This document shows positions 1 through 64,000 of a stretch of DNA of 64,000 nt, in pieces (the first letter of the stretch is position 1; each line of letters opens with the position of its first letter). Under the pieces are notes generated by a model. That model was not told the DNA's origin. It was given only the letters and a program-made list of their open reading frames with translations, and searched no databases. Source of the stretch: Flavobacteriales bacterium (GTDB lineage Bacteria; Bacteroidota; Bacteroidia; Flavobacteriales_D; Sanyastnellaceae); assembly GCA_022447625.1 (NCBI GenBank), contig JAKVAX010000009.1, positions 62,001 through 126,000 of the forward strand, in the 5' to 3' direction. Position numbers and translations under genes: made by a program.

Positions 1-495
1 GTCTGTAAGGTTCATCCTGAATATGTGGTATACCAAGGAATACCTGGGAAGAACACCGTTGAATCTCTCGACAAAGATTTCTGGGAAGGACGTTACGAAG
101 CGATTCGCGAATGGGAACAACACCTCGCCAACAGCGGAACACGCATCTTGAAGTTCTTCTTGAACGTATCTAAAGACGAACAAAAGAAACGTCTCCTAAA
201 GCGCATGGATCGCCCAGATAAACACTGGAAATTCAACCTAGGAGATGTCAAGGAAAGAGCCTACTGGTCGGCGTATATGAACGCCTACGAAGAAGCCATT
301 GATGAGACTGCTCGTCCACATGCGCCATGGTTTATCATTCCAGCTGACGACAAGGACTACATGCGTGCGGCGGTAACCACCATCGTACGTCAAGAAATGG
401 AAAAGCTCAACTTAGACTACCCTTCAACCGCCCCAAACATTGCAGAAGAGATTGCAGAAGGAAGACGAATGCTTGACGCTGAGACTAATGATTGA
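1..495 (+). CDS. ppk2: Polyphosphate kinase 2 family protein (C-terminal part)
   Basis: The reading frame is open from the first base of the window, so this is the 3' end of a gene that starts upstream. The roughly 164 visible residues carry the PPK2 signature: VHPEYV at the left edge, FWEGRYEAIREWEQHL, then KRMDRPDKHWKFNLGD and the ARPHAPWFIIPADDK stretch that forms the C-terminal nucleotide-binding part of the family. PPK2 enzymes transfer phosphate between inorganic polyphosphate and nucleotides in the cytoplasm. The substrate (mono- or diphosphate) cannot be decided because the Walker A region lies outside the window. The gene converges on the next gene, and the two 3' ends overlap by 11 bases. 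Confidence 0.9.
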   Translation, partial: VCKVHPEYVVYQGIPGKNTVESLDKDFWEGRYEAIREWEQHLANSGTRILKFFLNVSKDEQKKRLLKRMDRPDKHWKFNLGDVKERAYWSAYMNAYEEAIDETARPHAPWFIIPADDKDYMRAAVTTIVRQEMEKLNLDYPSTAPNIAEEIAEGRRMLDAETND

Positions 496-1504
496 TTTTC
501 ATGAAGATCGGGAGGTGATCTGAGAAACCCGCGTAGTAGTTCTTACCTCCATAGGTTCTGCTTGGGTAGGCTTCACCTTTGTCGTTCACGTACATCATCC
601 AATCATGTTTCACGAATTCTACGGTTGATTCATCAACATCTGCTCCTTCATCATCAACAAGGTTCTGTGATACGATGAATTGATCAAGTGCACCCCAATC
701 GCCTTTGTAGTTGTATGAACCTAGGCCTGACTTGTGCTTCTCCCACATGAGATTCACGAGCAGTTTTCCGTCTCCTTTCTTCCCTGCGCTGAGGACCTCC
801 ATGAGGCTTTTGTTGTTTGGGTAATCATTGAAATCTCCCATCATAACGATCTGGGCTTCAGGATTCTTTTCCAAAATCTCGTCAATTTTCTGACGTACAT
901 TATAAGCGACAGTAAGTCGGTTTGGCTCCGAATGCTCTTGCCCTCCATGACGCGAAGGCCAGTGGTTGACAAATACATGTAGGGCCTTCCCATCAAATTC
1001 ACCTTCAGCGTGCATGACCAGGCGTGTATTCGGACGATCACCCACAGGTAACTTCGACTGAATCGTGCTAGCAAGGCTCAACTGAATTCGGTTTGGGTTG
1101 TAGATCAATGCGACGTCGATACCTCTTCCATCAGGGGAATCAACATGAAGGAAATCATAGCCTGCTTTTTTGAACCAGGCAGATTCGATTAAGTCTTGAA
1201 CGACTAAGGCGTTCTCAACCTCACACAAACCCAAGATATCAGGCATGTGCGAATCCGCGCTAGCGATAACCTTACCTAGCTGACTCAACTTATGCTGGTA
1301 ACGCTCTGCAGTCCACTCTTTGGAACCAGTAGGCGTGAATTCCTCATCGTAAGTATCTGGATCATCAACGGTATCGAATAGGTTCTCTACGTTATAGAAC
1401 ATCAGACTGATAGAGCTATCATCTTCATTGACTGCCGTCGGACGAACGTCTGAGCAAGCCAAGAATGAACAAATAAAAACTGCGAGTAGGATCAGTCGTT
1501 GCAT
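485..1504 (-). CDS. Endonuclease/exonuclease/phosphatase family lipoprotein
   Basis: The 339-residue protein starts with a lipoprotein signal peptide (lipobox LACS, Cys17), so it should be anchored in an envelope membrane. The rest is an EEP fold: NVENLFDT near the start, the metal-binding Glu in GLCEVEN, NHWPSRHGG with the catalytic His, MGDFNDYP, and the terminal FSDHLP motif. These residues bind a divalent metal and cleave phosphodiester or phosphomonoester bonds. The substrate is not predictable; secreted members include nucleases and inositol phosphatases. A near-consensus promoter (TAATTTCG, one mismatch to TAnnTTTG) lies on the minus strand at 1527-1534, 23 bases before the ATG. The gene contains a one-mismatch copy of the dispersed 13-mer at 1253-1265. 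Confidence 0.85.
   Translation of the reverse strand: MQRLILLAVFICSFLACSDVRPTAVNEDDSSISLMFYNVENLFDTVDDPDTYDEEFTPTGSKEWTAERYQHKLSQLGKVIASADSHMPDILGLCEVENALVVQDLIESAWFKKAGYDFLHVDSPDGRGIDVALIYNPNRIQLSLASTIQSKLPVGDRPNTRLVMHAEGEFDGKALHVFVNHWPSRHGGQEHSEPNRLTVAYNVRQKIDEILEKNPEAQIVMMGDFNDYPNNKSLMEVLSAGKKGDGKLLVNLMWEKHKSGLGSYNYKGDWGALDQFIVSQNLVDDEGADVDESTVEFVKHDWMMYVNDKGEAYPSRTYGGKNYYAGFSDHLPIFMKINH
1253..1265 (+). repeat. Dispersed 13-mer, one-mismatch copy (ATCCGCGCTAGCG)
   Basis: One mismatch to TTCCGCGNTAGCG. It lies inside the EEP lipoprotein gene, antisense to it, and encodes Ala-Ser-Ala-Asp on the coding strand. Confidence 0.6.
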
Positions 1505-1515
1505 GGGAATGGTCG

Positions 1516-1523
1516 TATCTTTG
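1516..1523 (+). promoter_or_regulatory. Candidate -7 box TATCTTTG for the DUF5916 gene
   Basis: Perfect match to the Bacteroidota TAnnTTTG box, pointing toward the gene at 1649. The leader would be about 120 nt. No clear -33 element was seen. Confidence 0.35.
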
Positions 1524-1648
1524 CGGCGAAATTACGAAAGTGACAAGCTTTCTCGACAAGAAAACCTCAGGGGTATTAACAGGAATTAACGGGCTGTTAA
1601 CAAACTGAGTTGAAGGGAAAATTTAGCTTGCCGCAAAGCCGGAATTGA

Positions 1649-4129
1649 ATGCCAAGACTGTTCGCTATCATCTGTATCTTGTTCTCGACACAGGCGTTTT
1701 CGGGAGGACCAACCACGAAAAAAGCCCTGACTGCTTTCAGACTAGAGGAAAGTATCAAGGTTGATGGTCTTCTTGATGAACCTGTATGGGAGAATGCTGA
1801 AATCGCCACTGGTTTTATACAAAATCGCCCGAATCCTGGCGACCCTGCCTCTGCGAAATCAGAAGTACGAATCCTGTACGATGATGAGTCGATTTATGTC
1901 GGTGCGTACATGTATGACAACCCAGATTCTATTCTCTCTCAACTCACTGAACGTGATGATTTAGGGAATACTGACTTCTTTGGGTTCTGGATCAGTACTT
2001 TCCAAGATGGCATCAATGCTTTTGAGTTCATCGTCACTCCTGATGGGGTTCAATTCGATGCCCAGATTTCAGCTTTCGGAGAAGACAGCAACTGGAATGC
2101 CGTTTGGCAGTGTAACACACAAAAAGTAGCAGACGGATGGATCGCTGAATTCAAGATTCCATATAGCGCTATTCGATTCCCTGATAAGGAAAAACAAAGT
2201 TGGGATATTAACTTCTTCCGTCGCATCCGTCGACTGCGTGAGCAGAGCTTTTGGCAATTTGTGGATCCTACAGTTGCCGGGACTGCTAATCAAAGTGGTG
2301 TGCTGAACGATCTTCAAAACATCAAGCCACCAATTCGACTATTCTTCTACCCTTATGCTATCGGTTACGCTGAAGTAAACCGAAACACGGACGGCGAGAC
2401 AGAAGTTGGAACGCGCCTTAACGGTGGTATGGATGTGAAGTATGGAATTAGCGACGCCTTTACTTTAGATATGACCCTAATCCCTGACTTTGGGCAGGCC
2501 CGATCCGATAACCGCGTCTTGAACCTCTCTCCTTTTGAAGTATTCTTTGCTGAACAACGGCAATTTTTCACCGAAGGAACCGAACTCTTCAATAAAGGAG
2601 ACCTCTTCTATTCGCGTCGTGTGGGAGGTTTCCCGATCAACTTTGGACGTGTATATGACGAACAACGAGAGACAGAAGAAATCGTTAATCTTCCAATTGA
2701 GACACGACTTCTGAACGCCACTAAGATCTCAGGAAGAACGCCAAGCGGACTCGGACTAGGCGTTTTCAATGCGGTGGCTGCTGAGACAAATGCGACACTT
2801 CGAGATACTGAAACAGGAGAAGAACGCGAGGTGGAGATCTCTCCTTTAACCAATTACAGTGTGCTTGTTGCCGATCAGAATTTAGGCAACAACAGTTACG
2901 CAACAATCATCAACACCAACGTTATGCGGGCTGGGGATACCTACGATGCCAACGTTACGGCCGTAGAATTTGATATTCGCGACAAGAACAACGCCGTGAG
3001 TTTCACCGGAGGTGGAGCATACAGCAAAAAGTTCAACTTCGATGAAGATACCGATGACGGACACCGTTACAGTCTAGGGGTATCTAAGATTAGCGGAAAC
3101 TTCAACTTTGGTGCAGATCATTCGATTATGACCAAGCACTATGACCACAATGACTTAGGCTTCTTGACAAATGCCAACGAAGTGTGGGGTGGCGCATGGG
3201 CGAGTTACGATATTTACGAGCCATTCTGGTGGTTCAATCGCATGTGGTCTAGTCTGTACTTGAACTACAGCCACCTGCATCAACCGAATGCCTTTACCGG
3301 TGCTAGCGCTTTCGCAGACGTAGGTTTCTCTACAAAGTCATTTGATGCTTTCGGACTTGAATTCAGTTACGATCCGGTAGGAAGCGTTGATTACTTCGAG
3401 CCTAGAACAGATGGTTGGTTCTTTAACCGGCCTGAAAACTACTTTTTTGGTGGTTGGATTTCTTCTGACTATCGTCGGAAAGTAGCCTTGGACATTGGAA
3501 CGTGGAACACTCGTCGTCCAAACATGGACTGGTACAACTTCAACTGGCGTGTTAGTCCGCGTTACCGTGTGAGTGACAACCTTCAGTTCATCTATGTCTA
3601 CAGCCATCAAAATGCTATTAACGAACAAGGGTTCACAGACATTGCAGACAATGGAGACATCATCTTCGGTCAGCGCGACGTGGTTACGCGCACGAATGTC
3701 TTGACGATGAACTACATCTTCACGAATCGCATGGGACTGTCATTCCGACTTCGTCACTACTGGCGAACGGTTGCCTACGACAGCTTCATGCAACTCGGTC
3801 GTGACGGTGACCTCCACGGAGACATCGTAGAGTGGGACGCCACAAGTGAAAACCCACAAGGGATTCAAGACATTGGTACCACCCGTGATTTGAGCTACAA
3901 CGCCTTTAATATCGACATGATCTACACCTGGGTCTTCTCCCCAGGTTCAGAACTTCGCATCGTTTGGAAGAACCAGATTGAAGACGCTGATCAATTCATC
4001 CCAAGCTCATTCGAGAGCAACGTTGATCGTTTGTTCGAGCTCCCTCAAGGCAACAGCATCTCGATTCGACTGCTGTACTTCATTGATTACTTGAATTTCA
4101 CGAGGAAAGAGAAGTTTATTGAAAACTAG
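1649..4129 (+). CDS. DUF5916 family protein with CBM9-like N-terminal domain
   Basis: The 826-residue protein has a signal peptide (about residues 1-18), then a carbohydrate-binding-module-9-like beta-sandwich (about 30-215: IKVDGLLDEPVWENAE, VRILYDDESIYVGAYMYD, WIAEFKIPYSAIRF). The remainder is the DUF5916 domain (RLFFYPYAIGYAE onward), rich in alternating aromatic and polar strands such as a TonB-receptor-like barrel shows. The family is common in Bacteroidota and is usually annotated as hydrolase-like or of unknown function; an outer-membrane location is inferred. The conserved IPDFGQ.RSDNRVLNLSPFE region is present around residue 280. The gene is monocistronic: the next gene starts about 80 bases on, after a palindrome TTAGGCCTAA at 4133-4142. 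Confidence 0.85.
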   Translation: MPRLFAIICILFSTQAFSGGPTTKKALTAFRLEESIKVDGLLDEPVWENAEIATGFIQNRPNPGDPASAKSEVRILYDDESIYVGAYMYDNPDSILSQLTERDDLGNTDFFGFWISTFQDGINAFEFIVTPDGVQFDAQISAFGEDSNWNAVWQCNTQKVADGWIAEFKIPYSAIRFPDKEKQSWDINFFRRIRRLREQSFWQFVDPTVAGTANQSGVLNDLQNIKPPIRLFFYPYAIGYAEVNRNTDGETEVGTRLNGGMDVKYGISDAFTLDMTLIPDFGQARSDNRVLNLSPFEVFFAEQRQFFTEGTELFNKGDLFYSRRVGGFPINFGRVYDEQRETEEIVNLPIETRLLNATKISGRTPSGLGLGVFNAVAAETNATLRDTETGEEREVEISPLTNYSVLVADQNLGNNSYATIINTNVMRAGDTYDANVTAVEFDIRDKNNAVSFTGGGAYSKKFNFDEDTDDGHRYSLGVSKISGNFNFGADHSIMTKHYDHNDLGFLTNANEVWGGAWASYDIYEPFWWFNRMWSSLYLNYSHLHQPNAFTGASAFADVGFSTKSFDAFGLEFSYDPVGSVDYFEPRTDGWFFNRPENYFFGGWISSDYRRKVALDIGTWNTRRPNMDWYNFNWRVSPRYRVSDNLQFIYVYSHQNAINEQGFTDIADNGDIIFGQRDVVTRTNVLTMNYIFTNRMGLSFRLRHYWRTVAYDSFMQLGRDGDLHGDIVEWDATSENPQGIQDIGTTRDLSYNAFNIDMIYTWVFSPGSELRIVWKNQIEDADQFIPSSFESNVDRLFELPQGNSISIRLLYFIDYLNFTRKEKFIEN

Positions 4130-4207
4130 TTCTTTAGGCCTAAGGCGTATGTAATTTTTCTTAACCTACAACAACCCCATCCCACCACATCCTGGTTAAC
4201 TTTGATC

Positions 4208-4495
4208 ATGGATATTTCAGTACGTATCATTCAACGTGAGACGAAAGGTTTCGCTATCGCTGAATCGGAAGGGACTAAGGCCGGAGAAATGACTTATTCG
4301 GTAGCTGGCCCTGAACTCATCATCATCGATCACACCGACGTCATGGACGGCTTTCAAGGTAAAGGTGTAGGAAGAATTATGCTCATTGCGATTGTAGAGA
4401 AAGCCAGGAAAGAAGAGTTTAAGATCTTGCCGCTTTGTCCGTTCGCGAAGAGTCGGTTTGATAAGGATGAGTCTATACGAGACGTGCTTTCTTAG
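4208..4495 (+). CDS. GNAT family N-acetyltransferase, NATD1/YidJ-like
   Basis: A small 95-residue protein of the minimal GNAT group (Acetyltransf_CG type): MTYSVAGPELIIIDHTDV is followed by the acetyl-CoA loop FQGKGVGRIML and the typical ending ILPLCPFAKSRFDK. Length fits the family (90-100 residues). I take the ATG at 4208 rather than a TTG two codons upstream. The acceptor substrate of these proteins is mostly unknown. The TAG stop codon is the first part of the heptamer array that fills the following intergenic region. There is no sign of a shared operon with the neighbours. Confidence 0.85.
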   Translation: MDISVRIIQRETKGFAIAESEGTKAGEMTYSVAGPELIIIDHTDVMDGFQGKGVGRIMLIAIVEKARKEEFKILPLCPFAKSRFDKDESIRDVLS

Positions 4496-4596
4496 GCTTA
4501 AGGCTTAAGTTTTTCTCGTTATTTGTCATCGATTATAGTTTATCGTTTAAAGACTCTCGTCACTGGACCCTAGGCTCTCGACACATGTGTGTAGAC
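4492..4596. repeat. Degenerate heptamer tandem array, about 15 units
   Basis: From the stop codon of the acetyltransferase the sequence can be cut into 7-mers without a gap: TTAGGCT, TAAGGCT, TAAGTTT, TTCTCGT, TATTTGT, CATCGAT, TATAGTT, TATCGTT, TAAAGAC, TCTCGTC, ACTGGAC, CCTAGGC, TCTCGAC, ACATGTG, TGTAGAC. Column 5 is G in most units and column 7 is a pyrimidine in all but one. Confidence 0.7.
4537..4582 (+). repeat. 46-bp direct repeat, copy 1
   Basis: Matches 6888-6933 at 43 of 46 positions, starting AGTTTATCGTTTAAAGACTC. Both copies lie inside heptamer arrays and bracket the four-gene operon at 4624-6833. Confidence 0.85.
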
Positions 4597-4623
4597 ATCA
4601 TTTTCGGACTACCTTAGTGCTTT

Positions 4624-4995
4624 ATGAATTCTTATCGCATTGTTTCTGCACTCATCGGGATTGTTTGGATAGCCAATGGGCTATTTGCAAAGGTTCTTAG
4701 GATGGTTCCACGACATGAAGCGATTGTGGCTAAAATTCTTGGAGCAGAATATGCATTCGAGTTCTCCATAGCTATTGGTGTAAGCGAGATTCTCCTTGCC
4801 ATTCTCATATGGAGTGGTAAGTATGCCCGATTGGTGACTTTGTTCCAAGTGCTCATCATTCTCACCATGAATTTCATTGAATTCTTCCTTGCCAATGAGT
4901 TGTTGCTGTGGGGCCGATTTAACTTATTGTTCGCTGTACTGTTCTCTATCTTGATTCTCTGGAACGAATTCAGAAAGAGGAGAGAATATGAGTAG
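4624..4995 (+). CDS. DoxX-like family membrane protein
   Basis: A 123-residue integral membrane protein with four predicted helices (about residues 5-22, 45-63, 70-88, 95-114) and the DoxX-like pattern: ANGLFAKVLRMVPRHEAIV, then ILGAEYAFEFSIAIGVSEI and LRFN-type loops. The biochemical role of this small DoxX-like family is not settled. It is translationally linked to the following DUF2071 gene by an 8-base overlap, a pairing often seen in Bacteroidota. It is first in a run of four overlapping genes (4624-6833). The 5' side consists of a heptamer array, so the promoter is not obvious. Confidence 0.8.
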   Translation: MNSYRIVSALIGIVWIANGLFAKVLRMVPRHEAIVAKILGAEYAFEFSIAIGVSEILLAILIWSGKYARLVTLFQVLIILTMNFIEFFLANELLLWGRFNLLFAVLFSILILWNEFRKRREYE

Positions 4996-5707
4996 ACTGT
5001 TCAAGGCGAATCAATTTGCAATGGAAGCCCATTTCAGAGCTTCGTGTGTGGCAACTTTCGCTTTTCCTACTGAACAACTTAAACCCTTGGTTCCGGCTCC
5101 GTTGGTGATTGAAGCGTATCAAGGATATAGCTTTGTAGCGGCAGCCTTTGTTGATACGAAGAACCTTCGGCCGAAAGGTTTTCCTTCAATTTTCGGACGA
5201 GATTTTATTCTTGCAGGGTACCGCATCTTCGTTGATTATACAGACAAGAGAGGTAAGAGGCTCCGTGGTCTCTATATATTGGGTTCTGAAACTAATAGTT
5301 CAACGATGGTTCGACTCGGAAATCGGCTCTCAAATTATGCATATCAGTGGTCAGATCTGAGCACTGAATTTGCGGAATCCTCATTTCGCTTTTTTGATAG
5401 AGAATCTGGAAACGATGTTTCTTTCATTACAGATGATCCAGTATTACCGGAGGGAAGCGTTTTCCCCGACTGGAAAACCGCTCGTCGTTTCGCTGGTCCG
5501 ATGCCATTTACTTTTTCGGTAAATCAACATAAGGTGAATATCGTAGAAGGAGTCAGACAGAACTGGCAACCAAAACACGCATCCGTTGTCACCTCAGAAA
5601 TACCCATGCTTGAGAAGTTAGGACTCTTCAATGGTGTGCTTTCAAGTGGTTTTGTCGTAGAGGATGTCCCTTATCATTGGAAAAAGAATCGTTCTGAATC
5701 ATGGTAG
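4988..5707 (+). CDS. DUF2071 (YqjF-like) protein
   Basis: The 239-residue protein matches the DUF2071 family: TEQLKPLVPAPLVIEAYQGYSFVAAAFVDTKNLRP near the N-terminus, then GRDFILAGYRIFVDYTDKRGKRLRGLYILGSETNS. The family relates to acetoacetate decarboxylase-like folds, but no catalytic function is established. No signal peptide is visible, so it is probably cytosolic. It overlaps the DoxX-like gene by 8 bases and the following methyltransferase gene by 7 bases, which implies one transcript and coupled translation. Confidence 0.8.
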   Translation: MSRLFKANQFAMEAHFRASCVATFAFPTEQLKPLVPAPLVIEAYQGYSFVAAAFVDTKNLRPKGFPSIFGRDFILAGYRIFVDYTDKRGKRLRGLYILGSETNSSTMVRLGNRLSNYAYQWSDLSTEFAESSFRFFDRESGNDVSFITDDPVLPEGSVFPDWKTARRFAGPMPFTFSVNQHKVNIVEGVRQNWQPKHASVVTSEIPMLEKLGLFNGVLSSGFVVEDVPYHWKKNRSESW

Positions 5708-6438
5708 AACGAAGACCATTCCAAGGCGTTTCAAACGTGGTTCGATTTAATTGGCCTGTGTACATCGCAAGCGTGGGTTCCGTCTTACTTCTAACAATAC
5801 TTGGGTTCGCAATAGACTCATGGCAGCAATTATTTTTTGCCATGGCATTGTTTGGAGTCTCCTTTACTGCCCTCACGCTTTTCGCTACATGGTACATTTA
5901 TGATCGTTCACCGTTATATGAGTTAGAATGGCTAGAACATGGTCTTGATCAAAACGCGAGGGTGCTTGTCATACATTCTGGTTTCGACGAACTGAGTACC
6001 ATCATTGATTCGAAGTTCAAACCCAAAGAACTAGACATCGTTGACTTCTACGACCCTATAGAAAACCCAGAACCGTCAATCGCTAGAGCGAGGAAAATCT
6101 ATCCCTCTGATCATAGCACCACCTTGCAGCTTGAAAGTCCTGAATTTCCCTCTACTGGTTACACACATATCTTCTTCTTCTTCGCAGCGCATGAAATCAG
6201 AGAAGAGAACACGCGCATCCGTCTTTTCAGTGCACTGAAAGAAGTCATGGCGCCGGAAGGAAAACTCTTCGTCACCGAACATTTGAGAGATGTAAACAAC
6301 TACGCAATCTACGCACATGGAGCACTTCACTTTCTCTCTCAGAAGACTTGGAATCAAACCTTTGTGCGAAGCGAATTGACACTAGTCAAGCACCTTCGCA
6401 TTACTCCGTTCGTCCACAACTTTACGCTATGCAGATAA
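5701..6438 (+). CDS. Membrane-anchored class I methyltransferase-like protein
   Basis: The 245-residue protein has two N-terminal membrane helices (about residues 19-37 and 43-63), followed by a soluble Rossmann-like domain: ARVLVIHSGFDELST replaces the usual glycine-rich SAM loop, IVDFYDPIENPEPSIARAR looks like the acidic strand-2 region, and LFSALKEVMAPEGKLFVTEH is the typical post-motif segment of class I methyltransferases. The SAM loop is poorly conserved, so activity is uncertain. It overlaps both neighbours (7 and 10 bases) within the 4624-6833 operon and could modify a lipid or quinone-like molecule at the membrane; that is inference. Confidence 0.65.
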   Translation: MVERRPFQGVSNVVRFNWPVYIASVGSVLLLTILGFAIDSWQQLFFAMALFGVSFTALTLFATWYIYDRSPLYELEWLEHGLDQNARVLVIHSGFDELSTIIDSKFKPKELDIVDFYDPIENPEPSIARARKIYPSDHSTTLQLESPEFPSTGYTHIFFFFAAHEIREENTRIRLFSALKEVMAPEGKLFVTEHLRDVNNYAIYAHGALHFLSQKTWNQTFVRSELTLVKHLRITPFVHNFTLCR

Positions 6439-6833
6439 GTCTACTTCATCTTCAAATAATTGGAATTCTCCTGATCATACTGGCATCTGTGCATGTAGTA
6501 TTCCCTCGTTACTTCCATTGGAAAGAAGTGTTGAAGCCTCTGCCCTTATTAGAAAGACAGATCTTTTACGTTCATACATTCTTCGTCGCACTCACCGTGT
6601 TGGGAATGGGAATTCTCTCCTTGGTCAGGACGGAAAGCTTAATCAATACACCACTTGGCCGAGACATTTGTCTTACCATAGGTATCTTCTGGCTCCTCCG
6701 ACTCCTATTTCAACTCTTCGTCTACAGCCCAAAACTCTGGAGAGAAAAAACAATGGAATCGACAGTCCATGTCATATTCACCATCCTTTGGACATACCTA
6801 ACCACGGCTTTTTTGATCATTGCTTTCAGCTAA
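6429..6833 (+). CDS. Small four-helix membrane protein, unknown function
   Basis: A 134-residue, strongly hydrophobic protein with four membrane segments (about 5-22, 44-65, 78-97, 110-132), starting MQISLLHLQIIGILL. Sequence upstream in the same frame is shared with the methyltransferase gene and is not membrane-like; the ATG at 6429 overlaps that gene's stop by 10 bases and is preferred. I do not recognise a named family. It is the last gene of the four-gene operon. The repeated pattern FYVHTFFVALTVLGMG suggests a conserved membrane family of Bacteroidota, but no catalytic residues are evident. Confidence 0.65.
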   Translation: MQISLLHLQIIGILLIILASVHVVFPRYFHWKEVLKPLPLLERQIFYVHTFFVALTVLGMGILSLVRTESLINTPLGRDICLTIGIFWLLRLLFQLFVYSPKLWREKTMESTVHVIFTILWTYLTTAFLIIAFS

Positions 6834-6836
6834 AGG

Positions 6837-6940
6837 CACATATCATGATTTATCGTTACTTGGTTCATGTTATAGTTTATCGATCACAGTTTATCGTTTA
6901 AAGACTCTCGTCACTAGACCCTAGGCCCTAGACTAAAGAC
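6837..6940. repeat. Degenerate heptamer tandem array (TATCGTT/CCTAGGC type)
   Basis: Nearly the whole gap before the next methyltransferase gene reads as 7-mers, including TTCATGT, TATAGTT, TATCGAT, CACAGTT, TATCGTT, TAAAGAC, TCTCGTC, ACTAGAC, CCTAGGC, CCTAGAC, TAAAGAC. One phase slip occurs near 6857. The right half is the second copy of the 46-bp direct repeat. Confidence 0.7.
6888..6933 (+). repeat. 46-bp direct repeat, copy 2
   Basis: 43 of 46 bases match 4537-4582; the differences are at repeat positions 29, 40 and 43. Confidence 0.85.
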
Positions 6941-6944
6941 ATCC

Positions 6945-7517
6945 ATGAAAGGCATCGACATCTACCTCATCGATCAAATCCTGAAAGATCGTTACACTCC
7001 AGGTGAGACCATTTTGGATGCCGGAGGTGGTGGCGGACGAAACCTCAAGTGGTTTTTGCAGAAGGGGTTTGAAGTGATCATTCAAGATATTGATCCCGAG
7101 CGTGAGCTTCAGGTGCGGGAGAAATATCCTGAAGCGAAGTATCGATGGATGACCGAAGAGCTTTCTGAGCTATCGTTGAAGAGTAATTCGGTTGATCATG
7201 TCATTTGTAATGCTGTATTGCACTTTGCGAGGGATCGAAAGCATTTTGACCAGATGTTCGATCAATTGGTGCGGGTATGTCGATCAGGGGGAAGTATCTT
7301 CATACGCACGAACTGCATTTTTGGTGTGGAAAATACTGTCAAACCCATCGGAGATGGATGGTACAATTTGCCGGATGAAAGCGATCGATTCTTAATTGAT
7401 GCTGAGATCTTTGATGCCATCAAAAATGACCCAAGGTTCGAATTGGGTGAGGTTCCTAAATGGACTAGCGTGAATGGTTTGCGTGTAATGATGACGCTAG
7501 TGCTGATCGTCAAGTAG
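6945..7517 (+). CDS. Class I SAM-dependent methyltransferase
   Basis: The 190-residue soluble protein has the complete SAM-binding motif I (ILDAGGGGGRNLKWF, residues about 23-37), the acidic end of strand 2 (VIIQDIDPE), and motif post-I/II around SNSVDHVICNAVLHFARD, ending with a strand LVLIVK. This is a Methyltransf_11/25-type enzyme; the substrate is unknown. Unlike the methyltransferase-like protein at 5701 it has a good SAM loop. The start codon follows a heptamer array by a few bases and no purine-rich ribosome-binding site is visible. Confidence 0.85.
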   Translation: MKGIDIYLIDQILKDRYTPGETILDAGGGGGRNLKWFLQKGFEVIIQDIDPERELQVREKYPEAKYRWMTEELSELSLKSNSVDHVICNAVLHFARDRKHFDQMFDQLVRVCRSGGSIFIRTNCIFGVENTVKPIGDGWYNLPDESDRFLIDAEIFDAIKNDPRFELGEVPKWTSVNGLRVMMTLVLIVK

Positions 7518-7587
7518 AATTTCTCCTGTTTAGTTGCGATATTGGTATGACTCTTGCCTGTCTACCATCAAACTAAACACTAACAGT

Positions 7588-8349
7588 ATGCGCTCACGCA
7601 TTGCCCTTGCTTTCGTATTACTCCTCTCCTGTTCGATGTTGACATGCCGCGTTACCGATTGCGGATTCCAAAAAGCCATAACTTGGATAGAAGATCAGGC
7701 CAGGTAACGTGGGGTCAACTTAGATGTCGTGATTGACTTTCACAATGACGACGGGACCCTTCCTCTCGAATCTAATTTCACCCGGAAAACCTTGTCAGCA
7801 ACTTTGTTCAGTAGGAATGGCCCTCGTCTACTCGATAAGTGGGCAGACAAAATCGCCAAGGACGCTCTGAAGACCTATGGTCCTGATACGATAGACTTGG
7901 CAGCAACTAAACTGAAACCAAAAGACCGTGATAAGCTCATTGCGCGGTTACGCGACATCCATGGGTGCGACAATGCAGGGCTAGTGTATTTCATCAACAA
8001 CTACTACACTAACGAGATCTCGCTGGCGATGCATACTTCTGCAACGTCAACTCCAGAATACGCGATCGTTTCGTACAAGAACCCCGGTACAATCGCTCAC
8101 GAATACCTCCATCTCTTCGGTGCTATCGATCTTTACATTTCACCTTTCGATCGAGGGAAAGCCAGTCGTAAGCGCAAGCAAGTTGCTATGGAGCGCTTCC
8201 CGAATGAGATCATGGCCTTTGCTCATCGTTCCATCGATAGCCTCGATGTGAGCACTTTGAATTAATACATGATTGGTTGGAGAAACGAACTCCTCGAAGA
8301 AGACCGCAAATTGTTGGTTAGAGGGAAGTACAAGGTAGCCAAGTATTAA
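7588..8349 (+). pseudogene. Decayed metallopeptidase lipoprotein gene with two in-frame TAA codons
   Basis: One continuous frame of 254 codons is interrupted only by TAA at 7705-7707 and TAA at 8263-8265. The N-terminal piece encodes a lipoprotein-like signal (MRSRIALAFVLLLSCSMLTC) and ends ITWIEDQAR-stop. The middle piece (RGVNLDVVIDFHNDDG onward) has the zinc-peptidase motif HEYLHLFGAIDLY, which fits HExxHxxGxxD of metzincin-like enzymes. After the second stop the same frame continues as YMIGWRNELLEEDRKLLV and ends at 8349. Keeping the frame across 762 bases with only point nonsense changes indicates recent inactivation, or sequencing errors. A separate gene from 7729 would lack any secretion signal. 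Confidence 0.7.
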
Positions 8350-8371
8350 TACAAGAAGAAGGGACTTCATC

Positions 8372-8476
8372 ATGGACTGTGGACCGTGGACCGTGGACAG
8401 ACTAATCATGCTAGCTCCGAAAGCGGACTAATCATGCTGATTCTGGCGTCCGGCGTCCGTTTTCTCCGTTTAGTTA
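8372..8476. repeat. Heptamer tandem array (GTGGACC and GGCGTCC units)
   Basis: Starts ATGGACT, GTGGACC, GTGGACC, GTGGACA and continues in phase through GACTAAT, CATGCTA, GCTCCGA, AAGCGGA, CTAATCA, TGCTGAT to TCTGGCG, TCCGGCG, TCCGTTT, TCTCCGT, TTAGTTA. It also holds a direct repeat ACTAATCATGCT (8401-8412, 8427-8438). Confidence 0.65.
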
Positions 8477-8523
8477 ATAACTGGCTAAGTACCTTTCGCC
8501 ATTTCGCCCTATTCATTAAAGAA

Positions 8524-8540
8524 CTTAGGCCATACGCCTA
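8524..8540 (-). terminator. Hairpin at the 3' end of the M23 peptidase gene
   Basis: TTAGGC and GCCTAA pair around a 5-base loop and overlap the stop region of the minus-strand peptidase gene. There is no clear U-run after it, so it is only a possible terminator. Confidence 0.3.
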
Positions 8541-10253
8541 AAAAGAAATTCCAATCTCCGCCACATTCCCCCGTTCATCCCACACACGCAACAGCAGGTA
8601 TTTTGACTCTTCATCAATCATTCCGTCTTCTGCTTTGTACCAGAGTCGGGCTTTTTTGTGGTCGAAGTGCATGCGAATCCACTTGCCGTCTACGCGGGCT
8701 TCCCAGTGATCGATGCCGGAGAGATCGTCTGTGATGGTGAACGAAAGTTCTTTGCGCGTGGCTTTGCGTGTTTTGATGACTGGAGGAACGGTATCCATTC
8801 CAACCACGTAGGTACCAAAAGCTTTTACGCGAGCATTAACCCAACCGAGTTTGTAGCTGCCGCCACGGTTGTAATAACGTTTCTTCCCTGGGTTGTATTG
8901 AAGTATCATTAGTTTGTCCACAAGGGAATCGGGTACGTCTTCAGCGTCAATTTTGAGAATCATTTCTTCGTGAACAGGTTCAAAGCGGTTCCCTACTTCG
9001 AAGTAAGGTGACTTGACAGAAAGCGGACCTCCGCGAACTTCATTGATCCACACATAGGCGTCGTCGTAGAGTCTGCCTTCTGGGATGAACAGATTACAGC
9101 CTTCAGTGCGAATCGTATTGACCTTATCGAATGCACACCTTCGCGCGCCTGATGGTTTCAAACTACCCGATTCCGCGCTAGCGTTGGGCTCATCAACTTG
9201 TTGAAGATCGAAGCTTACTTCGCTCGTATTACCATGAACATCATAGACCTTCACTAGAACTGAGTGAATTTGATTATCTGGTAGTTCTATTCGTCCGTTG
9301 TTCTTGACCGTACGGTAGATAGGCAGACGGTTGTATGGTAAACGGAACGTTCGGTGAATACTCTTCTTTTCTTGCTTCATGGTAGCGAAATCCATGTGTG
9401 CATTCATGAAGCGGTTGGTGGCAAAATCGAGTTGCTCGAGCTTTTCTTCGAAGAGCAGTTCATCGTCTAGGAAGACTTCGAGGCGGAAGATTCCGCAGAT
9501 GTTGCTGTTGTTATCAAGTTGATCTATGGTGTGCACCCCGACTCCCACTGGCCCATAGACAGGAATGGGGCCTTTCCGCGTTAGCGAGACCTTACCAGAA
9601 GTGCCGTTGGTAGCAATCAACTGCGAACGATGCGTTCCCATAACCTGACTTGAATCCTCAAGCGGAACCACCTGAATACCTCTCAAGGCTGGCGCTCTCG
9701 AATCAGCTACTGGAAAATCCCAGAGCAAGGGATTGACTGGAAACTCGGAGTCCGTCTCGCGAATCTCGAAATGAAGGTGAGGTCCACCAGAAGAGCCGCT
9801 GTTGCCAGACCATGCGATGACCTCAGAAGAGTCAATAGGGATGAGTCCGACACCAGGGTACAGATCTACTTCCCACGATTCTAGTTCGTACTGTGCATCG
9901 CGGAGAAAGTTTTCAATCTTATCATTCAGCTTGCTAAGGTGGGCATAAACCGAAGTGTAGCCATTGGGGTGATCGACATAGATCACCGTTCCGTACCCAT
10001 AGGAGGAGATCTTGATTCGGCTGATATGCCCTTCCGCGATAGCGTAAATAGGCAAGCCTGTACGACCTTGTGTTTTAATGTCAAGACCCGTGTGAAAGTG
10101 ATTCGAACGGAACTCACCGAAGTTCCCTGAAAGATTCAGTGGAATATCAAGTGGAGAACGAAATCCGGAGCGCGTACTATGTTGGGCTTCCGCCGTTAAG
10201 GCAAAAAACAAGACACAGAAAATCACAGATAGAAAAGCGCGGCACTGCAACAT
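8538..10253 (-). CDS. M23 family metallopeptidase (LytM-like)
   Basis: The 571-residue secreted protein has a signal peptide (cleavage after AEAQ, near residue 24) and an N-terminal LytM/M23 domain: HFHTGLDIK gives zinc ligands His54 and Asp58, and GGPHLHFEIRE gives His159 and His161. Between them lies YVDHPNGYTSVYAHLSKL. M23 enzymes cleave peptidoglycan cross-bridges or act as LytM amidase activators. The long C-terminal half (about 180-571) is beta-rich and unassigned, and probably belongs in the periplasm or outer membrane. The gene holds three exact copies of the dispersed 13-mer (9171, 9574, 10032), the highest density in the window. Confidence 0.88.
   Translation of the reverse strand: MLQCRAFLSVIFCVLFFALTAEAQHSTRSGFRSPLDIPLNLSGNFGEFRSNHFHTGLDIKTQGRTGLPIYAIAEGHISRIKISSYGYGTVIYVDHPNGYTSVYAHLSKLNDKIENFLRDAQYELESWEVDLYPGVGLIPIDSSEVIAWSGNSGSSGGPHLHFEIRETDSEFPVNPLLWDFPVADSRAPALRGIQVVPLEDSSQVMGTHRSQLIATNGTSGKVSLTRKGPIPVYGPVGVGVHTIDQLDNNSNICGIFRLEVFLDDELLFEEKLEQLDFATNRFMNAHMDFATMKQEKKSIHRTFRLPYNRLPIYRTVKNNGRIELPDNQIHSVLVKVYDVHGNTSEVSFDLQQVDEPNASAESGSLKPSGARRCAFDKVNTIRTEGCNLFIPEGRLYDDAYVWINEVRGGPLSVKSPYFEVGNRFEPVHEEMILKIDAEDVPDSLVDKLMILQYNPGKKRYYNRGGSYKLGWVNARVKAFGTYVVGMDTVPPVIKTRKATRKELSFTITDDLSGIDHWEARVDGKWIRMHFDHKKARLWYKAEDGMIDEESKYLLLRVWDERGNVAEIGISF
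9171..9183 (+). repeat. Dispersed 13-mer TTCCGCGCTAGCG
   Basis: Exact copy inside the M23 peptidase gene, antisense; encodes Ala-Ser-Ala-Glu on the coding strand. Confidence 0.8.
9574..9586 (+). repeat. Dispersed 13-mer TTCCGCGTTAGCG
   Basis: Exact to the consensus, inside the M23 gene and antisense, but in another frame (Ser-Leu-Thr-Arg-Lys). Confidence 0.8.
10032..10044 (+). repeat. Dispersed 13-mer TTCCGCGATAGCG
   Basis: Exact to the consensus, inside the M23 gene and antisense; encodes Ala-Ile-Ala-Glu. Confidence 0.8.
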
Positions 10254-10369
10254 GGATTACGAAGTTCGCAAAGCCTTTAAGATCTAACGGGGAAGCACAC
10301 TACAAGTTGTTAGCACGACGTTGAAGAGAACATTCGCGTGTTTAAGCCTTAGACTTCCGTTAACATTCT

Positions 10370-10377
10370 TACTTTTG
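10370..10377 (+). promoter_or_regulatory. -7 box TACTTTTG upstream of the coiled coil-zapA-rny operon
   Basis: Perfect TAnnTTTG match 38 bases before the first start codon of the operon. The transcript leader would be about 34 nt. Confidence 0.55.
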
Positions 10378-10415
10378 TTTGGGGAGGTAGGGGCAGATCC
10401 TACTGATCGATAACT

Positions 10416-10694
10416 ATGGAAAACGTCATTGGTGATATTCGGAAAAAGGTCGGGCAACTGCTCGAAGAGCGTTCTCGAATGGCTGAAGAAATGAAGCAGA
10501 AAGATGAAGCGTTGAACGCGCTCCAACACCAACTTGACCAGACCCAGCAGCAGATCGATGAGTTAGAGAAAGTTAACCACACCCTTAAAATCGCTAAATC
10601 GTTGACCGGCGCCGAAGATAATACGGAAGCCAAGCAGAAGATCAATGAGTTGGTGAGAGAGATCGACAAGTGTATCGCATTACTGAATAAATAA
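10416..10694 (+). CDS. Small coiled-coil protein preceding ZapA
   Basis: The 92-residue protein is almost entirely a predicted coiled coil: heptad-like Leu/Ile spacing runs from about residue 3 to 65 (LLEERSRMAEEMKQKDEALNAL and further), followed by a short helix KINELVREIDKCIALLNK. No signal peptide is present. It lies 9 bases before zapA, so a role at the division ring, analogous to ZapB, is plausible from position and shape only. There is no sequence proof of orthology to ZapB. Confidence 0.75.
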   Translation: MENVIGDIRKKVGQLLEERSRMAEEMKQKDEALNALQHQLDQTQQQIDELEKVNHTLKIAKSLTGAEDNTEAKQKINELVREIDKCIALLNK

Positions 10695-10703
10695 ACACCC
10701 TGC

Positions 10704-10985
10704 ATGAGTGAATTGTCAATCAAGGTGAAGATCGCCGGCCGCCAGTTCCCACTCACGATACCACGTGAGGAGGAAGAGATGGTGCGCAAGGCTGCCAAGA
10801 TGGTTGACGAGCAGTTCCGGTTCTTTACCGAGAACTACGCCGTGCAAGACCGAGCTGACCTGCTTGCCATGGTGGCACTGCAGATGGCTACTTCCGCCGT
10901 CAAGGCGAAACAGAACTCCGAAGACCCTGCACAGACTGACGAGTTACAAGAGATCAGCGATATGCTTTCCGATGCCCTCTCCTGA
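10704..10985 (+). CDS. zapA: Cell division protein ZapA
   Basis: The 93-residue protein fits ZapA: an N-terminal beta part, LSIKVKIAGRQFPLTIPREEEEMVRKAAKMVDEQF, then a C-terminal helix that forms the coiled-coil dimer/tetramer (ADLLAMVALQMATSAVKAKQ). ZapA binds FtsZ and bundles its filaments at mid-cell. It sits between the small coiled-coil gene (9-base gap) and rny (30-base gap), the same order seen in many Bacteroidota, and the three are probably cotranscribed from the promoter at 10370. Confidence 0.9.
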   Translation: MSELSIKVKIAGRQFPLTIPREEEEMVRKAAKMVDEQFRFFTENYAVQDRADLLAMVALQMATSAVKAKQNSEDPAQTDELQEISDMLSDALS

Positions 10986-11015
10986 GTTTGTCTTCGCGCC
11001 ACATAGAAAAAAACA

Positions 11016-12554
11016 ATGGATATTATGACTATTGTAGTTGGAGTAGCGGGTGTCATTATTGGCGCCGGACTAGCCTACCTCCTCTACACAAAGTTGCTTC
11101 AGAAACGTGCTGAAGTGATCGTCGAAGAAGCCGAAGAAAAAGGTGAAACGATCAAACAACAAAAACTTCTTCAAGCCAAAGAGAAATTCCTTGCACTCAA
11201 AGAGGAGCACTCGAAAGAAATCAAAAAGAAAAACCGAGAGCTGCAGTCTGCAAAGGACAAAGTAAAGAGCAAGGAGGCTCAGCTTTCAAAGCAGCTAGAA
11301 TCTAACAAGCGCAAACAACAAGAGGTAGACAAGATCAAGCAGAACCTTGACAATCAGCTTCAAGTCGTTTCCAAGAAACAAGCAGATCTTGAAAAATCAC
11401 ACCAGAAATCAGTAGCCCTTCTCGAAGACATCAGCGGACTAAGCGCAGATGACGCTAAGAAGTCTTTGATGGAAGAGCTGAAAGAAGAAGCACGAAGCAT
11501 GGCTTCTGTACAAGTTCAAGAGATTCTTGACGAAGCAAAACTCAAAGCAAATCAAGACGCGAAGCGTATCGTTATTCAATCGATTCAACGTGTAGCTACA
11601 GAGCATGCGATTGAGAACTCTGTTTCGGTTTTCAATATCGAGAACGACGATATTAAAGGACGCATCATTGGACGTGAAGGACGAAACATTCGCGCGCTTG
11701 AGGCAGCTACTGGAGTTGAGATCATTGTAGATGATACTCCAGAAGCAATCATCCTTTCTTGTTTTGACCCAGTTCGCCGAGAGGTAGCTCGCCTTGCGAT
11801 GCACCAGTTGGTGAGCGATGGTCGTATCCACCCTGCGCGTATTGAGGAGGTGGTAAACAAGACACGCAAGAACATCGAAGAAGAGATCATGGAGGTAGGT
11901 AAACGTGCCGCTATTGACCTCGGAATCCACAACTTGAATTCAGCCTTGATTCGCATGGTTGGACGTATGAAGTACCGTTCTTCTTACGGACAAAACCTTC
12001 TCAAGCACTCGCGTGAAGTAGCGAACCTTTGTGCAGTAATGGCAGCGGAGCTTGGTCTAAACGCGAAGGCTGCGAAACGTGCAGGTCTTCTCCACGATAT
12101 CGGTAAGGTGTCAGACGAAGAGTCTGAACTTCCACACGCAATCTTGGGGATGAAACTCGCTGAGAAATACGGTGAGAAGAAAGACGTGTGTAATGCCATC
12201 GGTGCTCACCACGATGAGATTGAGATGACGACCCTCATCTCTCCTATCATTCAGGTTTGTGATGCCATCTCTGGTGCACGTCCTGGAGCTCGTCGTGAAG
12301 TAGTTGAAAGCTACATTCAACGTTTGAAAGATCTTGAAAACCTTGCCCTTGAATACGACGGGGTAACCAAGTCATACGCCATCCAAGCCGGTCGTGAGCT
12401 ACGTGTTATCGTAGAAAGCGAGAAGGTAAGCGATGAACGCGCAGATCAGCTGTCATTCGATATCTCTCAAAAGATTCAGAATGAAATGACCTACCCAGGT
12501 CAAGTGAAGATCACGGTGATTCGTGAGAAGCGATCAGTAAATTACGCTCGTTGA
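11016..12554 (+). CDS. rny: Ribonuclease Y
   Basis: The 512-residue protein has all RNase Y parts in order: one N-terminal membrane helix (about residues 3-23, [18 protein letters not shown]), a long Lys/Glu-rich coiled coil (about 30-190), a KH domain (about 205-265) with [17 protein letters not shown], and an HD domain (about 335-430) with LLHDIGK and GAHHDE. It is a membrane-associated endoribonuclease that starts mRNA decay. The length matches the family. The start at 11016 places the helix directly at the N-terminus. A good intrinsic terminator follows at 12588. Confidence 0.95.
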
Positions 12555-12555
12555 T

Positions 12556-12581
12556 TAGGCGATAGGCTTTAGGTCTTAGGG
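12556..12581. repeat. Heptamer array TAGGCGA TAGGCTT TAGGTCT TAGGG
   Basis: Begins one base after the rny stop codon and stops just before the terminator stem. Confidence 0.75.
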
Positions 12582-12587
12582 AATTTT

Positions 12588-12613
12588 AAAGGGGGCGGTT
12601 GCTCCCTTTTTTG
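12588..12613 (+). terminator. Intrinsic terminator of the zapA-rny operon
   Basis: Stem AAAGGGGG / CTCCCTTT (8 pairs, one G-U) around a 6-base loop, followed by a run of T. Confidence 0.85.
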
Positions 12614-12615
12614 TT

Positions 12616-12640
12616 GGCAGTAGGCTGTATGCGGTATGCT
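12616..12640. repeat. Heptamer array GGCAGTA GGCTGTA TGCGGTA TGCT
   Basis: Three to four 7-mers directly after the terminator, of a different unit type from the array before it. Confidence 0.6.
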
Positions 12641-12738
12641 GCTTCTTGGCTGCTTTCTTGAATCGAGATTTTCAGTGAATTTTGACGAACTTCTTTAGCT
12701 TTAAAAGACCATTTCTCAATAGTTTCACCACTTCGGTT

Positions 12739-12771
12739 CTAACGCCTAAAGCCCATAGCCTAAAGCCCCCC
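12739..12771. repeat. Heptamer array CTAACGC CTAAAGC CCATAGC CTAAAGC CCCCC
   Basis: Ends 3 bases before the ATG of the next gene, so it forms the whole leader region of that gene. The unit is the reverse complement of the TAGGCTT type. Confidence 0.75.
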
Positions 12772-12774
12772 ACC

Positions 12775-13152
12775 ATGAGATTTTATCTGTTCATCCCTCT
12801 CATCCTATTAGCATGCAGTCAACCTGAAAAGCCCCCATCCATCACCGGTGAATGGTCGATGTACCATGTAATCCAACAAGGAGAAGACGTTACCTCTGAG
12901 CACGATCCACATGATGAACGTTATGTGATCATGCATGCTGACAGCACCTTTAACAGTGGTGGACGTCCGTTTGGGGAGAACAGTGGAAAGTATTCTTTCG
13001 ACGCCGAAGCCATGACCTTGTTTCTCGACAGTGATGCTGGTCCAGAAGATGATAGCCATTGGAAGGTGACACTGAGTGGAGATACAATGTTTTGGGATGG
13101 AACGGGGTCTGTGTGGGCTGAGGGGTTCAGAATCGTTAATACTAGGCGTTAG
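12775..13152 (+). CDS. Small lipocalin-like lipoprotein
   Basis: The 125-residue protein begins MRFYLFIPLILLACSQPEK with a lipobox (LLAC, Cys14), so it should be lipidated and envelope-attached. The body, ITGEWSMYHVIQQGE onward, follows the pattern of short lipocalin-like domains of Bacteroidota (a GxW near the start and a series of beta-strands). I chose the ATG at 12775 because upstream in-frame sequence is made of heptamer repeats and would bury the signal peptide. The last codons (ACT AGG CGT TAG) are themselves the first heptamers of the next array. Function unknown. Confidence 0.7.
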   Translation: MRFYLFIPLILLACSQPEKPPSITGEWSMYHVIQQGEDVTSEHDPHDERYVIMHADSTFNSGGRPFGENSGKYSFDAEAMTLFLDSDAGPEDDSHWKVTLSGDTMFWDGTGSVWAEGFRIVNTRR

Positions 13153-13245
13153 GCTTTAGGCTTTAGCTTGATTTAGTAGGTGGCTTTCATAGAACTGCGT
13201 TCCGCGTTCCACATTCCGCGTTCCTTCCTACCTTTAGCTGTAATG
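13141..13245. repeat. Heptamer tandem array, 15 units with two unit types
   Basis: In one phase: ACTAGGC, GTTAGGC, TTTAGGC, TTTAGCT, TGATTTA, GTAGGTG, GCTTTCA, TAGAACT, GCGTTCC, GCGTTCC, ACATTCC, GCGTTCC, TTCCTAC, CTTTAGC, TGTAATG. It overlaps the stop codon of the lipoprotein gene and the start codon of the next gene. Confidence 0.75.
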
Positions 13246-13446
13246 TTGAAAATCGTATTTTACATCGTTTCCGCATGTTTGGTAGTTTCTTTGGGAATGT
13301 GTGGTTTCATCATGAATCGCAATTTCTTTCGGAGTGGTAAGAAACCCTTCGATAGAAATCCATTTGGAGCAAAAGTGCCATACAATCTCGGGGTAGTCAC
13401 AATAGTTGTGATAATCATTTGGGGACTCCTCAATTTTGTGATTTAA
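13243..13446 (+). CDS. Small membrane protein, unknown
   Basis: The 67-residue protein starts MLKIVFYIVSACLVVSLGM and has two hydrophobic segments (about 3-22 and 46-65) around a basic, Asn/Phe-rich loop (NRNFFRSGKKPFDRNPFGAK). A longer reading from 13180 would consist of translated heptamer repeats, so the ATG at 13243 is preferred. No family is recognised. The gene is boxed between two heptamer arrays. Confidence 0.55.
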   Translation: MLKIVFYIVSACLVVSLGMCGFIMNRNFFRSGKKPFDRNPFGAKVPYNLGVVTIVVIIIWGLLNFVI

Positions 13447-13484
13447 TAGTCAGCCAGGCAAACAGTCGACACTATCCAGGGTTG

Positions 13485-13519
13485 CACCGCGTTCCGCGTT
13501 CCACATTCCGCGTTCCTCC
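13485..13519. repeat. Heptamer array CACCGCG TTCCGCG TTCCACA TTCCGCG TTCCTCC
   Basis: Five units of the GTTCCGC type in the gap before the flippase gene; 27 of its bases repeat part of the 13196-13228 array. Confidence 0.75.
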
Positions 13520-13605
13520 CTCCTATCAACCGCGTGTAATTCAAAACTCCTGACGTATCCGAGAATGTGGTGCAGCTTTCAGCGTAATTTGCGTTGTTAG
13601 GAACA

Positions 13606-15138
13606 GTGAGTACCCGAGAAAAATTCATAGCGTCTTTTGGATGGCAAGCACTGAACGTGTTTTCCCAGGTCATCTTGCAGTTGATCTTCATCTCGATCTT
13701 AGCGCGTTTGATTACCAAAGATGCTTTTGGGGTCATGGCCATTGCCCTCTTTGTGGTTGGCTTTATTGAGATATTTTCGCAGATTGGGATTGGTCCGGCG
13801 TTGATTCAGCGGAAAGAGTTGACCAAGGAGCATATCAATGGCGCCTTCTTCATCAGCTTACTGTTGGGTATCGGGGTCACCATCGCCCTTTACCTCGTGG
13901 CTCCTCTGGTGGCAGCCTTTTACGAGGACGAAGTCTTGACTTCTGTCTTGCGTTGGATTGGATTGAGTTTCTTGATTTCCGCGTTAGCGATTGTTCCAAA
14001 AAGCTTGATTATCAAAGAAATGAGCTTTAAGAAGCTCTTCTTCTGTTCAGGAACAGCCATGACCATTGGAAACCTTGGGGTGGGTTTGACGCTTGCTTAT
14101 TCAGGCTATGATATTTGGGCTTATGTATTCGCTTTGTTGGCTCAAAACACCTTGATGACCATTACTTACTGGATTTTTCATCCGGTGAAAATCGGGACTA
14201 GCTGGAATTGGGAGACGACGAAAGACATGATTCGCTACGGCGGTGGTAGCACCTTGTTCAACATGTTTAACTACGCCGCAACGAAGATCGATGTCTTAAT
14301 TGTAGGTAAGTTTGGTTCTACAGGAGCGGATGCAGCGGATGGAAGAGCCTATGACCGCTGGTCAACTACCGGTATTTATGATCGTTCCGCTTACTTGATG
14401 AGCCTGCCGATTACGGTCTTGGGTAAATTGAGTGATAGCGTCATGTTCAGCGGCTTGTCACAACTGCAAGACGACAAACCCAAGCTTCAACGCGCGTTCT
14501 TAAGCGCCATTTATCACATTGCATTGTTGGTCATTCCAGGAGCGATTTTCATGGTCTTCTTCGCGGAAGAAATCACCATTCTCTTCCTCGGTGATCAGTA
14601 CTTTGACGCCATTCCAATTGTTGAGATTCTATTTATTTCAGTGGCCTTCCGTTCATTGATTAAGATTGCTGATTCTGTCGTTCGCGCACTTGACCGAGTT
14701 TACACAGCCAGCGGCATCAAAGCGATCTTCTTTGTATTGGTCGGATTAGGTACCTTCTTCGCACTCCCTGCCGGACTAAAAGGCGTGGCATGGGCGCTTG
14801 AGGGATCTGTGGCGATTCAATTCGTCATGATGATGACCTTAAGTTTGAAGTTGGTTGACTTGAGTTGGAAACGACTGATCAAAAAAGTCATTCCAGGTAT
14901 CATCCTTGGAATATTCGTAGTCATCGCTTCCGCGCTAGCGAAACTCATCAACATGAACATCGATGATATGCGCCTGTTGAGACTGTTCATCGCTTTAATC
15001 ATCAATGGCGGAATTGTGCTGATCATGGCATGGTATCTGCCTTGGTTATTCAAACAGGGCAAGGATAACGTGCTTCAAACCATCGCCGAACGCATTCCGG
15101 TAAAAGCATTGAAAGCACGTTGGGGAAGGAAATCGTAA
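13606..15138 (+). CDS. Polysaccharide flippase, MOP superfamily (WzxC-like)
   Basis: The 510-residue integral membrane protein has about 12-14 hydrophobic helices and the Wzx/MATE-like N-terminus REKFIASFGWQALNVFSQVILQ, followed by LARLITKDAFGVMAIALFVVGF and IGIGPALIQRKEL, the pattern of the lipopolysaccharide biosynthesis WzxC family. It would move lipid-linked sugars across the inner membrane. The GTG at 13606 (VSTREKF) is taken as the start; TTG at 13594 is possible. The gene carries two sense copies of the dispersed 13-mer. No other polysaccharide gene is adjacent; a second flippase lies at 61363. Confidence 0.85.
   Translation: MSTREKFIASFGWQALNVFSQVILQLIFISILARLITKDAFGVMAIALFVVGFIEIFSQIGIGPALIQRKELTKEHINGAFFISLLLGIGVTIALYLVAPLVAAFYEDEVLTSVLRWIGLSFLISALAIVPKSLIIKEMSFKKLFFCSGTAMTIGNLGVGLTLAYSGYDIWAYVFALLAQNTLMTITYWIFHPVKIGTSWNWETTKDMIRYGGGSTLFNMFNYAATKIDVLIVGKFGSTGADAADGRAYDRWSTTGIYDRSAYLMSLPITVLGKLSDSVMFSGLSQLQDDKPKLQRAFLSAIYHIALLVIPGAIFMVFFAEEITILFLGDQYFDAIPIVEILFISVAFRSLIKIADSVVRALDRVYTASGIKAIFFVLVGLGTFFALPAGLKGVAWALEGSVAIQFVMMMTLSLKLVDLSWKRLIKKVIPGIILGIFVVIASALAKLINMNIDDMRLLRLFIALIINGGIVLIMAWYLPWLFKQGKDNVLQTIAERIPVKALKARWGRKS
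13977..13989 (+). repeat. Dispersed 13-mer TTCCGCGTTAGCG
   Basis: Exact to the consensus, in the flippase gene and in sense orientation (Ser-Ala-Leu-Ala). Confidence 0.8.
14928..14940 (+). repeat. Dispersed 13-mer TTCCGCGCTAGCG
   Basis: Exact copy in the flippase gene, sense orientation (Ser-Ala-Leu-Ala). Confidence 0.8.
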
Positions 15139-15170
15139 CTTCGCGCCTCGCTCCTCGTAGGGCATGAGAC

Positions 15171-15884
15171 ATGAGGGAAAATTTTAGAATCGTAGGTGTT
15201 TTTTTGGTGATGTTTTTCGCCCTATCGGGCGGAACGCAAAGCTTCGCGCAATGTGATTTGAAGATCAACAATCCTGACTCCCTAGAATTCCGACTATTTA
15301 TTGGTGGTGCTTCCGTTGAAACGGAGATCACAGAGATGATGGCCATCGATTCTGTTGATTGCGGAATGTGCCTGCTCGACATCATTGTTATAGACAGCTT
15401 GAACGTCCATCTGCGCACTGACCTGAATGTAGATACCAGCTGGACTCCGGAGTTACAGCTACGCAATGACTCATTAGGAATCCGCCTTGAAGTACTCAAT
15501 CCAAAAGTGCTGGCAACAGTAGATTACACTTCTCCTGTCGCTACTCGAAGCAGTGAGATTAATGTACAGGTCTTCGCTCTTGATGGTGCGGCTTGTGCTC
15601 CACCGGCAACACCAGCCCAACTTTCTCGTTGGATCGGAGAACTCGAAAAAATGGATTTTGAACGTCAGCGTCTCAAATACTTAGAGAATCTGACACGTCA
15701 AGAGGTTTGTCTTACCACTTCTCAAATTCGCCAACTTTGCGCTTACATCGACGATGAAAATAAACGCCTAGAATTCCTAAACGCCTCTTACGCCAATTGC
15801 TACGACCGTTCACAATTCACGGTCTTAGAGGATCTTCTATATCTGGAACGCTCAAAGGAAGCCTTCCGAGGGATAGCTAGGTAG
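15171..15884 (+). CDS. Secreted DUF4476-domain protein
   Basis: The 237-residue protein has a signal peptide (about residues 1-26, ending SFAQ). Its C-terminal half (about 145-235) matches the DUF4476 pattern: FERQRLKYLENLTRQEVCLTTSQIRQLC and FEDERLEFL-like repeats (ENKRLEFLNASYANCYD). The N-terminal half is beta-rich with paired cysteines (CDLKINN, CGMCLLD). The domain is widespread in Bacteroidota and has no assigned function. The gene lies 32 bases after the flippase gene and may be cotranscribed with it. Confidence 0.7.
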   Translation: MRENFRIVGVFLVMFFALSGGTQSFAQCDLKINNPDSLEFRLFIGGASVETEITEMMAIDSVDCGMCLLDIIVIDSLNVHLRTDLNVDTSWTPELQLRNDSLGIRLEVLNPKVLATVDYTSPVATRSSEINVQVFALDGAACAPPATPAQLSRWIGELEKMDFERQRLKYLENLTRQEVCLTTSQIRQLCAYIDDENKRLEFLNASYANCYDRSQFTVLEDLLYLERSKEAFRGIAR

Positions 15885-15898
15885 CGCTGAGCTCTGTT

Positions 15899-16038
15899 CG
15901 TGGTTCTACGAAACTAGAATCTATAACCTATAACTCAGAACCAAACACCAACAACCGCGTTCCGCATTCCGCGTTCCGCGATCAGAGTCTCACGTTCCAC
16001 GTTCCACGTTCCACATTCAACATTCCACGTCCAACGAT
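15899..16038. repeat. Longest heptamer tandem array, about 20 units in one phase
   Basis: Gap-free 7-mers: CGTGGTT, CTACGAA, ACTAGAA, TCTATAA, CCTATAA, CTCAGAA, CCAAACA, CCAACAA, CCGCGTT, CCGCATT, CCGCGTT, CCGCGAT, CAGAGTC, TCACGTT, CCACGTT, CCACGTT, CCACATT, CAACATT, CCACGTC, CAACGAT. The unit drifts gradually from TATAACC to CCGCGTT to CCACGTT. It fills most of the 239-base gap before paaA. Confidence 0.85.
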
Positions 16039-16087
16039 GAACACAATGAGATTAATCAAGGTTACCCCCTAAAAGCACACATTTTCG

Positions 16088-16095
16088 TAAAATTG
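16088..16095 (+). promoter_or_regulatory. Near-consensus -7 box TAAAATTG before paaA
   Basis: One mismatch to TAnnTTTG, 28 bases before the paaA start; the only promoter-like sequence right of the heptamer array. Confidence 0.35.
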
Positions 16096-16123
16096 TAGTG
16101 ACGTCAATGACACGTTCCTGATT

Positions 16124-17071
16124 ATGGAAGAGAAAAACTTACTTGAACGCTTTGAAGCGTATGTAGCGGCAAACAAAAAGATCGAGCCGAAAGACTGGAT
16201 GCCAGATGATTACCGCAAGACGCTGATCCGTCAGATCAGTCAGCATGCCCATTCTGAAATCGTAGGAATGCTGCCTGAAGGTAATTGGATTACTCGTGCA
16301 CCATCGTTGCAGCGCAAGGCGATTCTTTTAGCCAAAGTACAAGACGAGGCAGGCCATGGCCTTTATCTTTACTCAGCTTGTGAAACATTAGGTGTCGAAC
16401 GTGATGACACTCTGGAAGACCTCCACAGCGGAAAAGCCAAGTATTCAAGCATATTCAATTACCCCACAGTAAGCTGGGCTGATATTGGTGCTATTGGTTG
16501 GTTGGTTGATGGCGCAGCGATTATGAATCAGGTGCCATTGTGTAAGTGTTCTTATGGTCCTTACGCTCGTGCTATGGTTCGTGTATGTAAGGAAGAAAGC
16601 TTCCACCAACGTCAAGGATTCCAGATCATGTTGACCATGGCGAAAGGAACTCCTGAGCAAAAGGCGATGGCACAAGATGCGCTTAACCGCTGGTGGTGGC
16701 CATCATTGATGATGTTTGGTCCCACTGATGACAACTCTCCAAACTCAGCGAAGAGCATGAAGTGGAAGATTAAGTTGTTCTCGAACGACGAGCTTCGTCA
16801 GCGTTTCATTGATATGACCGTTCCTCAAGCAGAAGTATTGGGTCTTACTATTCCAGATCCAGACCTCAAATGGAACGAAGAGCGTGGACACTACGATTTC
16901 GGTGAGATCAATTGGGAAGAATTCTACAATGTGATCAAAGGAAACGGTCCGTGCAATAAGCAACGAGTTGAAACACGTCGCAACGCCTATGATAAAGGTG
17001 CTTGGGTACGTGAAGCTGCCATTGCACACGCTGAAAAACGCGAGGCACGCAGGAAAGAAGCGGCCGCTTAA
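16124..17071 (+). CDS. paaA: 1,2-phenylacetyl-CoA epoxidase subunit PaaA
   Basis: The 315-residue protein is the catalytic diiron subunit of the ring-epoxidising monooxygenase that starts aerobic phenylacetate breakdown. The ferritin-like core shows the iron-ligand ExxH pairs in [20 protein letters not shown] and [18 protein letters not shown], and the C-terminus has the Lys-rich tail of the family. The length fits (E. coli 309). It heads a tight cluster with paaB (21-base gap), paaC (1-base overlap) and paaD (3-base gap). The epoxidase acts on phenylacetyl-CoA in the cytoplasm and forms a complex with PaaC, with PaaB as bridging subunit. Confidence 0.95.
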
Positions 17072-17092
17072 GAACGACATCACCTTACGAAC

Positions 17093-17380
17093 ATGAGTAA
17101 AAAGAATTGGCCTCTTTGGGAGGTATTCATCCGTAGCCGTCAAGGCTTGAGCCATAAACACGTTGGTTCTTTGCATGCAGCTGATGCACAAATGGCGATT
17201 ACTAACGCACGCGACGTGTATACACGTCGTCAAGAAGGCGATAGCATCTGGGTTGTTCCTGCAGACGAAATCACTGCTTCTTCTCCGGACGAGAAAGATG
17301 CTTTGTACACACCGTCTGATGATAAGGTGTACCGTCACCCAACCTTCTACGATTTACCTGACGCGGTGAAACACATGTAA
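17093..17380 (+). CDS. paaB: 1,2-phenylacetyl-CoA epoxidase subunit PaaB
   Basis: The 95-residue protein fits PaaB: WPLWEVFIRSRQGLSHKHVGSLHAADAQMAITNARDVYTRR, then SIWVVPADEITASSPDE and the C-terminal YRHPTFYDLPDAVKHM. PaaB bridges PaaAC units in the epoxidase complex and has no catalytic centre of its own. Its stop codon overlaps the paaC start by one base (TAATG), which suggests coupled translation. Confidence 0.95.
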   Translation: MSKKNWPLWEVFIRSRQGLSHKHVGSLHAADAQMAITNARDVYTRRQEGDSIWVVPADEITASSPDEKDALYTPSDDKVYRHPTFYDLPDAVKHM

Positions 17381-18129
17381 TGGAGGCAAAACTCGAATAT
17401 ACCCTACGCATTGCTGACAATGCATTGATTCTAGGTCAACGCCTAGGAGAATGGTGCGGACATGGTCCAGCACTGGAAGAAGACATTGCCTTGACGAATA
17501 TTTCATTAGACTTGATCGGTCAGGCGCGTTCCCTCCTCACCTATGCTGGGGAGCTCGAAGGAAACGGTCGCGACGAAGACAAGATGGCTTTCTTCCGTGA
17601 TGCACACGACTTCCGAAACGTATTGTTGGTTGAGCAGAAGAACGGACACTTTGGAGACACCATTGCACGTCAGTTTTTGTTTGATCACTTTTCATGGCTG
17701 TTCTACGATGCGTTGTTGAAGAGTAATGATGACACCCTTCGCGCTATCGCGGAAAAGTCGATCAAAGAAGTGACCTACCACCGTCGACACAGCAGCGAAT
17801 GGATCATTCGCCTAGGAGACGGAACTGAAGAGAGTCACTCGAAGATTCAGGAAAGCATCAACGAGCTGTGGGCCTTCACTGGAGAAATGTATACTCCAGA
17901 CAAGCTAGACCAACAGGCACTTGCTGATGGATATGGAGTTGATCTTGTTCAACTTTCAGAATATTGGAAACAAAATGTAGCCGGCGTTCTTCGTCAAGCT
18001 ACGCTTAATGTACCTGAAGACGGGTGGATGCAGAAAGGTGGAAAGAAGGGAATCCATTCAGAACACCTTGGATACATGCTTGCAGAAATGCAGCACATTC
18101 CACGCACCTACCCTGACGCACAGTGGTAA
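17380..18129 (+). CDS. paaC: 1,2-phenylacetyl-CoA epoxidase subunit PaaC
   Basis: The 249-residue ferritin-like structural partner of PaaA. Conserved parts are ADNALILGQRLGEWCGHGPALEEDIALTNISLDLIGQAR, VEQKNGHFGDTIARQFLFD and KEVTYHRRHSSEWIIRLGDGTEES. It lacks a functional diiron centre in characterised systems and stabilises PaaA. It overlaps paaB by one base and ends 3 bases before paaD. An antisense copy of the dispersed 13-mer lies at 17742 (Ala-Ile-Ala-Glu). Confidence 0.95.
   Translation: MEAKLEYTLRIADNALILGQRLGEWCGHGPALEEDIALTNISLDLIGQARSLLTYAGELEGNGRDEDKMAFFRDAHDFRNVLLVEQKNGHFGDTIARQFLFDHFSWLFYDALLKSNDDTLRAIAEKSIKEVTYHRRHSSEWIIRLGDGTEESHSKIQESINELWAFTGEMYTPDKLDQQALADGYGVDLVQLSEYWKQNVAGVLRQATLNVPEDGWMQKGGKKGIHSEHLGYMLAEMQHIPRTYPDAQW
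17742..17754 (-). repeat. Dispersed 13-mer TTCCGCGATAGCG (minus strand)
   Basis: Exact to the consensus on the minus strand, inside paaC and antisense. Confidence 0.75.
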
Positions 18130-18132
18130 TCG

Positions 18133-18621
18133 GTGGAAAGAAACGAAGCACACATCCTTGAATTATTGACCGCGGTCAAAGATCCTGAGATTCCCGTTCT
18201 CAACGTTGTTGACATGGGCGTCATCAGAAAGGTAGATCTCAATGATGACCACATCGTAGTCACCATCACCCCAACCTACAGTGGCTGTCCAGCAATGGAC
18301 GTCATCTCCATGAACGTAAAGGCTACCCTCAAGCGTGCCTTCGGAGAAGACGCAGAAGTCGTTTCCCAACTCTCCCCTGCCTGGACTACCGATTGGATTA
18401 CCGACGAAGCACGCGAGAAATTACGTGAATACGGCATCGCCCCACCTGAAGGCAAAAGCCACGATAAATCACAACTCTTCGCCGAACCTAAGGTGATCGC
18501 TTGTCCAAAGTGTGGCTCTGAAAACACCACTCTTGTTTCGGAATTCGGCAGTACCAGCTGCAAAGCACACTACAAGTGCTCTGATTGTTTGGAGCCGTTT
18601 GATTATTTTAAATGCATTTAG
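18133..18621 (+). CDS. paaD: PaaD, epoxidase iron-sulfur assembly-type protein
   Basis: The 162-residue protein starts with GTG at 18133. It has a DUF59/MIP18-like domain (about 6-95: LLTAVKDPEIPVLNVVDMGVIRKV, PTYSGCPAMDVIS) and a C-terminal zinc-ribbon-like part with CPKCGSENTT and CKAHYKCSDC, typical of PaaD. PaaD is needed for maturation of the epoxidase system in characterised clusters. The reductase gene paaE does not follow; the cluster ends here in a heptamer array that supplies the TAG stop. A perfect 14-bp palindrome (TTGACCGCGGTCAA, 18166-18179) lies near the 5' end. Confidence 0.93.
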   Translation: MERNEAHILELLTAVKDPEIPVLNVVDMGVIRKVDLNDDHIVVTITPTYSGCPAMDVISMNVKATLKRAFGEDAEVVSQLSPAWTTDWITDEAREKLREYGIAPPEGKSHDKSQLFAEPKVIACPKCGSENTTLVSEFGSTSCKAHYKCSDCLEPFDYFKCI

Positions 18622-18650
18622 GGGGCGTTGGGCTTTAGGCGTTAGTGGGT
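18617..18650. repeat. Heptamer array TTTAGGG GGCGTTG GGCTTTA GGCGTTA GTGGG
   Basis: The TAG stop of paaD is part of the first unit. Same unit family as the arrays at 12556 and 13141. Confidence 0.7.
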
Positions 18651-18656
18651 TTGATT

Positions 18657-18797
18657 TTATATCTGTCGAAATGAATGGAGACCTTTCGAAAGATCAGAGA
18701 GATTGAATCCGATTTTCATTCGTTCTTTTATGGCGAATTGATAGGTCTTCAGCGTCTGAATCGCCATGGCCCAATCGTAGGGATGGATGAAATCCAT
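18657..18797 (-). CDS. Possible small gene or gene remnant (46 codons)
   Basis: A minus-strand frame encodes 46 residues: MDFIHPYDWAMAIQTLKTYQ, then a helix-like segment FAIKERMKIGFNLSDLSKGL and a short end HSFRQI. It starts 7 bases beyond the stop of the lipoprotein gene on the same strand. The composition looks protein-like rather than random, but no family is recognised and no ribosome-binding signal is seen. It could be the degraded 3' end of a larger gene or a small protein in an operon with the lipoprotein. Confidence 0.3.
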   Translation of the reverse strand: MDFIHPYDWAMAIQTLKTYQFAIKERMKIGFNLSDLSKGLHSFRQI

Positions 18798-18804
18798 CCA
18801 ATCA

Positions 18805-19236
18805 TCATTCGTATTTCTTAAGCAGATAAGTATACGTTGTGAATTCGTTTAGCCTTGTGACTAACGAAACATAATCATCACCGGAATGGATAATGGTGCA
18901 AGTCTGATTTAGATGACGATTCCCCTGATTGATGTTCATTTCGAGTTGATCACCAGTGAGTTCATATTTCCCAAAGATGAGCTCCGCATCTATTAGTCCG
19001 CGGCAGGTATAGATACCGTTCTCCCAAAAGTTATATCGCACGCCAATGCTTTTGTTTCTGATTTTGGCTTCAAGGTCTTCACCAGTAAAATGAGACTCGA
19101 TGAGGAAATCCTTCACTTCCCATTTACCTTCAATGGAAGGTTCGATACTCGCTTCGGGGCGGCAGGAGAACATATAAATGATCACAAATAAGAGGCAAAG
19201 TCTATTCGCTAGACTTAGATTGGCTGCATTGATCAT
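18805..19236 (-). CDS. Small lipocalin-like lipoprotein
   Basis: The 143-residue protein starts MINAANLSLANRLCLLFVII and continues YMFSCRPEAS, a lipoprotein signal with Cys25. The body (IEGKWEVKDFLIESHFTGED, GIYTCRGLIDAELIFGKYELTGDQLEMNI, ending TYLLKKYE) has the GxW start and strand pattern of small lipocalin-like domains. The start codon lies only 12 bases from that of the divergent hydrolase gene, so the two promoters must lie within each other's coding region or the true start is further inside. Function unknown. Confidence 0.65.
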   Translation of the reverse strand: MINAANLSLANRLCLLFVIIYMFSCRPEASIEPSIEGKWEVKDFLIESHFTGEDLEAKIRNKSIGVRYNFWENGIYTCRGLIDAELIFGKYELTGDQLEMNINQGNRHLNQTCTIIHSGDDYVSLVTRLNEFTTYTYLLKKYE

Positions 19237-19248
19237 AGTCGTTTCGCA

Positions 19249-20172
19249 ATGAAAAAGGTTAGAATAATGGTGTTTAGTCTTGTGATGTCAATGGCATTCG
19301 CTGCCTTGGCTTTCAACAACGAACAACCAGCTGTACACCCAAGTAATGAGACAGTTCACGATACGAACTTTCAAATCTCCCTTCCAGACGGACCTGTCGA
19401 ATCTATCCTGATTCTTTTTGGCGGCTACGGACAAAAGCCCAACGACGTCTTGCTAGCCTTTCCTATCGAATCAAAGCTTAGAGACCAAAACATTGCGGTG
19501 ATCTATGTAAAACAACTGAACCGGATTTGGCTGAATGCTGATGAATTAACATCGATACAAGAGGCGATTGTACAAACGAGATCAGCGCATGCGCTCATTA
19601 CGAATCAACTCTTCTTAGGAGGTTTTTCTAGTGGTGGAAACCATGCCTTGCAACTTGCTAATCGCCTCTCACGTCAAGGCGATGATCAGGTACTCGGTGT
19701 GTTCACGGTTGACAACCCGATTGACCTTGAACAGCTTTATCTGAATGCGGAAGAGAATATTGAACGCAACTTTCATCCATGGGCGATTGGAGAGAGTCAA
19801 ATGATTACTCAGATCATCAATGACTCCATAGGCAATGGCAACCGTGATGATTTCTTTAATGACTTCTCGCTGTATAGAAGAAGTTCAAACGCTCATCTTC
19901 TAGAAGACCTCAAGTCGACCTCCTTAAGACTCTACACAGAGCCTGACACCGCATGGCATCGTGAGAATAGAGGAACAACCTACGAGGACATCAACGCCTA
20001 TCAGCTCGAAGGGCTCGCGTCTCTTTTAAAGTCAGAAGGTTTTGAAGTTCAACTGATCACTACCACAGGCAAAGGATATCGTCCAGACGGCATGCGTCAT
20101 CCGCATAGTTGGTCGATTGTGGATCAGGAGGAGTTGGTGAAGTGGTTCTTAAGTCTGAATCGAAGAAAGTAA
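19249..20172 (+). CDS. Secreted alpha/beta-hydrolase-fold protein
   Basis: The 307-residue protein has a signal peptide (about 1-21, ending ALAF). It shows an alpha/beta-hydrolase core: SILILFGGYGQKPNDVL (oxyanion region), then the nucleophile elbow FLGGFSSGGNHALQLANRL with Ser in GFSSG, an acidic stretch FTVDNPIDLEQLY, and a late His in GMRHPHSWSIVDQEELVKWFL that fits the catalytic His. The substrate is unknown; it looks like an esterase/peptidase-type periplasmic enzyme. It stands alone; a 363-base gap without genes follows. Confidence 0.7.
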   Translation: MKKVRIMVFSLVMSMAFAALAFNNEQPAVHPSNETVHDTNFQISLPDGPVESILILFGGYGQKPNDVLLAFPIESKLRDQNIAVIYVKQLNRIWLNADELTSIQEAIVQTRSAHALITNQLFLGGFSSGGNHALQLANRLSRQGDDQVLGVFTVDNPIDLEQLYLNAEENIERNFHPWAIGESQMITQIINDSIGNGNRDDFFNDFSLYRRSSNAHLLEDLKSTSLRLYTEPDTAWHRENRGTTYEDINAYQLEGLASLLKSEGFEVQLITTTGKGYRPDGMRHPHSWSIVDQEELVKWFLSLNRRK

Positions 20173-20535
20173 CGCACACAAACTTTCCACGAACGTCCAC
20201 AAACTACCTATTGACAAGCATTCGGGAAACTTCGAGTTTTACATAACCAAATTGAAACGAAACCCACTTGTGGGGAGGTCTCAACTGATAAATTGCTCTA
20301 TTGGAATGGAACTAAGACCGAACATTTAAGCACATATAAACTTTTCTGCAACGCTCGTAAACTAGCTCTTGACAAGCGTTGTAAATCGCCTGAACTTTGG
20401 CTCGTGCCGGTTAGGACGGTGGGGGCGGGCGGGCCCGCGAGGGCTGAGAATTTCTGCAAAATAGAATAGATTCAGTCCGCGGACAGACCAACTAAGGCTG
20501 AGCTACTCTACCCAAAAACACCCTATCTTAGATAT
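20173..20535. other. Gene-free region with two diverged repeats and a GC-rich patch
   Basis: No credible coding frame is seen. Two related stretches, 20175-20240 and 20331-20398, share CACA, AACTTT, AACG and the core AAACTANCTNTTGACAAGCNTT. At 20408-20445 there is an extreme G/C patch containing the palindrome GCGGGCCCGC (20429-20438), and at 20475-20484 the palindrome GTCCGCGGAC. The composition differs sharply from the surroundings. It may be a remnant of a mobile element or an integration site; this is inference. The last bases contain TATCTTAG (20524-20531), a near-consensus -7 box for the next gene. Confidence 0.5.
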
Positions 20536-21120
20536 ATGAAAAACCTCCTCCGAAATATGATCTCTGCCTTCGAAGCCCTCGAACCGCACGAAGTCGACCT
20601 CATCGTCGACAACTCGAACGTGCAGGCATTCAAAAAAGGGTCTGTGCTGCTTTCAGAAGGACAGATGTCAAAGGAGTGTTTCTTCGTGTTGAAAGGACTC
20701 GTACGCGAGTACCGAATCGTGAATGGAGAAGAGAAGTCAACAGCCTTCTACTCTGAAGGGATGCCAGTAACTTCTTTCATGAGCTTCAATACTGAAACTC
20801 CTTCACCTAGCTACTTGGTTTGTGGCGAAGATAGCATTCTCACCGTAGGTACGAAGACGCTAGAAGACGAGATGTGTGCTCGAATTCCAAGGTTGGAAAG
20901 CGTGATTCGAGTTGAAGTGGAGAAAGTAACGGCCGAAGGACAAGAAGCCTTTGCTCGTTTCATGACCTCTACTCCTGAAGAAAGGTACCTGCGTGTGATG
21001 GAGGAACGTCCGGATTTGTTGCAACGCGTTCCTCAACATCAACTAGCAAGCTACCTTGGGATTACCCCTGAGTCTTTAAGTCGATTGCGTAAACGACTTG
21101 TAAAGAAGGAAAAGTCTTAG
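20536..21120 (+). CDS. Crp/Fnr family transcriptional regulator
   Basis: The 194-residue protein has an N-terminal cyclic-nucleotide-binding-like beta-roll (about 15-125: VQAFKKGSVLLSEGQMSKECFFVLKGLVREYRI) and a C-terminal helix-turn-helix tail (about 145-190: FMTSTPEERYLRVMEERPDL, then QLASYLGITPESLSRLRKRL). No Fnr-type cysteine cluster is present. It belongs to the short Crp-like group common in Bacteroidota, often next to an oxidoreductase gene; here the convergent quinone-reductase-like gene overlaps its stop by 4 bases. A near-consensus -7 box lies only 4 bases before the ATG, so the mRNA may be leaderless. Confidence 0.88.
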   Translation: MKNLLRNMISAFEALEPHEVDLIVDNSNVQAFKKGSVLLSEGQMSKECFFVLKGLVREYRIVNGEEKSTAFYSEGMPVTSFMSFNTETPSPSYLVCGEDSILTVGTKTLEDEMCARIPRLESVIRVEVEKVTAEGQEAFARFMTSTPEERYLRVMEERPDLLQRVPQHQLASYLGITPESLSRLRKRLVKKEKS

Positions 21121-22109
21121 AGCTCCATTGACAACACGATATTCCCTCGCTTTCTTCCTGAATCAACGTATTGATGAGCTTGGACTACTTCGTTCATGGC
21201 ATAGGTGCGGTCCATCACCATTCTGATTTCACGGTTGCGGTACATCTCCATCAACTCAAGTAACATCGCTCGAAGTTCAACTACTTTTCTGGTGCCAGTA
21301 GCCGCGAACTTCGCCTTCTTCCCGTGCTTCTGTGAACGGAAGAACATATCTACAAACAACTCGCCCTTCAATACCGGACATACATACTGTCCTTGCTCTT
21401 TGAGGATCGCCTTACAAGCTCTGAAGCTCGATTTCCCGACAGTATCATAGATCACATCGAAACGTTCGTTGAGCTTCGTGTAGTCTGTTGTTTTGTAATC
21501 AATGAATGCGTCTGCTCCAAGTGAAGTGACCAATTCCGCGTTAGCGCTAGAACAAACCGCCGTAACATGAAGATCCATCTCCTTACCAATTTGAATGGCC
21601 GCAGTACCTAAGGCACCGGAAGCTCCAATAATCATCAATCGCTGATCGCTTTTCATATTGGCTACATCGCGAATGAAGTTCCATGAAGTCACCGCACCAT
21701 CACAGAACACGGCACCTTCATCATAACTCATCAATTCAGGCATGTGCGTGATGACTGCATCTTGTTCAACTACGAGATATTCAGCATAAGAGCTAAATCC
21801 AAACAGCGACTCGCCACATACTCGATCACCAGGAAGGTAATCAGTCACCTCAGACACAACCGCCTCAACAACCCCAGCAAAACCAGTCCCGGGAATGGGG
21901 TTCTTCGGACGTCGAAGCCCGAGAAAGAGCCTTCCTAATCTCGGGGTTCCCATGCGTAAGAAAGTATCAGCTGCTGTCACAGCCGCCGCGTGATTGCGAA
22001 TTAGAATTTGATTCGGCTTCGGTGCTGGCTTCTTGAAAGTCTCTACCTTAAGTACTTCAGGACCACCATATTCAGTAACCCTCACCGCTTGCATTGTTGT
22101 ATTCATCAT
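21117..22109 (-). CDS. NAD(P)-dependent medium-chain alcohol dehydrogenase/quinone reductase-like
   Basis: The 330-residue MDR-superfamily protein has the N-terminal GroES-like domain (MQAVRVTEYGGPEVLKVETF, PGTGFAGVVEAVVSEVTDYLPGDRV) and the Rossmann domain (about 130-260) with LMIIGASGALGTAAIQIGKEM and FDVIYDTVGKSSF. Zinc-ligand cysteines of true alcohol dehydrogenases are absent, which fits NADPH:quinone reductase-like enzymes. A -7-like box (GATCTTTG, one mismatch) lies on the minus strand at 22132-22139, giving a short leader. The gene converges on the Crp/Fnr gene with a 4-base overlap. An antisense 13-mer lies at 21534. Confidence 0.85.
   Translation of the reverse strand: MMNTTMQAVRVTEYGGPEVLKVETFKKPAPKPNQILIRNHAAAVTAADTFLRMGTPRLGRLFLGLRRPKNPIPGTGFAGVVEAVVSEVTDYLPGDRVCGESLFGFSSYAEYLVVEQDAVITHMPELMSYDEGAVFCDGAVTSWNFIRDVANMKSDQRLMIIGASGALGTAAIQIGKEMDLHVTAVCSSANAELVTSLGADAFIDYKTTDYTKLNERFDVIYDTVGKSSFRACKAILKEQGQYVCPVLKGELFVDMFFRSQKHGKKAKFAATGTRKVVELRAMLLELMEMYRNREIRMVMDRTYAMNEVVQAHQYVDSGRKRGNIVLSMEL
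21534..21546 (+). repeat. Dispersed 13-mer TTCCGCGTTAGCG
   Basis: Exact to the consensus, in the MDR oxidoreductase gene and antisense (Ala-Asn-Ala-Glu). It is followed by CTAGAAC. Confidence 0.8.
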
Positions 22110-22180
22110 TTCTTGCTTTTAGTTGATGAAGCAAAGATCCAACGAAGAGAAGGCTCAATTCATTGACGTTCGTCAAGAAA

Positions 22181-22216
22181 GAGGTGGAATGTGGAATGTG
22201 GAACGTGGAATGCAGG
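22181..22216. repeat. Heptamer array GAGGTGG AATGTGG AATGTGG AACGTGG AATGCAG
   Basis: Five units between the oxidoreductase and desaturase genes; reverse complement of the CCACGTT/CCACATT unit type at 15.9 kb. Confidence 0.75.
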
Positions 22217-22254
22217 TTATGTCTTCATGAATCCCATCCGTGCCCTACCGATAA

Positions 22255-22289
22255 GTTATTGTTTATCGTTTTTCGATTATTGATCGAGG
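22255..22289. repeat. Heptamer array GTTATTG TTTATCG TTTTTCG ATTATTG ATCGAGG
   Basis: Five units that include the TAA stop codon of the desaturase gene (22277-22279, minus strand). The unit relates to the TATCGTT type at 4.5 and 6.9 kb. Confidence 0.65.
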
Positions 22290-23170
22290 TTTGCCTTACG
22301 CCTGAAACCATAGAATAATTGCCCCCAAAAACCTTTCGGCATATCCTCTACTCCCGGGTAACCAAGTTTGATGTGGGCATCATCTTTGGGGATAGATGCG
22401 GTTCCGAATAGGTAATCCCATAGGCTTAAACTGATGCCGAAATTGATACCATGGGTTCTTCCTTCTGGGAGGTGGTACACGTGATGCCAGAGGTGCATTA
22501 CTGGGTTGTTAAAGACATAGCGCAATGGCCCCCATGTTATGTGAATGTTCGCGTGGTTGAGGTGTCCAATAGAAATAGCTACGAAGTGAACGATGTATGC
22601 TTGCTCTGGTTCAAAACCTCCTAGGAGCATGACCCCAATGGTCTTGAGTGGCTTGTAGAAGATGTTCTCCATCCAGTGATAGCGGAGGTGAGCCGCGAAG
22701 CCCATCTCTTCTACCGAATGATGCACTTGGTGGAATCGCCACAGAAATTCGAACCGGTGAAGAGCCACGTGGGTAGCCCATTGCACAAAGTCAATCACAA
22801 TGAAGAAGACGAGCAGCTGCAGCGCCATAGGCCAAGCCGACATGTCAATCAGTGCAATGCTCTTCATGGAAATGCCTACCGACTGGAAGCCCAGTTCGAG
22901 AAGTGCGTAAACGCCAGCAATCGCAATTGAGAAAATGAAGAAGTTGAAGAACATGTAAAACCCATCCAACCAGAAATCCTTTCGGATGGCTTTTTGCTCC
23001 TTTCTCCAAGGAAAGGCGAGTTCGAGCAAGTAAACGGCTACTGAAATCGCGATCAATCCATAGAAGTAGTTCTGGTACCATGGTACACTGCTATCCATGA
23101 TGATCGACTTCCATGTCCAATCCACAGTGCCCATGAAGGCATCTTTCATGACTTGAATTGCTGAACTCAT
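22277..23170 (-). CDS. Fatty acid hydroxylase/sterol desaturase family protein
   Basis: The 297-residue membrane protein carries the histidine boxes of the diiron hydroxylase superfamily: HVALHRFEFLWRFHQVHHS, then HLNHANIH and NPVMHLWHHVYH. Four or more hydrophobic helices surround them (about 29-47, 69-90, 105-125, 170-190). Such enzymes hydroxylate or desaturate lipids at the membrane. It follows the rhodanese gene with a single base between them, so it is the last gene of the sulfite dehydrogenase operon, although its lipid role has no obvious link to sulfur oxidation. The substrate is unknown. Confidence 0.88.
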   Translation of the reverse strand: MSSAIQVMKDAFMGTVDWTWKSIIMDSSVPWYQNYFYGLIAISVAVYLLELAFPWRKEQKAIRKDFWLDGFYMFFNFFIFSIAIAGVYALLELGFQSVGISMKSIALIDMSAWPMALQLLVFFIVIDFVQWATHVALHRFEFLWRFHQVHHSVEEMGFAAHLRYHWMENIFYKPLKTIGVMLLGGFEPEQAYIVHFVAISIGHLNHANIHITWGPLRYVFNNPVMHLWHHVYHLPEGRTHGINFGISLSLWDYLFGTASIPKDDAHIKLGYPGVEDMPKGFWGQLFYGFRRKANLDQ

Positions 23171-23171
23171 A

Positions 23172-24137
23172 TTATTCTTGTTCGACGTCCATGGCTATGG
23201 GTAAGAGATCCATATGGCTCCACTCTGTCCATGAACCGTCATAGTTCTTGACATTTTCGTAACCGAGAAGTTCACTAAGCACAAAGGTGGTGTGCGCAGA
23301 ACGCACTCCAGTGTGACAGTAGGTGATGATCTGCTTCTCAGGCGTAATTCCTAATTCCGTGAGGTCATGCTGGATATCATCTAGAGGCTTCAACATCCAA
23401 CTTTGTCCCATTTCAACGGCATTCCCCCAATCGTAGTGAATAGCTCCTGGGATATGTCCGGCTCTAACCGCTCCCTTTTTCATAAAGGCCCCTGTGAATT
23501 CATCTAGTGTGCGGGTATCAACTAAAATGACAGTCGAATCTACAGTAGCGTGGATTAGTCTGTTCAAACCGACATATGACGATCGATCTACTTCATTTCT
23601 AAAGCTAAAGCCTTCACGAATTGGAGCCTTCGGAGTTCCTGTTTCAGCATACTTGCCTGATTGCTTCCAAGCTTGCCATCCACCATCAAGGAGGGCGACA
23701 TCTGGGTGTCCGTACATTTTCAACAGCCACCAAAATCGAGCAGCATCACATCCTCCTTTGGCGTCGTATACAACCACCATCGTTTCTGCGGTAGCGCCTA
23801 AAGAATCCAGTAACGACTCCATACGTTCGCGATCAGCGGCCATCCCACCATAGTCGTAATCAGCGCTTTGAATGTGATTACGCCAAATGCGATGCGCACC
23901 TGGTATGTGTCCCTCTTCGAAATCATCAGGCTTGCGCATGTCAATCAACAATACACGTTGTTCAGAATGGATCAAGCCTGAATACACCTCAAGGGAAAGC
24001 AACGAAGATTGATTCGAATCAACCGCTGTACTGTCAACCGGTTGTTCAACAGTCTCTACTGTCACTGCAGGAGTCGAAGGTTCAACGCAACTAAAAAGCA
24101 GCAATCCGAGTATGACTATTCCTCCAAAACGTACCAT
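23172..24137 (-). CDS. Sulfurtransferase lipoprotein with two rhodanese domains
   Basis: The 321-residue protein has a lipoprotein signal (MVRFGGIVILGLLLFSCVEP, Cys17) and two rhodanese domains. The first (about 45-165) has the CDAARFWWLLKMYGH and LLDGGWQAW elements; the second (about 185-315) has the active-site loop ITYCHTGVRSAHT with the catalytic Cys and GSWTEWSH at the end. This is the thiosulfate/3-mercaptopyruvate sulfurtransferase plan, placed in the envelope. It overlaps the cytochrome gene by 22 bases and probably handles sulfur chemistry together with the sulfite dehydrogenase. Confidence 0.9.
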   Translation of the reverse strand: MVRFGGIVILGLLLFSCVEPSTPAVTVETVEQPVDSTAVDSNQSSLLSLEVYSGLIHSEQRVLLIDMRKPDDFEEGHIPGAHRIWRNHIQSADYDYGGMAADRERMESLLDSLGATAETMVVVYDAKGGCDAARFWWLLKMYGHPDVALLDGGWQAWKQSGKYAETGTPKAPIREGFSFRNEVDRSSYVGLNRLIHATVDSTVILVDTRTLDEFTGAFMKKGAVRAGHIPGAIHYDWGNAVEMGQSWMLKPLDDIQHDLTELGITPEKQIITYCHTGVRSAHTTFVLSELLGYENVKNYDGSWTEWSHMDLLPIAMDVEQE

Positions 24138-24613
24138 TCGATGTCTTTCAGATTTGCTCTTCTTCCCTCCTGTACTGGGGCATAGTTCTTCGCCAAGTAA
24201 TCCAAGATAATATCTTCATTTGGACCAAGATCCCAGAGATTTTGAGTCTCTTGCATCCAGCGAATCATTTTTTTCCAGCCATCGCGATCTGCACGATTTT
24301 GCGTTACCAATTTCGCTGAATGACAAGCCAAACAGGTCACCTTCACTTGTTCGAAACCATCATCAACGATCAACCCTGTACGCATGTGGATGCCATTCTC
24401 GATGAGATCATCCGGAATGTCTTCCGCCATGGGAATAATCTCGGGTTCCATCAATTCTTCAGTTTCACCAAAAAAGCGTTCAGCAGTGTCTGGTGCCATA
24501 ATATTAAACATAGCAACAATCACGATAAATGTTGAAGCATACACCAAAACATTGGTTCGCTTCACCACCTTCTCTATGATCTCATCTTGTATGGGAAGTC
24601 GCTCTTCGCTCAT
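24116..24613 (-). CDS. Membrane-anchored monohaem cytochrome c (SorB-like)
   Basis: The 165-residue protein has one N-terminal membrane helix (about 22-39) and a single haem c site CLACH (Cys94, Cys97, His98). A Met-rich stretch near residues 55-80 and the segment WKKMIRWMQETQNLWDLGPNEDIILDYLAKNY after the haem resemble the cytochrome partners of sulfite dehydrogenases. The ATG at 24613 overlaps the stop of the molybdenum subunit gene (ATGA), which decides this start over one upstream. It would pass electrons from sulfite oxidation to the respiratory chain in the periplasm. Confidence 0.85.
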   Translation of the reverse strand: MSEERLPIQDEIIEKVVKRTNVLVYASTFIVIVAMFNIMAPDTAERFFGETEELMEPEIIPMAEDIPDDLIENGIHMRTGLIVDDGFEQVKVTCLACHSAKLVTQNRADRDGWKKMIRWMQETQNLWDLGPNEDIILDYLAKNYAPVQEGRRANLKDIEWYVLEE

Positions 24614-25920
24614 TCTACTTTCACCGCTATCCGATGCGTTGCATTGTTCAAATATCCTTTCGGGTTCCATCCAGGAACAACCATGGGCTGGCTCTTTCCT
24701 TCGCTATCCGTTGCCTTGGCCCAAACTTCATAATATCCTTTCTCTGGGAAATTTACGGATGCCTCCCATCGCTGCCAAGCCAATCGATTGGCAGCCGGAT
24801 TCAAAGATGCTTTCTGCCAAGTTGATCCAAAGTTGATCGAAATATGCATTTGGCTCACACTGAGGTCACCAGCCCACGCATGTCCTCTAAGTGTCAAACT
24901 CTTTTTGCCTTTGAGTACAGCTCCCGTTTTTGGGTAGGTAATCAACGACTTGACAGGCATACTTTCGATAATACACATGTCTTCTGCCTTCACCTCTTGA
25001 CCAGGGGCTACCTTCTCGCATGGAACACGATATGACGGTGCTTCCATCTTCGGACCGTCATGCACTTTGTTCCTCACACTCAGTCTAGAAAGCCATTTCC
25101 CGCTCACCGAAGCCGGCCAACCACCAATCACCATTCGTAGTGGATGTCCGTTCATCACAGGAATATCTTCACCATTCATAGCCCAAGCAATCAGCGACTC
25201 ATCTTCCATCGCCTTCGCTATAGGAACTCCTCTTGAAATGGTCACTTTATTGGGATTACGACTCAAGTGGACGTCCTTACCATAGTAGCCAACGTACACT
25301 GCATCAGATTTCACCTTAGCGTAATTCAAGACATCTTTTAAACGAACACCGGTCCATTCGGCACAGGCAACAGCACCTGTTGACCATTGGTTTCCTTTGG
25401 CTGGTGGATTGAATTCAGATCTTCCATTCCCGCCACATTCAAGGGTCAGACGATACGTATGATGTTCGAAATTACTTTTGAGCTCATCAACCGATAAGGT
25501 AATCGGTTCTGGAATGGATTCGCCGTCAATAGTCAGCGTCCATGCACCCACATCGATATCTTCAGGAACAAGTCCGTTGTTTCGAATAAAGAAGCGATCG
25601 GCTGGGGTAATCTCGTCGTCAAGGAGATGAGGAGGTGTCTCCACATTCCATGGCTTATCGTTCAAAACAACGAGGTCTGGATGTTTACCTGGAATAGAGA
25701 AATCCTGTTCTGGACGAGCCAATATCGCCGGGATTATTCCACTGGGCATTTGATCGGCAAAAACGATCTTGCCTCCAACGGCAGCAGCCATGGCAGCCAA
25801 GCCCGCTTTTTTCAAAAAGCCTCGTCTGCTTTCATCTGTGCGTCTGCCCCATAACAGCTCATCTGCCTGTTGGGGGTCTTCGGCATACAATTGATGGATC
25901 CCAATCTTTCGTTTTCTCAT
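24610..25920 (-). CDS. Sulfite dehydrogenase molybdenum subunit (SorA/SoxC-like)
   Basis: The 436-residue protein starts with a twin-arginine signal (SRRGFLKKAG, Arg32-Arg33), so it is exported folded. The oxidoreductase molybdopterin domain (about 95-290) has RLTLECGGNGRSEF with the molybdenum-ligand Cys162, and WTGVRLKDVL; a C-terminal dimerisation domain follows (about 300-430, TLRGHAWAGDLSVSQMHIS). This is the sulfite oxidase family, closest in pattern to SorA/SoxC. It leads the operon with the cytochrome c gene (ATGA overlap), the rhodanese and the desaturase. Thiosulfate-oxidation genes (soxAXYZB) are not seen, which favours direct sulfite oxidation. Confidence 0.9.
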   Translation of the reverse strand: MRKRKIGIHQLYAEDPQQADELLWGRRTDESRRGFLKKAGLAAMAAAVGGKIVFADQMPSGIIPAILARPEQDFSIPGKHPDLVVLNDKPWNVETPPHLLDDEITPADRFFIRNNGLVPEDIDVGAWTLTIDGESIPEPITLSVDELKSNFEHHTYRLTLECGGNGRSEFNPPAKGNQWSTGAVACAEWTGVRLKDVLNYAKVKSDAVYVGYYGKDVHLSRNPNKVTISRGVPIAKAMEDESLIAWAMNGEDIPVMNGHPLRMVIGGWPASVSGKWLSRLSVRNKVHDGPKMEAPSYRVPCEKVAPGQEVKAEDMCIIESMPVKSLITYPKTGAVLKGKKSLTLRGHAWAGDLSVSQMHISINFGSTWQKASLNPAANRLAWQRWEASVNFPEKGYYEVWAKATDSEGKSQPMVVPGWNPKGYLNNATHRIAVKVE

Positions 25921-26023
25921 GTTTCAGGTTTCGAACCAAGCAGCAAGTAACAAAAACAGCACAGTATTTGTCTGTAACTTATGTCTCATTCGTGAAGTCA
26001 ACTCTTTTAAGCAACTTAGTGAA

Positions 26024-26161
26024 ATGAAAGTAGCAATAATTGGGGCCTCCGGAATGATCGGCTCGCATCAGCTAGGAGATGCCATGTTCGAAGTTGGAGT
26101 TGGCAATACTGAAGCCAATGAATTCCTGAGTAATAAAGAGATTATCGATCTACTCAATTAA
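26024..26161 (+). pseudogene. Remnant of an NAD(P)-binding protein with an internal deletion
   Basis: The 45-codon frame begins MKVAIIGASGMIGSHQ, a complete Rossmann nucleotide-binding start, and then jumps to LGDAMFEVGVGNTEANEFLSNKEIIDLLN, which looks like the C-terminal tail of the same atypical SDR/NAD(P)H-binding family (normally about 210-220 residues). The middle, including all substrate-binding parts, is missing. An in-frame deletion of about 170 codons is the simplest reading; the protein cannot fold as a normal Rossmann domain. Confidence 0.55.
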
Positions 26162-26234
26162 CGATGATTCACAGCTCTTCACTTCCTTTCAGAAGTCAAT
26201 CACCTAATTTCGAGGCTAACATTAATCTACAGCT

Positions 26235-26504
26235 ATGATTTATATCGTTGCCTTGATCGGGCTCGGGTTTATTGTACTCGAAGGCCCATACAACCGCAGA
26301 AACGTCTATGACGCCGCGATTTCCTATGGCCCCGTTCTACCAGATTCTATTTGGTCTGCCGTATTGAATTACGGTGTATGTAACGGTTCGCTTTTAGAAG
26401 AGCTCGGCATTCCCGCTCAAGCAGAAAACGTCCAGATCCGAATTAAATCACGTACGGCCGGCCGAAACGACGAATGGATTTTAACCACTGATTGCGATTC
26501 ATGA
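26235..26504 (+). CDS. Small protein with N-terminal hydrophobic segment, unknown
   Basis: The 89-residue protein starts MIYIVALIGLGFIVLEGPYN and continues with a polar part with two Cys (VCNGSLL, TTDCDS). Its stop codon overlaps the start of the HTTM-DCC gene (ATGA), so translation is likely coupled. I do not recognise a family. The hydrophobic start may be a signal anchor. Confidence 0.5.
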   Translation: MIYIVALIGLGFIVLEGPYNRRNVYDAAISYGPVLPDSIWSAVLNYGVCNGSLLEELGIPAQAENVQIRIKSRTAGRNDEWILTTDCDS

Positions 26505-27709
26505 AAGGACAAAGTCCATATCAGTTTTCGCTCTTCAGGATTATCCTTGGAGCTTATCTGGCCATTCACTTTGTTGATCTCATCAGTCACAGCGCTGAAG
26601 TATGGAGCGATCGCGGAATGTTCGCAGACCCAAGCTTGAACTTCACGCATGGCGTTGTCCCGAATATCCTTTTCCTCATTGATTCGCCCGTTGGTATTAC
26701 TGCGTTTTTAATAGTCATGGCAGCGTTCGCCATACTCTACATGCTCGGCGTTCAACGCAACCTCATCAGCCTCATCCTCTGGTATGGTTGGGTTTGCCTT
26801 TTTGACCGCAACAACCTTATCGCCAATCCAGGCCTGCCCTTCATCGGTTGGCTGCTATTAGCTTCTGCTGTTATTCCAAAGGGTGAGCCTTTTTCGCTAG
26901 CGCGGAAACGGGAAGGATGGAAAATCCCATCCTGGATATGGATTGGAGCATGGGTGATTATGGCCGTGAGTTATACCATCAGCGGAATCGATAAATGGAT
27001 GAGCCCAAGCTGGCGAGACGGAACAGCCATCCTTCATCTCCTAGAGAATCCTTTAGCGCGAGCTACAAGTTTAAGAGAAGCCATGGTCTCATTACCTATG
27101 TCGGTGATCCATGGCATGACTTGGGGAATTCTTGGACTCGAGATTCTTTTTGGTCCCCTATCTCTTTTCGCTAAAACGCGGAAATGGGCTTGGATAGGAA
27201 TGATCGCCATGCACCTTGGAATTCTTTGTATCGTTGACTTCGCTGACTTGACAATTGGCATGCTAATGATCCACGTTTTTACTTTTGACGGACGATGGTT
27301 CAAACCCATCTATGCCAAAGAGAAAGCTGTGCTCTTCTTTGACGGTGTGTGCGGTTTGTGTAATTCATCCGTTGATTGGTTCATGCAAACAGATGAAGAA
27401 AAGAGTCTACAATTCGCCCCGTTGCAAAGTGATGTTGCCAAAAAGCTCATCCCTGAAATTTTAGGAGGCCCCATGAATACTTTGGTACTCTACAAAGACG
27501 GAAAGGTGTTCATCGAATCAACTGCGGTCATTAAATCTGTAACAGGTATGGGGGGTATGTGGCGCTTCGCGATCATTCTATTGATCATTCCACCCTTCAT
27601 CAGAAACGCCATTTACCGCTGGATCTCTAAGAACCGTTACACTTGGTTCGGCAAAAAAGAAAGCTGTCGTATGCCTGCTCCTGAAGAGCGCGAACGTATT
27701 CTTTGGTAG
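26501..27709 (+). CDS. HTTM-domain membrane protein fused to a DCC thiol-disulfide oxidoreductase domain
   Basis: The 402-residue protein has a membrane part with about 6-7 helices (residues 1-275; FSLFRIILGAYLAIHFVDL onward, with WLLLASAVIPKGEPF), as in HTTM or vitamin-K-carboxylase-like proteins. A C-terminal DCC/DUF393 domain follows (about 285-395) with VLFFDGVCGLCNSSVDWFM, whose DGVCGLC holds the CxxC. This fusion is known in Bacteroidota and is thought to act in membrane redox chemistry, but no substrate is established. The ATG at 26501 is chosen over an upstream TTG because of the ATGA overlap. An antisense 13-mer lies at 26895. Confidence 0.85.
   Translation: MKGQSPYQFSLFRIILGAYLAIHFVDLISHSAEVWSDRGMFADPSLNFTHGVVPNILFLIDSPVGITAFLIVMAAFAILYMLGVQRNLISLILWYGWVCLFDRNNLIANPGLPFIGWLLLASAVIPKGEPFSLARKREGWKIPSWIWIGAWVIMAVSYTISGIDKWMSPSWRDGTAILHLLENPLARATSLREAMVSLPMSVIHGMTWGILGLEILFGPLSLFAKTRKWAWIGMIAMHLGILCIVDFADLTIGMLMIHVFTFDGRWFKPIYAKEKAVLFFDGVCGLCNSSVDWFMQTDEEKSLQFAPLQSDVAKKLIPEILGGPMNTLVLYKDGKVFIESTAVIKSVTGMGGMWRFAIILLIIPPFIRNAIYRWISKNRYTWFGKKESCRMPAPEERERILW
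26895..26907 (-). repeat. Dispersed 13-mer TTCCGCGCTAGCG (minus strand)
   Basis: Exact copy on the minus strand in the HTTM-DCC gene, encoding Ser-Leu-Ala-Arg-Lys. A degenerate relative with a 2-base insertion lies at 27169-27183. Confidence 0.8.
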
Positions 27710-27741
27710 AGAGTCTTAGCGGATTTCACGACCTTCGTAGT

Positions 27742-28344
27742 ATGAATATCGATCAAGGCGCTCAACTCCGCGAGATCTACGGAGAACCAAAAGAAAGAAC
27801 AATGTTAAAAGAGCTTTCTGCCCTTGAACAACATAGCCAACGATTTTTAGCGCTGTGCCCTTTTGCCGTCATTTCAACAGATGGTGGAGATTACCTTGAT
27901 GCTTCTCCCCGAGGTGGAGCACCCGGATTCATCAAAGTTCTGAACGATAGCGAATTGATCATCCCAGATTCGAAAGGAAACAACCGCGTAGATAGCCTGA
28001 GCAACATCGTGGAGACAGGCAAGTTTGCCATGCTCGGTATGATCCCCGGTGTTAATGAAACGCTTCGTATTCGAGGTAAAGCGATAGTCTCGAACGATCC
28101 TGCGCTACTCGCTCAATTAGATGAAGAACAGAATCCTCCAAAGACATGTATTCACGTGCAAGTAGAGACGGTATTCTTACATTGCGCCAAAGCATTCATG
28201 CGTTCAAAACTCTGGAACGAAGAGGCGAAGATTGAGCGTACTGAATTGCCTACAATGGGACAAATGATCAAAGATCAAATAGGCCATAACGACCCGGTAG
28301 AGACACAAGAACAGATGGAAAAACGCTACCTGGGCGACATATAA
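27742..28344 (+). CDS. Pyridoxamine 5'-phosphate oxidase family FMN-binding protein
   Basis: The 200-residue protein fits the split-barrel PNPOx-like group annotated as MSMEG_1061-type: FLALCPFAVISTDGGDYLDASPRGGAPGFIKVLNDSELIIPDSKGNNRVDSLSNIV, then IPGVNETLRIRGKAIV and a C-terminal CAKAFMRSKLW. These proteins bind FMN or F420 and reduce unidentified substrates. The ATG at 27742 is preferred; an earlier GTG overlaps the previous gene. The gene is probably cotranscribed with the HTTM-DCC gene (32-base gap) and meets the paaI gene tail-to-tail with no spacer. Confidence 0.85.
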   Translation: MNIDQGAQLREIYGEPKERTMLKELSALEQHSQRFLALCPFAVISTDGGDYLDASPRGGAPGFIKVLNDSELIIPDSKGNNRVDSLSNIVETGKFAMLGMIPGVNETLRIRGKAIVSNDPALLAQLDEEQNPPKTCIHVQVETVFLHCAKAFMRSKLWNEEAKIERTELPTMGQMIKDQIGHNDPVETQEQMEKRYLGDI

Positions 28345-28752
28345 TCACTCCCAAGATTCAGAGCGACGGTAGACACTGCCTTTGAATACAGCCACATCCA
28401 CATCGTGTTGATTCGAAACCGTGATATGGTAAATCCCAATTCGGTTCGTAAGTGAAACCTCTTCCACGCTAGTGGTCAAAACATCACCCTCCATCACCGG
28501 CTGAACATGTGAGATACTCGTTTCAACTGAAACACACTTGCGACCATGCGCATTTGCCGCGAATGCAAGAGCACTATCAGCCAATGCATAGGTGATGCCA
28601 CCATGGGCTATGCTGAATCCGTTCAACATCTCTTTGCGCACCGTAAGCTTCAAGACGCAAAAGCCTGCACCTTCTTCAACCCGCTCCAGTCCCAACCATT
28701 GTGAGAATGGATCATTGTTGTACATCTTGTCAATAATCTCAGAGGGCGTCAT
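28345..28752 (-). CDS. paaI: PaaI-type hotdog thioesterase
   Basis: The 135-residue protein aligns by eye with PaaI from the N-terminus (IIDKMYNNDPFSQWLGLE) through the hotdog core MLNGFSIAHGGITYALADSALAFAANAHG, with the conserved HGG and the LAD-SA-FA helix. PaaI cleaves CoA thioesters of phenylacetate degradation intermediates, which fits the paaABCD cluster 10 kb away. The ATG at 28752 lies inside the end of xseB (14-base overlap). It is the last gene of a minus-strand group with xseB and the decarboxylase. Confidence 0.85.
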   Translation of the reverse strand: MTPSEIIDKMYNNDPFSQWLGLERVEEGAGFCVLKLTVRKEMLNGFSIAHGGITYALADSALAFAANAHGRKCVSVETSISHVQPVMEGDVLTTSVEEVSLTNRIGIYHITVSNQHDVDVAVFKGSVYRRSESWE

Positions 28753-28984
28753 CGTCTGCTTCGTCAGGTGTTGGTGATCCAGGATCCTCCATTTTGCGAA
28801 TGATCTGATTGACCGCGTCTTCAGTGTCACGCAATTTCTCATTGCAGAAATTGATTAAGAAACTCGCACGCTTCATCTTATCTGCCAACTGATCCACAGA
28901 GACTTCTTCGTCTTCGATCATGGCTACAATATCATTGAGCTCCTCGAAGGCCGCTTCATAGGTCAAATCTTCTTTTTTCGCCAT
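28739..28984 (-). CDS. xseB: Exodeoxyribonuclease VII small subunit
   Basis: The 81-residue protein has the XseB pattern: LTYEAAFEELNDIVAMIEDEEVSVDQLADKMKRASFLINFCNEKLRDTEDAVNQII, a two-helix coil, followed by an acidic tail. The small subunit binds in several copies to XseA and activates single-strand DNA degradation. The ATG at 28984 gives the usual length. The partner xseA lies 1.3 kb upstream on the same strand, separated by the decarboxylase gene. Confidence 0.9.
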   Translation of the reverse strand: MAKKEDLTYEAAFEELNDIVAMIEDEEVSVDQLADKMKRASFLINFCNEKLRDTEDAVNQIIRKMEDPGSPTPDEADDDAL

Positions 28985-28997
28985 ACCCCGAAGGTAA

Positions 28998-30257
28998 TCA
29001 TTCAGCGTTGATACTGCTTGATTCAATGCGGTCAAGAAGAACTACAAGACGATCGAGAGTAACGTGATCCATTACTACCACCTTCACCCACTTCGGATCG
29101 TGGTGATTATCTGGTACCAAGCCGAACTCTTCTGCTACTTCTGGTGCAACAGCCTTCGCATCAATCGTGACTATATTGGAATAAGGTTGGCGGAAAAATG
29201 CGATCCCTTTCTGCTCCAATTGCGCGGCAAAGCGAGCTGCACGCTGTTGTAGGATATTGACTTTCTCTTCCCATCCGAACCTTCCATAAGTCATCAAGAT
29301 CATCCAAATGGCAATGGCATTTGCTCCAGAGCGACTTCCAATCAACGTTGAATCTTCACCTTCTACATAACTCGCTTCACTGGTATACGTGTAGTGCATG
29401 TAGTTCTTACGAATCAAGAAAATCCCAGTTCCGTAGGGTGCTTGAACCATCTTGTGGGCGTCGAGCGTCACAGAATTAATCTCAGGTCGACTGAAATCTA
29501 GATGTTGTTGGCTTTGTGTGAAGGGATAGAAGAAGCCTCCGTATGCGCCGTCCACATGAACGCGAAATTCGAAGGAGCGTTTGTTCAACGCTTTCAAATA
29601 AGTATCGAGGTCATCAACAGAACCAAACATGGTGGTCATCATGTTGACATAGAGAATCACATACTTAATGCCCTTTGCTTCAAAACCATCCAGCGTGCGC
29701 TCTAGCTCTGCTATGTTCACCTGACGCGTTTGCTCATCTACTTCCACCTGTGCAATGTCAATCGACAGCAAATTCGAGGCTTTATGCTGCGAGTAGTGGC
29801 TATCACTTGAACATAGAATGGCAATCTCTTTTTGGCTAGCGCCGAACCGTTCCATGAATTCATTGCGGTAAATCCACGCGGCTTGAACGTTGGCTTCGGT
29901 TCCACCAGAGCTAACATACCCATCAAAATCTTCCGCTTCGTCTCCATTCAAGATCTTCTTTGCACACAGCTCAATCAACTCCGCTTCAATGCTATGTGTT
30001 CCGCGGAAGAAAGATTCAGAATTCCCGCTCGTATGGCATCCAATGTGATTGGGGTTGCGAACCAATGCACTCAAAAATGGTGCATCCTTTAGGAAAGGCA
30101 AATCGCCACGAAAAACCTTCGGGTCAAGATGCGAACCAGGCACTCCAATGACTTCTTCGTTATAGAAATTTACATTCGCGTCTAGCGCTTCAAACACACG
30201 CTCCTTGATCTGGTCATGTGTCAACTTCTTCCAATAGTTCTTGCTCGGTGTAGACAT
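28998..30257 (-). CDS. PLP-dependent group II amino-acid decarboxylase-like protein
   Basis: The 419-residue fold-type I enzyme has the decarboxylase landmarks: GYVSSGGTEANVQAAWIYRNEF (phosphate-binding region), CSSDSHYSQHKASNLL with the PLP-stacking His, VHVDGAYGGFFYPF with the Asp, and VTLDAHKMVQAPYGTGIFL with the Schiff-base Lys. Aspartate, glutamate, tyrosine and histidine decarboxylases share these, so the substrate is undetermined. A perfect -7 box ends 5 bases before the ATG, so this gene probably has its own nearly leaderless transcript. It sits between xseA and xseB, an unusual interruption. Confidence 0.85.
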   Translation of the reverse strand: MSTPSKNYWKKLTHDQIKERVFEALDANVNFYNEEVIGVPGSHLDPKVFRGDLPFLKDAPFLSALVRNPNHIGCHTSGNSESFFRGTHSIEAELIELCAKKILNGDEAEDFDGYVSSGGTEANVQAAWIYRNEFMERFGASQKEIAILCSSDSHYSQHKASNLLSIDIAQVEVDEQTRQVNIAELERTLDGFEAKGIKYVILYVNMMTTMFGSVDDLDTYLKALNKRSFEFRVHVDGAYGGFFYPFTQSQQHLDFSRPEINSVTLDAHKMVQAPYGTGIFLIRKNYMHYTYTSEASYVEGEDSTLIGSRSGANAIAIWMILMTYGRFGWEEKVNILQQRAARFAAQLEQKGIAFFRQPYSNIVTIDAKAVAPEVAEEFGLVPDNHHDPKWVKVVVMDHVTLDRLVVLLDRIESSSINAE

Positions 30258-30262
30258 GGACG

Positions 30263-30270
30263 CAAAAGTA
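30263..30270 (-). promoter_or_regulatory. -7 box TACTTTTG of the decarboxylase gene
   Basis: Perfect TAnnTTTG on the minus strand, 5 bases before the ATG. The transcript would start at or next to the start codon. Confidence 0.55.
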
Positions 30271-30302
30271 CTGCTTCCCTAATGCTTATTGTCTGGGAAA
30301 TG

Positions 30303-31727
30303 TCAGTTTTTAGGACTGATTTTCTTCACTTCTGCAGCAATCTTCTCCGCGTGTGTTTCAATTTCAATCGCATCTCCAGTCTTCAATTCAGAAGCGTCTT
30401 TTACAATCTTACCATCAACAGAAAGCAATGTGTAGCCCTTCTTCAACAGCTTTCTAGGGTCACTCAAGCGAATGATCTGTTGAATTTGTTCCAACTTCAT
30501 GTGCTCTCTATCAAGTTGGTGCTCTTGCAATTGAATCAACTTGCTTTGCTTCTCGAATACTTGCCTGTTCTCATGGAGAATACGGGCACGAAGTGTTGGT
30601 TTAATCGAGGCAAACAACACATTCAGCGCGTTCTTTCGAGAAGAAATATTCTTCACACCATAACGTTGAATGACATTCGAAAACCCAGCAATCGATCGCT
30701 GTTGCCGATGTAAAATGCGTGGCACCAAAGCAGAAATACTCAATGAAGCCTGTCTCAATTCAGACGTGTTCTGATCTATGAGTTCCTTTCCACTGATCAT
30801 CAATGCCTCACGCAATCCTGCTACATGTTCTTCTGAACGTCGGTTATGAAGTAAAATGGCTTCAGCTACTTTCGTTGGTGTCTTGTGAGATGTATGGCAG
30901 AACAAATCAACAATGGTTTGATCTCGCTGGTGTCCTATTCCGGCCCACAAGGGAACCTGGCTTTTCGCTACCTCTCTATTCAACCCGAAATCGTCAAAAA
31001 CAAAGAGATCAGTTTGAGCACCTCCCCCTCGAATCATAACTGCAAGGTCATAAGGATCAGGGTTCGAAGAAATCTCGTGCATGCGCCTGCTCAAGGTAAC
31101 ACCTGCCTCTAAGCCTTGTACACGGCTGAAATACAAATCAACATGGAAGGTGTAGCCATAAGGGTTCCCTTCTAGGCTGTGCATGAAGTCTTCGTAACCG
31201 GCTGCACCTGGTGAAGTGATCACCGCCATCCGCTTGATGATTCGAGGAAGCGCAAGATCTTGGTTCTGAGTGTGGAAAGTATCGCCGACTTTCTGAATGA
31301 AATCAGGATAGCGTTTCACCAATTTGTTAAGGGTCTCACGTCGCTTGCGCTCCATTTGTCCCATGGTGAAGGCTTCATTCATGTCAATCACTGTCAGCTT
31401 CAATCCATATTGCTGATGGAATGAAACCTCTGCTTTGATCATGACCTCCAACCCACTGGTGAATCGTTGTCCGGTTTCTCGCTCAAATCTCGAGATGGCT
31501 TCAAAACCAGGACTCCATGCCACCACCTGCATTTTCGCTTTCAAGCGATCAGCTCCTTCTTCTTTCTCGATTAAGTCAAAAAAGTGCCAACTTCGGTTGG
31601 GGTATGCTTTGTGACCGCTTACCTCTCCAATCACCCAAAATGTTCGCCCACTAAAGCGCTTCTGGAAGAAGTCATCCAGTGCGTTCGTTAGTTCTGAAAG
31701 TTTTAATGTCGGAGACTCAGTTGACAT
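30303..31727 (-). CDS. xseA: Exodeoxyribonuclease VII large subunit
   Basis: The 474-residue protein has the N-terminal OB domain (LSELTNALDDFFQKRFSGRTFWVIGEVSG, about 8-110), the catalytic region (about 130-340) with MAVITSPGAAGYEDF, DLAVMIRGGGAQTDLFVFDD and the GIGHQRDQTIVDLFCHTSHKTPTKVAE motif, and a coiled-coil tail (about 340-440). It degrades single-stranded DNA with XseB as activator. Length is normal. Confidence 0.93.
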   Translation of the reverse strand: MSTESPTLKLSELTNALDDFFQKRFSGRTFWVIGEVSGHKAYPNRSWHFFDLIEKEEGADRLKAKMQVVAWSPGFEAISRFERETGQRFTSGLEVMIKAEVSFHQQYGLKLTVIDMNEAFTMGQMERKRRETLNKLVKRYPDFIQKVGDTFHTQNQDLALPRIIKRMAVITSPGAAGYEDFMHSLEGNPYGYTFHVDLYFSRVQGLEAGVTLSRRMHEISSNPDPYDLAVMIRGGGAQTDLFVFDDFGLNREVAKSQVPLWAGIGHQRDQTIVDLFCHTSHKTPTKVAEAILLHNRRSEEHVAGLREALMISGKELIDQNTSELRQASLSISALVPRILHRQQRSIAGFSNVIQRYGVKNISSRKNALNVLFASIKPTLRARILHENRQVFEKQSKLIQLQEHQLDREHMKLEQIQQIIRLSDPRKLLKKGYTLLSVDGKIVKDASELKTGDAIEIETHAEKIAAEVKKISPKN

Positions 31728-31809
31728 ATCGGAAAGCTGTAAATTGTGTCAGTGGATTCCTACTCAGAATATAGGAAGTTATCCGATTTCAATTCCCTTG
31801 TGACCATGT

Positions 31810-31817
31810 TAAATTTG
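31810..31817 (+). promoter_or_regulatory. -7 box TAAATTTG of the H-NOX operon
   Basis: Perfect TAnnTTTG, 15 bases before the H-NOX ATG, giving a leader of about 12 nt without a Shine-Dalgarno sequence. Confidence 0.5.
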
Positions 31818-31832
31818 AACAAAATCAAATAA

Positions 31833-32372
31833 ATGAAAGGAGTAGTTTTTACCGAGTTCTTAGAGATGGTCGAAGATAAATTCGGCTTTGACATTGCTGA
31901 CAAAATCATTAACAACGCCGACCTACCAAGTGGTGGTGTCTATACTGCCGTAGGAACATACGATCACAATGAAATGGCGCAGTTGGTTACCAATCTCAGT
32001 GGTGAATCTGGTCTGAGCATACCTCAACTTCTAAACGCATACGGGAATCACCTATTCGCCCGGTTCGCTTCTGGTTATGGGCAATTCTTCGACGGCGTTA
32101 CCGATGGCTTCATATTCCTAGAACAAATTGAAGGATACATCCACGTAGAGGTACGCAAACTATATCCTGATGCTGAGCTCCCGAGTTTTGAGACCAAACG
32201 TATTGACGACAATACTCTTGAAATGATTTACACCTCAGAGCGTCGCATGGGCGACTTCGCCGAAGGTCTTATTGAAGGATGTGCAACACACTTCAAGGAG
32301 ACTTACGATATCAGTAAAGAGAATATGGAGGATAGCGGTAAGGTCGTTCGATTCACCATCAGCCGTTCATGA
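31833..32372 (+). CDS. H-NOX (haem nitric oxide/oxygen-binding) sensor protein
   Basis: The 179-residue protein is a stand-alone H-NOX domain. The proximal haem ligand fits His104 in GYIHVEVRKLYPDAELP, and the porphyrin-propionate motif YxSxR is present as YTSERR (Tyr133, Ser135, Arg137). No distal Tyr of oxygen-binding forms is evident by eye, so NO sensing is more likely. Stand-alone H-NOX proteins control partner histidine kinases or cyclic-di-GMP enzymes. Here the next gene is a hybrid kinase, joined by an ATGA overlap. Confidence 0.92.
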   Translation: MKGVVFTEFLEMVEDKFGFDIADKIINNADLPSGGVYTAVGTYDHNEMAQLVTNLSGESGLSIPQLLNAYGNHLFARFASGYGQFFDGVTDGFIFLEQIEGYIHVEVRKLYPDAELPSFETKRIDDNTLEMIYTSERRMGDFAEGLIEGCATHFKETYDISKENMEDSGKVVRFTISRS

Positions 32373-33694
32373 GCGACCTCGAGTCACTAAAAAATATCAT
32401 CCGACGGGAACGTCAGGCACGTAAGAATGCCGAGTTGATCATTGAAGAAAAATCTCGGGAGTTGTTTGCTCTGAACCAAGAGCTTCAGGAAATCAATGAC
32501 TCCTTAGAAATCAAGATCAAGGAACGTACGCACGAACTGCAAGAAGCCATGGAAGCTACCGAAGCTTCATCGAGAGCGAAATCAGAGTTCCTCTCAAACA
32601 TGAGCCATGAGATCCGCACGCCTTTGAATGCGATTGTGGGTCTTACTGAAATCTTGCGCATGCAAGAGCTCCCAGACAAGGGCGCTGAACTCGTTCAGAA
32701 CGTCAAGCACAGCGCAGATACACTGATGTCTTTGATCAACGACATCCTTGATTTCTCTGCCATTGAATCTGGAAAAATCAGCTTCGAAGAAACCAACTTT
32801 GACTTCCCTTATATCTGTCGTCGTTTGAAAGAGACTTTCCGCCACCAAGCGAGTGAGAAGGGTCTCAAGTTCGTACTCACCATTGACGACGATATTCCGC
32901 AACAACTCATTGGAGATCCTACCAAACTCAATCAGGTATTAATCAACCTGATCGGAAATGCATTGAAGTTTACCGATGTGGGTAAGATTCGCATGGATGC
33001 TGAACTCATTGAGAAAACAGATGACACGGTACGAATTCAAATCGAGGTAACTGACTCAGGAGTGGGTATTCCAGAAGACCGTGTTGACTCGATCTTCCAG
33101 AAATTTGAGCAAGCTGAATCCTCCACCAAACGAAAGTTCGGAGGAACAGGTCTTGGACTTGCAATCACCAAAGAACTCATTGAACTCCAAGGCGGAAAGA
33201 TCTGGGTAGAGAGCACTTATGGTAAAGGCTCCACTTTCGGGTTTGAGCTTGGATACAAAATAGGTCAGGGAAGTACCATTACAGATGCTTCCAGTGAGGT
33301 AATCAATACGGAAACTGACATTAACGGCTTAAGAATACTTCTTGCTGAGGATATTGAAATGAATCAATACCTGATGAAGCAGATTTTCTCTCAATGGAAC
33401 ATTGTACCTGACATTGCTGAGAATGGTCTCGTGGTTCTAGAAAAAATGGCTAGCGCAGAATACGATATTCTGCTTTTGGATATGCACATGCCTGAAATGG
33501 ATGGGCTTGAAACGGCCACAAATATTCGTGCTGGAAAAGTGAAACAGAAGGACATTCCTATCGTTGGACTAACTGCGGATGTATTCACTGAAACAAGAGA
33601 TGCATTATTGAAGGCTGGGGTAACTTCTTTTCTCACCAAGCCAATCAACATTCCTCAGCTCTACAAGAAGTTGAAAGAGATCAACGCAAAATGA
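32369..33694 (+). CDS. H-NOX-associated hybrid histidine kinase with receiver domain
   Basis: The 441-residue cytosolic protein has no sensor domain of its own: a coiled coil (about 1-70), HisKA with phospho-His80 in FLSNMSHEIRTPLNA, an HATPase_c domain (about 185-300: NLIGNALKFTDVG, DSGVGIPEDRVDSIFQKFEQAE, FGGTGLGLAI) and a C-terminal receiver (about 320-440) with LLAEDIEMN, LLLDMHMPEMDG and the conserved Lys in FLTKPIN. It should receive the NO signal from the H-NOX protein made by the overlapping upstream gene and pass phosphate through its receiver to an unknown phosphotransfer protein. It converges on the T9SS cargo gene with a 14-base overlap. Confidence 0.92.
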   Translation: MSDLESLKNIIRRERQARKNAELIIEEKSRELFALNQELQEINDSLEIKIKERTHELQEAMEATEASSRAKSEFLSNMSHEIRTPLNAIVGLTEILRMQELPDKGAELVQNVKHSADTLMSLINDILDFSAIESGKISFEETNFDFPYICRRLKETFRHQASEKGLKFVLTIDDDIPQQLIGDPTKLNQVLINLIGNALKFTDVGKIRMDAELIEKTDDTVRIQIEVTDSGVGIPEDRVDSIFQKFEQAESSTKRKFGGTGLGLAITKELIELQGGKIWVESTYGKGSTFGFELGYKIGQGSTITDASSEVINTETDINGLRILLAEDIEMNQYLMKQIFSQWNIVPDIAENGLVVLEKMASAEYDILLLDMHMPEMDGLETATNIRAGKVKQKDIPIVGLTADVFTETRDALLKAGVTSFLTKPINIPQLYKKLKEINAK

Positions 33695-36600
33695 TCACAT
33701 AACCTGAATATTCAACTGTCTCCAGGTCTTGTCCCACTGCTGTTAGGAGGTAATAATAGAGGCCATCAGGCACGAAGTATTCTCCTTGTTGGCGGTTACC
33801 TAGCCAAGGTTCACCCACCGTATTACTTTGGAAGACGATATCTCCCCAACGGTCAAAGACAATTACTTGATATTCCACTGCTCCAATCACGCTTGGTAGC
33901 CAAACTTCATTCACGCCATCGCCATCCGGTGTAAAGGCATTCGGCACATACACACGAAGCTTCTCGATCATTTCGATATTCCTACAGAAGACATCGATAC
34001 AGCCATTCTCGTCTATAGCTGTCAGGCATAGATCTACGATGTTTGTTCCTGCGTCTAACAAATTATACTCGAAGTCATCTTCGTTGGAAAGTACCATTCC
34101 GTCAATGGTCCACTCATAGGATACTTCTCCGATAGCCATTTCCTCAAGACTAATAATTGGGTCATCAGTAGTTGGATTGGCGGGAGAATAGATATACGCA
34201 GCTTCTGGATGATCTAGTCCGCATACAATGTTGTTGTATTGTACGCTATTCACGCATCCTTCAAAGCTGGTCATGGTGAGACCGACATCGTAACAACCGG
34301 GGTTGTTATAAGTGTGGGCCGTAAACCCACAATCAGTCCCAAAAGTGCCGTCACCGAAGTCCCACTGGCAAGTAACGTTCTGAAGTGAATCTTGCACAAA
34401 TCCGGCAGTGAACGGAGCACATCCCGAAGTCTCCAACGCAGAGAAGGTAGGTACAGGTAACGGGAAGATCTCAATGTCTTCGGTACTCTCTGTTCCACAA
34501 GGACCAGGGATAGAGTAAGTGACCGTATGTGTTCCAATTCCAGCAATCGATGGTGAGAATAGCCCTTGAGCTGTCACACAGTTATCGCAAGATGCTGTCC
34601 AGAACCCACCAGGTGTAGCTGCCACAAGCTGCTGACCACCGGCATCAATACAGAATCCAAATTCTTCTTGGATGGTGCTATCGTCATTTGGAGTGATCGT
34701 AATTTCTGTTTGATCCTGAGCACCACACAGTCCACTGAAGTTGTATGTAATGGTATGTGTTCCAACGCCTGCCACCTCTGTATTGAAGACGCCTGAAGCT
34801 GCATGAATGCAATCACCACATGTCGCTGTCCAATGTCCGCCATCCTGATTGGAATCAATTTGAACATCTCCCCAACCAAGACAGTAATCCGTTGGTGGAA
34901 TCATGGTCGCATCATCAGAGAAGTCTACGTTGATGGTCTCTGACGAGGCGTCTCCACATAGGCCAGTTATGGTGTAGGTTACTGTGTAATCTCCAGGGAA
35001 TACAGATGAAGGATCGAAGGCTCCGCTGACGGGATCAATACATCCAACACAGTCTGCCGTCCATGTTCCGTTTGGATCAACCGCGGTTAAGAACTCCACG
35101 GCCCCAGCCGTACATAAGGTATCGACGGCTGTGATGGTCGCATCTTGTTGATCGAGCACGGTCACTGATTCAGTGGTCGAAACCGGACACAATCCGTCAA
35201 TCATATAGGTTACAGTGAAGTCTCCTGCTCCTATGGAAGGATCGAAGCTTCCTTGTCCATTAAGGCAGTTCCCACAATCTGCAGACCAAGCTCCACCTTC
35301 CGCGTTAGCGACAAGAGCAACCGGATCACTTGAGGTACACAAATCATTAACTGGATTAATTTCAGGTTCTGTCACAGCCACAACCTCTAGGGTTTGCACA
35401 GAGTTATCCGGACAGAAGGTATCAAAGCCGTATTCAATGGTAAAGATCCCAGGTCCGGAAACGAGGGGATCAAAGTTTCCATTTTGATCAATACAGTCAT
35501 TACAATCGGCCGACCAATCTCCACCCGCTTGCACTGCAGGAATCAAGGCTTCTCCCCCATTCTCACAAATAAATGCTGGCATAATAACCGTGGCGTCATC
35601 CTGAGAAACTACTTCAACAGTAAACTGATCGTTATCAGGACAAATACCATCAATGGTATAAGTTACATCAACGTTTCCTGGATTAGCCAAGGCTGGGTCA
35701 AAGGTTCCGTCCGCAGTCAAACAGTCTGCACAATCTTCGGTAGTCCAAGTTCCACCTGGGTTGGCCCCAACCATATTGATTGCTGCGGCAGAGGTACATA
35801 AAGGATCTACCGAAGTGATACTCGCGTCGGCATCCATGATGACGTTTACCGTAAATTGGTCGGTGATATCGCCGCAATCACTCGCCTGAGTATAAATGAT
35901 ATCGTAGGTACCTGCGCCGGCTCCAAGCACATCAAACATACCATCAGCACCAATGCAGCCAATACAATTCGAACTGAAGGTTCCGCCGTCTTCTAATACT
36001 TCGACCTGATAATTGACATCGCTAATACATAGATCAGTTACAGGGTTGGTAATGGTTGGATCAGGCAGTTCATCAACGTTATAATCAACCGTGATTGTGA
36101 AATCATCAGTTACTTCAATCGAGCTCCCTCCACAACCATCGTAAACTGCGGTTGCCGTGTAAGTCGTTGTTTCGCTAGGACAAACCTCAATGGAATCACC
36201 AGTCCCAATTTCATTTCCGTCTTCGAACCAAGTCACCGTGTAAGAAGGCGCACCTCCTGAAGGTGTGAATCGCCATGCTTCAGAGTTGGCTGTCCATGCA
36301 CCAGTATTTCTGCCTGGAGGGACATAGGCCACGGTTCCTGTGTTATTCTGAATTCCAAGTAATGAGCTTCCACCATTCCAGCCAGAACAGGTTGGTTTGT
36401 CATCAATGTAGATATCAATGGCATTGGTGGTCTCGTAGAATACGATCTGCGTAGTGGTTTGCAGTGACGAACACGAGAAGTGACATACCCCGTCGTAGTT
36501 CACCACGAAGGTTCTACAAGGTTCCTCTCCCAGGATCTCGTAGCGCACCGCACCACAGGTTGCCGGGTTGATATCGTAGTACACTCCAAAAATCGCATTG

Positions 36601-37037
36601 GTAGGCAATCCAGGATCTGGAGCTGTTTCATTAAAAGCCCAAGGGCAATAACCATTCGCCTCACCTGCATCGAAAGTGATGACACCGTTTGACCCTAAGA
36701 CAATCTGATCATAGTTGATTCCAAAAAAGCAAAACTCAAAGGGAAGATCAATCGCACCACTCCAGGTATCATCAATACCGATGAAAAGCGACGTTCCGTC
36801 ATTGAATGGGTAAGGGGGATCAAAAGGAACACTCTCTACAACGTACTCGTCAGTGCTTCCTGTTTCGAATACTTCTGCCTCTATAGTGGCACAGGGTTGA
36901 TCACAATCGATGGTAAGCGCATCTTGCCCATCAAGCGTCAAAGCATCAATGCTCGGACATCCTGTTTGAGCCGCTAGGCGTTCCGCGCCAGCGAAAGCCA
37001 ACATTAGAAATACACAGATGATCAGTCTGTTTACCAC
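33681..37037 (-). CDS. Type IX secreted cell-surface protein with seven four-cysteine repeats
   Basis: The 1118-residue protein starts at GTG 37037 with a signal peptide (VVNRLIICVFLMLAFAGA, cleavage near ERLAAQ); earlier in-frame codons overlap the ABC transporter gene. Parts in order: a nidogen-like domain (about 60-260), an Ig-like segment, seven repeats of 72-78 residues (about 329-859), a PKD-like domain (CQWDFGDGTFG), and a gliding-motility type C-terminal sorting domain (VYVPNAFTPDGDGVNEVW to the end). Each repeat has the pattern C-x20/21-CxxC-x25-27-C. The protein should leave the cell by type IX secretion and stay on the surface, probably as an adhesin. A 13-mer copy lies at 35298. 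Confidence 0.88.
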   Translation of the reverse strand: MVNRLIICVFLMLAFAGAERLAAQTGCPSIDALTLDGQDALTIDCDQPCATIEAEVFETGSTDEYVVESVPFDPPYPFNDGTSLFIGIDDTWSGAIDLPFEFCFFGINYDQIVLGSNGVITFDAGEANGYCPWAFNETAPDPGLPTNAIFGVYYDINPATCGAVRYEILGEEPCRTFVVNYDGVCHFSCSSLQTTTQIVFYETTNAIDIYIDDKPTCSGWNGGSSLLGIQNNTGTVAYVPPGRNTGAWTANSEAWRFTPSGGAPSYTVTWFEDGNEIGTGDSIEVCPSETTTYTATAVYDGCGGSSIEVTDDFTITVDYNVDELPDPTITNPVTDLCISDVNYQVEVLEDGGTFSSNCIGCIGADGMFDVLGAGAGTYDIIYTQASDCGDITDQFTVNVIMDADASITSVDPLCTSAAAINMVGANPGGTWTTEDCADCLTADGTFDPALANPGNVDVTYTIDGICPDNDQFTVEVVSQDDATVIMPAFICENGGEALIPAVQAGGDWSADCNDCIDQNGNFDPLVSGPGIFTIEYGFDTFCPDNSVQTLEVVAVTEPEINPVNDLCTSSDPVALVANAEGGAWSADCGNCLNGQGSFDPSIGAGDFTVTYMIDGLCPVSTTESVTVLDQQDATITAVDTLCTAGAVEFLTAVDPNGTWTADCVGCIDPVSGAFDPSSVFPGDYTVTYTITGLCGDASSETINVDFSDDATMIPPTDYCLGWGDVQIDSNQDGGHWTATCGDCIHAASGVFNTEVAGVGTHTITYNFSGLCGAQDQTEITITPNDDSTIQEEFGFCIDAGGQQLVAATPGGFWTASCDNCVTAQGLFSPSIAGIGTHTVTYSIPGPCGTESTEDIEIFPLPVPTFSALETSGCAPFTAGFVQDSLQNVTCQWDFGDGTFGTDCGFTAHTYNNPGCYDVGLTMTSFEGCVNSVQYNNIVCGLDHPEAAYIYSPANPTTDDPIISLEEMAIGEVSYEWTIDGMVLSNEDDFEYNLLDAGTNIVDLCLTAIDENGCIDVFCRNIEMIEKLRVYVPNAFTPDGDGVNEVWLPSVIGAVEYQVIVFDRWGDIVFQSNTVGEPWLGNRQQGEYFVPDGLYYYLLTAVGQDLETVEYSGYVIILR
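34461..36053 (-). repeat. Coding repeats: seven units of about 76 codons
   Basis: Protein-level repeats inside the T9SS cargo gene. Units average 76 residues with four conserved Cys, GGxW.A(D/T)C..C..(A/Q)xGxFDP and the phrase VTYxIxGLC. Confidence 0.8.
35298..35310 (+). repeat. Dispersed 13-mer TTCCGCGTTAGCG
   Basis: Exact to the consensus, antisense within repeat 4 of the T9SS cargo gene (Ala-Asn-Ala-Glu-Gly). The other six repeats do not carry it at the equivalent position. Confidence 0.8.
36981..36993 (+). repeat. Dispersed 13-mer, one-mismatch copy (TTCCGCGCCAGCG)
   Basis: One mismatch, in the signal-peptide region of the T9SS cargo gene, antisense. Confidence 0.5.
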
Positions 37038-37110
37038 GACATAGTAAGTTGTTTTACCTATAAAACTCGGAATAATACCAGATGGTTGCAACCATTGAAG
37101 GAAGTTCTTT

Positions 37111-38931
37111 CTACGCGAATTGCATTTCAAAGAGTCGCTTGTATGGACCTTCCTCTTTAAGAAGCGAGGCATGAGTGCCTTGTTGCACCACATTTCCTTT
37201 CTCCATCACCAGAATTCTATCGGCATTTTGAATGGTAGAAAGACGGTGTGCAATGACAATAGAAGTTCGTCCTTCGGTCAATTTTTCCGTTGCTTTCTGG
37301 ATAAGCTCTTCACTTTCGGTATCGATACTTGATGTGGCTTCGTCAAGAACGAGAATGCTTGGCTTATAAACGTAGGCCCGCATAAATGCCAGCAACTGAC
37401 GTTGACCAACGCTCAACATTCCACCTCTTTCTTTAACGTCGTAGTCATATTTCCCTGGGAGGCGCTGGATGAAATCGTGTGCTCCCACTGCTTTGCCGGA
37501 TTCAACGATGTCTGATTCACTGATACGGGCATCGTAGAGTGTGATGTTGTTTCGGATCGAATCACTGAACAAAAAGACGTCTTGAAGTACTACGGCTACC
37601 GTACGGCGAATAGTCGCCAACGGAAGTTCGCGAATGTCAACCCCGTCAATCGTGATCTTACCTTTCTGGAATTCGTAGAATCGAGAAATCAAATTAATCA
37701 CAGATGATTTACCGGCTCCTGTTGCTCCTACGAATGCCAAGGTCTCTCCTGGCTTCACTTCGAACGAAACGCCTTTGAGTACCCAATCTTCGTCGTTGTA
37801 GGCGAACCACACATCTTCGAATTTGATGTGGCCTTTAAACGTATCTACCAGAGAAGGTGTTTGCGTTTCGGCGATAGCCTCTTCGGAATCAAAAAGGTTG
37901 AACACACGCTCAGCGTTCACGATTCCCATTTGCAGCACGTTGAAACGATCTGCCAACTGACGAATCGGACGATACAACATGAAGACATAAAGAATAAACT
38001 CAAGGAGTGTACCCAATGAAACCGTTCCTTCCACAGCGCGACGCATTCCCCACCACAGCAATAAAGCGACACTGCTTGCCGAAAGCAGTTCAACGATCGG
38101 AAAGAAAATACTGAAGGCCCAGATGGAGGCGATGTTCGCATCACGGTGCTCGCGATTGATTTCTTCGAATCGCTCCTTCTCCTTATTCTCTCGATGGAAA
38201 ATCTGAACGATGTTCATCCCGGTGACGTGCTCCTGCACGAAGACATTGATCTTGTTTACCTGATTACGCACCTTGATGAAGGCCTTCTTAATAGCCTTTT
38301 GGAAGATGCGCGTTGCCACCAACAGAATCGGGATTGGTACCAATACAATCAGGGTTAACAACCAGTTGGTGTATAGCATGTATGCAATCACCACGAAGAG
38401 CTTCAGCAAATCGCCAATAACGCTCAAGATCCCGTTGGAGAATACATTCGCCACCCCATCGATATCAGAGACCAAACGCGTAACAAAGGTTCCAACAGGG
38501 TTTTTATCGAAGTATTTCAAACGGAAACCAAGGATGTGTTTGTAAAGTCGCGAACGCATATCGAGGGTTACACTCTGCGCTACCCAATTGGCCAAGTACG
38601 TCTGATAGAATTGAAGAATCGCTTCAAGTATGAGCAGTCCAACTACGACGAGGAACGTATAAAGCAATCCTTCACCGTTGGAGCTAAACCAACCGTCTGT
38701 GGTATGGTACAACCAACTCTTCAGGCCTTGCAATGCTTCTGCAGGGACACTTGCGACAAAGGCATCGATGGCAAAGCCAATTAAAGCCGGACGAATCCAA
38801 ACCAGCGCTGCGAGTAGAATAACGAGCGACGCGGTAAGGCGGAACCAGAAGCGGTAAGGTCCTACTTGTTTCAGGATTCTACGAAGAATGCCTGCGTCGA
38901 AAATGTTGCCTTGGGCAGAGGGTTGACTCAA
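37111..38931 (-). CDS. ABC exporter, fused membrane and ATPase domains (MsbA-like)
   Basis: The 606-residue half-transporter has six membrane helices in the N-terminal 330 residues and a C-terminal nucleotide-binding domain: Walker A GATGAGKSSVI, Q-loop VVLQDVFLFSDS, signature LSVGQRQLLAFMRA, Walker B ILVLDEATSSID, and the switch His in IVIAHRLST. The family exports lipids, drugs or peptides as a dimer; an MsbA-like lipid role is possible but not shown. The start is a TTG (MSQPSAQ). A near-consensus -7 box TAATTTCG lies on the minus strand at 38951-38958. Confidence 0.9.
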   Translation of the reverse strand: MSQPSAQGNIFDAGILRRILKQVGPYRFWFRLTASLVILLAALVWIRPALIGFAIDAFVASVPAEALQGLKSWLYHTTDGWFSSNGEGLLYTFLVVVGLLILEAILQFYQTYLANWVAQSVTLDMRSRLYKHILGFRLKYFDKNPVGTFVTRLVSDIDGVANVFSNGILSVIGDLLKLFVVIAYMLYTNWLLTLIVLVPIPILLVATRIFQKAIKKAFIKVRNQVNKINVFVQEHVTGMNIVQIFHRENKEKERFEEINREHRDANIASIWAFSIFFPIVELLSASSVALLLWWGMRRAVEGTVSLGTLLEFILYVFMLYRPIRQLADRFNVLQMGIVNAERVFNLFDSEEAIAETQTPSLVDTFKGHIKFEDVWFAYNDEDWVLKGVSFEVKPGETLAFVGATGAGKSSVINLISRFYEFQKGKITIDGVDIRELPLATIRRTVAVVLQDVFLFSDSIRNNITLYDARISESDIVESGKAVGAHDFIQRLPGKYDYDVKERGGMLSVGQRQLLAFMRAYVYKPSILVLDEATSSIDTESEELIQKATEKLTEGRTSIVIAHRLSTIQNADRILVMEKGNVVQQGTHASLLKEEGPYKRLFEMQFA

Positions 38932-38955
38932 AATGCTCGCTATCGAATGGCGAAA

Positions 38956-39690
38956 TTACAAAAACGGGTACTTGACCCGCGCAAGAAATAAACCATCAGG
39001 TGAGACAGATGTTCCTGCATTCTTTCTTTCACCCGAATTCACGATCGCTCTGAACTCTTCAGAAGTGATCTTTCCACGTCCGAGATCGATGAAGGTACCG
39101 ACCATGCTACGAACCATGTTTCTCAGGAATCTATCGGCGCTGACGGTGAAAATGAAGCGGTGATTTTCTTGCTTCCAAACGCATTCTGTGAGGTCACAAA
39201 TCGTGGTATGTTGACTCCCTCCTGCCTTGCAAAAAGCGCCAAAATCCTTCACACTTTTTAACCACTCCGCCTCCTGATTCATGAGGTCGAGATCGAAGTC
39301 ATAAATGGTGTAGGTAGACTGTCCTTTTAGGAAGGGGTCTTTTCTGCGATGCAAAAAATAATGGTAGGTACGTTGGCTAGCGCCGAATCGGGCATGGTCA
39401 TCATCACCAACTGGGATACAGTTGAAGATCGCGATGTCTTCAGGGAGGAGGTGATTGAGCTTGTAGACCAACTGTGCTGGGTCTTCCAAGGACTCAAAAT
39501 CAAAATGGAGGTAAAACTCACTAGCGTGGACACCGGTATCAGTGCGGCCACAGCCCATGGTTTTTACCTCCATTCTTAAGTATGTCTGTAGCGCCTTCTC
39601 AATGGTTCCCTGGACGGTTTCTCCGTTGGGTTGGATCTGCCAACCAACATAGTTGGTTCCGCGGTAAGCGAGTCGAAGGAAGTAGCGCAT
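38956..39690 (-). CDS. truA: tRNA pseudouridine(38-40) synthase TruA
   Basis: The 244-residue protein has the TruA fold and catalytic motif: RLAYRGTNYVGWQIQPNGETVQGTIEKAL near the N-terminus, MGCGRTDTGVHASEFYLHFD with the catalytic Asp51, and FLRNMVRSMVGTFIDLGRGKI near the C-terminus. It converts uridines 38-40 of tRNA anticodon arms to pseudouridine. It lies 24 bases before the ABC transporter start and may be cotranscribed with it. Confidence 0.95.
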   Translation of the reverse strand: MRYFLRLAYRGTNYVGWQIQPNGETVQGTIEKALQTYLRMEVKTMGCGRTDTGVHASEFYLHFDFESLEDPAQLVYKLNHLLPEDIAIFNCIPVGDDDHARFGASQRTYHYFLHRRKDPFLKGQSTYTIYDFDLDLMNQEAEWLKSVKDFGAFCKAGGSQHTTICDLTECVWKQENHRFIFTVSADRFLRNMVRSMVGTFIDLGRGKITSEEFRAIVNSGERKNAGTSVSPDGLFLARVKYPFL

Positions 39691-39723
39691 GCCTGCAAGT
39701 TATAGCTTTCGCAGGTCAGTTCT

Positions 39724-40968
39724 TTATGTCCAGCTAGCGATCCCTTCGCTCACGTACTCACCTGCCTTCAATTTGGTTTGAACCTTCTTGAAAGTTTCGA
39801 TCGTGTATTCCACGTCTTCAAGTGTGTGAACTGCTGTAGGGATCAAGCGAAGCATGATCGTGTCTTTCGGTACCACTGGGTAAACAACGATTGAACAGAA
39901 GATTCCGTGATTCTCACGAAGGTCTAGTGTCAAGTTTGTTGCTTCTCCTAGTCCTCCTGAAAGGAATACTGGAGTCACCGCAGAGTTTGTCTCACCGATG
40001 TTGAATCCTGCTTCTTTCAGACCACCTTGAAGTGCGTTCGCGATCTTCCAAAGGTTGTCTTTGAACTGAGATTGCGTTGTGATCATCTCCAAACGCTTCA
40101 TTGCACCGATAACGATTGGCATTGGCAATGACTTCGCGAATGTTTGAGAACGCATATTGTAGCGTAGGTAATCAATCACATGCTCGTCACCTGCAACGAA
40201 GGCACCTACTGTTGCCATCGACTTCGCAAACGTTCCGAAGTACACGTCGATTTCATCCTGAACACCTTGAGCATCTCCTGCTCCACGTCCATTCTCACCG
40301 ATAGTACCGAACCCGTGCGCATCATCAACGAAGAGACGGAAACCGTATTCTTGTTTGAATGCTACGATTTCAGCTAACTTTCCTTGGTCACCTGCCATAC
40401 CGAAGACACCTTCAGTCACAACGAGAATTCCACCTCCCGTTTGCTCAGTTAGATTCTTAGCGCGATCAAGCTGCTTTACAAAGCTCTCCATGTCGTTGTG
40501 TTGGAAAACGAAACGCTTTCCTTGGTGAAGGCGAACACCATCCACCATACATGCGTGAGATTCTGAATCGTAAACAATAACGTCGTGACGATCTACAAGA
40601 GCTTCGATAGCACTCATACATCCTTGGTAACCGTAGTTCAACAAGAATGCATCATCTTTTTGCATGAACTCAGCGATCTGAGATTCTAGTTGCTCGTGGT
40701 ACTTTGTCTGACCTGACATCATACGGGCACCCATTGGGTACGCCATACCCCACTCAGCAGCTGCATCGGCATCCGCCTTGCGCACTTCTGGGTGGTTTGC
40801 AAGTCCGAGGTAGTTGTTGATACTCCATACGAGTACATCCTTCCCACGGAACTGCATGCGGTTAGAAATAGGCCCTTCCAACTTAGGGAAAGTAAAGTAG
40901 CCATGAGACTCTTTCGCGTGCTGCCCTAGCGGCCCGCGGTTGTTTTTGATTCGTTCAAAAATGTCCAA
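39724..40968 (-). CDS. Alpha-oxoamine synthase (serine palmitoyltransferase/cysteate acyltransferase type)
   Basis: The 414-residue PLP enzyme has the AOS family motifs: VWSINNYLGLANHPEVRKAD, YPMGARMMSGQTKYHEQLE, the Asp in LFVDDAHGFGTIG, and the Schiff-base Lys in FGTFAKSMATVGAFVAG. In Bacteroidota this group makes the first committed product of sphingolipids (with serine) or sulfonolipids (with cysteate); the two cannot be told apart by eye. The start is a TTG preceded by an AT-rich leader with a hairpin. Upstream lies the promoter at 41023. KBL and BioF are less likely because of the long N-terminus that begins MDIFERIKNNRGPLGQHAK. Confidence 0.85.
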   Translation of the reverse strand: MDIFERIKNNRGPLGQHAKESHGYFTFPKLEGPISNRMQFRGKDVLVWSINNYLGLANHPEVRKADADAAAEWGMAYPMGARMMSGQTKYHEQLESQIAEFMQKDDAFLLNYGYQGCMSAIEALVDRHDVIVYDSESHACMVDGVRLHQGKRFVFQHNDMESFVKQLDRAKNLTEQTGGGILVVTEGVFGMAGDQGKLAEIVAFKQEYGFRLFVDDAHGFGTIGENGRGAGDAQGVQDEIDVYFGTFAKSMATVGAFVAGDEHVIDYLRYNMRSQTFAKSLPMPIVIGAMKRLEMITTQSQFKDNLWKIANALQGGLKEAGFNIGETNSAVTPVFLSGGLGEATNLTLDLRENHGIFCSIVVYPVVPKDTIMLRLIPTAVHTLEDVEYTIETFKKVQTKLKAGEYVSEGIASWT

Positions 40969-40987
40969 ATCGTAGTATTTTTTTGAG

Positions 40988-41006
40988 GTGCGGTAACATA
41001 CCGTAC
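40988..41006 (-). other. Leader hairpin before the alpha-oxoamine synthase gene
   Basis: GTGCGGTA and TACCGTAC form eight pairs with one mismatch around a 3-base loop, 20 bases before the TTG start and inside the predicted leader. A second small stem (CCCG/CGGG) lies next to it. Confidence 0.4.
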
Positions 41007-41022
41007 CCGGTTAAAACGGGCG

Positions 41023-41030
41023 CAAAATTA
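41023..41030 (-). promoter_or_regulatory. -7 box TAATTTTG of the alpha-oxoamine synthase gene
   Basis: Perfect TAnnTTTG on the minus strand; the leader would be about 50 nt and contains the hairpin. Confidence 0.5.
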
Positions 41031-41155
41031 ATGGTATTATCTAGAACCACCAACAGCTCCACGGTGCGAAGTTAATCTGAATCGCTTGTTTCCCAGCTTT
41101 GTGGGGGCGATTTATATCAACATTTAGCGCTTGACTTATGTGATAAGTGTATAAT

Positions 41156-42415
41156 TTACACTTTCTCTAGGGCTTGAGCAAGGTCCTCGATAAGATCTTC
41201 ATGATACTCTACTCCAACGGACAAACGGACAAGGCTTCCATTGATGCCCATGCGCTCTTTGAGTACATGGTCTACGTCGGCGTGGGTCATTGTTGCTGGG
41301 TGCTCTGCTAAGCTTTCCGTAGATCCAAGGCTCACCGCTAAGTGTACCAAATTCAATGCATTAAAGAAGCGGAATGCTTCAGGCTCCCCCCCCTTCACTG
41401 TGAAAGCGAGCATCGCTCCGCCAGAAGTATATTGCTTTTTGTAGATCTTATACTGTTCTCCATCTGCCTCTGTTAAATGCCCCAGATAGTGAACCTTATC
41501 TACTTTTGGATGATCTCTGAGGTAGTCAGCCACCTTCTCCGCATTTCGCGCTTGTTGATCCATACGAACCTTCAAAGTTTCTAGACTTCTCATGAGCAAC
41601 CAGCCTGTCCATGGTCCAGCCATACTTCCCATAAAGGTTCGCATACCGCGGATTGGTGTCATAACCTCAGTTGACCCAAGACACGCTCCGGCGATCAAGT
41701 CTGAGTGTCCGCCTATATATTTCGTAGCTGAATAGAGCACCAGGTCAGCTCCGGCTTTTAGGGGGTGCTGCCAGATTGGTCCCATGTAGGTGTTGTCAAC
41801 CGCAACAAGTACCTTTCTATCAGGTGTCGAGTATTCTTTTGCGAGTTCCGCGTAGGCCTCAATGTCAAATAGGTGGTTTGTTGGGTTCGCTGGAGTCTCA
41901 ATGTAGATCATCTTGAGCTTATCTGCTCCGTGCTCTTCGATCTTTGCACGAACTGCATCCATATCATCCCAACTAGCAACGCCGAAAGAGTTAATTCCGA
42001 AACGCGTCAAGACCTTATTCATGAAGTGATCTGTACCTCCGTACAGCGGATTGCTGTGAAGAACGATATCCCCTGGGTTCAAGTGCGCCAATAGCATTGT
42101 AGAAATGGCAGACATTCCACTTTCGAACACCAAAGCTTCATCTGCGCCATCCCACAGACACAAACGATCTTCAAGAATCTCCAGGTCAGGATTATTAAGA
42201 CGACTGTAGATCAAGCCCATCTCCTCTTCTGGTTCTTTGTCTCTTAACCCGTAGGCCACTTCAAAGAAGCGTTTTCCTTCTTCTGCTGTCTTAAATACAA
42301 AGGTCGAAGTTTGGAAGATCGGACACTTGATCGCCCCTTCAGACCATTCTGGATTGTAGCCGTGAGACATCATTAATGACTCCGGACGCATGTTGCGGAT
42401 ATCTCGTTCTTTCAT
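41156..42415 (-). CDS. Cys/Met metabolism PLP enzyme (cystathionine gamma-synthase or methionine gamma-lyase type)
   Basis: The 419-residue protein fits the trans-sulfuration family: IYSRLNNPDLEILEDRL, FESGMSAISTMLLA, YIETPANPTNHLFDIEAYA, VAVDNTYMGPIWQHPL, and the Schiff-base Lys in YSATKYIGGHSDLIAG; the C-terminus has SLGSTESLAEHPATMTHA and VRLSVGVEY. The ATG at 42415 is taken as the start because a GTG two codons upstream overlaps the -7 box. Synthase and lyase cannot be separated by eye. The gene is divergent from an Lrp-family regulator, its likely controller. Confidence 0.9.
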   Translation of the reverse strand: MKERDIRNMRPESLMMSHGYNPEWSEGAIKCPIFQTSTFVFKTAEEGKRFFEVAYGLRDKEPEEEMGLIYSRLNNPDLEILEDRLCLWDGADEALVFESGMSAISTMLLAHLNPGDIVLHSNPLYGGTDHFMNKVLTRFGINSFGVASWDDMDAVRAKIEEHGADKLKMIYIETPANPTNHLFDIEAYAELAKEYSTPDRKVLVAVDNTYMGPIWQHPLKAGADLVLYSATKYIGGHSDLIAGACLGSTEVMTPIRGMRTFMGSMAGPWTGWLLMRSLETLKVRMDQQARNAEKVADYLRDHPKVDKVHYLGHLTEADGEQYKIYKKQYTSGGAMLAFTVKGGEPEAFRFFNALNLVHLAVSLGSTESLAEHPATMTHADVDHVLKERMGINGSLVRLSVGVEYHEDLIEDLAQALEKV

Positions 42416-42420
42416 ACTCA

Positions 42421-42428
42421 CAAAGTTA
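42421..42428 (-). promoter_or_regulatory. -7 box TAACTTTG of the trans-sulfuration gene
   Basis: Perfect TAnnTTTG on the minus strand, 5 bases before the ATG at 42415. This predicts a leaderless or nearly leaderless mRNA. Confidence 0.55.
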
Positions 42429-42450
42429 ACTCACCAACTAATCCATTCCG

Positions 42451-42485
42451 CTATGAACCCATAACTAAGAATAAATAACCAACAA
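42451..42485. repeat. Possible heptamer array CTATGAA CCCATAA CTAAGAA TAAATAA CCAACAA
   Basis: Five 7-mers similar to the first part of the 15.9-kb array; the only candidate found right of 22.3 kb. Confidence 0.4.
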
Positions 42486-42489
42486 AAAA

Positions 42490-42497
42490 TACCTTTG
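42490..42497 (+). promoter_or_regulatory. -7 box TACCTTTG of the Lrp gene
   Basis: Perfect TAnnTTTG, 56 bases before the Lrp start codon; the leader contains a copy of the dispersed 13-mer. Confidence 0.5.
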
Positions 42498-42519
42498 CAG
42501 TATATTTATCCGATGAGCA

Positions 42520-42532
42520 TTCCGCGCTAGCG
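42520..42532 (+). repeat. Dispersed 13-mer TTCCGCGCTAGCG (intergenic)
   Basis: The only exact copy outside a coding region. It lies between the -7 box and the start of the Lrp gene, so it would be transcribed as leader. Confidence 0.8.
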
Positions 42533-42553
42533 AAAAAACAGAACACCTATTCT

Positions 42554-43027
42554 ATGAAACTCGACAACTATGATCTAAAATTGATCGAACTCTTACAGGA
42601 AAACGCCAAGTTGACCGTTTCAGAATTGGCCGAGGCCTGTGGCTTGTCACGCACACCTGTATACGAGCGCATGAAGAAGCTCGAAGCAAATGGAGTCATC
42701 AAAAGCTACAACGCACGCATTGACCCCCAAACAAGTGGATTGCAACTACACGCTTTTTGTAATGTGAGCTTAAAAGAACACGCCCATGAGTTCTTGCGCA
42801 ACTTCGAAGATGAGATCAAAGAATTCCCCCAAGTGGTTGCAGCTTACCACACCGCAGGAATGTTTGACTACATGATCGAAGTCCGTTGTCGAAATATGGA
42901 AGCCTATCACGATTTCATTGCCTCGAAATTGGCCGGCCTAGGTAACATTGGAAACGTGCAGAGCTTCTTCATTATGAAAGAGATCAAATCTCCAGGACCA
43001 CTTGATCTGACTTCTTTGAGAACCTAA
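42554..43027 (+). CDS. Lrp/AsnC family transcriptional regulator
   Basis: The 157-residue protein has an N-terminal helix-turn-helix (about 5-60: YDLKLIELLQENAKLTVSELAEACGLSRTPVYERMKKLEANGVIKSY) and a C-terminal RAM ligand-binding domain (about 70-150) with VVAAYHTAGMFDYMIEVRC. Lrp-family proteins form octamers that sense amino acids. It is divergent from the Cys/Met PLP enzyme gene 138 bases away, which suggests regulation by a sulfur or other amino acid. Confidence 0.93.
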   Translation: MKLDNYDLKLIELLQENAKLTVSELAEACGLSRTPVYERMKKLEANGVIKSYNARIDPQTSGLQLHAFCNVSLKEHAHEFLRNFEDEIKEFPQVVAAYHTAGMFDYMIEVRCRNMEAYHDFIASKLAGLGNIGNVQSFFIMKEIKSPGPLDLTSLRT

Positions 43028-43085
43028 TTGTAGTTAAATGCGCTTCTCAAACGTACTACTAGTAATGTTGATCCGTTCAATATGA

Positions 43086-43093
43086 TATCTTTG
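43086..43093 (+). promoter_or_regulatory. -7 box TATCTTTG of the bamD operon
   Basis: Perfect TAnnTTTG, 8 bases before the bamD ATG, so the mRNA leader is at most a few nucleotides. Confidence 0.55.
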
Positions 43094-43101
43094 CGCCCCT
43101 G

Positions 43102-43911
43102 ATGAAGAGAATTCTGCTTGCATTTTCTGTATTGGCGCTGGTCCTTTCTTCCTGTGGAGAGTATAACAAAGTGCTCAAAAGCACTGATGTAGACTACAAA
43201 CTTGAGAAGGCCATTGAGTATTTTGATGATGGCCGTTGCTACCAGTCTATTCCGATTTTCGAAGAGTTGATCGGCTTGACACGAGGTACGCAAAAGGCTG
43301 AGGATGTTTATTACTACCACGCCAGAGCACACTACTGCGTGGAAGACTACTACTTAGCCAACTACTACCTTAGTAATTTCACCAAGACCTTTAGCTACTC
43401 AGAACGCGCTGAAGAATGTCAGTTCTTGGCAGCTATGTGCAGCTACAATCTCTCTCCAGAATTCAGCCTCGACCAAACAGATACGAAGCTTGCTATCAAT
43501 GAGATGCAACTATTCTTAGATAAGTATCCTGGTTCAACTTTACGCGACAGCTGTACGACGATGATTGATCAGCTGAACGCGAAACTGGAACGCAAGAATT
43601 TCGAGGTGGCGAAGCTTTATGTGAAGACGGAGAACTTTAAGAGTGCCGTACTCGTGCTAGACTATGCACTACGTGACTACCCGAACACGAAGTATCGCGA
43701 AGAAATGATGTACATGCTAGTGAAATCAAGCTATTTGCTAGCAGCCCAAAGTATCGAAGAGAAGAAAATGGATCGTTTCGCTGACTGCGTCAATCATTAT
43801 CTTAACTTTGTAGCCTATTTCCCGGAAAGTGGGTACCTGCGCGAAGCAGAAAACTACTTTGACGATAGCCAAAAGGAAATAGAGCGTTTGAAAAAAGTAT
43901 CGAATCCATGA
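43102..43911 (+). CDS. bamD: Outer membrane protein assembly factor BamD
   Basis: The 269-residue lipoprotein (signal MKRILLAFSVLALVLSSCGE, Cys18) has the TPR-like helical repeats of BamD: EKAIEYFDDGRCYQSIPIFEELI, YYYHARAHYCVEDYYLANYYLSNF, and SERAEECQFLAAMCSYNLSPEFSLDQTDT, a well-conserved BamD stretch. It works with BamA in inserting beta-barrel proteins at the outer membrane. It leads the operon bamD-rpoZ-coaBC-porD-recN; the next gene overlaps its stop codon (ATGA). Confidence 0.93.
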   Translation: MKRILLAFSVLALVLSSCGEYNKVLKSTDVDYKLEKAIEYFDDGRCYQSIPIFEELIGLTRGTQKAEDVYYYHARAHYCVEDYYLANYYLSNFTKTFSYSERAEECQFLAAMCSYNLSPEFSLDQTDTKLAINEMQLFLDKYPGSTLRDSCTTMIDQLNAKLERKNFEVAKLYVKTENFKSAVLVLDYALRDYPNTKYREEMMYMLVKSSYLLAAQSIEEKKMDRFADCVNHYLNFVAYFPESGYLREAENYFDDSQKEIERLKKVSNP

Positions 43912-44237
43912 GTAGCATTAAGAACTCAAAAGCAGAGCGCACAACAGTAACGCGCAACACAAATGCCATTGATGCCAAGGTAGAAGGAAACCTATTCGAA
44001 GCATTGGTAGTGATCTCGAAGCGTGCAAACCAGATCCAGAAAGACATCAAAGAAGAGTTGACTGCGAAGCTGGAAGAATTTGCCACTACTCAAGATAACT
44101 TGGAAGAGGTTTTTGAAAACCGAGAGCAGATCGAGATCTCGAAGTTCTACGAGCGCCTACCTAAGCCGCATAGCGTAGCGATTGATGAATTACTCGAAGA
44201 CAAAGTGTACTTCCGTCGTCCAGAGCTTGGAGCATAA
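43908..44237 (+). CDS. rpoZ: DNA-directed RNA polymerase omega subunit, Bacteroidota type
   Basis: The 109-residue protein matches the omega subunit of this phylum: NTNAIDAKVEGNLFEALVVISKRANQIQKDIKEELTAKLEEFA, then the conserved ending EISKFYERLPKPHSVAIDELL. Omega helps assemble and stabilise RNA polymerase. It overlaps bamD by 4 bases. A strong terminator 25 bases after the stop separates it from coaBC, so coaBC may have its own promoter. Confidence 0.88.
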   Translation: MSSIKNSKAERTTVTRNTNAIDAKVEGNLFEALVVISKRANQIQKDIKEELTAKLEEFATTQDNLEEVFENREQIEISKFYERLPKPHSVAIDELLEDKVYFRRPELGA

Positions 44238-44261
44238 GCTTCACCTGACGATTATAATATG

Positions 44262-44287
44262 AAAGCCTCGCAATTGCGGGGCTTTTT
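44262..44287 (+). terminator. Intrinsic terminator after rpoZ
   Basis: Stem AAAGCCTCGC / GCGGGGCTTT (10 pairs, one G-U) with loop AATT, then a T-run. Confidence 0.85.
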
Positions 44288-44358
44288 GCTGCTGTCAATA
44301 AACGTTTATTCCCAGCTCCAAATTAGGGGGTTCGATCAGAAAGCCAGACCTTTACTTC

Positions 44359-45579
44359 ATGTCTTGGATTCCACATATTCTCAGAGACAAAAATGTACTG
44401 ATCGGTATTACCGGTAGTATCGCGGCTTACAAAGCAGCCTTCTTGGTCCGCCTTTTACGCAAGGCTGGAGCAGAAGTGAAAGTGGTGATGTCGCCAGGTT
44501 CTGAAGAGTTCATTACTCCACTCACCTTGGCAACCTTAGCCAAAAACCCCGTGCATTCTGACTTCACAGAAGACAAGCACACCGGGGAGTGGACGAATCA
44601 TGTTGAACTCGGTTTATGGGCTGATGTCATGCTGATTGCTCCTGCTACTGCGAATACATTGGCAAAAATGGTCAGCGGTGAATGCGACAATTTGCTCATG
44701 GCCGTGCTCTTAAGCGCGCGTTGTCCAGTAATGGTCGCCCCGGCGATGGACCTTGACATGTTCACGCACGAAGCTACCCAACATAACTTAGAGGTGCTTC
44801 GCAAGCGAGAGGTCACTGTAATTGAACCGGGTACGGGTGAATTAGCAAGCGGCCTCGAAGGCAAAGGAAGAATGGAAGAGCCCGAAGCTATTGTTTCGGC
44901 ACTCGAAAAGTTTTTTGGCGATCGTGCCCCACTCGCAGGTAAGAAAGCCATGGTAACCGCCGGCCCCACCTACGAATCCATTGATGCTGTGCGCTTCATC
45001 GGAAATCACAGCTCAGGTAAAATGGGTATGGCCGTTGCTAACGAATTGGCTGCTCAGGGCGCTGAAGTTACCTTGATCTTAGGGCCGACCAATGTCCCTT
45101 ATGACAACCCTGCTGTGGAGGTGGTACGTATTGTATCTGCTGAGGATCTTTTCTCCGCTAGCACGGAACGCTTCGCTTCTTCTGATATCACCGTCATGTC
45201 AGCTGCCGTAGCTGATTACCGACCAAAAACAGTAGTGAATCGCAAAATGAAGAAATCGGAAAACGAGCTCAAGATCGAACTCGAACCGACGACGGATGTC
45301 TTGAAAACATTGGGAAGCCAAAAGAAACCGGAACAGTTATTGGTTGGTTTCGCCCTGGAAACAGATAACGAACTAGAAAACGCACAAGGCAAGCTAGAGC
45401 GCAAGAATCTCGACCTCATTGTATTGAACTCATTGAAGGATCCCGGAGCAGGATTCGGACATGATACGAACAAGGTCACGCTGATCGACAAACGCAATAA
45501 AATAGCTAGCTTTGAGTTGAAATCGAAGGTAGATGTTGCCAAAGACATCGTAGCCCGGATTACTGAATTAATTGGATGA
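44359..45579 (+). CDS. coaBC: Bifunctional phosphopantothenoylcysteine decarboxylase/synthetase
   Basis: The 406-residue protein has the flavin-dependent CoaC domain (about 1-185: VLIGITGSIAAYKAAFLVRLLRKAG, ITPLTLATLAKNPV, APATANTLAKMVSGECDNLLMA, with the catalytic His in TNHVELGLWAD) and the CoaB synthetase domain (about 190-400: AMVTAGPTYESIDAVRFIGNHSSGKMG and AAVADYRP). It makes 4'-phosphopantetheine precursors for coenzyme A. The stop codon overlaps the porD start (ATGA). A minus-strand variant of the 13-mer lies at 45156. Confidence 0.95.
   Translation: MSWIPHILRDKNVLIGITGSIAAYKAAFLVRLLRKAGAEVKVVMSPGSEEFITPLTLATLAKNPVHSDFTEDKHTGEWTNHVELGLWADVMLIAPATANTLAKMVSGECDNLLMAVLLSARCPVMVAPAMDLDMFTHEATQHNLEVLRKREVTVIEPGTGELASGLEGKGRMEEPEAIVSALEKFFGDRAPLAGKKAMVTAGPTYESIDAVRFIGNHSSGKMGMAVANELAAQGAEVTLILGPTNVPYDNPAVEVVRIVSAEDLFSASTERFASSDITVMSAAVADYRPKTVVNRKMKKSENELKIELEPTTDVLKTLGSQKKPEQLLVGFALETDNELENAQGKLERKNLDLIVLNSLKDPGAGFGHDTNKVTLIDKRNKIASFELKSKVDVAKDIVARITELIG
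45156..45168 (-). repeat. Dispersed 13-mer, one-mismatch copy (TTCCGTGCTAGCG, minus strand)
   Basis: One mismatch to the consensus, inside coaBC and antisense. Confidence 0.5.
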
Positions 45580-46472
45580 AAAGAATAGTCGCGCTTAGCC
45601 TGCTGTTGGCAGCATTTATTGGAGGAGTTCAAGCACAAGAGTTGAACTGTCAAGTCCAAGTACAAGCACCACAGGTAAACAACGTAGATCCAAGTCGTTT
45701 CCAGACCTTGGAAGAGTCTGTGCGTGATTTCATGAACTCACGTAAATGGACCAATGACTACTTCGAACTCGAAGAGCGCATTGAGTGCAATATCCTCATT
45801 ACTATCAATAGCGCAGCGAACCAGAACAGTTTCAGCGGTTCCATTCAAATTCAGAGCAGTCGTCCTGTATACAACTCAGATTATAAAGCACCCGTCTTCA
45901 CTGTGAATGACGGTGACTTCGCTTTCACTTTCCTTGACAACGCATTGATCCAGTTCAGTATTGACCAGCACCGCGACAACTTGTCGTCTACCCTGGCCTA
46001 CTACGCTTACATGATCATTGGAATGGACTACGACACCTTCTCTCCTGAAGGAGGTACAGAGCACTTCCTAAAGGCACAGACCATTGTAGCCAATGCGCAA
46101 AACGCAGGTGATGCTGGATGGAAAGCAAGTGAAGGTCAGCGTAACCGTTATTGGTTGGTAGAAAACATTTTATCGCAAACTTTCCGTCCGTTGCGCGCTT
46201 GTCTTTATAAATACCACCGAGATGGATTTGACAAGCTTTACAGCGACCCTGACGGTGGACGTAAAGCGATTTCTGATGCGATTATCGATATGCGTAATAT
46301 TCACCGAATCAAGCCAAGTAGCTACAACGTTCAGCTGTTCTTTGCAGCGAAAAACGTAGAGCTTGTGAAGCTTTTTGAGATAGCTCCCGATCCAGAGATT
46401 CAGCGCATACTTCCTGTATTAAAAGAGCTTGACCCAGGTAACATCTCACGTTACGAGCAGGCCCTTGGATAA
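45576..46472 (+). CDS. porD: Type IX secretion system protein PorD (DUF4835)
   Basis: The 298-residue protein has a signal peptide (about 1-20, ending GVQAQ) and the DUF4835 pattern: ELNCQVQVQAPQVNNVDPSRFQTLEESVRDFMNSRKWT, IECNILITINSAANQNSF, and YNSDYKAPVFTVNDGDFAF. It belongs to the conserved set of type IX secretion genes and is probably periplasmic; its exact role is not known. Position between coaBC and recN is the usual one in Bacteroidota. It fits the T9SS cargo at 33.7 kb. Confidence 0.9.
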   Translation: MKRIVALSLLLAAFIGGVQAQELNCQVQVQAPQVNNVDPSRFQTLEESVRDFMNSRKWTNDYFELEERIECNILITINSAANQNSFSGSIQIQSSRPVYNSDYKAPVFTVNDGDFAFTFLDNALIQFSIDQHRDNLSSTLAYYAYMIIGMDYDTFSPEGGTEHFLKAQTIVANAQNAGDAGWKASEGQRNRYWLVENILSQTFRPLRACLYKYHRDGFDKLYSDPDGGRKAISDAIIDMRNIHRIKPSSYNVQLFFAAKNVELVKLFEIAPDPEIQRILPVLKELDPGNISRYEQALG

Positions 46473-46474
46473 CC

Positions 46475-48130
46475 ATGCTTCTTAAACTTCACGTTCGTAA
46501 TTATGCATTGATCGATCAGGTTGACCTGAATTTCGAGCAAGGCATGACAGCCATCACTGGAGAAACTGGTAGTGGTAAATCTATCTTACTTGGTGCACTT
46601 GGATTAGTGCTCGGTGAACGAGCTGACATGCAAGCACTCCGTTCACCAGAGAGTAAGTGTATTGTGGAAGCCATCTTCCGTCTTGACGAACGATTAAAGC
46701 CTCTATTTCAAGAGGCAGACCTAGACTTTGAATCAGAAAGTATCTTCCGACGTGAGATCACTCCGAGTGGTAAGTCGCGAGCATTTGTGAATGATACACC
46801 TGTGCATCTCAAGTCGCTCAAAGCCATCGGTCAGCGTTTGATTGATGTTCATTCGCAAATGGAGACTTCACGACTCAAAGAGTCTTCTTTCCGCTACCAG
46901 TTGCTTGATGCCACTGCCGGACAACAAGATTCATTCAAAGCATGGAAAGAGCAACTTCTAAGCTTCCGTAAGAAAGAACAAGAGCTACTGGAACTCAAAG
47001 AGGCCGAAGCCCGAGCGGCAAGAGAACTTGACTACATGCAGTTCCAGTTCAATGAGCTGATGGCATTAGATCTTGACAACATTGATCAGGAACAATTAGA
47101 GAATGAGGTGAACGCTCAGCGAAATGCAGAAGAGATCATTCGTTCAATGAGTGAAGTTCATGGCATTTTGGATGGTTCAGAAAGCGGTGTTACCGATCAG
47201 TTACGCAATGCGATTTTGGCTATGGAACGTATCAGCGGAGTGTACTCCCCTGCTGAGCAACTCTTGGAGCGTTTGCAAAGCACAGTGATTGAAATCAATG
47301 ATATTTCTTCGGAAGCTGAATCGAAAAGCGAAGACATCGCGATTGATCCGCAAGTGTTGCAAGAATTGCAAGACCAACTTGACGGCTTATATGCCTTGCA
47401 AAATAAACACCGCGTATCAGACCTTGAGTCGCTGCGTGTATTGCGAGATGAACTTGATGGAAAGATTCAAAATGCTAGCAGTCTAGAATCGCGTATCGAA
47501 GACCTTTCTAACGATATCGAAACAGCGCGTCAAGAACTGATGGCTGCAGCGCACAAGTTGAATAAGAAAAGAGAGAAGGCTTCGGTTTTGCTTGTTAATC
47601 GTGTCAAAGAAATTCTCAGCGAGTTGAAAATGGAGCATGCGGAGTTGCGCTTTGAACTTCAAGAGACTGGAGAGCTCAATGCCTTTGGAACCACGAAACT
47701 GTCATTGCTTTTTAAAGCCAATAAAGGTGGTCAATTCCAAGACCTAGAAAAGGTGGCAAGTGGTGGAGAGCTTTCGCGTGTGATGCTCGCTATCAAATCT
47801 TCAGTTTCTGATTCGTTGTCTTTACCTACGCTTGTTTTAGACGAGATTGACACCGGAGTTTCAGGTGAAGTAGCTGCAAAAATGGCTCAGGAAATGAGCA
47901 AGATGGCTTCGCACATGCAAGTCATCAATATTAGTCACCTACCGCAGGTAACCGCCGCCGCGAATCAACACTTTAAAGTCTTCAAGGTGGTTCAAGGCGA
48001 AGAAACATTCTCGGAAATCAAGATGCTCAATGAGGCAGAAAGAGAAGATGAGCTCGCCTCAATGCTTTCAGGCACAGAGGTAACTGAAGCGGCTAGAGAG
48101 CAAGCGCGAAGCCTCTTGAAGAGAAGCTAG
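46475..48130 (+). CDS. recN: DNA repair protein RecN
   Basis: The 551-residue SMC-like protein has Walker A at the N-terminus (MTAITGETGSGKSILLGALGLVLGERAD), a long coiled coil in the middle (about 150-370), and at the C-terminus the signature and Walker B region (VASGGELSRVMLAIKS, LPTLVLDEIDTGVSGEVA) and QVINISHLPQVTAAANQHFKV. RecN acts in double-strand break repair. It begins 2 bases after porD and ends the bamD-recN gene group. Confidence 0.95.
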   Translation: MLLKLHVRNYALIDQVDLNFEQGMTAITGETGSGKSILLGALGLVLGERADMQALRSPESKCIVEAIFRLDERLKPLFQEADLDFESESIFRREITPSGKSRAFVNDTPVHLKSLKAIGQRLIDVHSQMETSRLKESSFRYQLLDATAGQQDSFKAWKEQLLSFRKKEQELLELKEAEARAARELDYMQFQFNELMALDLDNIDQEQLENEVNAQRNAEEIIRSMSEVHGILDGSESGVTDQLRNAILAMERISGVYSPAEQLLERLQSTVIEINDISSEAESKSEDIAIDPQVLQELQDQLDGLYALQNKHRVSDLESLRVLRDELDGKIQNASSLESRIEDLSNDIETARQELMAAAHKLNKKREKASVLLVNRVKEILSELKMEHAELRFELQETGELNAFGTTKLSLLFKANKGGQFQDLEKVASGGELSRVMLAIKSSVSDSLSLPTLVLDEIDTGVSGEVAAKMAQEMSKMASHMQVINISHLPQVTAAANQHFKVFKVVQGEETFSEIKMLNEAEREDELASMLSGTEVTEAAREQARSLLKRS

Positions 48131-48139
48131 GTTCCTCGC

Positions 48140-50455
48140 CTAGAACGTCAAATCGAATCCGATACTTGGAAGGAATGGAAGCTGGTAAACTGTTTCTCCA
48201 GTTACACGGTTCACGTAGAATACGTTCTCACGGCTGTAGATGTTTGTCACACTTGCATTCATATCCAATCCGATGCGATCTGAGAACTTCCATGTCTTGC
48301 TCACAGAAAGGTCTAGACGGTGGTAATCCGAAAGACGTCCGCCGTTCAAGTCAGCGTAGAAGATTCCGAGTTCATCAGAGTTCAACACTACTGGATCACT
48401 ACCAATACCATCTGTAATGTTTGGTGCTTGGTAATAGCCTTGTGTTTGAGTGAAAGGAAGTCCAGTACCTAGGTTCCAACGAAGGCTTGCGTTCCATGAA
48501 TCATCTTCTCCAAAGGAATGCGATGCTACGAAGTTGATGTTATGACGGCGGTCAAACACTGGGTCATACCAAGTGAATCCATCCCAGCGGTCTACATCAG
48601 CCAATGAGTACACAAACCATACTGAACGACGCTTGTCCTCATACTTCAATACAACATCTACACCTCGTGCGATCCCAGTCTCAATGATGTAATCCAAACG
48701 GAGTACGTCAGGAACATCAGCTGTATTTGTTGGGAACAGCTTGTTACGGTTCACGTTCGTGACTTGGTTGAAGTCTTTAATGTATCCTTCAACATTCAAG
48801 TTCCAACGCTCTGTAATATCGAACTCGAATCCAGCAATCAAGTGACGAGCACGCTGCAATGGATCATTGTTGATATCGCGAACTTCTCCATCAGGAAGTA
48901 CGAGTTCATCTTGAATATCTGTTGGCGCAGTAATGAATCCGTAGAAGAGGTTTACTACGTCACGGTCACTATTCGCTTGAATCAAGTTCTGTGTATAGAT
49001 TCCAGCAGCTGCTTTCAAACGGAACACTTCATTCACTTTGTACTTGATACCAAGACGTGGTTCAGGTGAAAGCTTTGACAGAGAGCTGTAATACTGTAGA
49101 CGAAGACTTGGCTGGAAGAGGAATTTACCTGCAGACTTCTTGATGTCTACATAGCCCGCCAATTCGTTGGTGCTTTCTTGTTGTTCAACCTGAACTCCAA
49201 GTGAGTTGAAGGTTTCGTAATCGGTGTTCACACCCACTACTTGAATACCCCAGCGCACGTCGTCATCGTTCAAGACATATTTAAAGTCAAGTCCAAAGTT
49301 GAAGCCACCAATCGTACTGCTGCGATCCGGAAGACCTTCTTCACGAAGGTTGATGTTATACTCAGAGTAAGCGAAGTTACCTTTGATAAGCACCGCCGAT
49401 CCAGGAGGTACAACCACGAAGTTACCTCCCCCCCCGTTGTTTGACCAGTTGAGGTCAGACAGGGCCTGGTAACGAACGTCGTCATTGAAGCTAAATCCGA
49501 AGATGTTAAACTTCGATCCGTTTGCTCCACCGAATGATAGCTTACCGTAGATATCTGTGAAGTTGAATGGAAGGCCATCATCATCGATATATGAGTAGAA
49601 GAGCTTCGAGCTCTCCTCAAGGTATGATCGTTTTGCTGAGAATACGTAGCTGATTCCAGAACCGTTCTCTCCAAGCTTCTTGAGTGGTCCTTCCACGAGC
49701 ACCTTCGCGCCGAATGGGCTAGCGCCAATTTTACCTGAAACTCGCTTCTTGTTTCCGTCACGAGTGGTGATATCCATGATTGACGATACACGTCCACCGA
49801 ACTCACCTGAGAAACCACCAGTATAGATATCCGCGTTTGAGATGATGTCTGTATCGAATACCGAGAACAAACCAATAGAGTGGAATGCATTATAAACAAT
49901 CATACCATCGAGCATCACCTTGTTCTGCACAGGCGATCCACCACGAATGTAAATTTGTCCCCCTTGGTCACCCGTAGAAACGAATCCAGGGAGGGTTGTC
50001 AATACTTGAACGATATCTGCTTGCCCACCGAATGTTGGAACACGTTTGATGTCGTTGGGACGAATCGTCTCGACTGACATACGTACTTGGTTCTTCTGTT
50101 CTTCGGAATCAGCTGAGATTTCAGCACCACCTAACTGGATCACCTTCGGCTCCAACTGGAAGTTTCGACTGTAAACTTTTCCGTCTTCAATGACAATTTC
50201 CTTGCGGATCTCCTCGTATTCAATTGAGTTAATCAGGATGGTGTAAGTACCTGCCGGTATCTTAGTGAGAGAGTAGTAACCCGTAACATCGGTAGTCACA
50301 CCGAAGCTTGTGCCTTCCAACACAACTGTCACAAAAAGTGCAGGCTCACCTGTACTTCCGTCTTTCACAAACCCTTTAATAATACCCTGAGAAAATGCAC
50401 TTCCTGCGAATGTCATGCAGAGCACAAAGAGCAGTCCTTTTAAAAATCGTTCCAC
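48140..50455 (-). CDS. TonB-dependent receptor with carboxypeptidase-like regulatory domain
   Basis: The 771-residue outer-membrane protein has a signal peptide (about 1-22), a CarboxypepD_reg-like domain (about 24-105: IIKGFVKDGSTGEPALFVTVVLEGTSFGVTTDVTGYYSL), a plug (about 115-235: VRMSVETIRPNDIKRVPTFGGQADIVQVL, GGQIYIRGGSPVQNKVMLDGM) and a 22-strand-type barrel ending in Phe (LPSIGFDLTF). It is not followed by a SusD partner, so it is a solitary receptor; the substrate is unknown. It starts with GTG at 50455. Confidence 0.92.
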   Translation of the reverse strand: MERFLKGLLFVLCMTFAGSAFSQGIIKGFVKDGSTGEPALFVTVVLEGTSFGVTTDVTGYYSLTKIPAGTYTILINSIEYEEIRKEIVIEDGKVYSRNFQLEPKVIQLGGAEISADSEEQKNQVRMSVETIRPNDIKRVPTFGGQADIVQVLTTLPGFVSTGDQGGQIYIRGGSPVQNKVMLDGMIVYNAFHSIGLFSVFDTDIISNADIYTGGFSGEFGGRVSSIMDITTRDGNKKRVSGKIGASPFGAKVLVEGPLKKLGENGSGISYVFSAKRSYLEESSKLFYSYIDDDGLPFNFTDIYGKLSFGGANGSKFNIFGFSFNDDVRYQALSDLNWSNNGGGGNFVVVPPGSAVLIKGNFAYSEYNINLREEGLPDRSSTIGGFNFGLDFKYVLNDDDVRWGIQVVGVNTDYETFNSLGVQVEQQESTNELAGYVDIKKSAGKFLFQPSLRLQYYSSLSKLSPEPRLGIKYKVNEVFRLKAAAGIYTQNLIQANSDRDVVNLFYGFITAPTDIQDELVLPDGEVRDINNDPLQRARHLIAGFEFDITERWNLNVEGYIKDFNQVTNVNRNKLFPTNTADVPDVLRLDYIIETGIARGVDVVLKYEDKRRSVWFVYSLADVDRWDGFTWYDPVFDRRHNINFVASHSFGEDDSWNASLRWNLGTGLPFTQTQGYYQAPNITDGIGSDPVVLNSDELGIFYADLNGGRLSDYHRLDLSVSKTWKFSDRIGLDMNASVTNIYSRENVFYVNRVTGETVYQLPFLPSIGFDLTF

Positions 50456-50477
50456 GTATGCTTGGTTTACAGAAGCC

Positions 50478-50485
50478 CAAAAGTA
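50478..50485 (-). promoter_or_regulatory. -7 box TACTTTTG of the TonB receptor gene
   Basis: Perfect TAnnTTTG on the minus strand, 22 bases before the GTG start. Confidence 0.5.
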
Positions 50486-50557
50486 CCATTTTCATTTCTC
50501 TAACGATCGACCCTTGGCAACCAATAATGACCTTTGATCACATTTCTACAAGGAGAT

Positions 50558-52987
50558 TTAGACTTCGTCGTAAGCTCGTTTCATCTTTTGGATGCGATCA
50601 CTGATCTTCTCAGAAGTCAATTTCTCGCGCAGTCGGTCTACCATAATTGGGAACGACAAAGGAGTCGGTTTACTCGGATGGGTGATCACTAGTTTCTGCG
50701 AATTGATGCGCTTGAGCATCATCCGAAAGCGCTCTATTTCAAGCTGATGATCAATCATTTCGTTAAAAGCCTGACGCAGTAATAAGTTGCTCGAATCGTA
50801 ATCAGAGAACACGTCAAAGACCAATGATGACGAAGCTTTGAGGTGCCTTTCTTTCACCCCTTCACCAGGATAGCCTTGGAATACCAAACCTGAAATAATG
50901 GCGATATCATTGAACTTCTTCCGAGCCATTTCAGCAGAATTGATAGAATCCTCGAGATCATCCATCAAGTGATCGGTTGAGAAGATTTCGTTATCGAATG
51001 CCTGATCCAACGGAATGGGTTGATCACTCAACATTTCGAAGCCGTAATCATTAAAAGCCAAAGAGAAGGACATTGGCTTAAGGAGAGAAATACGATAAGC
51101 CACAAGGGACGCCAAGCCTTCATGAACCAGTCTTCCTTCAAATGGATACACGAAAACATGGTACCCTTCCCGAGTCTTAATTTGTTCTATGAGCAGTTCG
51201 TTCGATCGAGGCGTATGCGATCGCCTCGACTGCAGATCAAGTAGCGGTTTAACCTTAATCATCTCCGGGTCTTTCAGTTTACCTGAAGCGTAATCATCAA
51301 TTTTCTGACGGAGCATTTCAGACATCTTCGAAGTCAGGGGAAGTCTCCCTCCTTGCCAACTGGCGATGCGTCCGGATTTCTTTTTTGAGTTGACCACTTC
51401 AAGCACCAGCTCTCGAATCTTTACCACTTCGAGACTTCTACCAGCGAACCAAAAAGCATCCCCAGGACGCATACTCGCAGCGAAGTATTCTTCTACATGC
51501 CCTATTAGACCGCCTCTGGAGTATTTTACTTTCATCATGGTGTCGCCCACAATTGTACCAATCGACATCCGATGACGTCGAGCGACGCGCTGGTTGGCCA
51601 CTTTGAAGATTCCCTCTTCAATGACAATCTTACGGTACTCTGGATAGGCCTGAAGCGAATGACCACCGGTGGTGATGAAGCTCAAGCACCATTGCCACTC
51701 CTCTTTACTCATGGAATTGAAGCAAAACGTCTTGAGTACTTCTTGCTCTATCTCGTCAGGAGTGAACCCACCTCCCACCGCCAGCGTGGTGAGGTATTGA
51801 ATGAGGACATCGAAAGACCGGTAATGAGGTGATCTATTCTCCAGAAACTCTAGGTTGATGGCTTCTCTCAGAGCTGCTGCCTCAATGAGTTCTAGCGAAT
51901 GCGTTGGCAAGAAATAGATCTTACTGGTGGCTCCAGGTTGATGTCCTGATCTACCTGCACGTTGCATGAAACGCGCCACACCTTTTGGTCCACCAATTTG
52001 AACGATGGCAACCACCGGTCGAAAGTCAACTCCTAGGTCTAGCGTTGAGGTACAGACTACTGCTTTTAATCTTCCATCATAAAGGGCATCTTCTACCCAG
52101 TACCTGAGCTCTTTGGAAATGGCGCTGTGGTGCATGGCGATGATTCCAGCGAGTTCCGGTTTCTGGTCCAAGATGGCCTGATACCAAATCTCACATTGAC
52201 CTCTGGTGTTGGTGAAAATGAGTGTTGAACCGTTCTCTTCGATAATCTTTGCCACCTTATCCAGCAGCTTCAACCCGATATGCCCGGCCCAAGGCATCTT
52301 TTCCACCTCCTCTGGCATGAGGCTGGTCATCTGCAAGTCTTTCTTAATTCCAGCGCGAATGAAGACACCTGTTTCAGTTCGATCTGTTCCGAGCAGAACT
52401 TCTTTGGCTTCATCCATGTTCCCAATCGTCGCAGAGATTCCCCAAATGCGGGCGTTTGGTACGAAAGCTTTCAGTCGCGACAATCCCAACTCTACTTGCA
52501 CACCTCGTTTCGAACCAATGAGGTCATGCCATTCATCAACCACGACGGCCTCCAGGTGTTTGAATATTCGAGGGTGATCTTTAGACGCCAATAAGAGATG
52601 CAGGCTTTCCGGTGTGGTAATGAGGATTTCGGGCATCCTCCTCATCTGCTGTTGCCTGACCTTTGTTGGGGTGTCACCGGTACGAATACCCACTGACCAA
52701 TCGGCATTTAGTCCTTTAATCAAACGATTTGCTGAAATCTCTATCTCTTTTGAAAGTGCCCTGATCGGAGTAATCCAGATGGCGCGAAGTCCTTTTTTCT
52801 TGGTGTCGCGCATTCCTTGTGCTACAATTGGCACGAGGAGTGAGTAGGTCTTTCCGCTTCCCGTAGGGGCGTTTACGATGCCGTCTTTCCCGTCTACGTA
52901 GGCTTCCCAAGCTTCTTTTTGAAAAGGAAAAGCTTTCCACCCTCTAGAACCGAACCATTTTTCCGCGCTAGCGACCACCTCATTCAC
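50558..52987 (-). CDS. Ligase-associated DNA damage response DEXH helicase (Lhr-like)
   Basis: The 809-residue SF2 helicase has a Q-like start FPFQKEAWEAYVDGKDG, Walker A NAPTGSGKTYSLLVP, motif II VVVDEWHDLIG, motif III GISATIGN, and the helicase C domain with TSTLDLGVDFRPV and FMQRAGRSGHQPGA. A Lhr-core winged helix and the family C-terminal domain follow. This protein usually sits with an ATP-dependent ligase, an exonuclease and a phosphodiesterase; none of these is present here, so it stands alone. GTG start at 52987. An antisense 13-mer lies at 52961, close to the start. Confidence 0.9.
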   Translation of the reverse strand: MNEVVASAEKWFGSRGWKAFPFQKEAWEAYVDGKDGIVNAPTGSGKTYSLLVPIVAQGMRDTKKKGLRAIWITPIRALSKEIEISANRLIKGLNADWSVGIRTGDTPTKVRQQQMRRMPEILITTPESLHLLLASKDHPRIFKHLEAVVVDEWHDLIGSKRGVQVELGLSRLKAFVPNARIWGISATIGNMDEAKEVLLGTDRTETGVFIRAGIKKDLQMTSLMPEEVEKMPWAGHIGLKLLDKVAKIIEENGSTLIFTNTRGQCEIWYQAILDQKPELAGIIAMHHSAISKELRYWVEDALYDGRLKAVVCTSTLDLGVDFRPVVAIVQIGGPKGVARFMQRAGRSGHQPGATSKIYFLPTHSLELIEAAALREAINLEFLENRSPHYRSFDVLIQYLTTLAVGGGFTPDEIEQEVLKTFCFNSMSKEEWQWCLSFITTGGHSLQAYPEYRKIVIEEGIFKVANQRVARRHRMSIGTIVGDTMMKVKYSRGGLIGHVEEYFAASMRPGDAFWFAGRSLEVVKIRELVLEVVNSKKKSGRIASWQGGRLPLTSKMSEMLRQKIDDYASGKLKDPEMIKVKPLLDLQSRRSHTPRSNELLIEQIKTREGYHVFVYPFEGRLVHEGLASLVAYRISLLKPMSFSLAFNDYGFEMLSDQPIPLDQAFDNEIFSTDHLMDDLEDSINSAEMARKKFNDIAIISGLVFQGYPGEGVKERHLKASSSLVFDVFSDYDSSNLLLRQAFNEMIDHQLEIERFRMMLKRINSQKLVITHPSKPTPLSFPIMVDRLREKLTSEKISDRIQKMKRAYDEV
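52961..52973 (+). repeat. Dispersed 13-mer TTCCGCGCTAGCG
   Basis: Exact copy, antisense in codons 5-9 of the helicase gene (Ala-Ser-Ala-Glu). Confidence 0.8.
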
Positions 52988-53117
52988 GAACTAAAATTAA
53001 GAGAATCAACAACTCTACAAGCAATAAGTTTGGGCGATTCTTTTGCTGAAAAAAAGAATCAAAGTAATTTTAGGCATCAACTTTGTATAACAACAAAGTG
53101 AATTTGAAAAAGACCTT

Positions 53118-53843
53118 ATGAAGTATTTACTACCCTTAGTATTGCTAGTACTTTCTACCGCTCAACTAACTGCACAGCGTAACTACGATGATCTACTTGA
53201 ATTAGTAGTGGATGAAAAATATGAGCGTTGCCTCCAAAAGTGTTTCAAATACATGGATGGAGAAGACACGAAGAAAGATCCAATGCCATACCTCTACGCG
53301 AGTATGTCATACTATAGAATTCACCAATCAGATGATCCTAAGCTTGAGGAGCGTTTCCCAAAGGCTTTCAAGAACTCTTTGAAGTACTTGGTGAAGCACC
53401 GTAAAAAGGACAAGCAAGATGAGTTCTTTGCTGAGCATCAAGAGTTCATTAGTGAAGTTCGTCTAGAGACGATGCTTGAGGCAGAGCGTGAGGTGGAACA
53501 AGAGAAGTTCACACGTTCGAAAGGACTTTACAAGTACCTCACTCAAATTGATGTGAATGATCCTGGAGCTTGGATGGCACTCGCACATTCATTCTACATG
53601 ATGAAGTCACGTAAAGATGCAGGACTTGCATGGGACGAAGCAAAGAAGATTCTGAATGAGCAAGGTGTTGATCACTTAGCTGAAGAGCAGCTTGAGTTGT
53701 TGAAGCAAACTGTGATTCGCAACGCGGAGATGCTTGACGAACTCGGTGAGCGCGGACAGGCGAAAGAGTGGCTCGAAATGACCCAAGAGTACTTTGCCGA
53801 CGACAAAGAATTTAGCGTGGTTTACCGCACCATCGTGGGGTAA
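53118..53843 (+). CDS. Secreted TPR-like helical protein, unknown
   Basis: The 241-residue protein has a signal peptide (MKYLLPLVLLVLSTAQLTAQ) and an all-helical body with TPR-like pairs: YDDLLELVVDEKYERCLQKCFKYM, PYLYASMSYYRIHQ, then GLYKYLTQIDVNDPGAWMALAHSFYMM and LEMTQEYFADDKEF. Such periplasmic TPR proteins are common in the phylum and act as scaffolds; no specific function can be given. It is monocistronic, with a strong terminator after it. Confidence 0.7.
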   Translation: MKYLLPLVLLVLSTAQLTAQRNYDDLLELVVDEKYERCLQKCFKYMDGEDTKKDPMPYLYASMSYYRIHQSDDPKLEERFPKAFKNSLKYLVKHRKKDKQDEFFAEHQEFISEVRLETMLEAEREVEQEKFTRSKGLYKYLTQIDVNDPGAWMALAHSFYMMKSRKDAGLAWDEAKKILNEQGVDHLAEEQLELLKQTVIRNAEMLDELGERGQAKEWLEMTQEYFADDKEFSVVYRTIVG

Positions 53844-53868
53844 ACGCTATCCAACATTTTTAGTTAAT

Positions 53869-53892
53869 AAAGGGGGTGTGTCCCCCTTTTTT
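53869..53892 (+). terminator. Intrinsic terminator before the signalling cluster
   Basis: Stem AAAGGGGG / CCCCCTTT (8 perfect pairs) with a 5-base loop and a T-run. Confidence 0.9.
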
Positions 53893-53933
53893 CATGCTTT
53901 CCATTGTCTAATTTTAGATAACAATGGTTAGCT

Positions 53934-54371
53934 ATGAATGAAAGTGCAGTAAACATCGTCTTGGTTGAAGATAATGCCAACGACGCCGAATTGACCTTGA
54001 TGGCTCTAAATAAAGCAGGACTTGACCATGGGGTCAAAGTCATGCGTGATGGAGCTGAAGCGATTGATTATCTACTCGAATCCGGACATACTCGCGACGA
54101 CGAATTCTCAGCACTGAAATTGATTTACCTCGACCTAAAACTTCCTAAGCGAAGTGGATTTGAGGTGCTTGAACGGATCAAAACCAGTGGAGAATTTATC
54201 GGGATTCCCGTGGTTATTTTGACCTCTTCCGGAATTGAATCCGATGTAGAACAGGCGTACAAACTTGGAGCAAACAGCTACATAGTGAAGCCTATTGATT
54301 ACGCTCAACACGGCAAGGATATTTCTGAAGCCACGAAATATTGGACTACAATCAATCGCTCATGTCGGTAA
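53934..54371 (+). CDS. Single-domain response regulator (Rcp-type receiver)
   Basis: The 145-residue protein is a lone receiver: acidic pair in VEDNANDAEL, phospho-Asp in LIYLDLKLPKRSGFEVL, conserved Thr/Ser in ILTSSG, and Lys in YIVKPIDYAQH. The loop sequence fits the cyanobacterial Rcp1-like group, often paired with light- or redox-sensing kinases. It begins a same-strand run of five signalling genes and its 3' end overlaps the start of the next kinase gene. Confidence 0.9.
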   Translation: MNESAVNIVLVEDNANDAELTLMALNKAGLDHGVKVMRDGAEAIDYLLESGHTRDDEFSALKLIYLDLKLPKRSGFEVLERIKTSGEFIGIPVVILTSSGIESDVEQAYKLGANSYIVKPIDYAQHGKDISEATKYWTTINRSCR

Positions 54372-55918
54372 CTATGGAAACTACGATTCTCAAGCTTGAT
54401 CAGGTGGATCAAGACTTTATTTACGCGGGAAGAGAAGACACCAAAATCAGAATTCTTATTCTAGAAGACTTGGATACGGATGCGCAATTACTTCAACTAC
54501 AGCTGCGCAAGGTGAACCAGGAGAAAGAGATTCTGCACGTCACCAATAAGGAAGACTTTATCAAGGCCTTTGATGAGTACAAGCCGCAAATGATACTCTC
54601 CGATTATGCCCTTCCGCAATTCACTGGAATGGAAGCCCTTCTGTTCGTTCGTGAACGGAATCCTTACATCCCTTTCATCATTTGTACCGGTTCGGTAAAC
54701 GAAGAAACGGCGGTAGCGTGTATCAAGGCAGGTGCAGATGACTATGTCTTGAAAGATTCCATGGGTCGTTTGAGCAGTGCAGTGGAAAACGCTATTCAAG
54801 CGAAAACGAACCTCGTCGAAAAAGAGCGGGCGATTTCCAACCTAGAAAGCAGCGAAGCCAACTTCCGTGCGCTAGCCGAAAATGCACCTGATAATATTTA
54901 CAAGCTTGACCGCAACGGAACCATTCACTATGTGAGTCGATCTGTTGACGGAGTAGAACGTGACCAAGTAATAGGCAAGTCGATCTATGACTTCTTGAGC
55001 GAACCGAATAAAAAACGTCTTGAAGATGCTATGAAAGACGTTTTTAATGATGGTCAAATCGCAGCTATCGATATTGAAGGGAATCCGAACGACCCCGAAT
55101 CGCAGTGGTATTTATGCCGTCTGGCCCCGGTAGTGGCTGACGGACAAATTGATTCCGCGGTATTCATTCCATCAAATATCACTGCCCGTGTTCAGGCCGA
55201 ACGTGAAATGAAGGAATTGAATGAGAAGCTTCAAGCCTTGACCCAACACCTAGAGAACATCCGTGATGAAGAGAAAGAAAAGATTGCGATGGAGATTCAT
55301 GACCAGCTTGGTCAAGAACTGACGGGGAATAAACTTGGACTTTTCTGGATTAAGCAAATACTTGAAAAAGACGAATTAAAAGCAGAAGACAAGGCTGCGG
55401 CTATTGATAAGGTTGACTACCTCGTTGACTTGACTACAACCACCATTCAAACGGTACGTCGTATTGCGCATGAGCTCCGCCCTGTAGTACTTGACAACAT
55501 GGGACTAATAGCTGCGATGGAGTGGCACGTTGACAATTATAACAAACACCATTCTATTCAATGCCGCCTCCATATCGACGTCAATGATGCAATGTTCGAG
55601 AAGGAATTTTCGACTGCTATATATAGGATTATGCAAGAAGGGCTTACAAATATCAACCGACATTCAGAAGCTTCACAGTCTTGGGTTGACTTCCTAATCG
55701 CTGGCGATGAACTCGTATTGGAGATTCGCGATAATGGTAAAGGTCTAGAGATCGATAAAGCCCTGAAATCAAAAAGTCTTGGACTCTTCGGAATGAGAGA
55801 ACGTATTAAAGCCTGGAATGGGCAGTTCGATCTTGAATCTGAAAAAGGAAAGGGCACAACGATACGTTTACAGTTCGATATGGAACATCTGTCAAAATCT
55901 GGAGCAATTATTTTGTAG
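54362..55918 (+). CDS. Sensor histidine kinase, receiver-PAS-HisKA_3-HATPase
   Basis: The roughly 518-residue protein has an N-terminal receiver (about 20-140: ILILEDLDTDAQLL, phospho-Asp in LSDYALPQFTGMEA, Lys in YVLKDSMG), a PAS domain (about 165-280: FRALAENAPDNIYKLDRNGTIHYVS) and a NarX/LiaS-type kinase core: HisKA_3 with MEIHDQLGQELTGNKLGLF, then HATPase with IMQEGLTNINRHS, EIRDNGKGLEI and SLGLFGMRERI. It should phosphorylate NarL-type regulators such as the two that follow. ATG 54362 overlaps the upstream gene by 10 bases; ATG 54374 is an alternative. No membrane segment is visible, so the signal is cytoplasmic or comes through its receiver. Confidence 0.9.
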   Translation: MSVTMETTILKLDQVDQDFIYAGREDTKIRILILEDLDTDAQLLQLQLRKVNQEKEILHVTNKEDFIKAFDEYKPQMILSDYALPQFTGMEALLFVRERNPYIPFIICTGSVNEETAVACIKAGADDYVLKDSMGRLSSAVENAIQAKTNLVEKERAISNLESSEANFRALAENAPDNIYKLDRNGTIHYVSRSVDGVERDQVIGKSIYDFLSEPNKKRLEDAMKDVFNDGQIAAIDIEGNPNDPESQWYLCRLAPVVADGQIDSAVFIPSNITARVQAEREMKELNEKLQALTQHLENIRDEEKEKIAMEIHDQLGQELTGNKLGLFWIKQILEKDELKAEDKAAAIDKVDYLVDLTTTTIQTVRRIAHELRPVVLDNMGLIAAMEWHVDNYNKHHSIQCRLHIDVNDAMFEKEFSTAIYRIMQEGLTNINRHSEASQSWVDFLIAGDELVLEIRDNGKGLEIDKALKSKSLGLFGMRERIKAWNGQFDLESEKGKGTTIRLQFDMEHLSKSGAIIL

Positions 55919-55975
55919 CCTGTGAATTGCTGGCTAATTTGTAATGCTAAAACATCTGAAAAACATCTCTCTCCT

Positions 55976-56611
55976 ATGAACAAAGTTGCCATCTGCGATG
56001 ATCATAAGATAGTCCGGGAAGGACTCAAGCAAATCATCTCCGTATTTAATGACTTCGAAGTCGTCGCCGATGTGGAAAGTGGAGAAGCGCTTTTCCATGT
56101 ACTCCGTAACCACACTCCTGATATTATCATTCTTGATGTCTCTCTCCCAGGAAGAAGCGGTTTGGAAGTATTAAAGCAACTTAAGATCATGAATCCTGAT
56201 ATCAAGGTTCTCGTTCTTAGCATGTATCCGGAAGATCAATTCGCCATTCGCATGCTCAAGGCAGGCGCTTCAGGTTATCTCCACAAAGATTCAGAAGCGG
56301 GGATCTTACTTGATGCCCTAACTAAGATCTCTCGAGGCTGAGAGTATTTGAGCCCAAAGATCACACAACTCCTCTTCCGCGAAATGAATAACGAGGGGAA
56401 TGAACTTCCTCACCAGGCATTGAGTGATCGCGAGTATGAAGTACTTCTATATATAGGAGAAGGAAAATCAATCTCAGAGATTGCCAATCAACTTTCGCTC
56501 AGTGTGAAGACCATCTCAACCTACCGAACACGCATTCTGGAGAAGATGCACCTTGACAACAATTCAGACCTTGTCAAATACATCATGTTGCACGATCTAT
56601 CACAGAGCTAG
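55976..56611 (+). pseudogene. NarL/LuxR-type response regulator interrupted by one TGA
   Basis: The receiver (MNKVAICDDHKIVREGLKQI, phospho-Asp in IIILDVSLPGRSGLE, Lys in YLHKDS) reads to codon 121 and stops at TGA 56339-56341. The same frame continues with EYLSPKITQLLFREMN and a full LuxR helix-turn-helix (LSDREYEVLLYIGEGKSISE, VKTISTYRTRILEKM) to 56611. The downstream paralogue has Gly (in EGGEYLSP) at this point, so GGA to TGA explains the break. Either the gene is inactivated, or the stop is read through, or the base is a sequencing error. As it stands a 121-residue lone receiver would be made. Confidence 0.75.
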
Positions 56612-56612
56612 A

Positions 56613-56702
56613 CTGACAATAGTGTCAGACAAAATACTGCAACATTTTTCAATGTCAGAAACGTCCTACACGGTGTAAAGATTGCATCCTATAAGGCTGA
56701 CA
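56613..56702. promoter_or_regulatory. Cluster of four TGTCAG/CTGACA half-sites
   Basis: CTGACA (56613), TGTCAG (56623), TGTCAG (56653) and CTGACA (56697) lie within 90 bases upstream of the intact response regulator gene. The first two form an inverted repeat with a 4-base spacer. They may be operator sites for a NarL-type regulator (inference). Confidence 0.4.
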
Positions 56703-56714
56703 GTTTGGTGCCAA

Positions 56715-56722
56715 TACATTTG
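56715..56722 (+). promoter_or_regulatory. -7 box TACATTTG of the intact response regulator gene
   Basis: Perfect TAnnTTTG, 29 bases before the ATG and just downstream of the half-site cluster. Confidence 0.5.
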
Positions 56723-56751
56723 GTCAAGAAATCAACCAAAAATTGTTTGCC

Positions 56752-57393
56752 ATGATTGATGTTGTTATTTGTGATGATCACAAGATCGTCAGAGAAGGTC
56801 TAAGTAAGATCATTTCAAATTTCCCTGATATCAAGATCCTTTCGGATGATATCGCTAGCGGTGAAGAACTCCTTCAACGTCTGCGCAAAGAACAACCTGA
56901 CGTAATTGTATTAGATGTCTCACTTCCTGGAAGAAGTGGTCTTGAGGTACTCAAGCAAGTGAAGATCTTCTACCCAGAGATCAAAGTGCTAGTACTAAGT
57001 ATGTATCCTGAAGATCAGTTTGCCATCCGCATGCTGAAGGCAGGTGCGTCTGGTTACCTTCACAAAGACTCCGCTCCAGAAGTATTGATCGATGCGATCC
57101 GTACGGTACAGGAAGGTGGCGAATATCTAAGTCCTGCAATTACGAAGTTGCTCTACCGCGAGATGAACAACAAGAACCAGGACCTCCCGCACAAACAACT
57201 TTCAGATCGCGAATACGAGGTATTCCTAGCGATTGGTGAAGGAAAAGCAAATAATCAGATTGCGAGTCAATTGATGTTGAGCGCTAAGACAATCTCAACC
57301 TACCGCTCACGTATCTTGACAAAGATGAATATGGACAACAACTCCGATATCATCAAGTATATCCTATTGCACAACCTGTTACCTTCTGCGTAA
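56752..57393 (+). CDS. NarL/LuxR-type response regulator
   Basis: The 213-residue protein has a receiver (about 1-120: IDVVICDDHKIVREGLSKI, phospho-Asp in VIVLDVSLPGRSGLE, VLSMYPEDQFAIRMLKAGASG, Lys in YLHKDS) and a LuxR helix-turn-helix (about 145-210: LSDREYEVFLAIGEGKANNQIASQLMLSAKTISTYRSRILTKM). It is an intact tandem paralogue of the broken gene upstream, with near-identical core segments. It is the natural partner of the HisKA_3 kinase at 54362. The ATG at 56752 is preferred to a TTG upstream. Confidence 0.93.
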   Translation: MIDVVICDDHKIVREGLSKIISNFPDIKILSDDIASGEELLQRLRKEQPDVIVLDVSLPGRSGLEVLKQVKIFYPEIKVLVLSMYPEDQFAIRMLKAGASGYLHKDSAPEVLIDAIRTVQEGGEYLSPAITKLLYREMNNKNQDLPHKQLSDREYEVFLAIGEGKANNQIASQLMLSAKTISTYRSRILTKMNMDNNSDIIKYILLHNLLPSA

Positions 57394-57401
57394 TCCTACG
57401 C

Positions 57402-57422
57402 GGAGGGTAACTTCCCTCCTTT
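57402..57422 (+). terminator. Weak hairpin after the response regulator gene
   Basis: GGAGGG and CCCTCC pair around a 6-base loop, followed by only three T. Confidence 0.4.
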
Positions 57423-57505
57423 CCTACAAGCTTGTCGGCTTGTGGACTTCAAAGCTCCCTGTGGTTCTGCAATAGATTTGTAAAGCCATAAAACACCGAA
57501 CGAAA

Positions 57506-59272
57506 GTGACCACACAGGGATATCAACATAACGACGATCTAAGTATTCTTCTTCTTGAAGATTACGCGCTGGATGCAGAGCTAGTCAAACGTCATATCCG
57601 TAAGACACATCCAGATTGGCGTGTAGATCACGTCAAAACCAAGGAAGCATTTGTAGACTACCTTGAAGATCGTCATCCAGACATCGTACTCAGTGATTAT
57701 TCAATGCCACAGTTCACCGGAATGGAAGCTTTCCTCCAGGTTAAAGAACTAGGACTTGAAATTCCATTTATCATCGTCACGGGAGATCTTCCTGAAGAAA
57801 CTGCAATTGAATGTATCAAAGAAGGAATCGATGATTATATCATTAAATCATCACTTCTTCGTCTAGATGTAGCGATTCAGAAAGCGATTCAACGTAAGGC
57901 TTCTGAGATCGCTAAACGCGCTATCGCGGAACAGCTACAAGCCAGTGAGGAGCGATTCAAATCTATCTTCGATCACGCTGGTGTTGCTCTCGTTGAATGC
58001 TCGAGTGCAGTAGAGATCAAACCGCTTCTCAAAGGGAAACTAGAGAATCAGGTGATGAAGAATACCATCAAGAATCTACTTAATACCTTAGTTGTGACTG
58101 CTGGAAATAAAGCCGCAGTCAAACTCTTCGATGCTCCTGACTTCAATGCACTCGTTGATTCTTTCCCTCAATTATTCGAACGTTCAGCAATACGCATTCT
58201 ATTCCAAGCAATTCAGCGATTTAGTGCTGGTTCCACAGCCGTGGAGCAACTCATTCCTGTACGCACTTGGAAAGGGCACAAGCGCTTTGTAAAGACCAAG
58301 GTAGTATGCGATCCTCATCGCCCGAGTTTCTTTACAGCGAGTTTTGTTGACATGACCGATACTGTAGAAGCCGAAAAGCGTACGATCAAAATGACCGAAC
58401 GTCTAGAAGATACAGTGGCTGAGCGTATGTTGGAGCTTTCTCAACTCAACGAAAAGCTTCGGATTGACGCTGAAGAACGTGAAAAGATTACCCGTGTCAT
58501 GCGCGATAACTATATCGCGATGACCGAAAGTATTATCGCTGCGAAACGAATTCAGCAGCTCTTGCTGCCTAGTCATAGTCAAATCGCCAATGGCTTCGCT
58601 GACGCATTTGTGTATATGCGACCGAAAGACATTGTAAGTGGTGACTTCTATTGGTACCATGAAGAAGGAGATGTACGCTGGGTAGCTTGTGTTGACTGTA
58701 CAGGACACGGTGTTCCTGGAGCATTTATGAGTATGATTAGCTCTAAGATGCTGAATCAAGCAGTGATTGAAAACGACATTACAGATCCAGGTCAAGTGTT
58801 GAGCAACTTGAATGAGTATGTAGTCAAAGAGTTGAAGCAACACGATGCCAGCACCATTATCAGCACTGGAATGGACATCTCCCTGTGTAAGTTCGATTAC
58901 AAAAAGATGGAACTTTCATTCTCTGGAGCCTACCAAATCCTCTATGCCAAAGATGAAAACGGACTCCGTACTTATGCTGGAGACCGTCGCTCTCTAGGAG
59001 GTACATATAAGCACGCCGACAAGTCATTCACAGTACATACTATGCCTTTCAAGGAAGGAGATTGTTTCTACATGTCATCTGACGGTTTTGTAGATCAGTT
59101 TGGCGGGTTGAAAGACAAGAAGTTCACTCGCAGACGATTCATTGAATTGCTGAAAAGTGTCGATAGCGAGAACATGTACGATCAAGAAATGGTGATTAAA
59201 AGTGCTTTCCAAGACTGGAAAGGACCTACTGAGCAAATTGATGATATTCTAGTAATGGGTATCCGAACCTAG
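57506..59272 (+). CDS. Receiver-PAS-PP2C (SpoIIE-type) serine/threonine phosphatase
   Basis: The 588-residue protein has a receiver (about 10-130; ILLLEDYALDAELVK, phospho-Asp in LSDYSMPQFTGMEA), a PAS-like middle (about 145-290), a coiled coil (about 290-345) and a PP2C/SpoIIE phosphatase domain (about 350-588): MRPKDIVSGDFYWYH, VACVDCTGHGVPGAFMSMI, MDISLCKFD, and FYMSSDGFVDQFGG. Its receiver closely resembles that of the kinase at 54362. Such proteins usually dephosphorylate anti-sigma-factor antagonists or similar switches; no partner lies in the window. GTG start at 57506. An antisense 13-mer lies at 57919. Confidence 0.9.
   Translation: MTTQGYQHNDDLSILLLEDYALDAELVKRHIRKTHPDWRVDHVKTKEAFVDYLEDRHPDIVLSDYSMPQFTGMEAFLQVKELGLEIPFIIVTGDLPEETAIECIKEGIDDYIIKSSLLRLDVAIQKAIQRKASEIAKRAIAEQLQASEERFKSIFDHAGVALVECSSAVEIKPLLKGKLENQVMKNTIKNLLNTLVVTAGNKAAVKLFDAPDFNALVDSFPQLFERSAIRILFQAIQRFSAGSTAVEQLIPVRTWKGHKRFVKTKVVCDPHRPSFFTASFVDMTDTVEAEKRTIKMTERLEDTVAERMLELSQLNEKLRIDAEEREKITRVMRDNYIAMTESIIAAKRIQQLLLPSHSQIANGFADAFVYMRPKDIVSGDFYWYHEEGDVRWVACVDCTGHGVPGAFMSMISSKMLNQAVIENDITDPGQVLSNLNEYVVKELKQHDASTIISTGMDISLCKFDYKKMELSFSGAYQILYAKDENGLRTYAGDRRSLGGTYKHADKSFTVHTMPFKEGDCFYMSSDGFVDQFGGLKDKKFTRRRFIELLKSVDSENMYDQEMVIKSAFQDWKGPTEQIDDILVMGIRT
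57919..57931 (-). repeat. Dispersed 13-mer TTCCGCGATAGCG (minus strand)
   Basis: Exact to the consensus on the minus strand, in the PP2C phosphatase gene and antisense (Ala-Ile-Ala-Glu). Confidence 0.75.
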
Positions 59273-60225
59273 AACTCATTTCTTCCGCGTAAGCGAAATA
59301 GAGGAACCAGCAATTTCGGTGCTTTCGAAGCCAGGTAGTATGGGGTCATTACTCCCCCAAAGGATCTAAAGACTGGTTCAACTGATTCAAGCATGGTGCC
59401 TTCGAAATCGAAGGTTTTCATTCCGTTGGCCTTTGAATCTGCAATCATTTCTCCCAACAAGAAATCTAGTCCACCGCGAACCTTGAGATCTCGTCTTGTA
59501 CCTCCAATCAAGTAATACACTGTTTCACGGTCGTATACAAAGAGGGCTGCGGCTACAGGTTCACCATCTTTAACGGCGAGTTGTACTTTCCCATTCAGTG
59601 GGTGAAGTACACTTCCCATCATTCGCATGCGCTCTTCTGGTAGTTCATAACCTTGCGCTTCCGCAGTATGTCTAGCGCAATAGATCAAATCTTCCATATC
59701 ACCTTCACGCATGGTCATCCCGTCGTTCTTCGCTTTCTTAATCGAATTTCGAAGCTTGGGATTGAATTGACTACTTGCTTCGCCTTCAGCGGAAAGGTCT
59801 AGTCTGAAGGTGTAACGAACCGTGCACTTGTAGTTCTCCCAAATTAACGGCTGTAAATCGATCCAAGAGAAAGGAAATGGAATGGAATGAATACGCTCAG
59901 AACGACTCTTTAAGAAAGTGGCCAAAGCTCTCATGACGCGCTTCCTTCGGCTTTGAACTGAGTAGGTCCCTCCTTCCATTGGGAGGGTGAACAAAGAACA
60001 ATGCGGATGTAGCTCTGGAGCGGCCAAACACGGTACTCCTTTTAAAGTGAGCTTCTCAAGAAGCAAGCCTCCGAAAAGTCGATCATCTTCATCGAGGAGC
60101 ACCAATCGCATTAGTTTTCCATCATTCCGCGCTAGCGACTTCTGAAAGAAAACACCCCCATTCGACTGGAGAAAATCCAATTCATCATTATCGGGGTTAT
60201 ATTGACGGATGGTCATTTCAGCCAT
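59269..60225 (-). CDS. FemAB/GNAT-type acyltransferase
   Basis: The 318-residue protein fits the BioF2-like acetyltransferase/FemAB group: FFQKSLARNDGKLMRLVLLDED, FNPKLRNSIKKAKNDGMTMREG (the typical central motif), VQLAVKDGEPVAAALFVYDRETVYYLIGGTRRD and LLGEMIADSKANGMKTFDFEGTMLESVEPVFRSFGG. Members transfer acyl or aminoacyl groups to cell-wall or surface-sugar precursors. It is the last gene of a four-gene operon for surface polysaccharide (59269-63687) and ends tail-to-tail with the phosphatase gene, with a 4-base overlap. An antisense 13-mer lies at 60125. Confidence 0.8.
   Translation of the reverse strand: MAEMTIRQYNPDNDELDFLQSNGGVFFQKSLARNDGKLMRLVLLDEDDRLFGGLLLEKLTLKGVPCLAAPELHPHCSLFTLPMEGGTYSVQSRRKRVMRALATFLKSRSERIHSIPFPFSWIDLQPLIWENYKCTVRYTFRLDLSAEGEASSQFNPKLRNSIKKAKNDGMTMREGDMEDLIYCARHTAEAQGYELPEERMRMMGSVLHPLNGKVQLAVKDGEPVAAALFVYDRETVYYLIGGTRRDLKVRGGLDFLLGEMIADSKANGMKTFDFEGTMLESVEPVFRSFGGVMTPYYLASKAPKLLVPLFRLRGRNEF
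59283..59295 (+). repeat. Dispersed 13-mer, one-mismatch copy (TTCCGCGTAAGCG)
   Basis: One mismatch, near the 3' end of the FemAB-like gene, antisense. Confidence 0.5.
60125..60137 (+). repeat. Dispersed 13-mer TTCCGCGCTAGCG
   Basis: Exact copy in the FemAB-like gene, antisense, in the Ser-Leu-Ala-Arg-Asn frame. Confidence 0.8.
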
Positions 60226-60226
60226 C

Positions 60227-61366
60227 TTACTTGCGCTCTAAAAGGTCTGCGTATATCTTCTTTAACTTGATCTCTTCTTTGTCCCATTGGAATTCATCAG
60301 CCGCCTTCTTCAAACCAGCCTGGTAAGTTGACAGGTCTTTCGATGCCATCATTCTAACGGTTTCTTCCAATGAATCTTTCGTGTACTCAGGAATGATCTC
60401 TCCAATGCCCCGCGATTCAATCACGTCTTTACAGTCGTGAAGGCTATTACAGAGGACAGGTACGCCAGCTTGAATGTATTCGAACAGCTTGTTTGGCATG
60501 CAGAACCAATTGTTCAAGCAAAGATTCTGAGTCGAGATTACCCCAACGTCTGCACTAGCCGTATACCTAATCAAGTCATGGTAAGGAACAGGCTCTCGGT
60601 AATGAATAGAATCAGATTTCGCGGCTGCTTCTTCACACATGGCACGGTGCGTCCCACTCCCCATCAATACCAAGTGAATTTTAGGATCGTTCATGGCACC
60701 GAAAGTCTCGAGCAGGAGTTCAATTCCTCGACTAACGGCCAAACCTCCTTGGTAGAGGAAGATTTTGACGTCTTCCGGAATTCCTAGTTCTTCTCTTAGG
60801 ACGTTGCTGCGGTCTACCGGGGTGAAGTGAGGAGAATTGTAAATAACCGTTGGGTTCTTGACTCCGAAACGACGCTTGTACTCTTCTGCGATTCCGGCTG
60901 ATACTGTAATGAAGTGTTCAGCACGATGAATGAATAGTTTCTCCATTCGAGAAATGAAAGCCTTCTCGAAGCCTCCTTTTCCGTAGCGTTCACTTTGGTA
61001 CTCGTGGCTGTCGTAAATCAACTTGAGCTTTGGACGCGTCATTTTGGCGAGCACACCCATGAAGAAGATCTCGAAGTCATTACAATGCCAGATATCTGCT
61101 TTGCGGTATCCCCAAACAATGCGCCAAATGATTTCAAGGTATTTGATCGCCCCCCAAATCAAGCCCTCAGGAAGCTTCATGGTAGAAATAGCCACACGAT
61201 GAACAGGAATTCCATCCGCTTCATCTCGCTCTTTCACGTCTCCTTTCTTGAGTCCAACGATCTGAACGTCAAAGCCCGCATCACGCAAACTGCGCGAGGT
61301 TTTATACACCCGATTATCGTTGGTGAAATTGTTCAGTACAATATTCGCTACACGAAGTTTACTCAT
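60227..61366 (-). CDS. Glycosyltransferase family 4-type protein
   Basis: The 379-residue protein has a GT-B fold: N-terminal VLNNFTNDNRVYKTSRSLRDAGFDVQIVGL, WHCNDFEIFFMGVLAKM, DSHEYQSERYGKGGFEK, and a C-terminal donor-binding half (about 190-360) with FLYQGGLAVSRGIELLLETF and ADVGVISTQNLCLNNWFCMPNKLFEYIQAGVPVL, where the ExxxxxxE-like element is KLFEYIQAG. It would transfer a nucleotide sugar to a surface glycan precursor. It overlaps the flippase gene by 4 bases (ATGA) and lies 1 base before the FemAB-like gene. Confidence 0.88.
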   Translation of the reverse strand: MSKLRVANIVLNNFTNDNRVYKTSRSLRDAGFDVQIVGLKKGDVKERDEADGIPVHRVAISTMKLPEGLIWGAIKYLEIIWRIVWGYRKADIWHCNDFEIFFMGVLAKMTRPKLKLIYDSHEYQSERYGKGGFEKAFISRMEKLFIHRAEHFITVSAGIAEEYKRRFGVKNPTVIYNSPHFTPVDRSNVLREELGIPEDVKIFLYQGGLAVSRGIELLLETFGAMNDPKIHLVLMGSGTHRAMCEEAAAKSDSIHYREPVPYHDLIRYTASADVGVISTQNLCLNNWFCMPNKLFEYIQAGVPVLCNSLHDCKDVIESRGIGEIIPEYTKDSLEETVRMMASKDLSTYQAGLKKAADEFQWDKEEIKLKKIYADLLERK

Positions 61367-62631
61367 GCTTCCTTTTTAAGAAGTTGCAAGGTTACGATAA
61401 CATTTACAATGAAGTAGATCACCTTGGCAATTACAAAATAGGTCAAGGCACCAAATGCATCCAAACCAGAATAGTACGCGATCAAAAGTCCGCTCAGTAC
61501 AATGAAGAAATGGAATGCATCAAGTCCTAGCATTTGCTTCTGCTTTCGAATACGGTGCAGGACAAAGCCCAAAGAAGCCACAGCAAAATTGCAGGCAAAC
61601 CAAAACACCAGGATACGCAAGTATCGCATCACTCCATCCCATTCCTCGCCAAAGATCCAAGTCGTTGTTTGGTCTGGGAGGATCCAGATCACGGCTATGA
61701 CGAAAAGGGCAAATACTGAGAAACGTTTGAGGCTCGTCAAGTAGAAAGATCGCAATTGGGATCCATCAGGAATCTCAGTCAAGCGTTGGAAGTATACTTG
61801 CGAGAAGCTCGTCGCTAACATATTCATAGGGGCGAGTACAATTCGTCGAGACAAACCCATAAATCCAACGGCAATCAGACCAGCTTCACCGAAGAGCAGA
61901 CCAAACAAGGCAATGTGCAGCCATTGGGCTAATCGATTCAATAAACTCCCTAGAATGCTGTATCGTGGGTAATCAGAGAATACTTTTCCCTGTTCGGCGC
62001 GTTGGGCTTTTGTTACCCCTTTAAATCCGTCAGCTACCTGCTGTTTGAATCGCCACCAAAGGAATGAAGCCGCGACAAGATGTCCACCGACGACTCCATA
62101 AATCAATCCACCTGGTTTGATTCCAGCGGCACCCGCTCCAATCTTAAGTGGTTCGGATACTGCTGAGAAAAACACCTTGGCTGCTGATGCTGGTTTGTAG
62201 TTCTTCTGACGACTGAACCAATATCCCATGGCAGTACGCACCACGAAGAAGAAGACTGTTGGTCCTACCAACCATAGGTATGGCTTGATATCCTCGTTCC
62301 CTATCAAGTTTCCGATTCCGTCACTGAGTAAGAAGAAAACAGCCGTCAAACCGATACCTGAGAACAGACCAATCCGAAGCGTGAGGGCGAGTAAGTGCTT
62401 CGCTTCTTCTTCCGTTTTCGGGAGCATGATAGCGGCTTCGTACTTGCCACCGGCAATGACACCAAGAATTCCAATGAACATCGCGAAATGCTCCAATGAA
62501 GCGAACATCTCTGGATCGTAGATCCTGGTGACGATCACCGAAAGGACGAGCGCAATGACCTGACCGAGCGCCGTGCCGGTGAGCAAGGTCAATACATTCT
62601 TAACGAATTCGGATCTTTTTAGCTGAGACAA
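61363..62631 (-). CDS. Oligosaccharide flippase, MOP superfamily (Wzx-like)
   Basis: The 422-residue membrane protein has about 12 helices and the Wzx pattern at the start: KNVLTLLTGTALGQVIALVLSVIVTRIYDPEMFASLEHFAMFIGILGVIAGGKYEAAIMLPKTEEEA, typical for O-antigen/polysaccharide translocases. It moves lipid-linked repeat units across the inner membrane. It overlaps the glycosyltransferase gene and lies 3 bases after the Gfo/Idh/MocA gene in the same operon. It is only distantly similar to the flippase at 13606. Confidence 0.88.
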   Translation of the reverse strand: MSQLKRSEFVKNVLTLLTGTALGQVIALVLSVIVTRIYDPEMFASLEHFAMFIGILGVIAGGKYEAAIMLPKTEEEAKHLLALTLRIGLFSGIGLTAVFFLLSDGIGNLIGNEDIKPYLWLVGPTVFFFVVRTAMGYWFSRQKNYKPASAAKVFFSAVSEPLKIGAGAAGIKPGGLIYGVVGGHLVAASFLWWRFKQQVADGFKGVTKAQRAEQGKVFSDYPRYSILGSLLNRLAQWLHIALFGLLFGEAGLIAVGFMGLSRRIVLAPMNMLATSFSQVYFQRLTEIPDGSQLRSFYLTSLKRFSVFALFVIAVIWILPDQTTTWIFGEEWDGVMRYLRILVFWFACNFAVASLGFVLHRIRKQKQMLGLDAFHFFIVLSGLLIAYYSGLDAFGALTYFVIAKVIYFIVNVIVTLQLLKKEA

Positions 62632-62634
62632 AAC

Positions 62635-63687
62635 TTATGAAACCGTCGAGTGAGAATCGCTTTCTCTCTCTTTCACAATGCGTTCCGCGCTAGCGTAAAT
62701 ACGTTCAATAATCTCAACCACCTTCAAGCCTTCAAGGGCATTTGTGGTAATCTGCTTATGACCATTGATAGTGTCAACTACGTTTTCAATCACATAACCG
62801 TGGTTCGCAGCAGAACCTTTGTATGCACCATAGTCATTGGCTGGATTCGCTTCAGGAAGTTCAGGCATTTCGTAGTCGCGAATGTCGCAGTACTCTACTT
62901 CATTCATGTACTGCCCGCCAATCTTCACTGTTCCTTTCTCTGCAACAATCGTCATCGACGATTCGTAGTTCTTGCGATCTACAGCTGTTGAGAAGCTGAT
63001 TGAACCGAGTCCACCGTTCACAAAATCAAAGCTCACAAAACCTGAATCTTCGAAGTCAGTATTGTGTTGGTGGCGGAAATCACGGAAGCGCGATTGAATG
63101 TTATCGATGTCACCGAATAACCAGTACATGATGTCAATGAAGTGCGAGAACTGTGTGAACAGCGTTCCACCGTCAAGCTCAAGATCTCCTTTCCAAGGAA
63201 TTTTGCCGTAGTTGTTGTCGTCTCGGTTCCAGAAACAGTTGATCTGAACCATGTAAATTTCTCCCAAGACACCTGAATCAACGACTCCTTTGATCCACTC
63301 AGAAGGTGGTGAGTAGCGGTTCTGCATGACTCCGAAAACCTGGCGAGACTTGTTCAGTGCTGAGTAAATGATCTTTTCACAATCAGCCTTACTTAAGGCC
63401 ATTGGCTTCTCGATCACTACGTGCTTCGAATTGTCGAGTGCAACGATGGCGTGCTCAGCGTGCAAACCATTAGGTGTACACACATTCACTACATCGATGT
63501 CAGGGTGTGCGTCAAGCATCTCCTGAGGAGTTGCGTAAAATGGGCCTTCCCAAGATACACCGCACTCTTCTTTACCTCGTCTATCGCACATAGCAACGAG
63601 CTCTGCAGCGTCGTGACGAAGAACCATTTCTGCGTGGCGCTTTCCAATGTGGCCGGCACCTATTACACCGAATCGAATTTTAGTCAT
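62635..63687 (-). CDS. Gfo/Idh/MocA family sugar oxidoreductase (WlbA-like)
   Basis: The 350-residue protein has an N-terminal Rossmann fold (IRFGVIGAGHIGKRHAEMV), the family signature HVVIEKPMALSKADCEKII with the catalytic Lys of EKP, and a C-terminal alpha/beta domain with LFTQFSHFIDIMYWLFGDI. WlbA-type enzymes oxidise UDP-sugar acids at C3 on the way to acylaminated sugars, a good match for a surface-polysaccharide operon, but the substrate is inferred. It is the first gene of the operon. An antisense 13-mer lies at 62683 near its 3' end. Confidence 0.9.
   Translation of the reverse strand: MTKIRFGVIGAGHIGKRHAEMVLRHDAAELVAMCDRRGKEECGVSWEGPFYATPQEMLDAHPDIDVVNVCTPNGLHAEHAIVALDNSKHVVIEKPMALSKADCEKIIYSALNKSRQVFGVMQNRYSPPSEWIKGVVDSGVLGEIYMVQINCFWNRDDNNYGKIPWKGDLELDGGTLFTQFSHFIDIMYWLFGDIDNIQSRFRDFRHQHNTDFEDSGFVSFDFVNGGLGSISFSTAVDRKNYESSMTIVAEKGTVKIGGQYMNEVEYCDIRDYEMPELPEANPANDYGAYKGSAANHGYVIENVVDTINGHKQITTNALEGLKVVEIIERIYASAERIVKERESDSHSTVS
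62683..62695 (+). repeat. Dispersed 13-mer TTCCGCGCTAGCG
   Basis: Exact copy near the end of the Gfo/Idh/MocA gene, antisense (Ala-Ser-Ala-Glu-Arg). Confidence 0.8.
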
Positions 63688-63701
63688 GGAGGAAATTTGG
63701 G

Positions 63702-63709
63702 CAAAGGTA
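63702..63709 (-). promoter_or_regulatory. -7 box TACCTTTG of the polysaccharide operon
   Basis: Perfect TAnnTTTG on the minus strand, 14 bases before the ATG of the Gfo/Idh/MocA gene. Confidence 0.55.
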
Positions 63710-63726
63710 AGGTTTCAGACTGGCAC

Positions 63727-64000
63727 TTAGTTATGTCTTACCGAGCGATTGAAGATCAGGTATCCGAAGTTAAAGACAAAGCTCCATGGAACCTCTTTCT
63801 GGGCGTAATAATTCGCTGATAGACTGAGTGGGCCTACCGGACTGTGGTATACAAAACTTGCGGATCCAATGTAAAATGGTTGAACTTCTCGATTGTATAT
63901 CGGTGTTCCATCAACATCTGACATAATTCTTCCGGATGCGACGAAGCTATATCCTTCCAAACGTAGATCTAGTGACGGCGTGAATTGAGTCACAAACATC
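63727..64000 (-). CDS. C-terminal end of an outer-membrane barrel protein (patatin-like/BamA type)
   Basis: The frame is open to the right edge of the window and ends at 63727, so about 91 C-terminal residues are visible. They look like the last strands of a beta-barrel: LDLRLEGYSFVASGRI, FYIGSASFVYHSPVGPLSLSANYYAQKEVPWSFVFNFGYLIFN. The phrase GPLSLSxNYY followed by FxFGYLIFN is typical of the barrel end of patatin-like phospholipases and BamA-like proteins of Flavobacteriia. The N-terminal catalytic part, if any, is outside the window, so the exact family is uncertain. Confidence 0.6.
   Translation of the reverse strand, partial: MFVTQFTPSLDLRLEGYSFVASGRIMSDVDGTPIYNREVQPFYIGSASFVYHSPVGPLSLSANYYAQKEVPWSFVFNFGYLIFNRSVRHN

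Follow-up and report, generated by a model that had tools for sequence, protein, structure and literature searches.

The signalling cluster at 53934-59272 of the window (the whole 64,000-nucleotide stretch that was analysed) probably forms the hub of a regulatory network resembling that of GacA, and its more telling output is transcriptional, through a predicted NarL operator. The original prediction described five same-strand genes here, and these are real, with domains recovered by Pfam (in gene order, Response_reg; Response_reg-PAS_4-HisKA_3-HATPase; Response_reg and GerE; Response_reg-GerE; Response_reg-SpoIIE). It supposed that they would stay together in relatives, which they do: 11 of the 114 family genomes, referred to below as carriers, preserve the full order, the other 103 being non-carriers. 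What is new here is the predicted operator-promoter between the two NarL genes, upstream of NarL2, which that prediction did not mention. The features of the locus are:

53118..53843, + strand, TPR-like upstream gene (241 aa), a signal-peptide-like N-terminus followed by a TPR-like alpha-solenoid
53870..53892, + strand, intrinsic terminator predicted from sequence, separating the TPR-like gene from the lone receiver
53934..54371, + strand, lone CheY-like receiver (145 aa; Response_reg 3e-16)
54362..55918, + strand, cytosolic kinase, receiver-PAS-HisKA_3-HATPase by Pfam, frame open from 54341
55976..56611, + strand, NarL1 regulator, interrupted by TGA between the receiver and the GerE HTH
56654..56722, + strand, predicted NarL2 operator-promoter with a GTCAGA-N4-TCCTAC palindrome, a TCCTAT half-site and a -7 box: TACATTTG
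56752..57393, + strand, NarL2 regulator (receiver-GerE; identity among the 11 carriers 86-100%)
57506..59272, + strand, phosphatase (588 aa), receiver, PAS-like region, coiled coil and PP2C/SpoIIE domain

The predicted operator has a consensus geometry of GTAGGA-N4-TCCTAC, with a second half-site 23 bp on and, 28 bp further, a -7 box TAnnTTTG. Every one of the 12 genomes that encode the NarL pair has it ahead of NarL2: in 10 of them the three downstream elements are exact, and in the remaining two (G018 and G003) the spacing is shifted and one or two letters differ. The sequences upstream of NarL2 carry 0-5 mismatches to the operator, against at least 6 in 300 shuffles. The promoter also recurs. 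Using the full motif with up to 3 mismatches across 30 genomes, we obtained 29 matches in 10 of the 11 carriers (19 of them outside the NarL2 promoter), compared with 2 matches, both in a single genome, among 19 non-carriers and 1 match for a reversed-pattern control. A shorter motif run over all 114 genomes gave 61 matches against 20 for the control in carriers and 42 against 108 in the 103 non-carriers, with the caveat that these patterns were partly derived from the very sites later found. The left half-site, left out of the first two search patterns, lies at the right position with up to 2 mismatches in 12 of 20 sites (read by eye, and including some orthologous pairs). At the strict setting matches are few, 1-6 per genome, and G018 has none. 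G003, which has the NarL pair, has zero strict matches genome-wide, its NarL2 site being the shifted version, and G006 has two sites, yet NarL2 was not detected in this 80% complete genome. Genus g20 has just one NarL, whose recognition helix is very similar, and no operator sites. Since the carriers form one clade in comparison with three non-carriers, the co-occurrence of motif and genes may reflect one inheritance event.

The motif lies ahead of a kinase operon (operon A), of genes for lone receivers, adhesin-like products and a conserved small protein, and of candidate small RNAs. The operon A kinase is present in exactly the same 11 of 114 genomes as the cluster, and in all 10 cases that could be read the operator precedes operon A, clearly in 8 and in degenerate form in 2. 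The candidate small RNAs, two of which lie at G000:C45 (near 182,775) and at G030:C50, carry GGTTAA repeats; Rfam returned only one sub-threshold chance match at their loci, and no match at gathering score in the window. At G031:C230 a candidate small RNA that lies upstream of a glycosyltransferase took the place of the glycosyltransferase as target, and an HPt reading of a small target of 109-127 aa was dropped, as Pfam gave no support and the expected stretch lacks a conserved His. A link to the type 9 secretion system (T9SS) is tentative: the porP-gldK promoter has a weaker match in G030 and G031 (1-2 mismatches in the short pattern) and partial half-sites with shifted spacing in genera g1 and g4, and three non-carriers compared have no recognisable site there.

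Taken together, the most likely reading of these sequence comparisons is that the two NarL regulators govern a GacA-like regulon. The genes for the kinase and NarL1 overlap or are at most 59 bp apart, and the two proteins would form a two-component pair; NarL2 would be a NarL1 duplicate under a promoter of its own. We infer that, after phosphotransfer, NarL1~P and/or NarL2~P bind the GacA-box-like palindrome and the downstream half-site just upstream of the Bacteroidota -7 box, and that bound regulator activates rather than represses transcription. The predicted targets would then be NarL2 itself, giving feedback, further receivers and kinases, the small conserved protein, surface or adhesin genes, and probable small RNAs whose transcription we likewise infer. 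The receiver-PP2C phosphatase would be a second output, of the Ser/Thr-phosphatase type, adjusted by the same phosphodonor or by a related one. A different view is that kinase, NarL pair and neighbours are an ordinary two-component cluster held by general synteny, with the motif belonging to another LuxR-type regulator. Unrelated flanking genes (helicase, TonB-type, GNAT, glycosyltransferase) are indeed conserved around the cluster as well, and the genome encodes many receiver or LuxR-type candidates, some of which could bind the motif. However, the best-conserved sites are those upstream of NarL2 itself, genomes that encode the NarL pair are enriched in the motif, and the motif resembles the box of the family against which NarL2 scores best, so that we consider this view unlikely.

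The original prediction of two NarL-type regulators was right in that both genes are present, but the first carries an in-frame TGA at 56339-56341. The other 10 carriers lack this TGA and have intact genes, and recoding was set aside for this reason. Decay of the locus in this strain, with the TGA a true nonsense mutation and NarL2 left alone to carry the output, falls only a little short of an even chance. The TGA is present in the assembly, and NarL1 of this genome has another amino-acid change at a well conserved position; on the other hand, the TGA may be an assembly or sequencing error, and the remaining cluster genes are open. Decay in this strain is compatible with the GacA-like explanation for the other genomes.

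The active sites of the kinase, the phosphatase and the lone receiver are intact. The kinase, whose ATG at 54362 overlaps the end of the lone receiver gene, has a HisKA_3 His box (Pfam 9e-10) and an HATPase domain (HATPase_c 5e-12), with H320 and N437 invariant in 11 orthologues. Across the 11 orthologues the Asp, Thr and Lys of the receivers do not vary either, nor do the PP2C aspartates or the phosphoacceptor and other active-site residues of the lone receiver. For the phosphatase, proposed as receiver-PAS-SpoIIE, the receiver and SpoIIE parts were borne out, and Pfam matches, invariant residues and the predicted model all point to a receiver joined to a PP2C domain with metal-binding aspartates. 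The PAS part has no Pfam match and is only PAS-like in the model, from the strand and helix order at about residues 155-283, read by eye. The kinase and phosphatase receivers are closely related, as had been proposed from the motifs LSDYxxPQFTGMEA and ETAxxCIKxGxDDY, which are present. The two receiver regions are 43% identical over 150 residues, compared with 24-30% between the phosphatase and the genome's other receivers, and a receiver tree groups them, together with another kinase receiver, at 95/74, with both clades monophyletic. These sequence data support a recent common ancestor, which makes a shared phosphodonor plausible.

Two further observations concern how the locus is divided. 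The TPR-like gene adjoins the cluster as a sixth gene in 11 of 11 carriers; its product had no match in a Pfam search and a weak match to a TPR/SycD profile, and its AlphaFold model (pLDDT 87) is all-helical, with TPR proteins as the best Foldseek matches at low TM, so we give it no assignment beyond TPR-like. A hairpin with a T-run between this gene and the lone receiver, read by eye in 11 of 11 genomes, sets it off as its own predicted transcription unit, and the conserved terminator together with the separate gaps suggests about four such units at the locus. The phosphatase is separable from the rest, given that G003 has the kinase and NarL pair and lacks the phosphatase as well as the lone receiver. 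In carriers outside the closest species its sequence is 49-59% identical and that of NarL2 86-91%, and no receiver could be detected in the phosphatase of genus g20.

The same phosphatase bears on the idea that the cluster joins His-Asp relay and partner switching in one module, with one phosphodonor setting both the kinase and the receiver-phosphatase, and the latter acting on a STAS antagonist. At the locus itself the idea found no support: there is no linked STAS or anti-sigma gene, and no linked RsbW-type kinase. We consider the idea doubtful. In its favor are the sister receivers, the intact receiver and PP2C sites, a phosphatase domain closest to SiaA, and the presence in the genome of one RsbW-like ATPase (HATPase_c_2) and two STAS proteins that stand alone. 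These candidate targets are unlinked, however, lying on other contigs among housekeeping genes, the genome's other SpoIIE phosphatases could serve them, and G003 does without the phosphatase. Pfam found no STAS-like or SiaC-like partner among the small genes next to three further SpoIIE genes of this genome and one of G030. We know of no established substrates for the SpoIIE phosphatases of these Flavobacteriales.

To our knowledge, two-component regulons in this part of Flavobacteriales have hardly been mapped, and our literature search returned nothing on this locus or regulon. A defined site at a constant distance from the -7 box permits direct prediction of regulator-gene pairs, including candidate small RNAs, and the predicted sites suggest that this signalling cluster controls other signalling genes. 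More tentatively, and with less confidence than in the hub itself, we suggest a Bacteroidota Gac/Rsm-like switch in which a self-activating duplicated NarL drives multi-copy GGTTAA small RNAs, lone receivers, kinases and surface or secretion genes, one operator rewiring the phospho-relay network, with the Ser/Thr phosphatase, gated by its receiver, acting in parallel.

Published precedents for coupling a kinase to a receiver-PP2C phosphatase exist in RsfS-RsfR and HptB-HsbR-HsbA. In Mycobacterium smegmatis, the histidine kinase RsfS stands alongside RsfR, a response regulator that is a receiver-PP2C phosphatase, as at our locus, and the RsfB antagonist is its demonstrated target (PMC10950880); our locus has no linked antagonist and adds the NarL pair and a lone receiver. 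Pseudomonas aeruginosa HsbR similarly couples a receiver to a PP2C output of a His-Asp relay, but has an extra anti-sigma kinase domain and the known antagonist HsbA (PMC6482189), neither of which is found here. The closest PP2C domain, both by NCBIfam (NF038263, 196 bits over the PP2C part only, below the cut-off of 700) and by fold (PDB 6k4e), is that of SiaA from SiaABC (PMC7647112), whereas the N-terminal half here is receiver and PAS-like; Foldseek matches to the phosphatase model were SiaA and Pseudomonas RssB. The kinase and phosphatase receivers also match the model of Leptospira LvrB (97 and 86 bits), limited to its receiver part and far below the cut-off of 500.

For NarL2, the best of all models is UvrY/SirA/GacA, although its 169.3 bits against NCBIfam NF007018 fall below the curated cut-off of 280. 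GacS has a hybrid kinase layout, whereas the kinase adjacent here is a cytosolic receiver-PAS-HisKA_3 enzyme, not a cognate GacS/BarA. The system described here further differs from Gac in having two paralogous regulators, a third half-site with a Bacteroidota -7 box, and GGTTAA repeats in the candidate small RNAs. It resembles Gac in that candidate small RNAs are among the predicted targets, and the operators in 14 example sites match 8-11 of the 12 fixed positions of the palindromic GacA box, given as TGTAAG-N6-CTTACA (PMC8523701, PMC3171408), a resemblance in sequence alone. If true, this would place a GacA-box-like operator feeding small RNAs far beyond the gammaproteobacteria.

The five signalling genes of the original prediction lie where it placed them, as borne out by the window sequence and by domain assignment:

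53934-54371, lone receiver, its 3' end overlapping the kinase start
ATG at 54362, receiver-PAS-HisKA_3 kinase, overlapping the lone receiver
Start at 55976, NarL1, broken by a TGA at 56339-56341
56752-57393, NarL2
57506-59272, receiver-PP2C phosphatase

From the lone receiver through the kinase to NarL1, neighbouring genes overlap or are separated by at most 59 bp, and comparison of the 11 family genomes with the full cluster (carriers) gives gaps of 101-195 bp before NarL2 and 20-124 bp before the phosphatase. The TGA, in frame between the NarL1 receiver and HTH, is found in the window's genome only, NarL1 being intact in the other 10 carriers; window and genome assembly are identical in sequence at the cluster, and the stop could be a real mutation or an assembly error.

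Full-length orthologues of the phosphatase occur in 11 of 114 same-family genomes (6 of 21 genera), and an order-wide search of 399 genomes at E 1e-70 returned no additional one. All 11 carriers keep the order TPR-like gene, lone receiver, kinase, NarL1, NarL2, phosphatase, with a terminator hairpin 3' of the TPR-like gene (11/11, by eye). The carriers share a helicase followed further out by a TonB-type gene on one flank (in G001 the latter lies beyond the sequence retrieved) and, on the other, a GNAT gene and a glycosyltransferase. Genome G003 has the TPR-like gene, kinase, NarL1 and NarL2, without the lone receiver or phosphatase, while the five loci examined in genus g20 have the TPR-like gene, a PAS-less kinase, a single NarL and a phosphatase without detectable receiver. 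By eye, the N-terminus of this phosphatase (L096, L097, L116) resembles a degenerate receiver lacking the phospho-acceptor Asp. The TPR-like protein (53118-53843), probably exported, always adjoins the cluster, G003 and g20 included.

The kinase and phosphatase receivers share 43% identity over 150 residues, versus 24-30% for the remaining receivers of the genome. A 50-receiver tree places the kinase receivers and the phosphatase receivers in separate supported clades (99/97 and 99/93), which unite, with one more kinase receiver (L123), at 95/74; the active-site residues of both are all invariant. This identity, joint clade and invariance support a common descent of the two receivers, and one phosphodonor, as originally proposed, may possibly be common to both.

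The NarL1-NarL2 gap carries a predicted operator, the sole such site in the window (56654-56722), consisting of a palindrome GTAGGA-N4-TCCTAC (left half GTCAGA in the window), TCCTAT as a further half-site, placed 23 bp past the first TCCTAC, and, 28 bp beyond TCCTAT and beginning 35-51 nt ahead of the start codon, TAnnTTTG, which in flavobacteria is the -7 box for the primary sigma factor (PMC9723704). The three downstream elements are exact in 10 of 11 carriers, and in G018 and G003 the operator is present with shifted spacing. Among 300 shuffled upstream regions, the best had 6 mismatches, once, and all others at least 8. Between the two closest genomes, NarL2 shows 14 synonymous versus 0 amino-acid differences and NarL1 36 versus 3, the change in NarL2 being unusually low, synonymous sites included.

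A first pattern search covered 12 genomes with up to 3 mismatches, and a second covered 114 genomes with up to 2, using the reversed pattern as control; part of the training set of these patterns came from their own matches. The second search gave 61 matches versus 20 controls in carriers and 42 versus 108 in non-carriers (Fisher p 7e-10 with the 10 own sites removed, related genomes not being independent). The four-element full pattern, run on 11 carriers and 19 non-carriers, gave 29 matches spread over 10 of the 11 carriers (the NarL2 promoter accounts for 10 of these matches), 2 matches in 1 of 19 non-carriers, and 1 control match. An operator also precedes a second kinase operon (operon A: lone receiver, HisKA kinase, receiver-PAS/GAF-kinase), whose small kinase is present in exactly the 11 carriers among 114 genomes; the operator was seen upstream in 10/10 readable cases, two of them degenerate (G002 and G018, 6-7 mismatches), and in G048 a contig end cuts the locus. 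Further sites precede the following genes, a list of sites found that is incomplete, match-less genomes having been checked one by one for operon A only:

Lone receivers: G046:C90, G030:C40, G006:C32
Receiver start, read by eye: G006:C278
Small conserved protein, 109-127 aa: G000, G001, G046, G030, G031, G047, G048
Adhesin-like surface protein: G000, G001, G047, G048
ClC channel: G030, G031
Propeller-type hybrid kinase: G000, G001

Past the receiver-gene start, the G006:C278 locus (L246) ends at the contig end in apparent adapter sequence, which we take to be a sequencing adapter.

Candidate small RNAs also lie under operator promoters, with three copies on one contig of G030 and two copies in G031. 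They are about 90-140 nt long, combine a core ATAGTAGTTAAGTATT, altered in one of the copies, with GGTTAA repeats, and end in a strong terminator; most are ORF-free for more than 200 nt, and in one G031 copy an ORF call starts within the candidate. L297 (G030:C50), L196 and L193 are such multi-copy, terminator-ended candidates. The window's genome (C45 near 182,775) and G001 have a short-pattern site with 2 mismatches before a terminator-ended candidate whose core is partly similar to that of G030/G031. An Rfam search of the candidates found no family match. Two loci, L283 (G000:C75) and L285 (in G001), have a poorer match to the operator, next a stretch closed by a terminator, and after it a small protein that looks HPt-like by eye.

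In the simplest reading, the kinase would signal to NarL1, NarL1 and NarL2, whose recognition helices are nearly identical, would act on the NarL2 promoter and the regulon, and the phosphatase would form a second arm beside the NarL output. Another LuxR-type regulator could bind the motif instead. Against a NarL regulon stand the GldK tree, where the carriers form one clade versus three non-carriers, the poor fit of G003, G006 and g20, and the partly self-trained patterns.

For the partner-switch type of control in the original prediction, the genome encodes two STAS proteins that stand alone, of 120 and 115 aa, and a single RsbW-like ATPase of 138 aa, all unlinked to the cluster. The coupling concept itself is already known in kind, because receiver-PP2C output has published precedents. 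The best model for NarL2 is UvrY/SirA/GacA, under its cut-off at 169 bits versus 280 required, and the operators resemble the GacA box, sharing 8-11 of its 12 positions.
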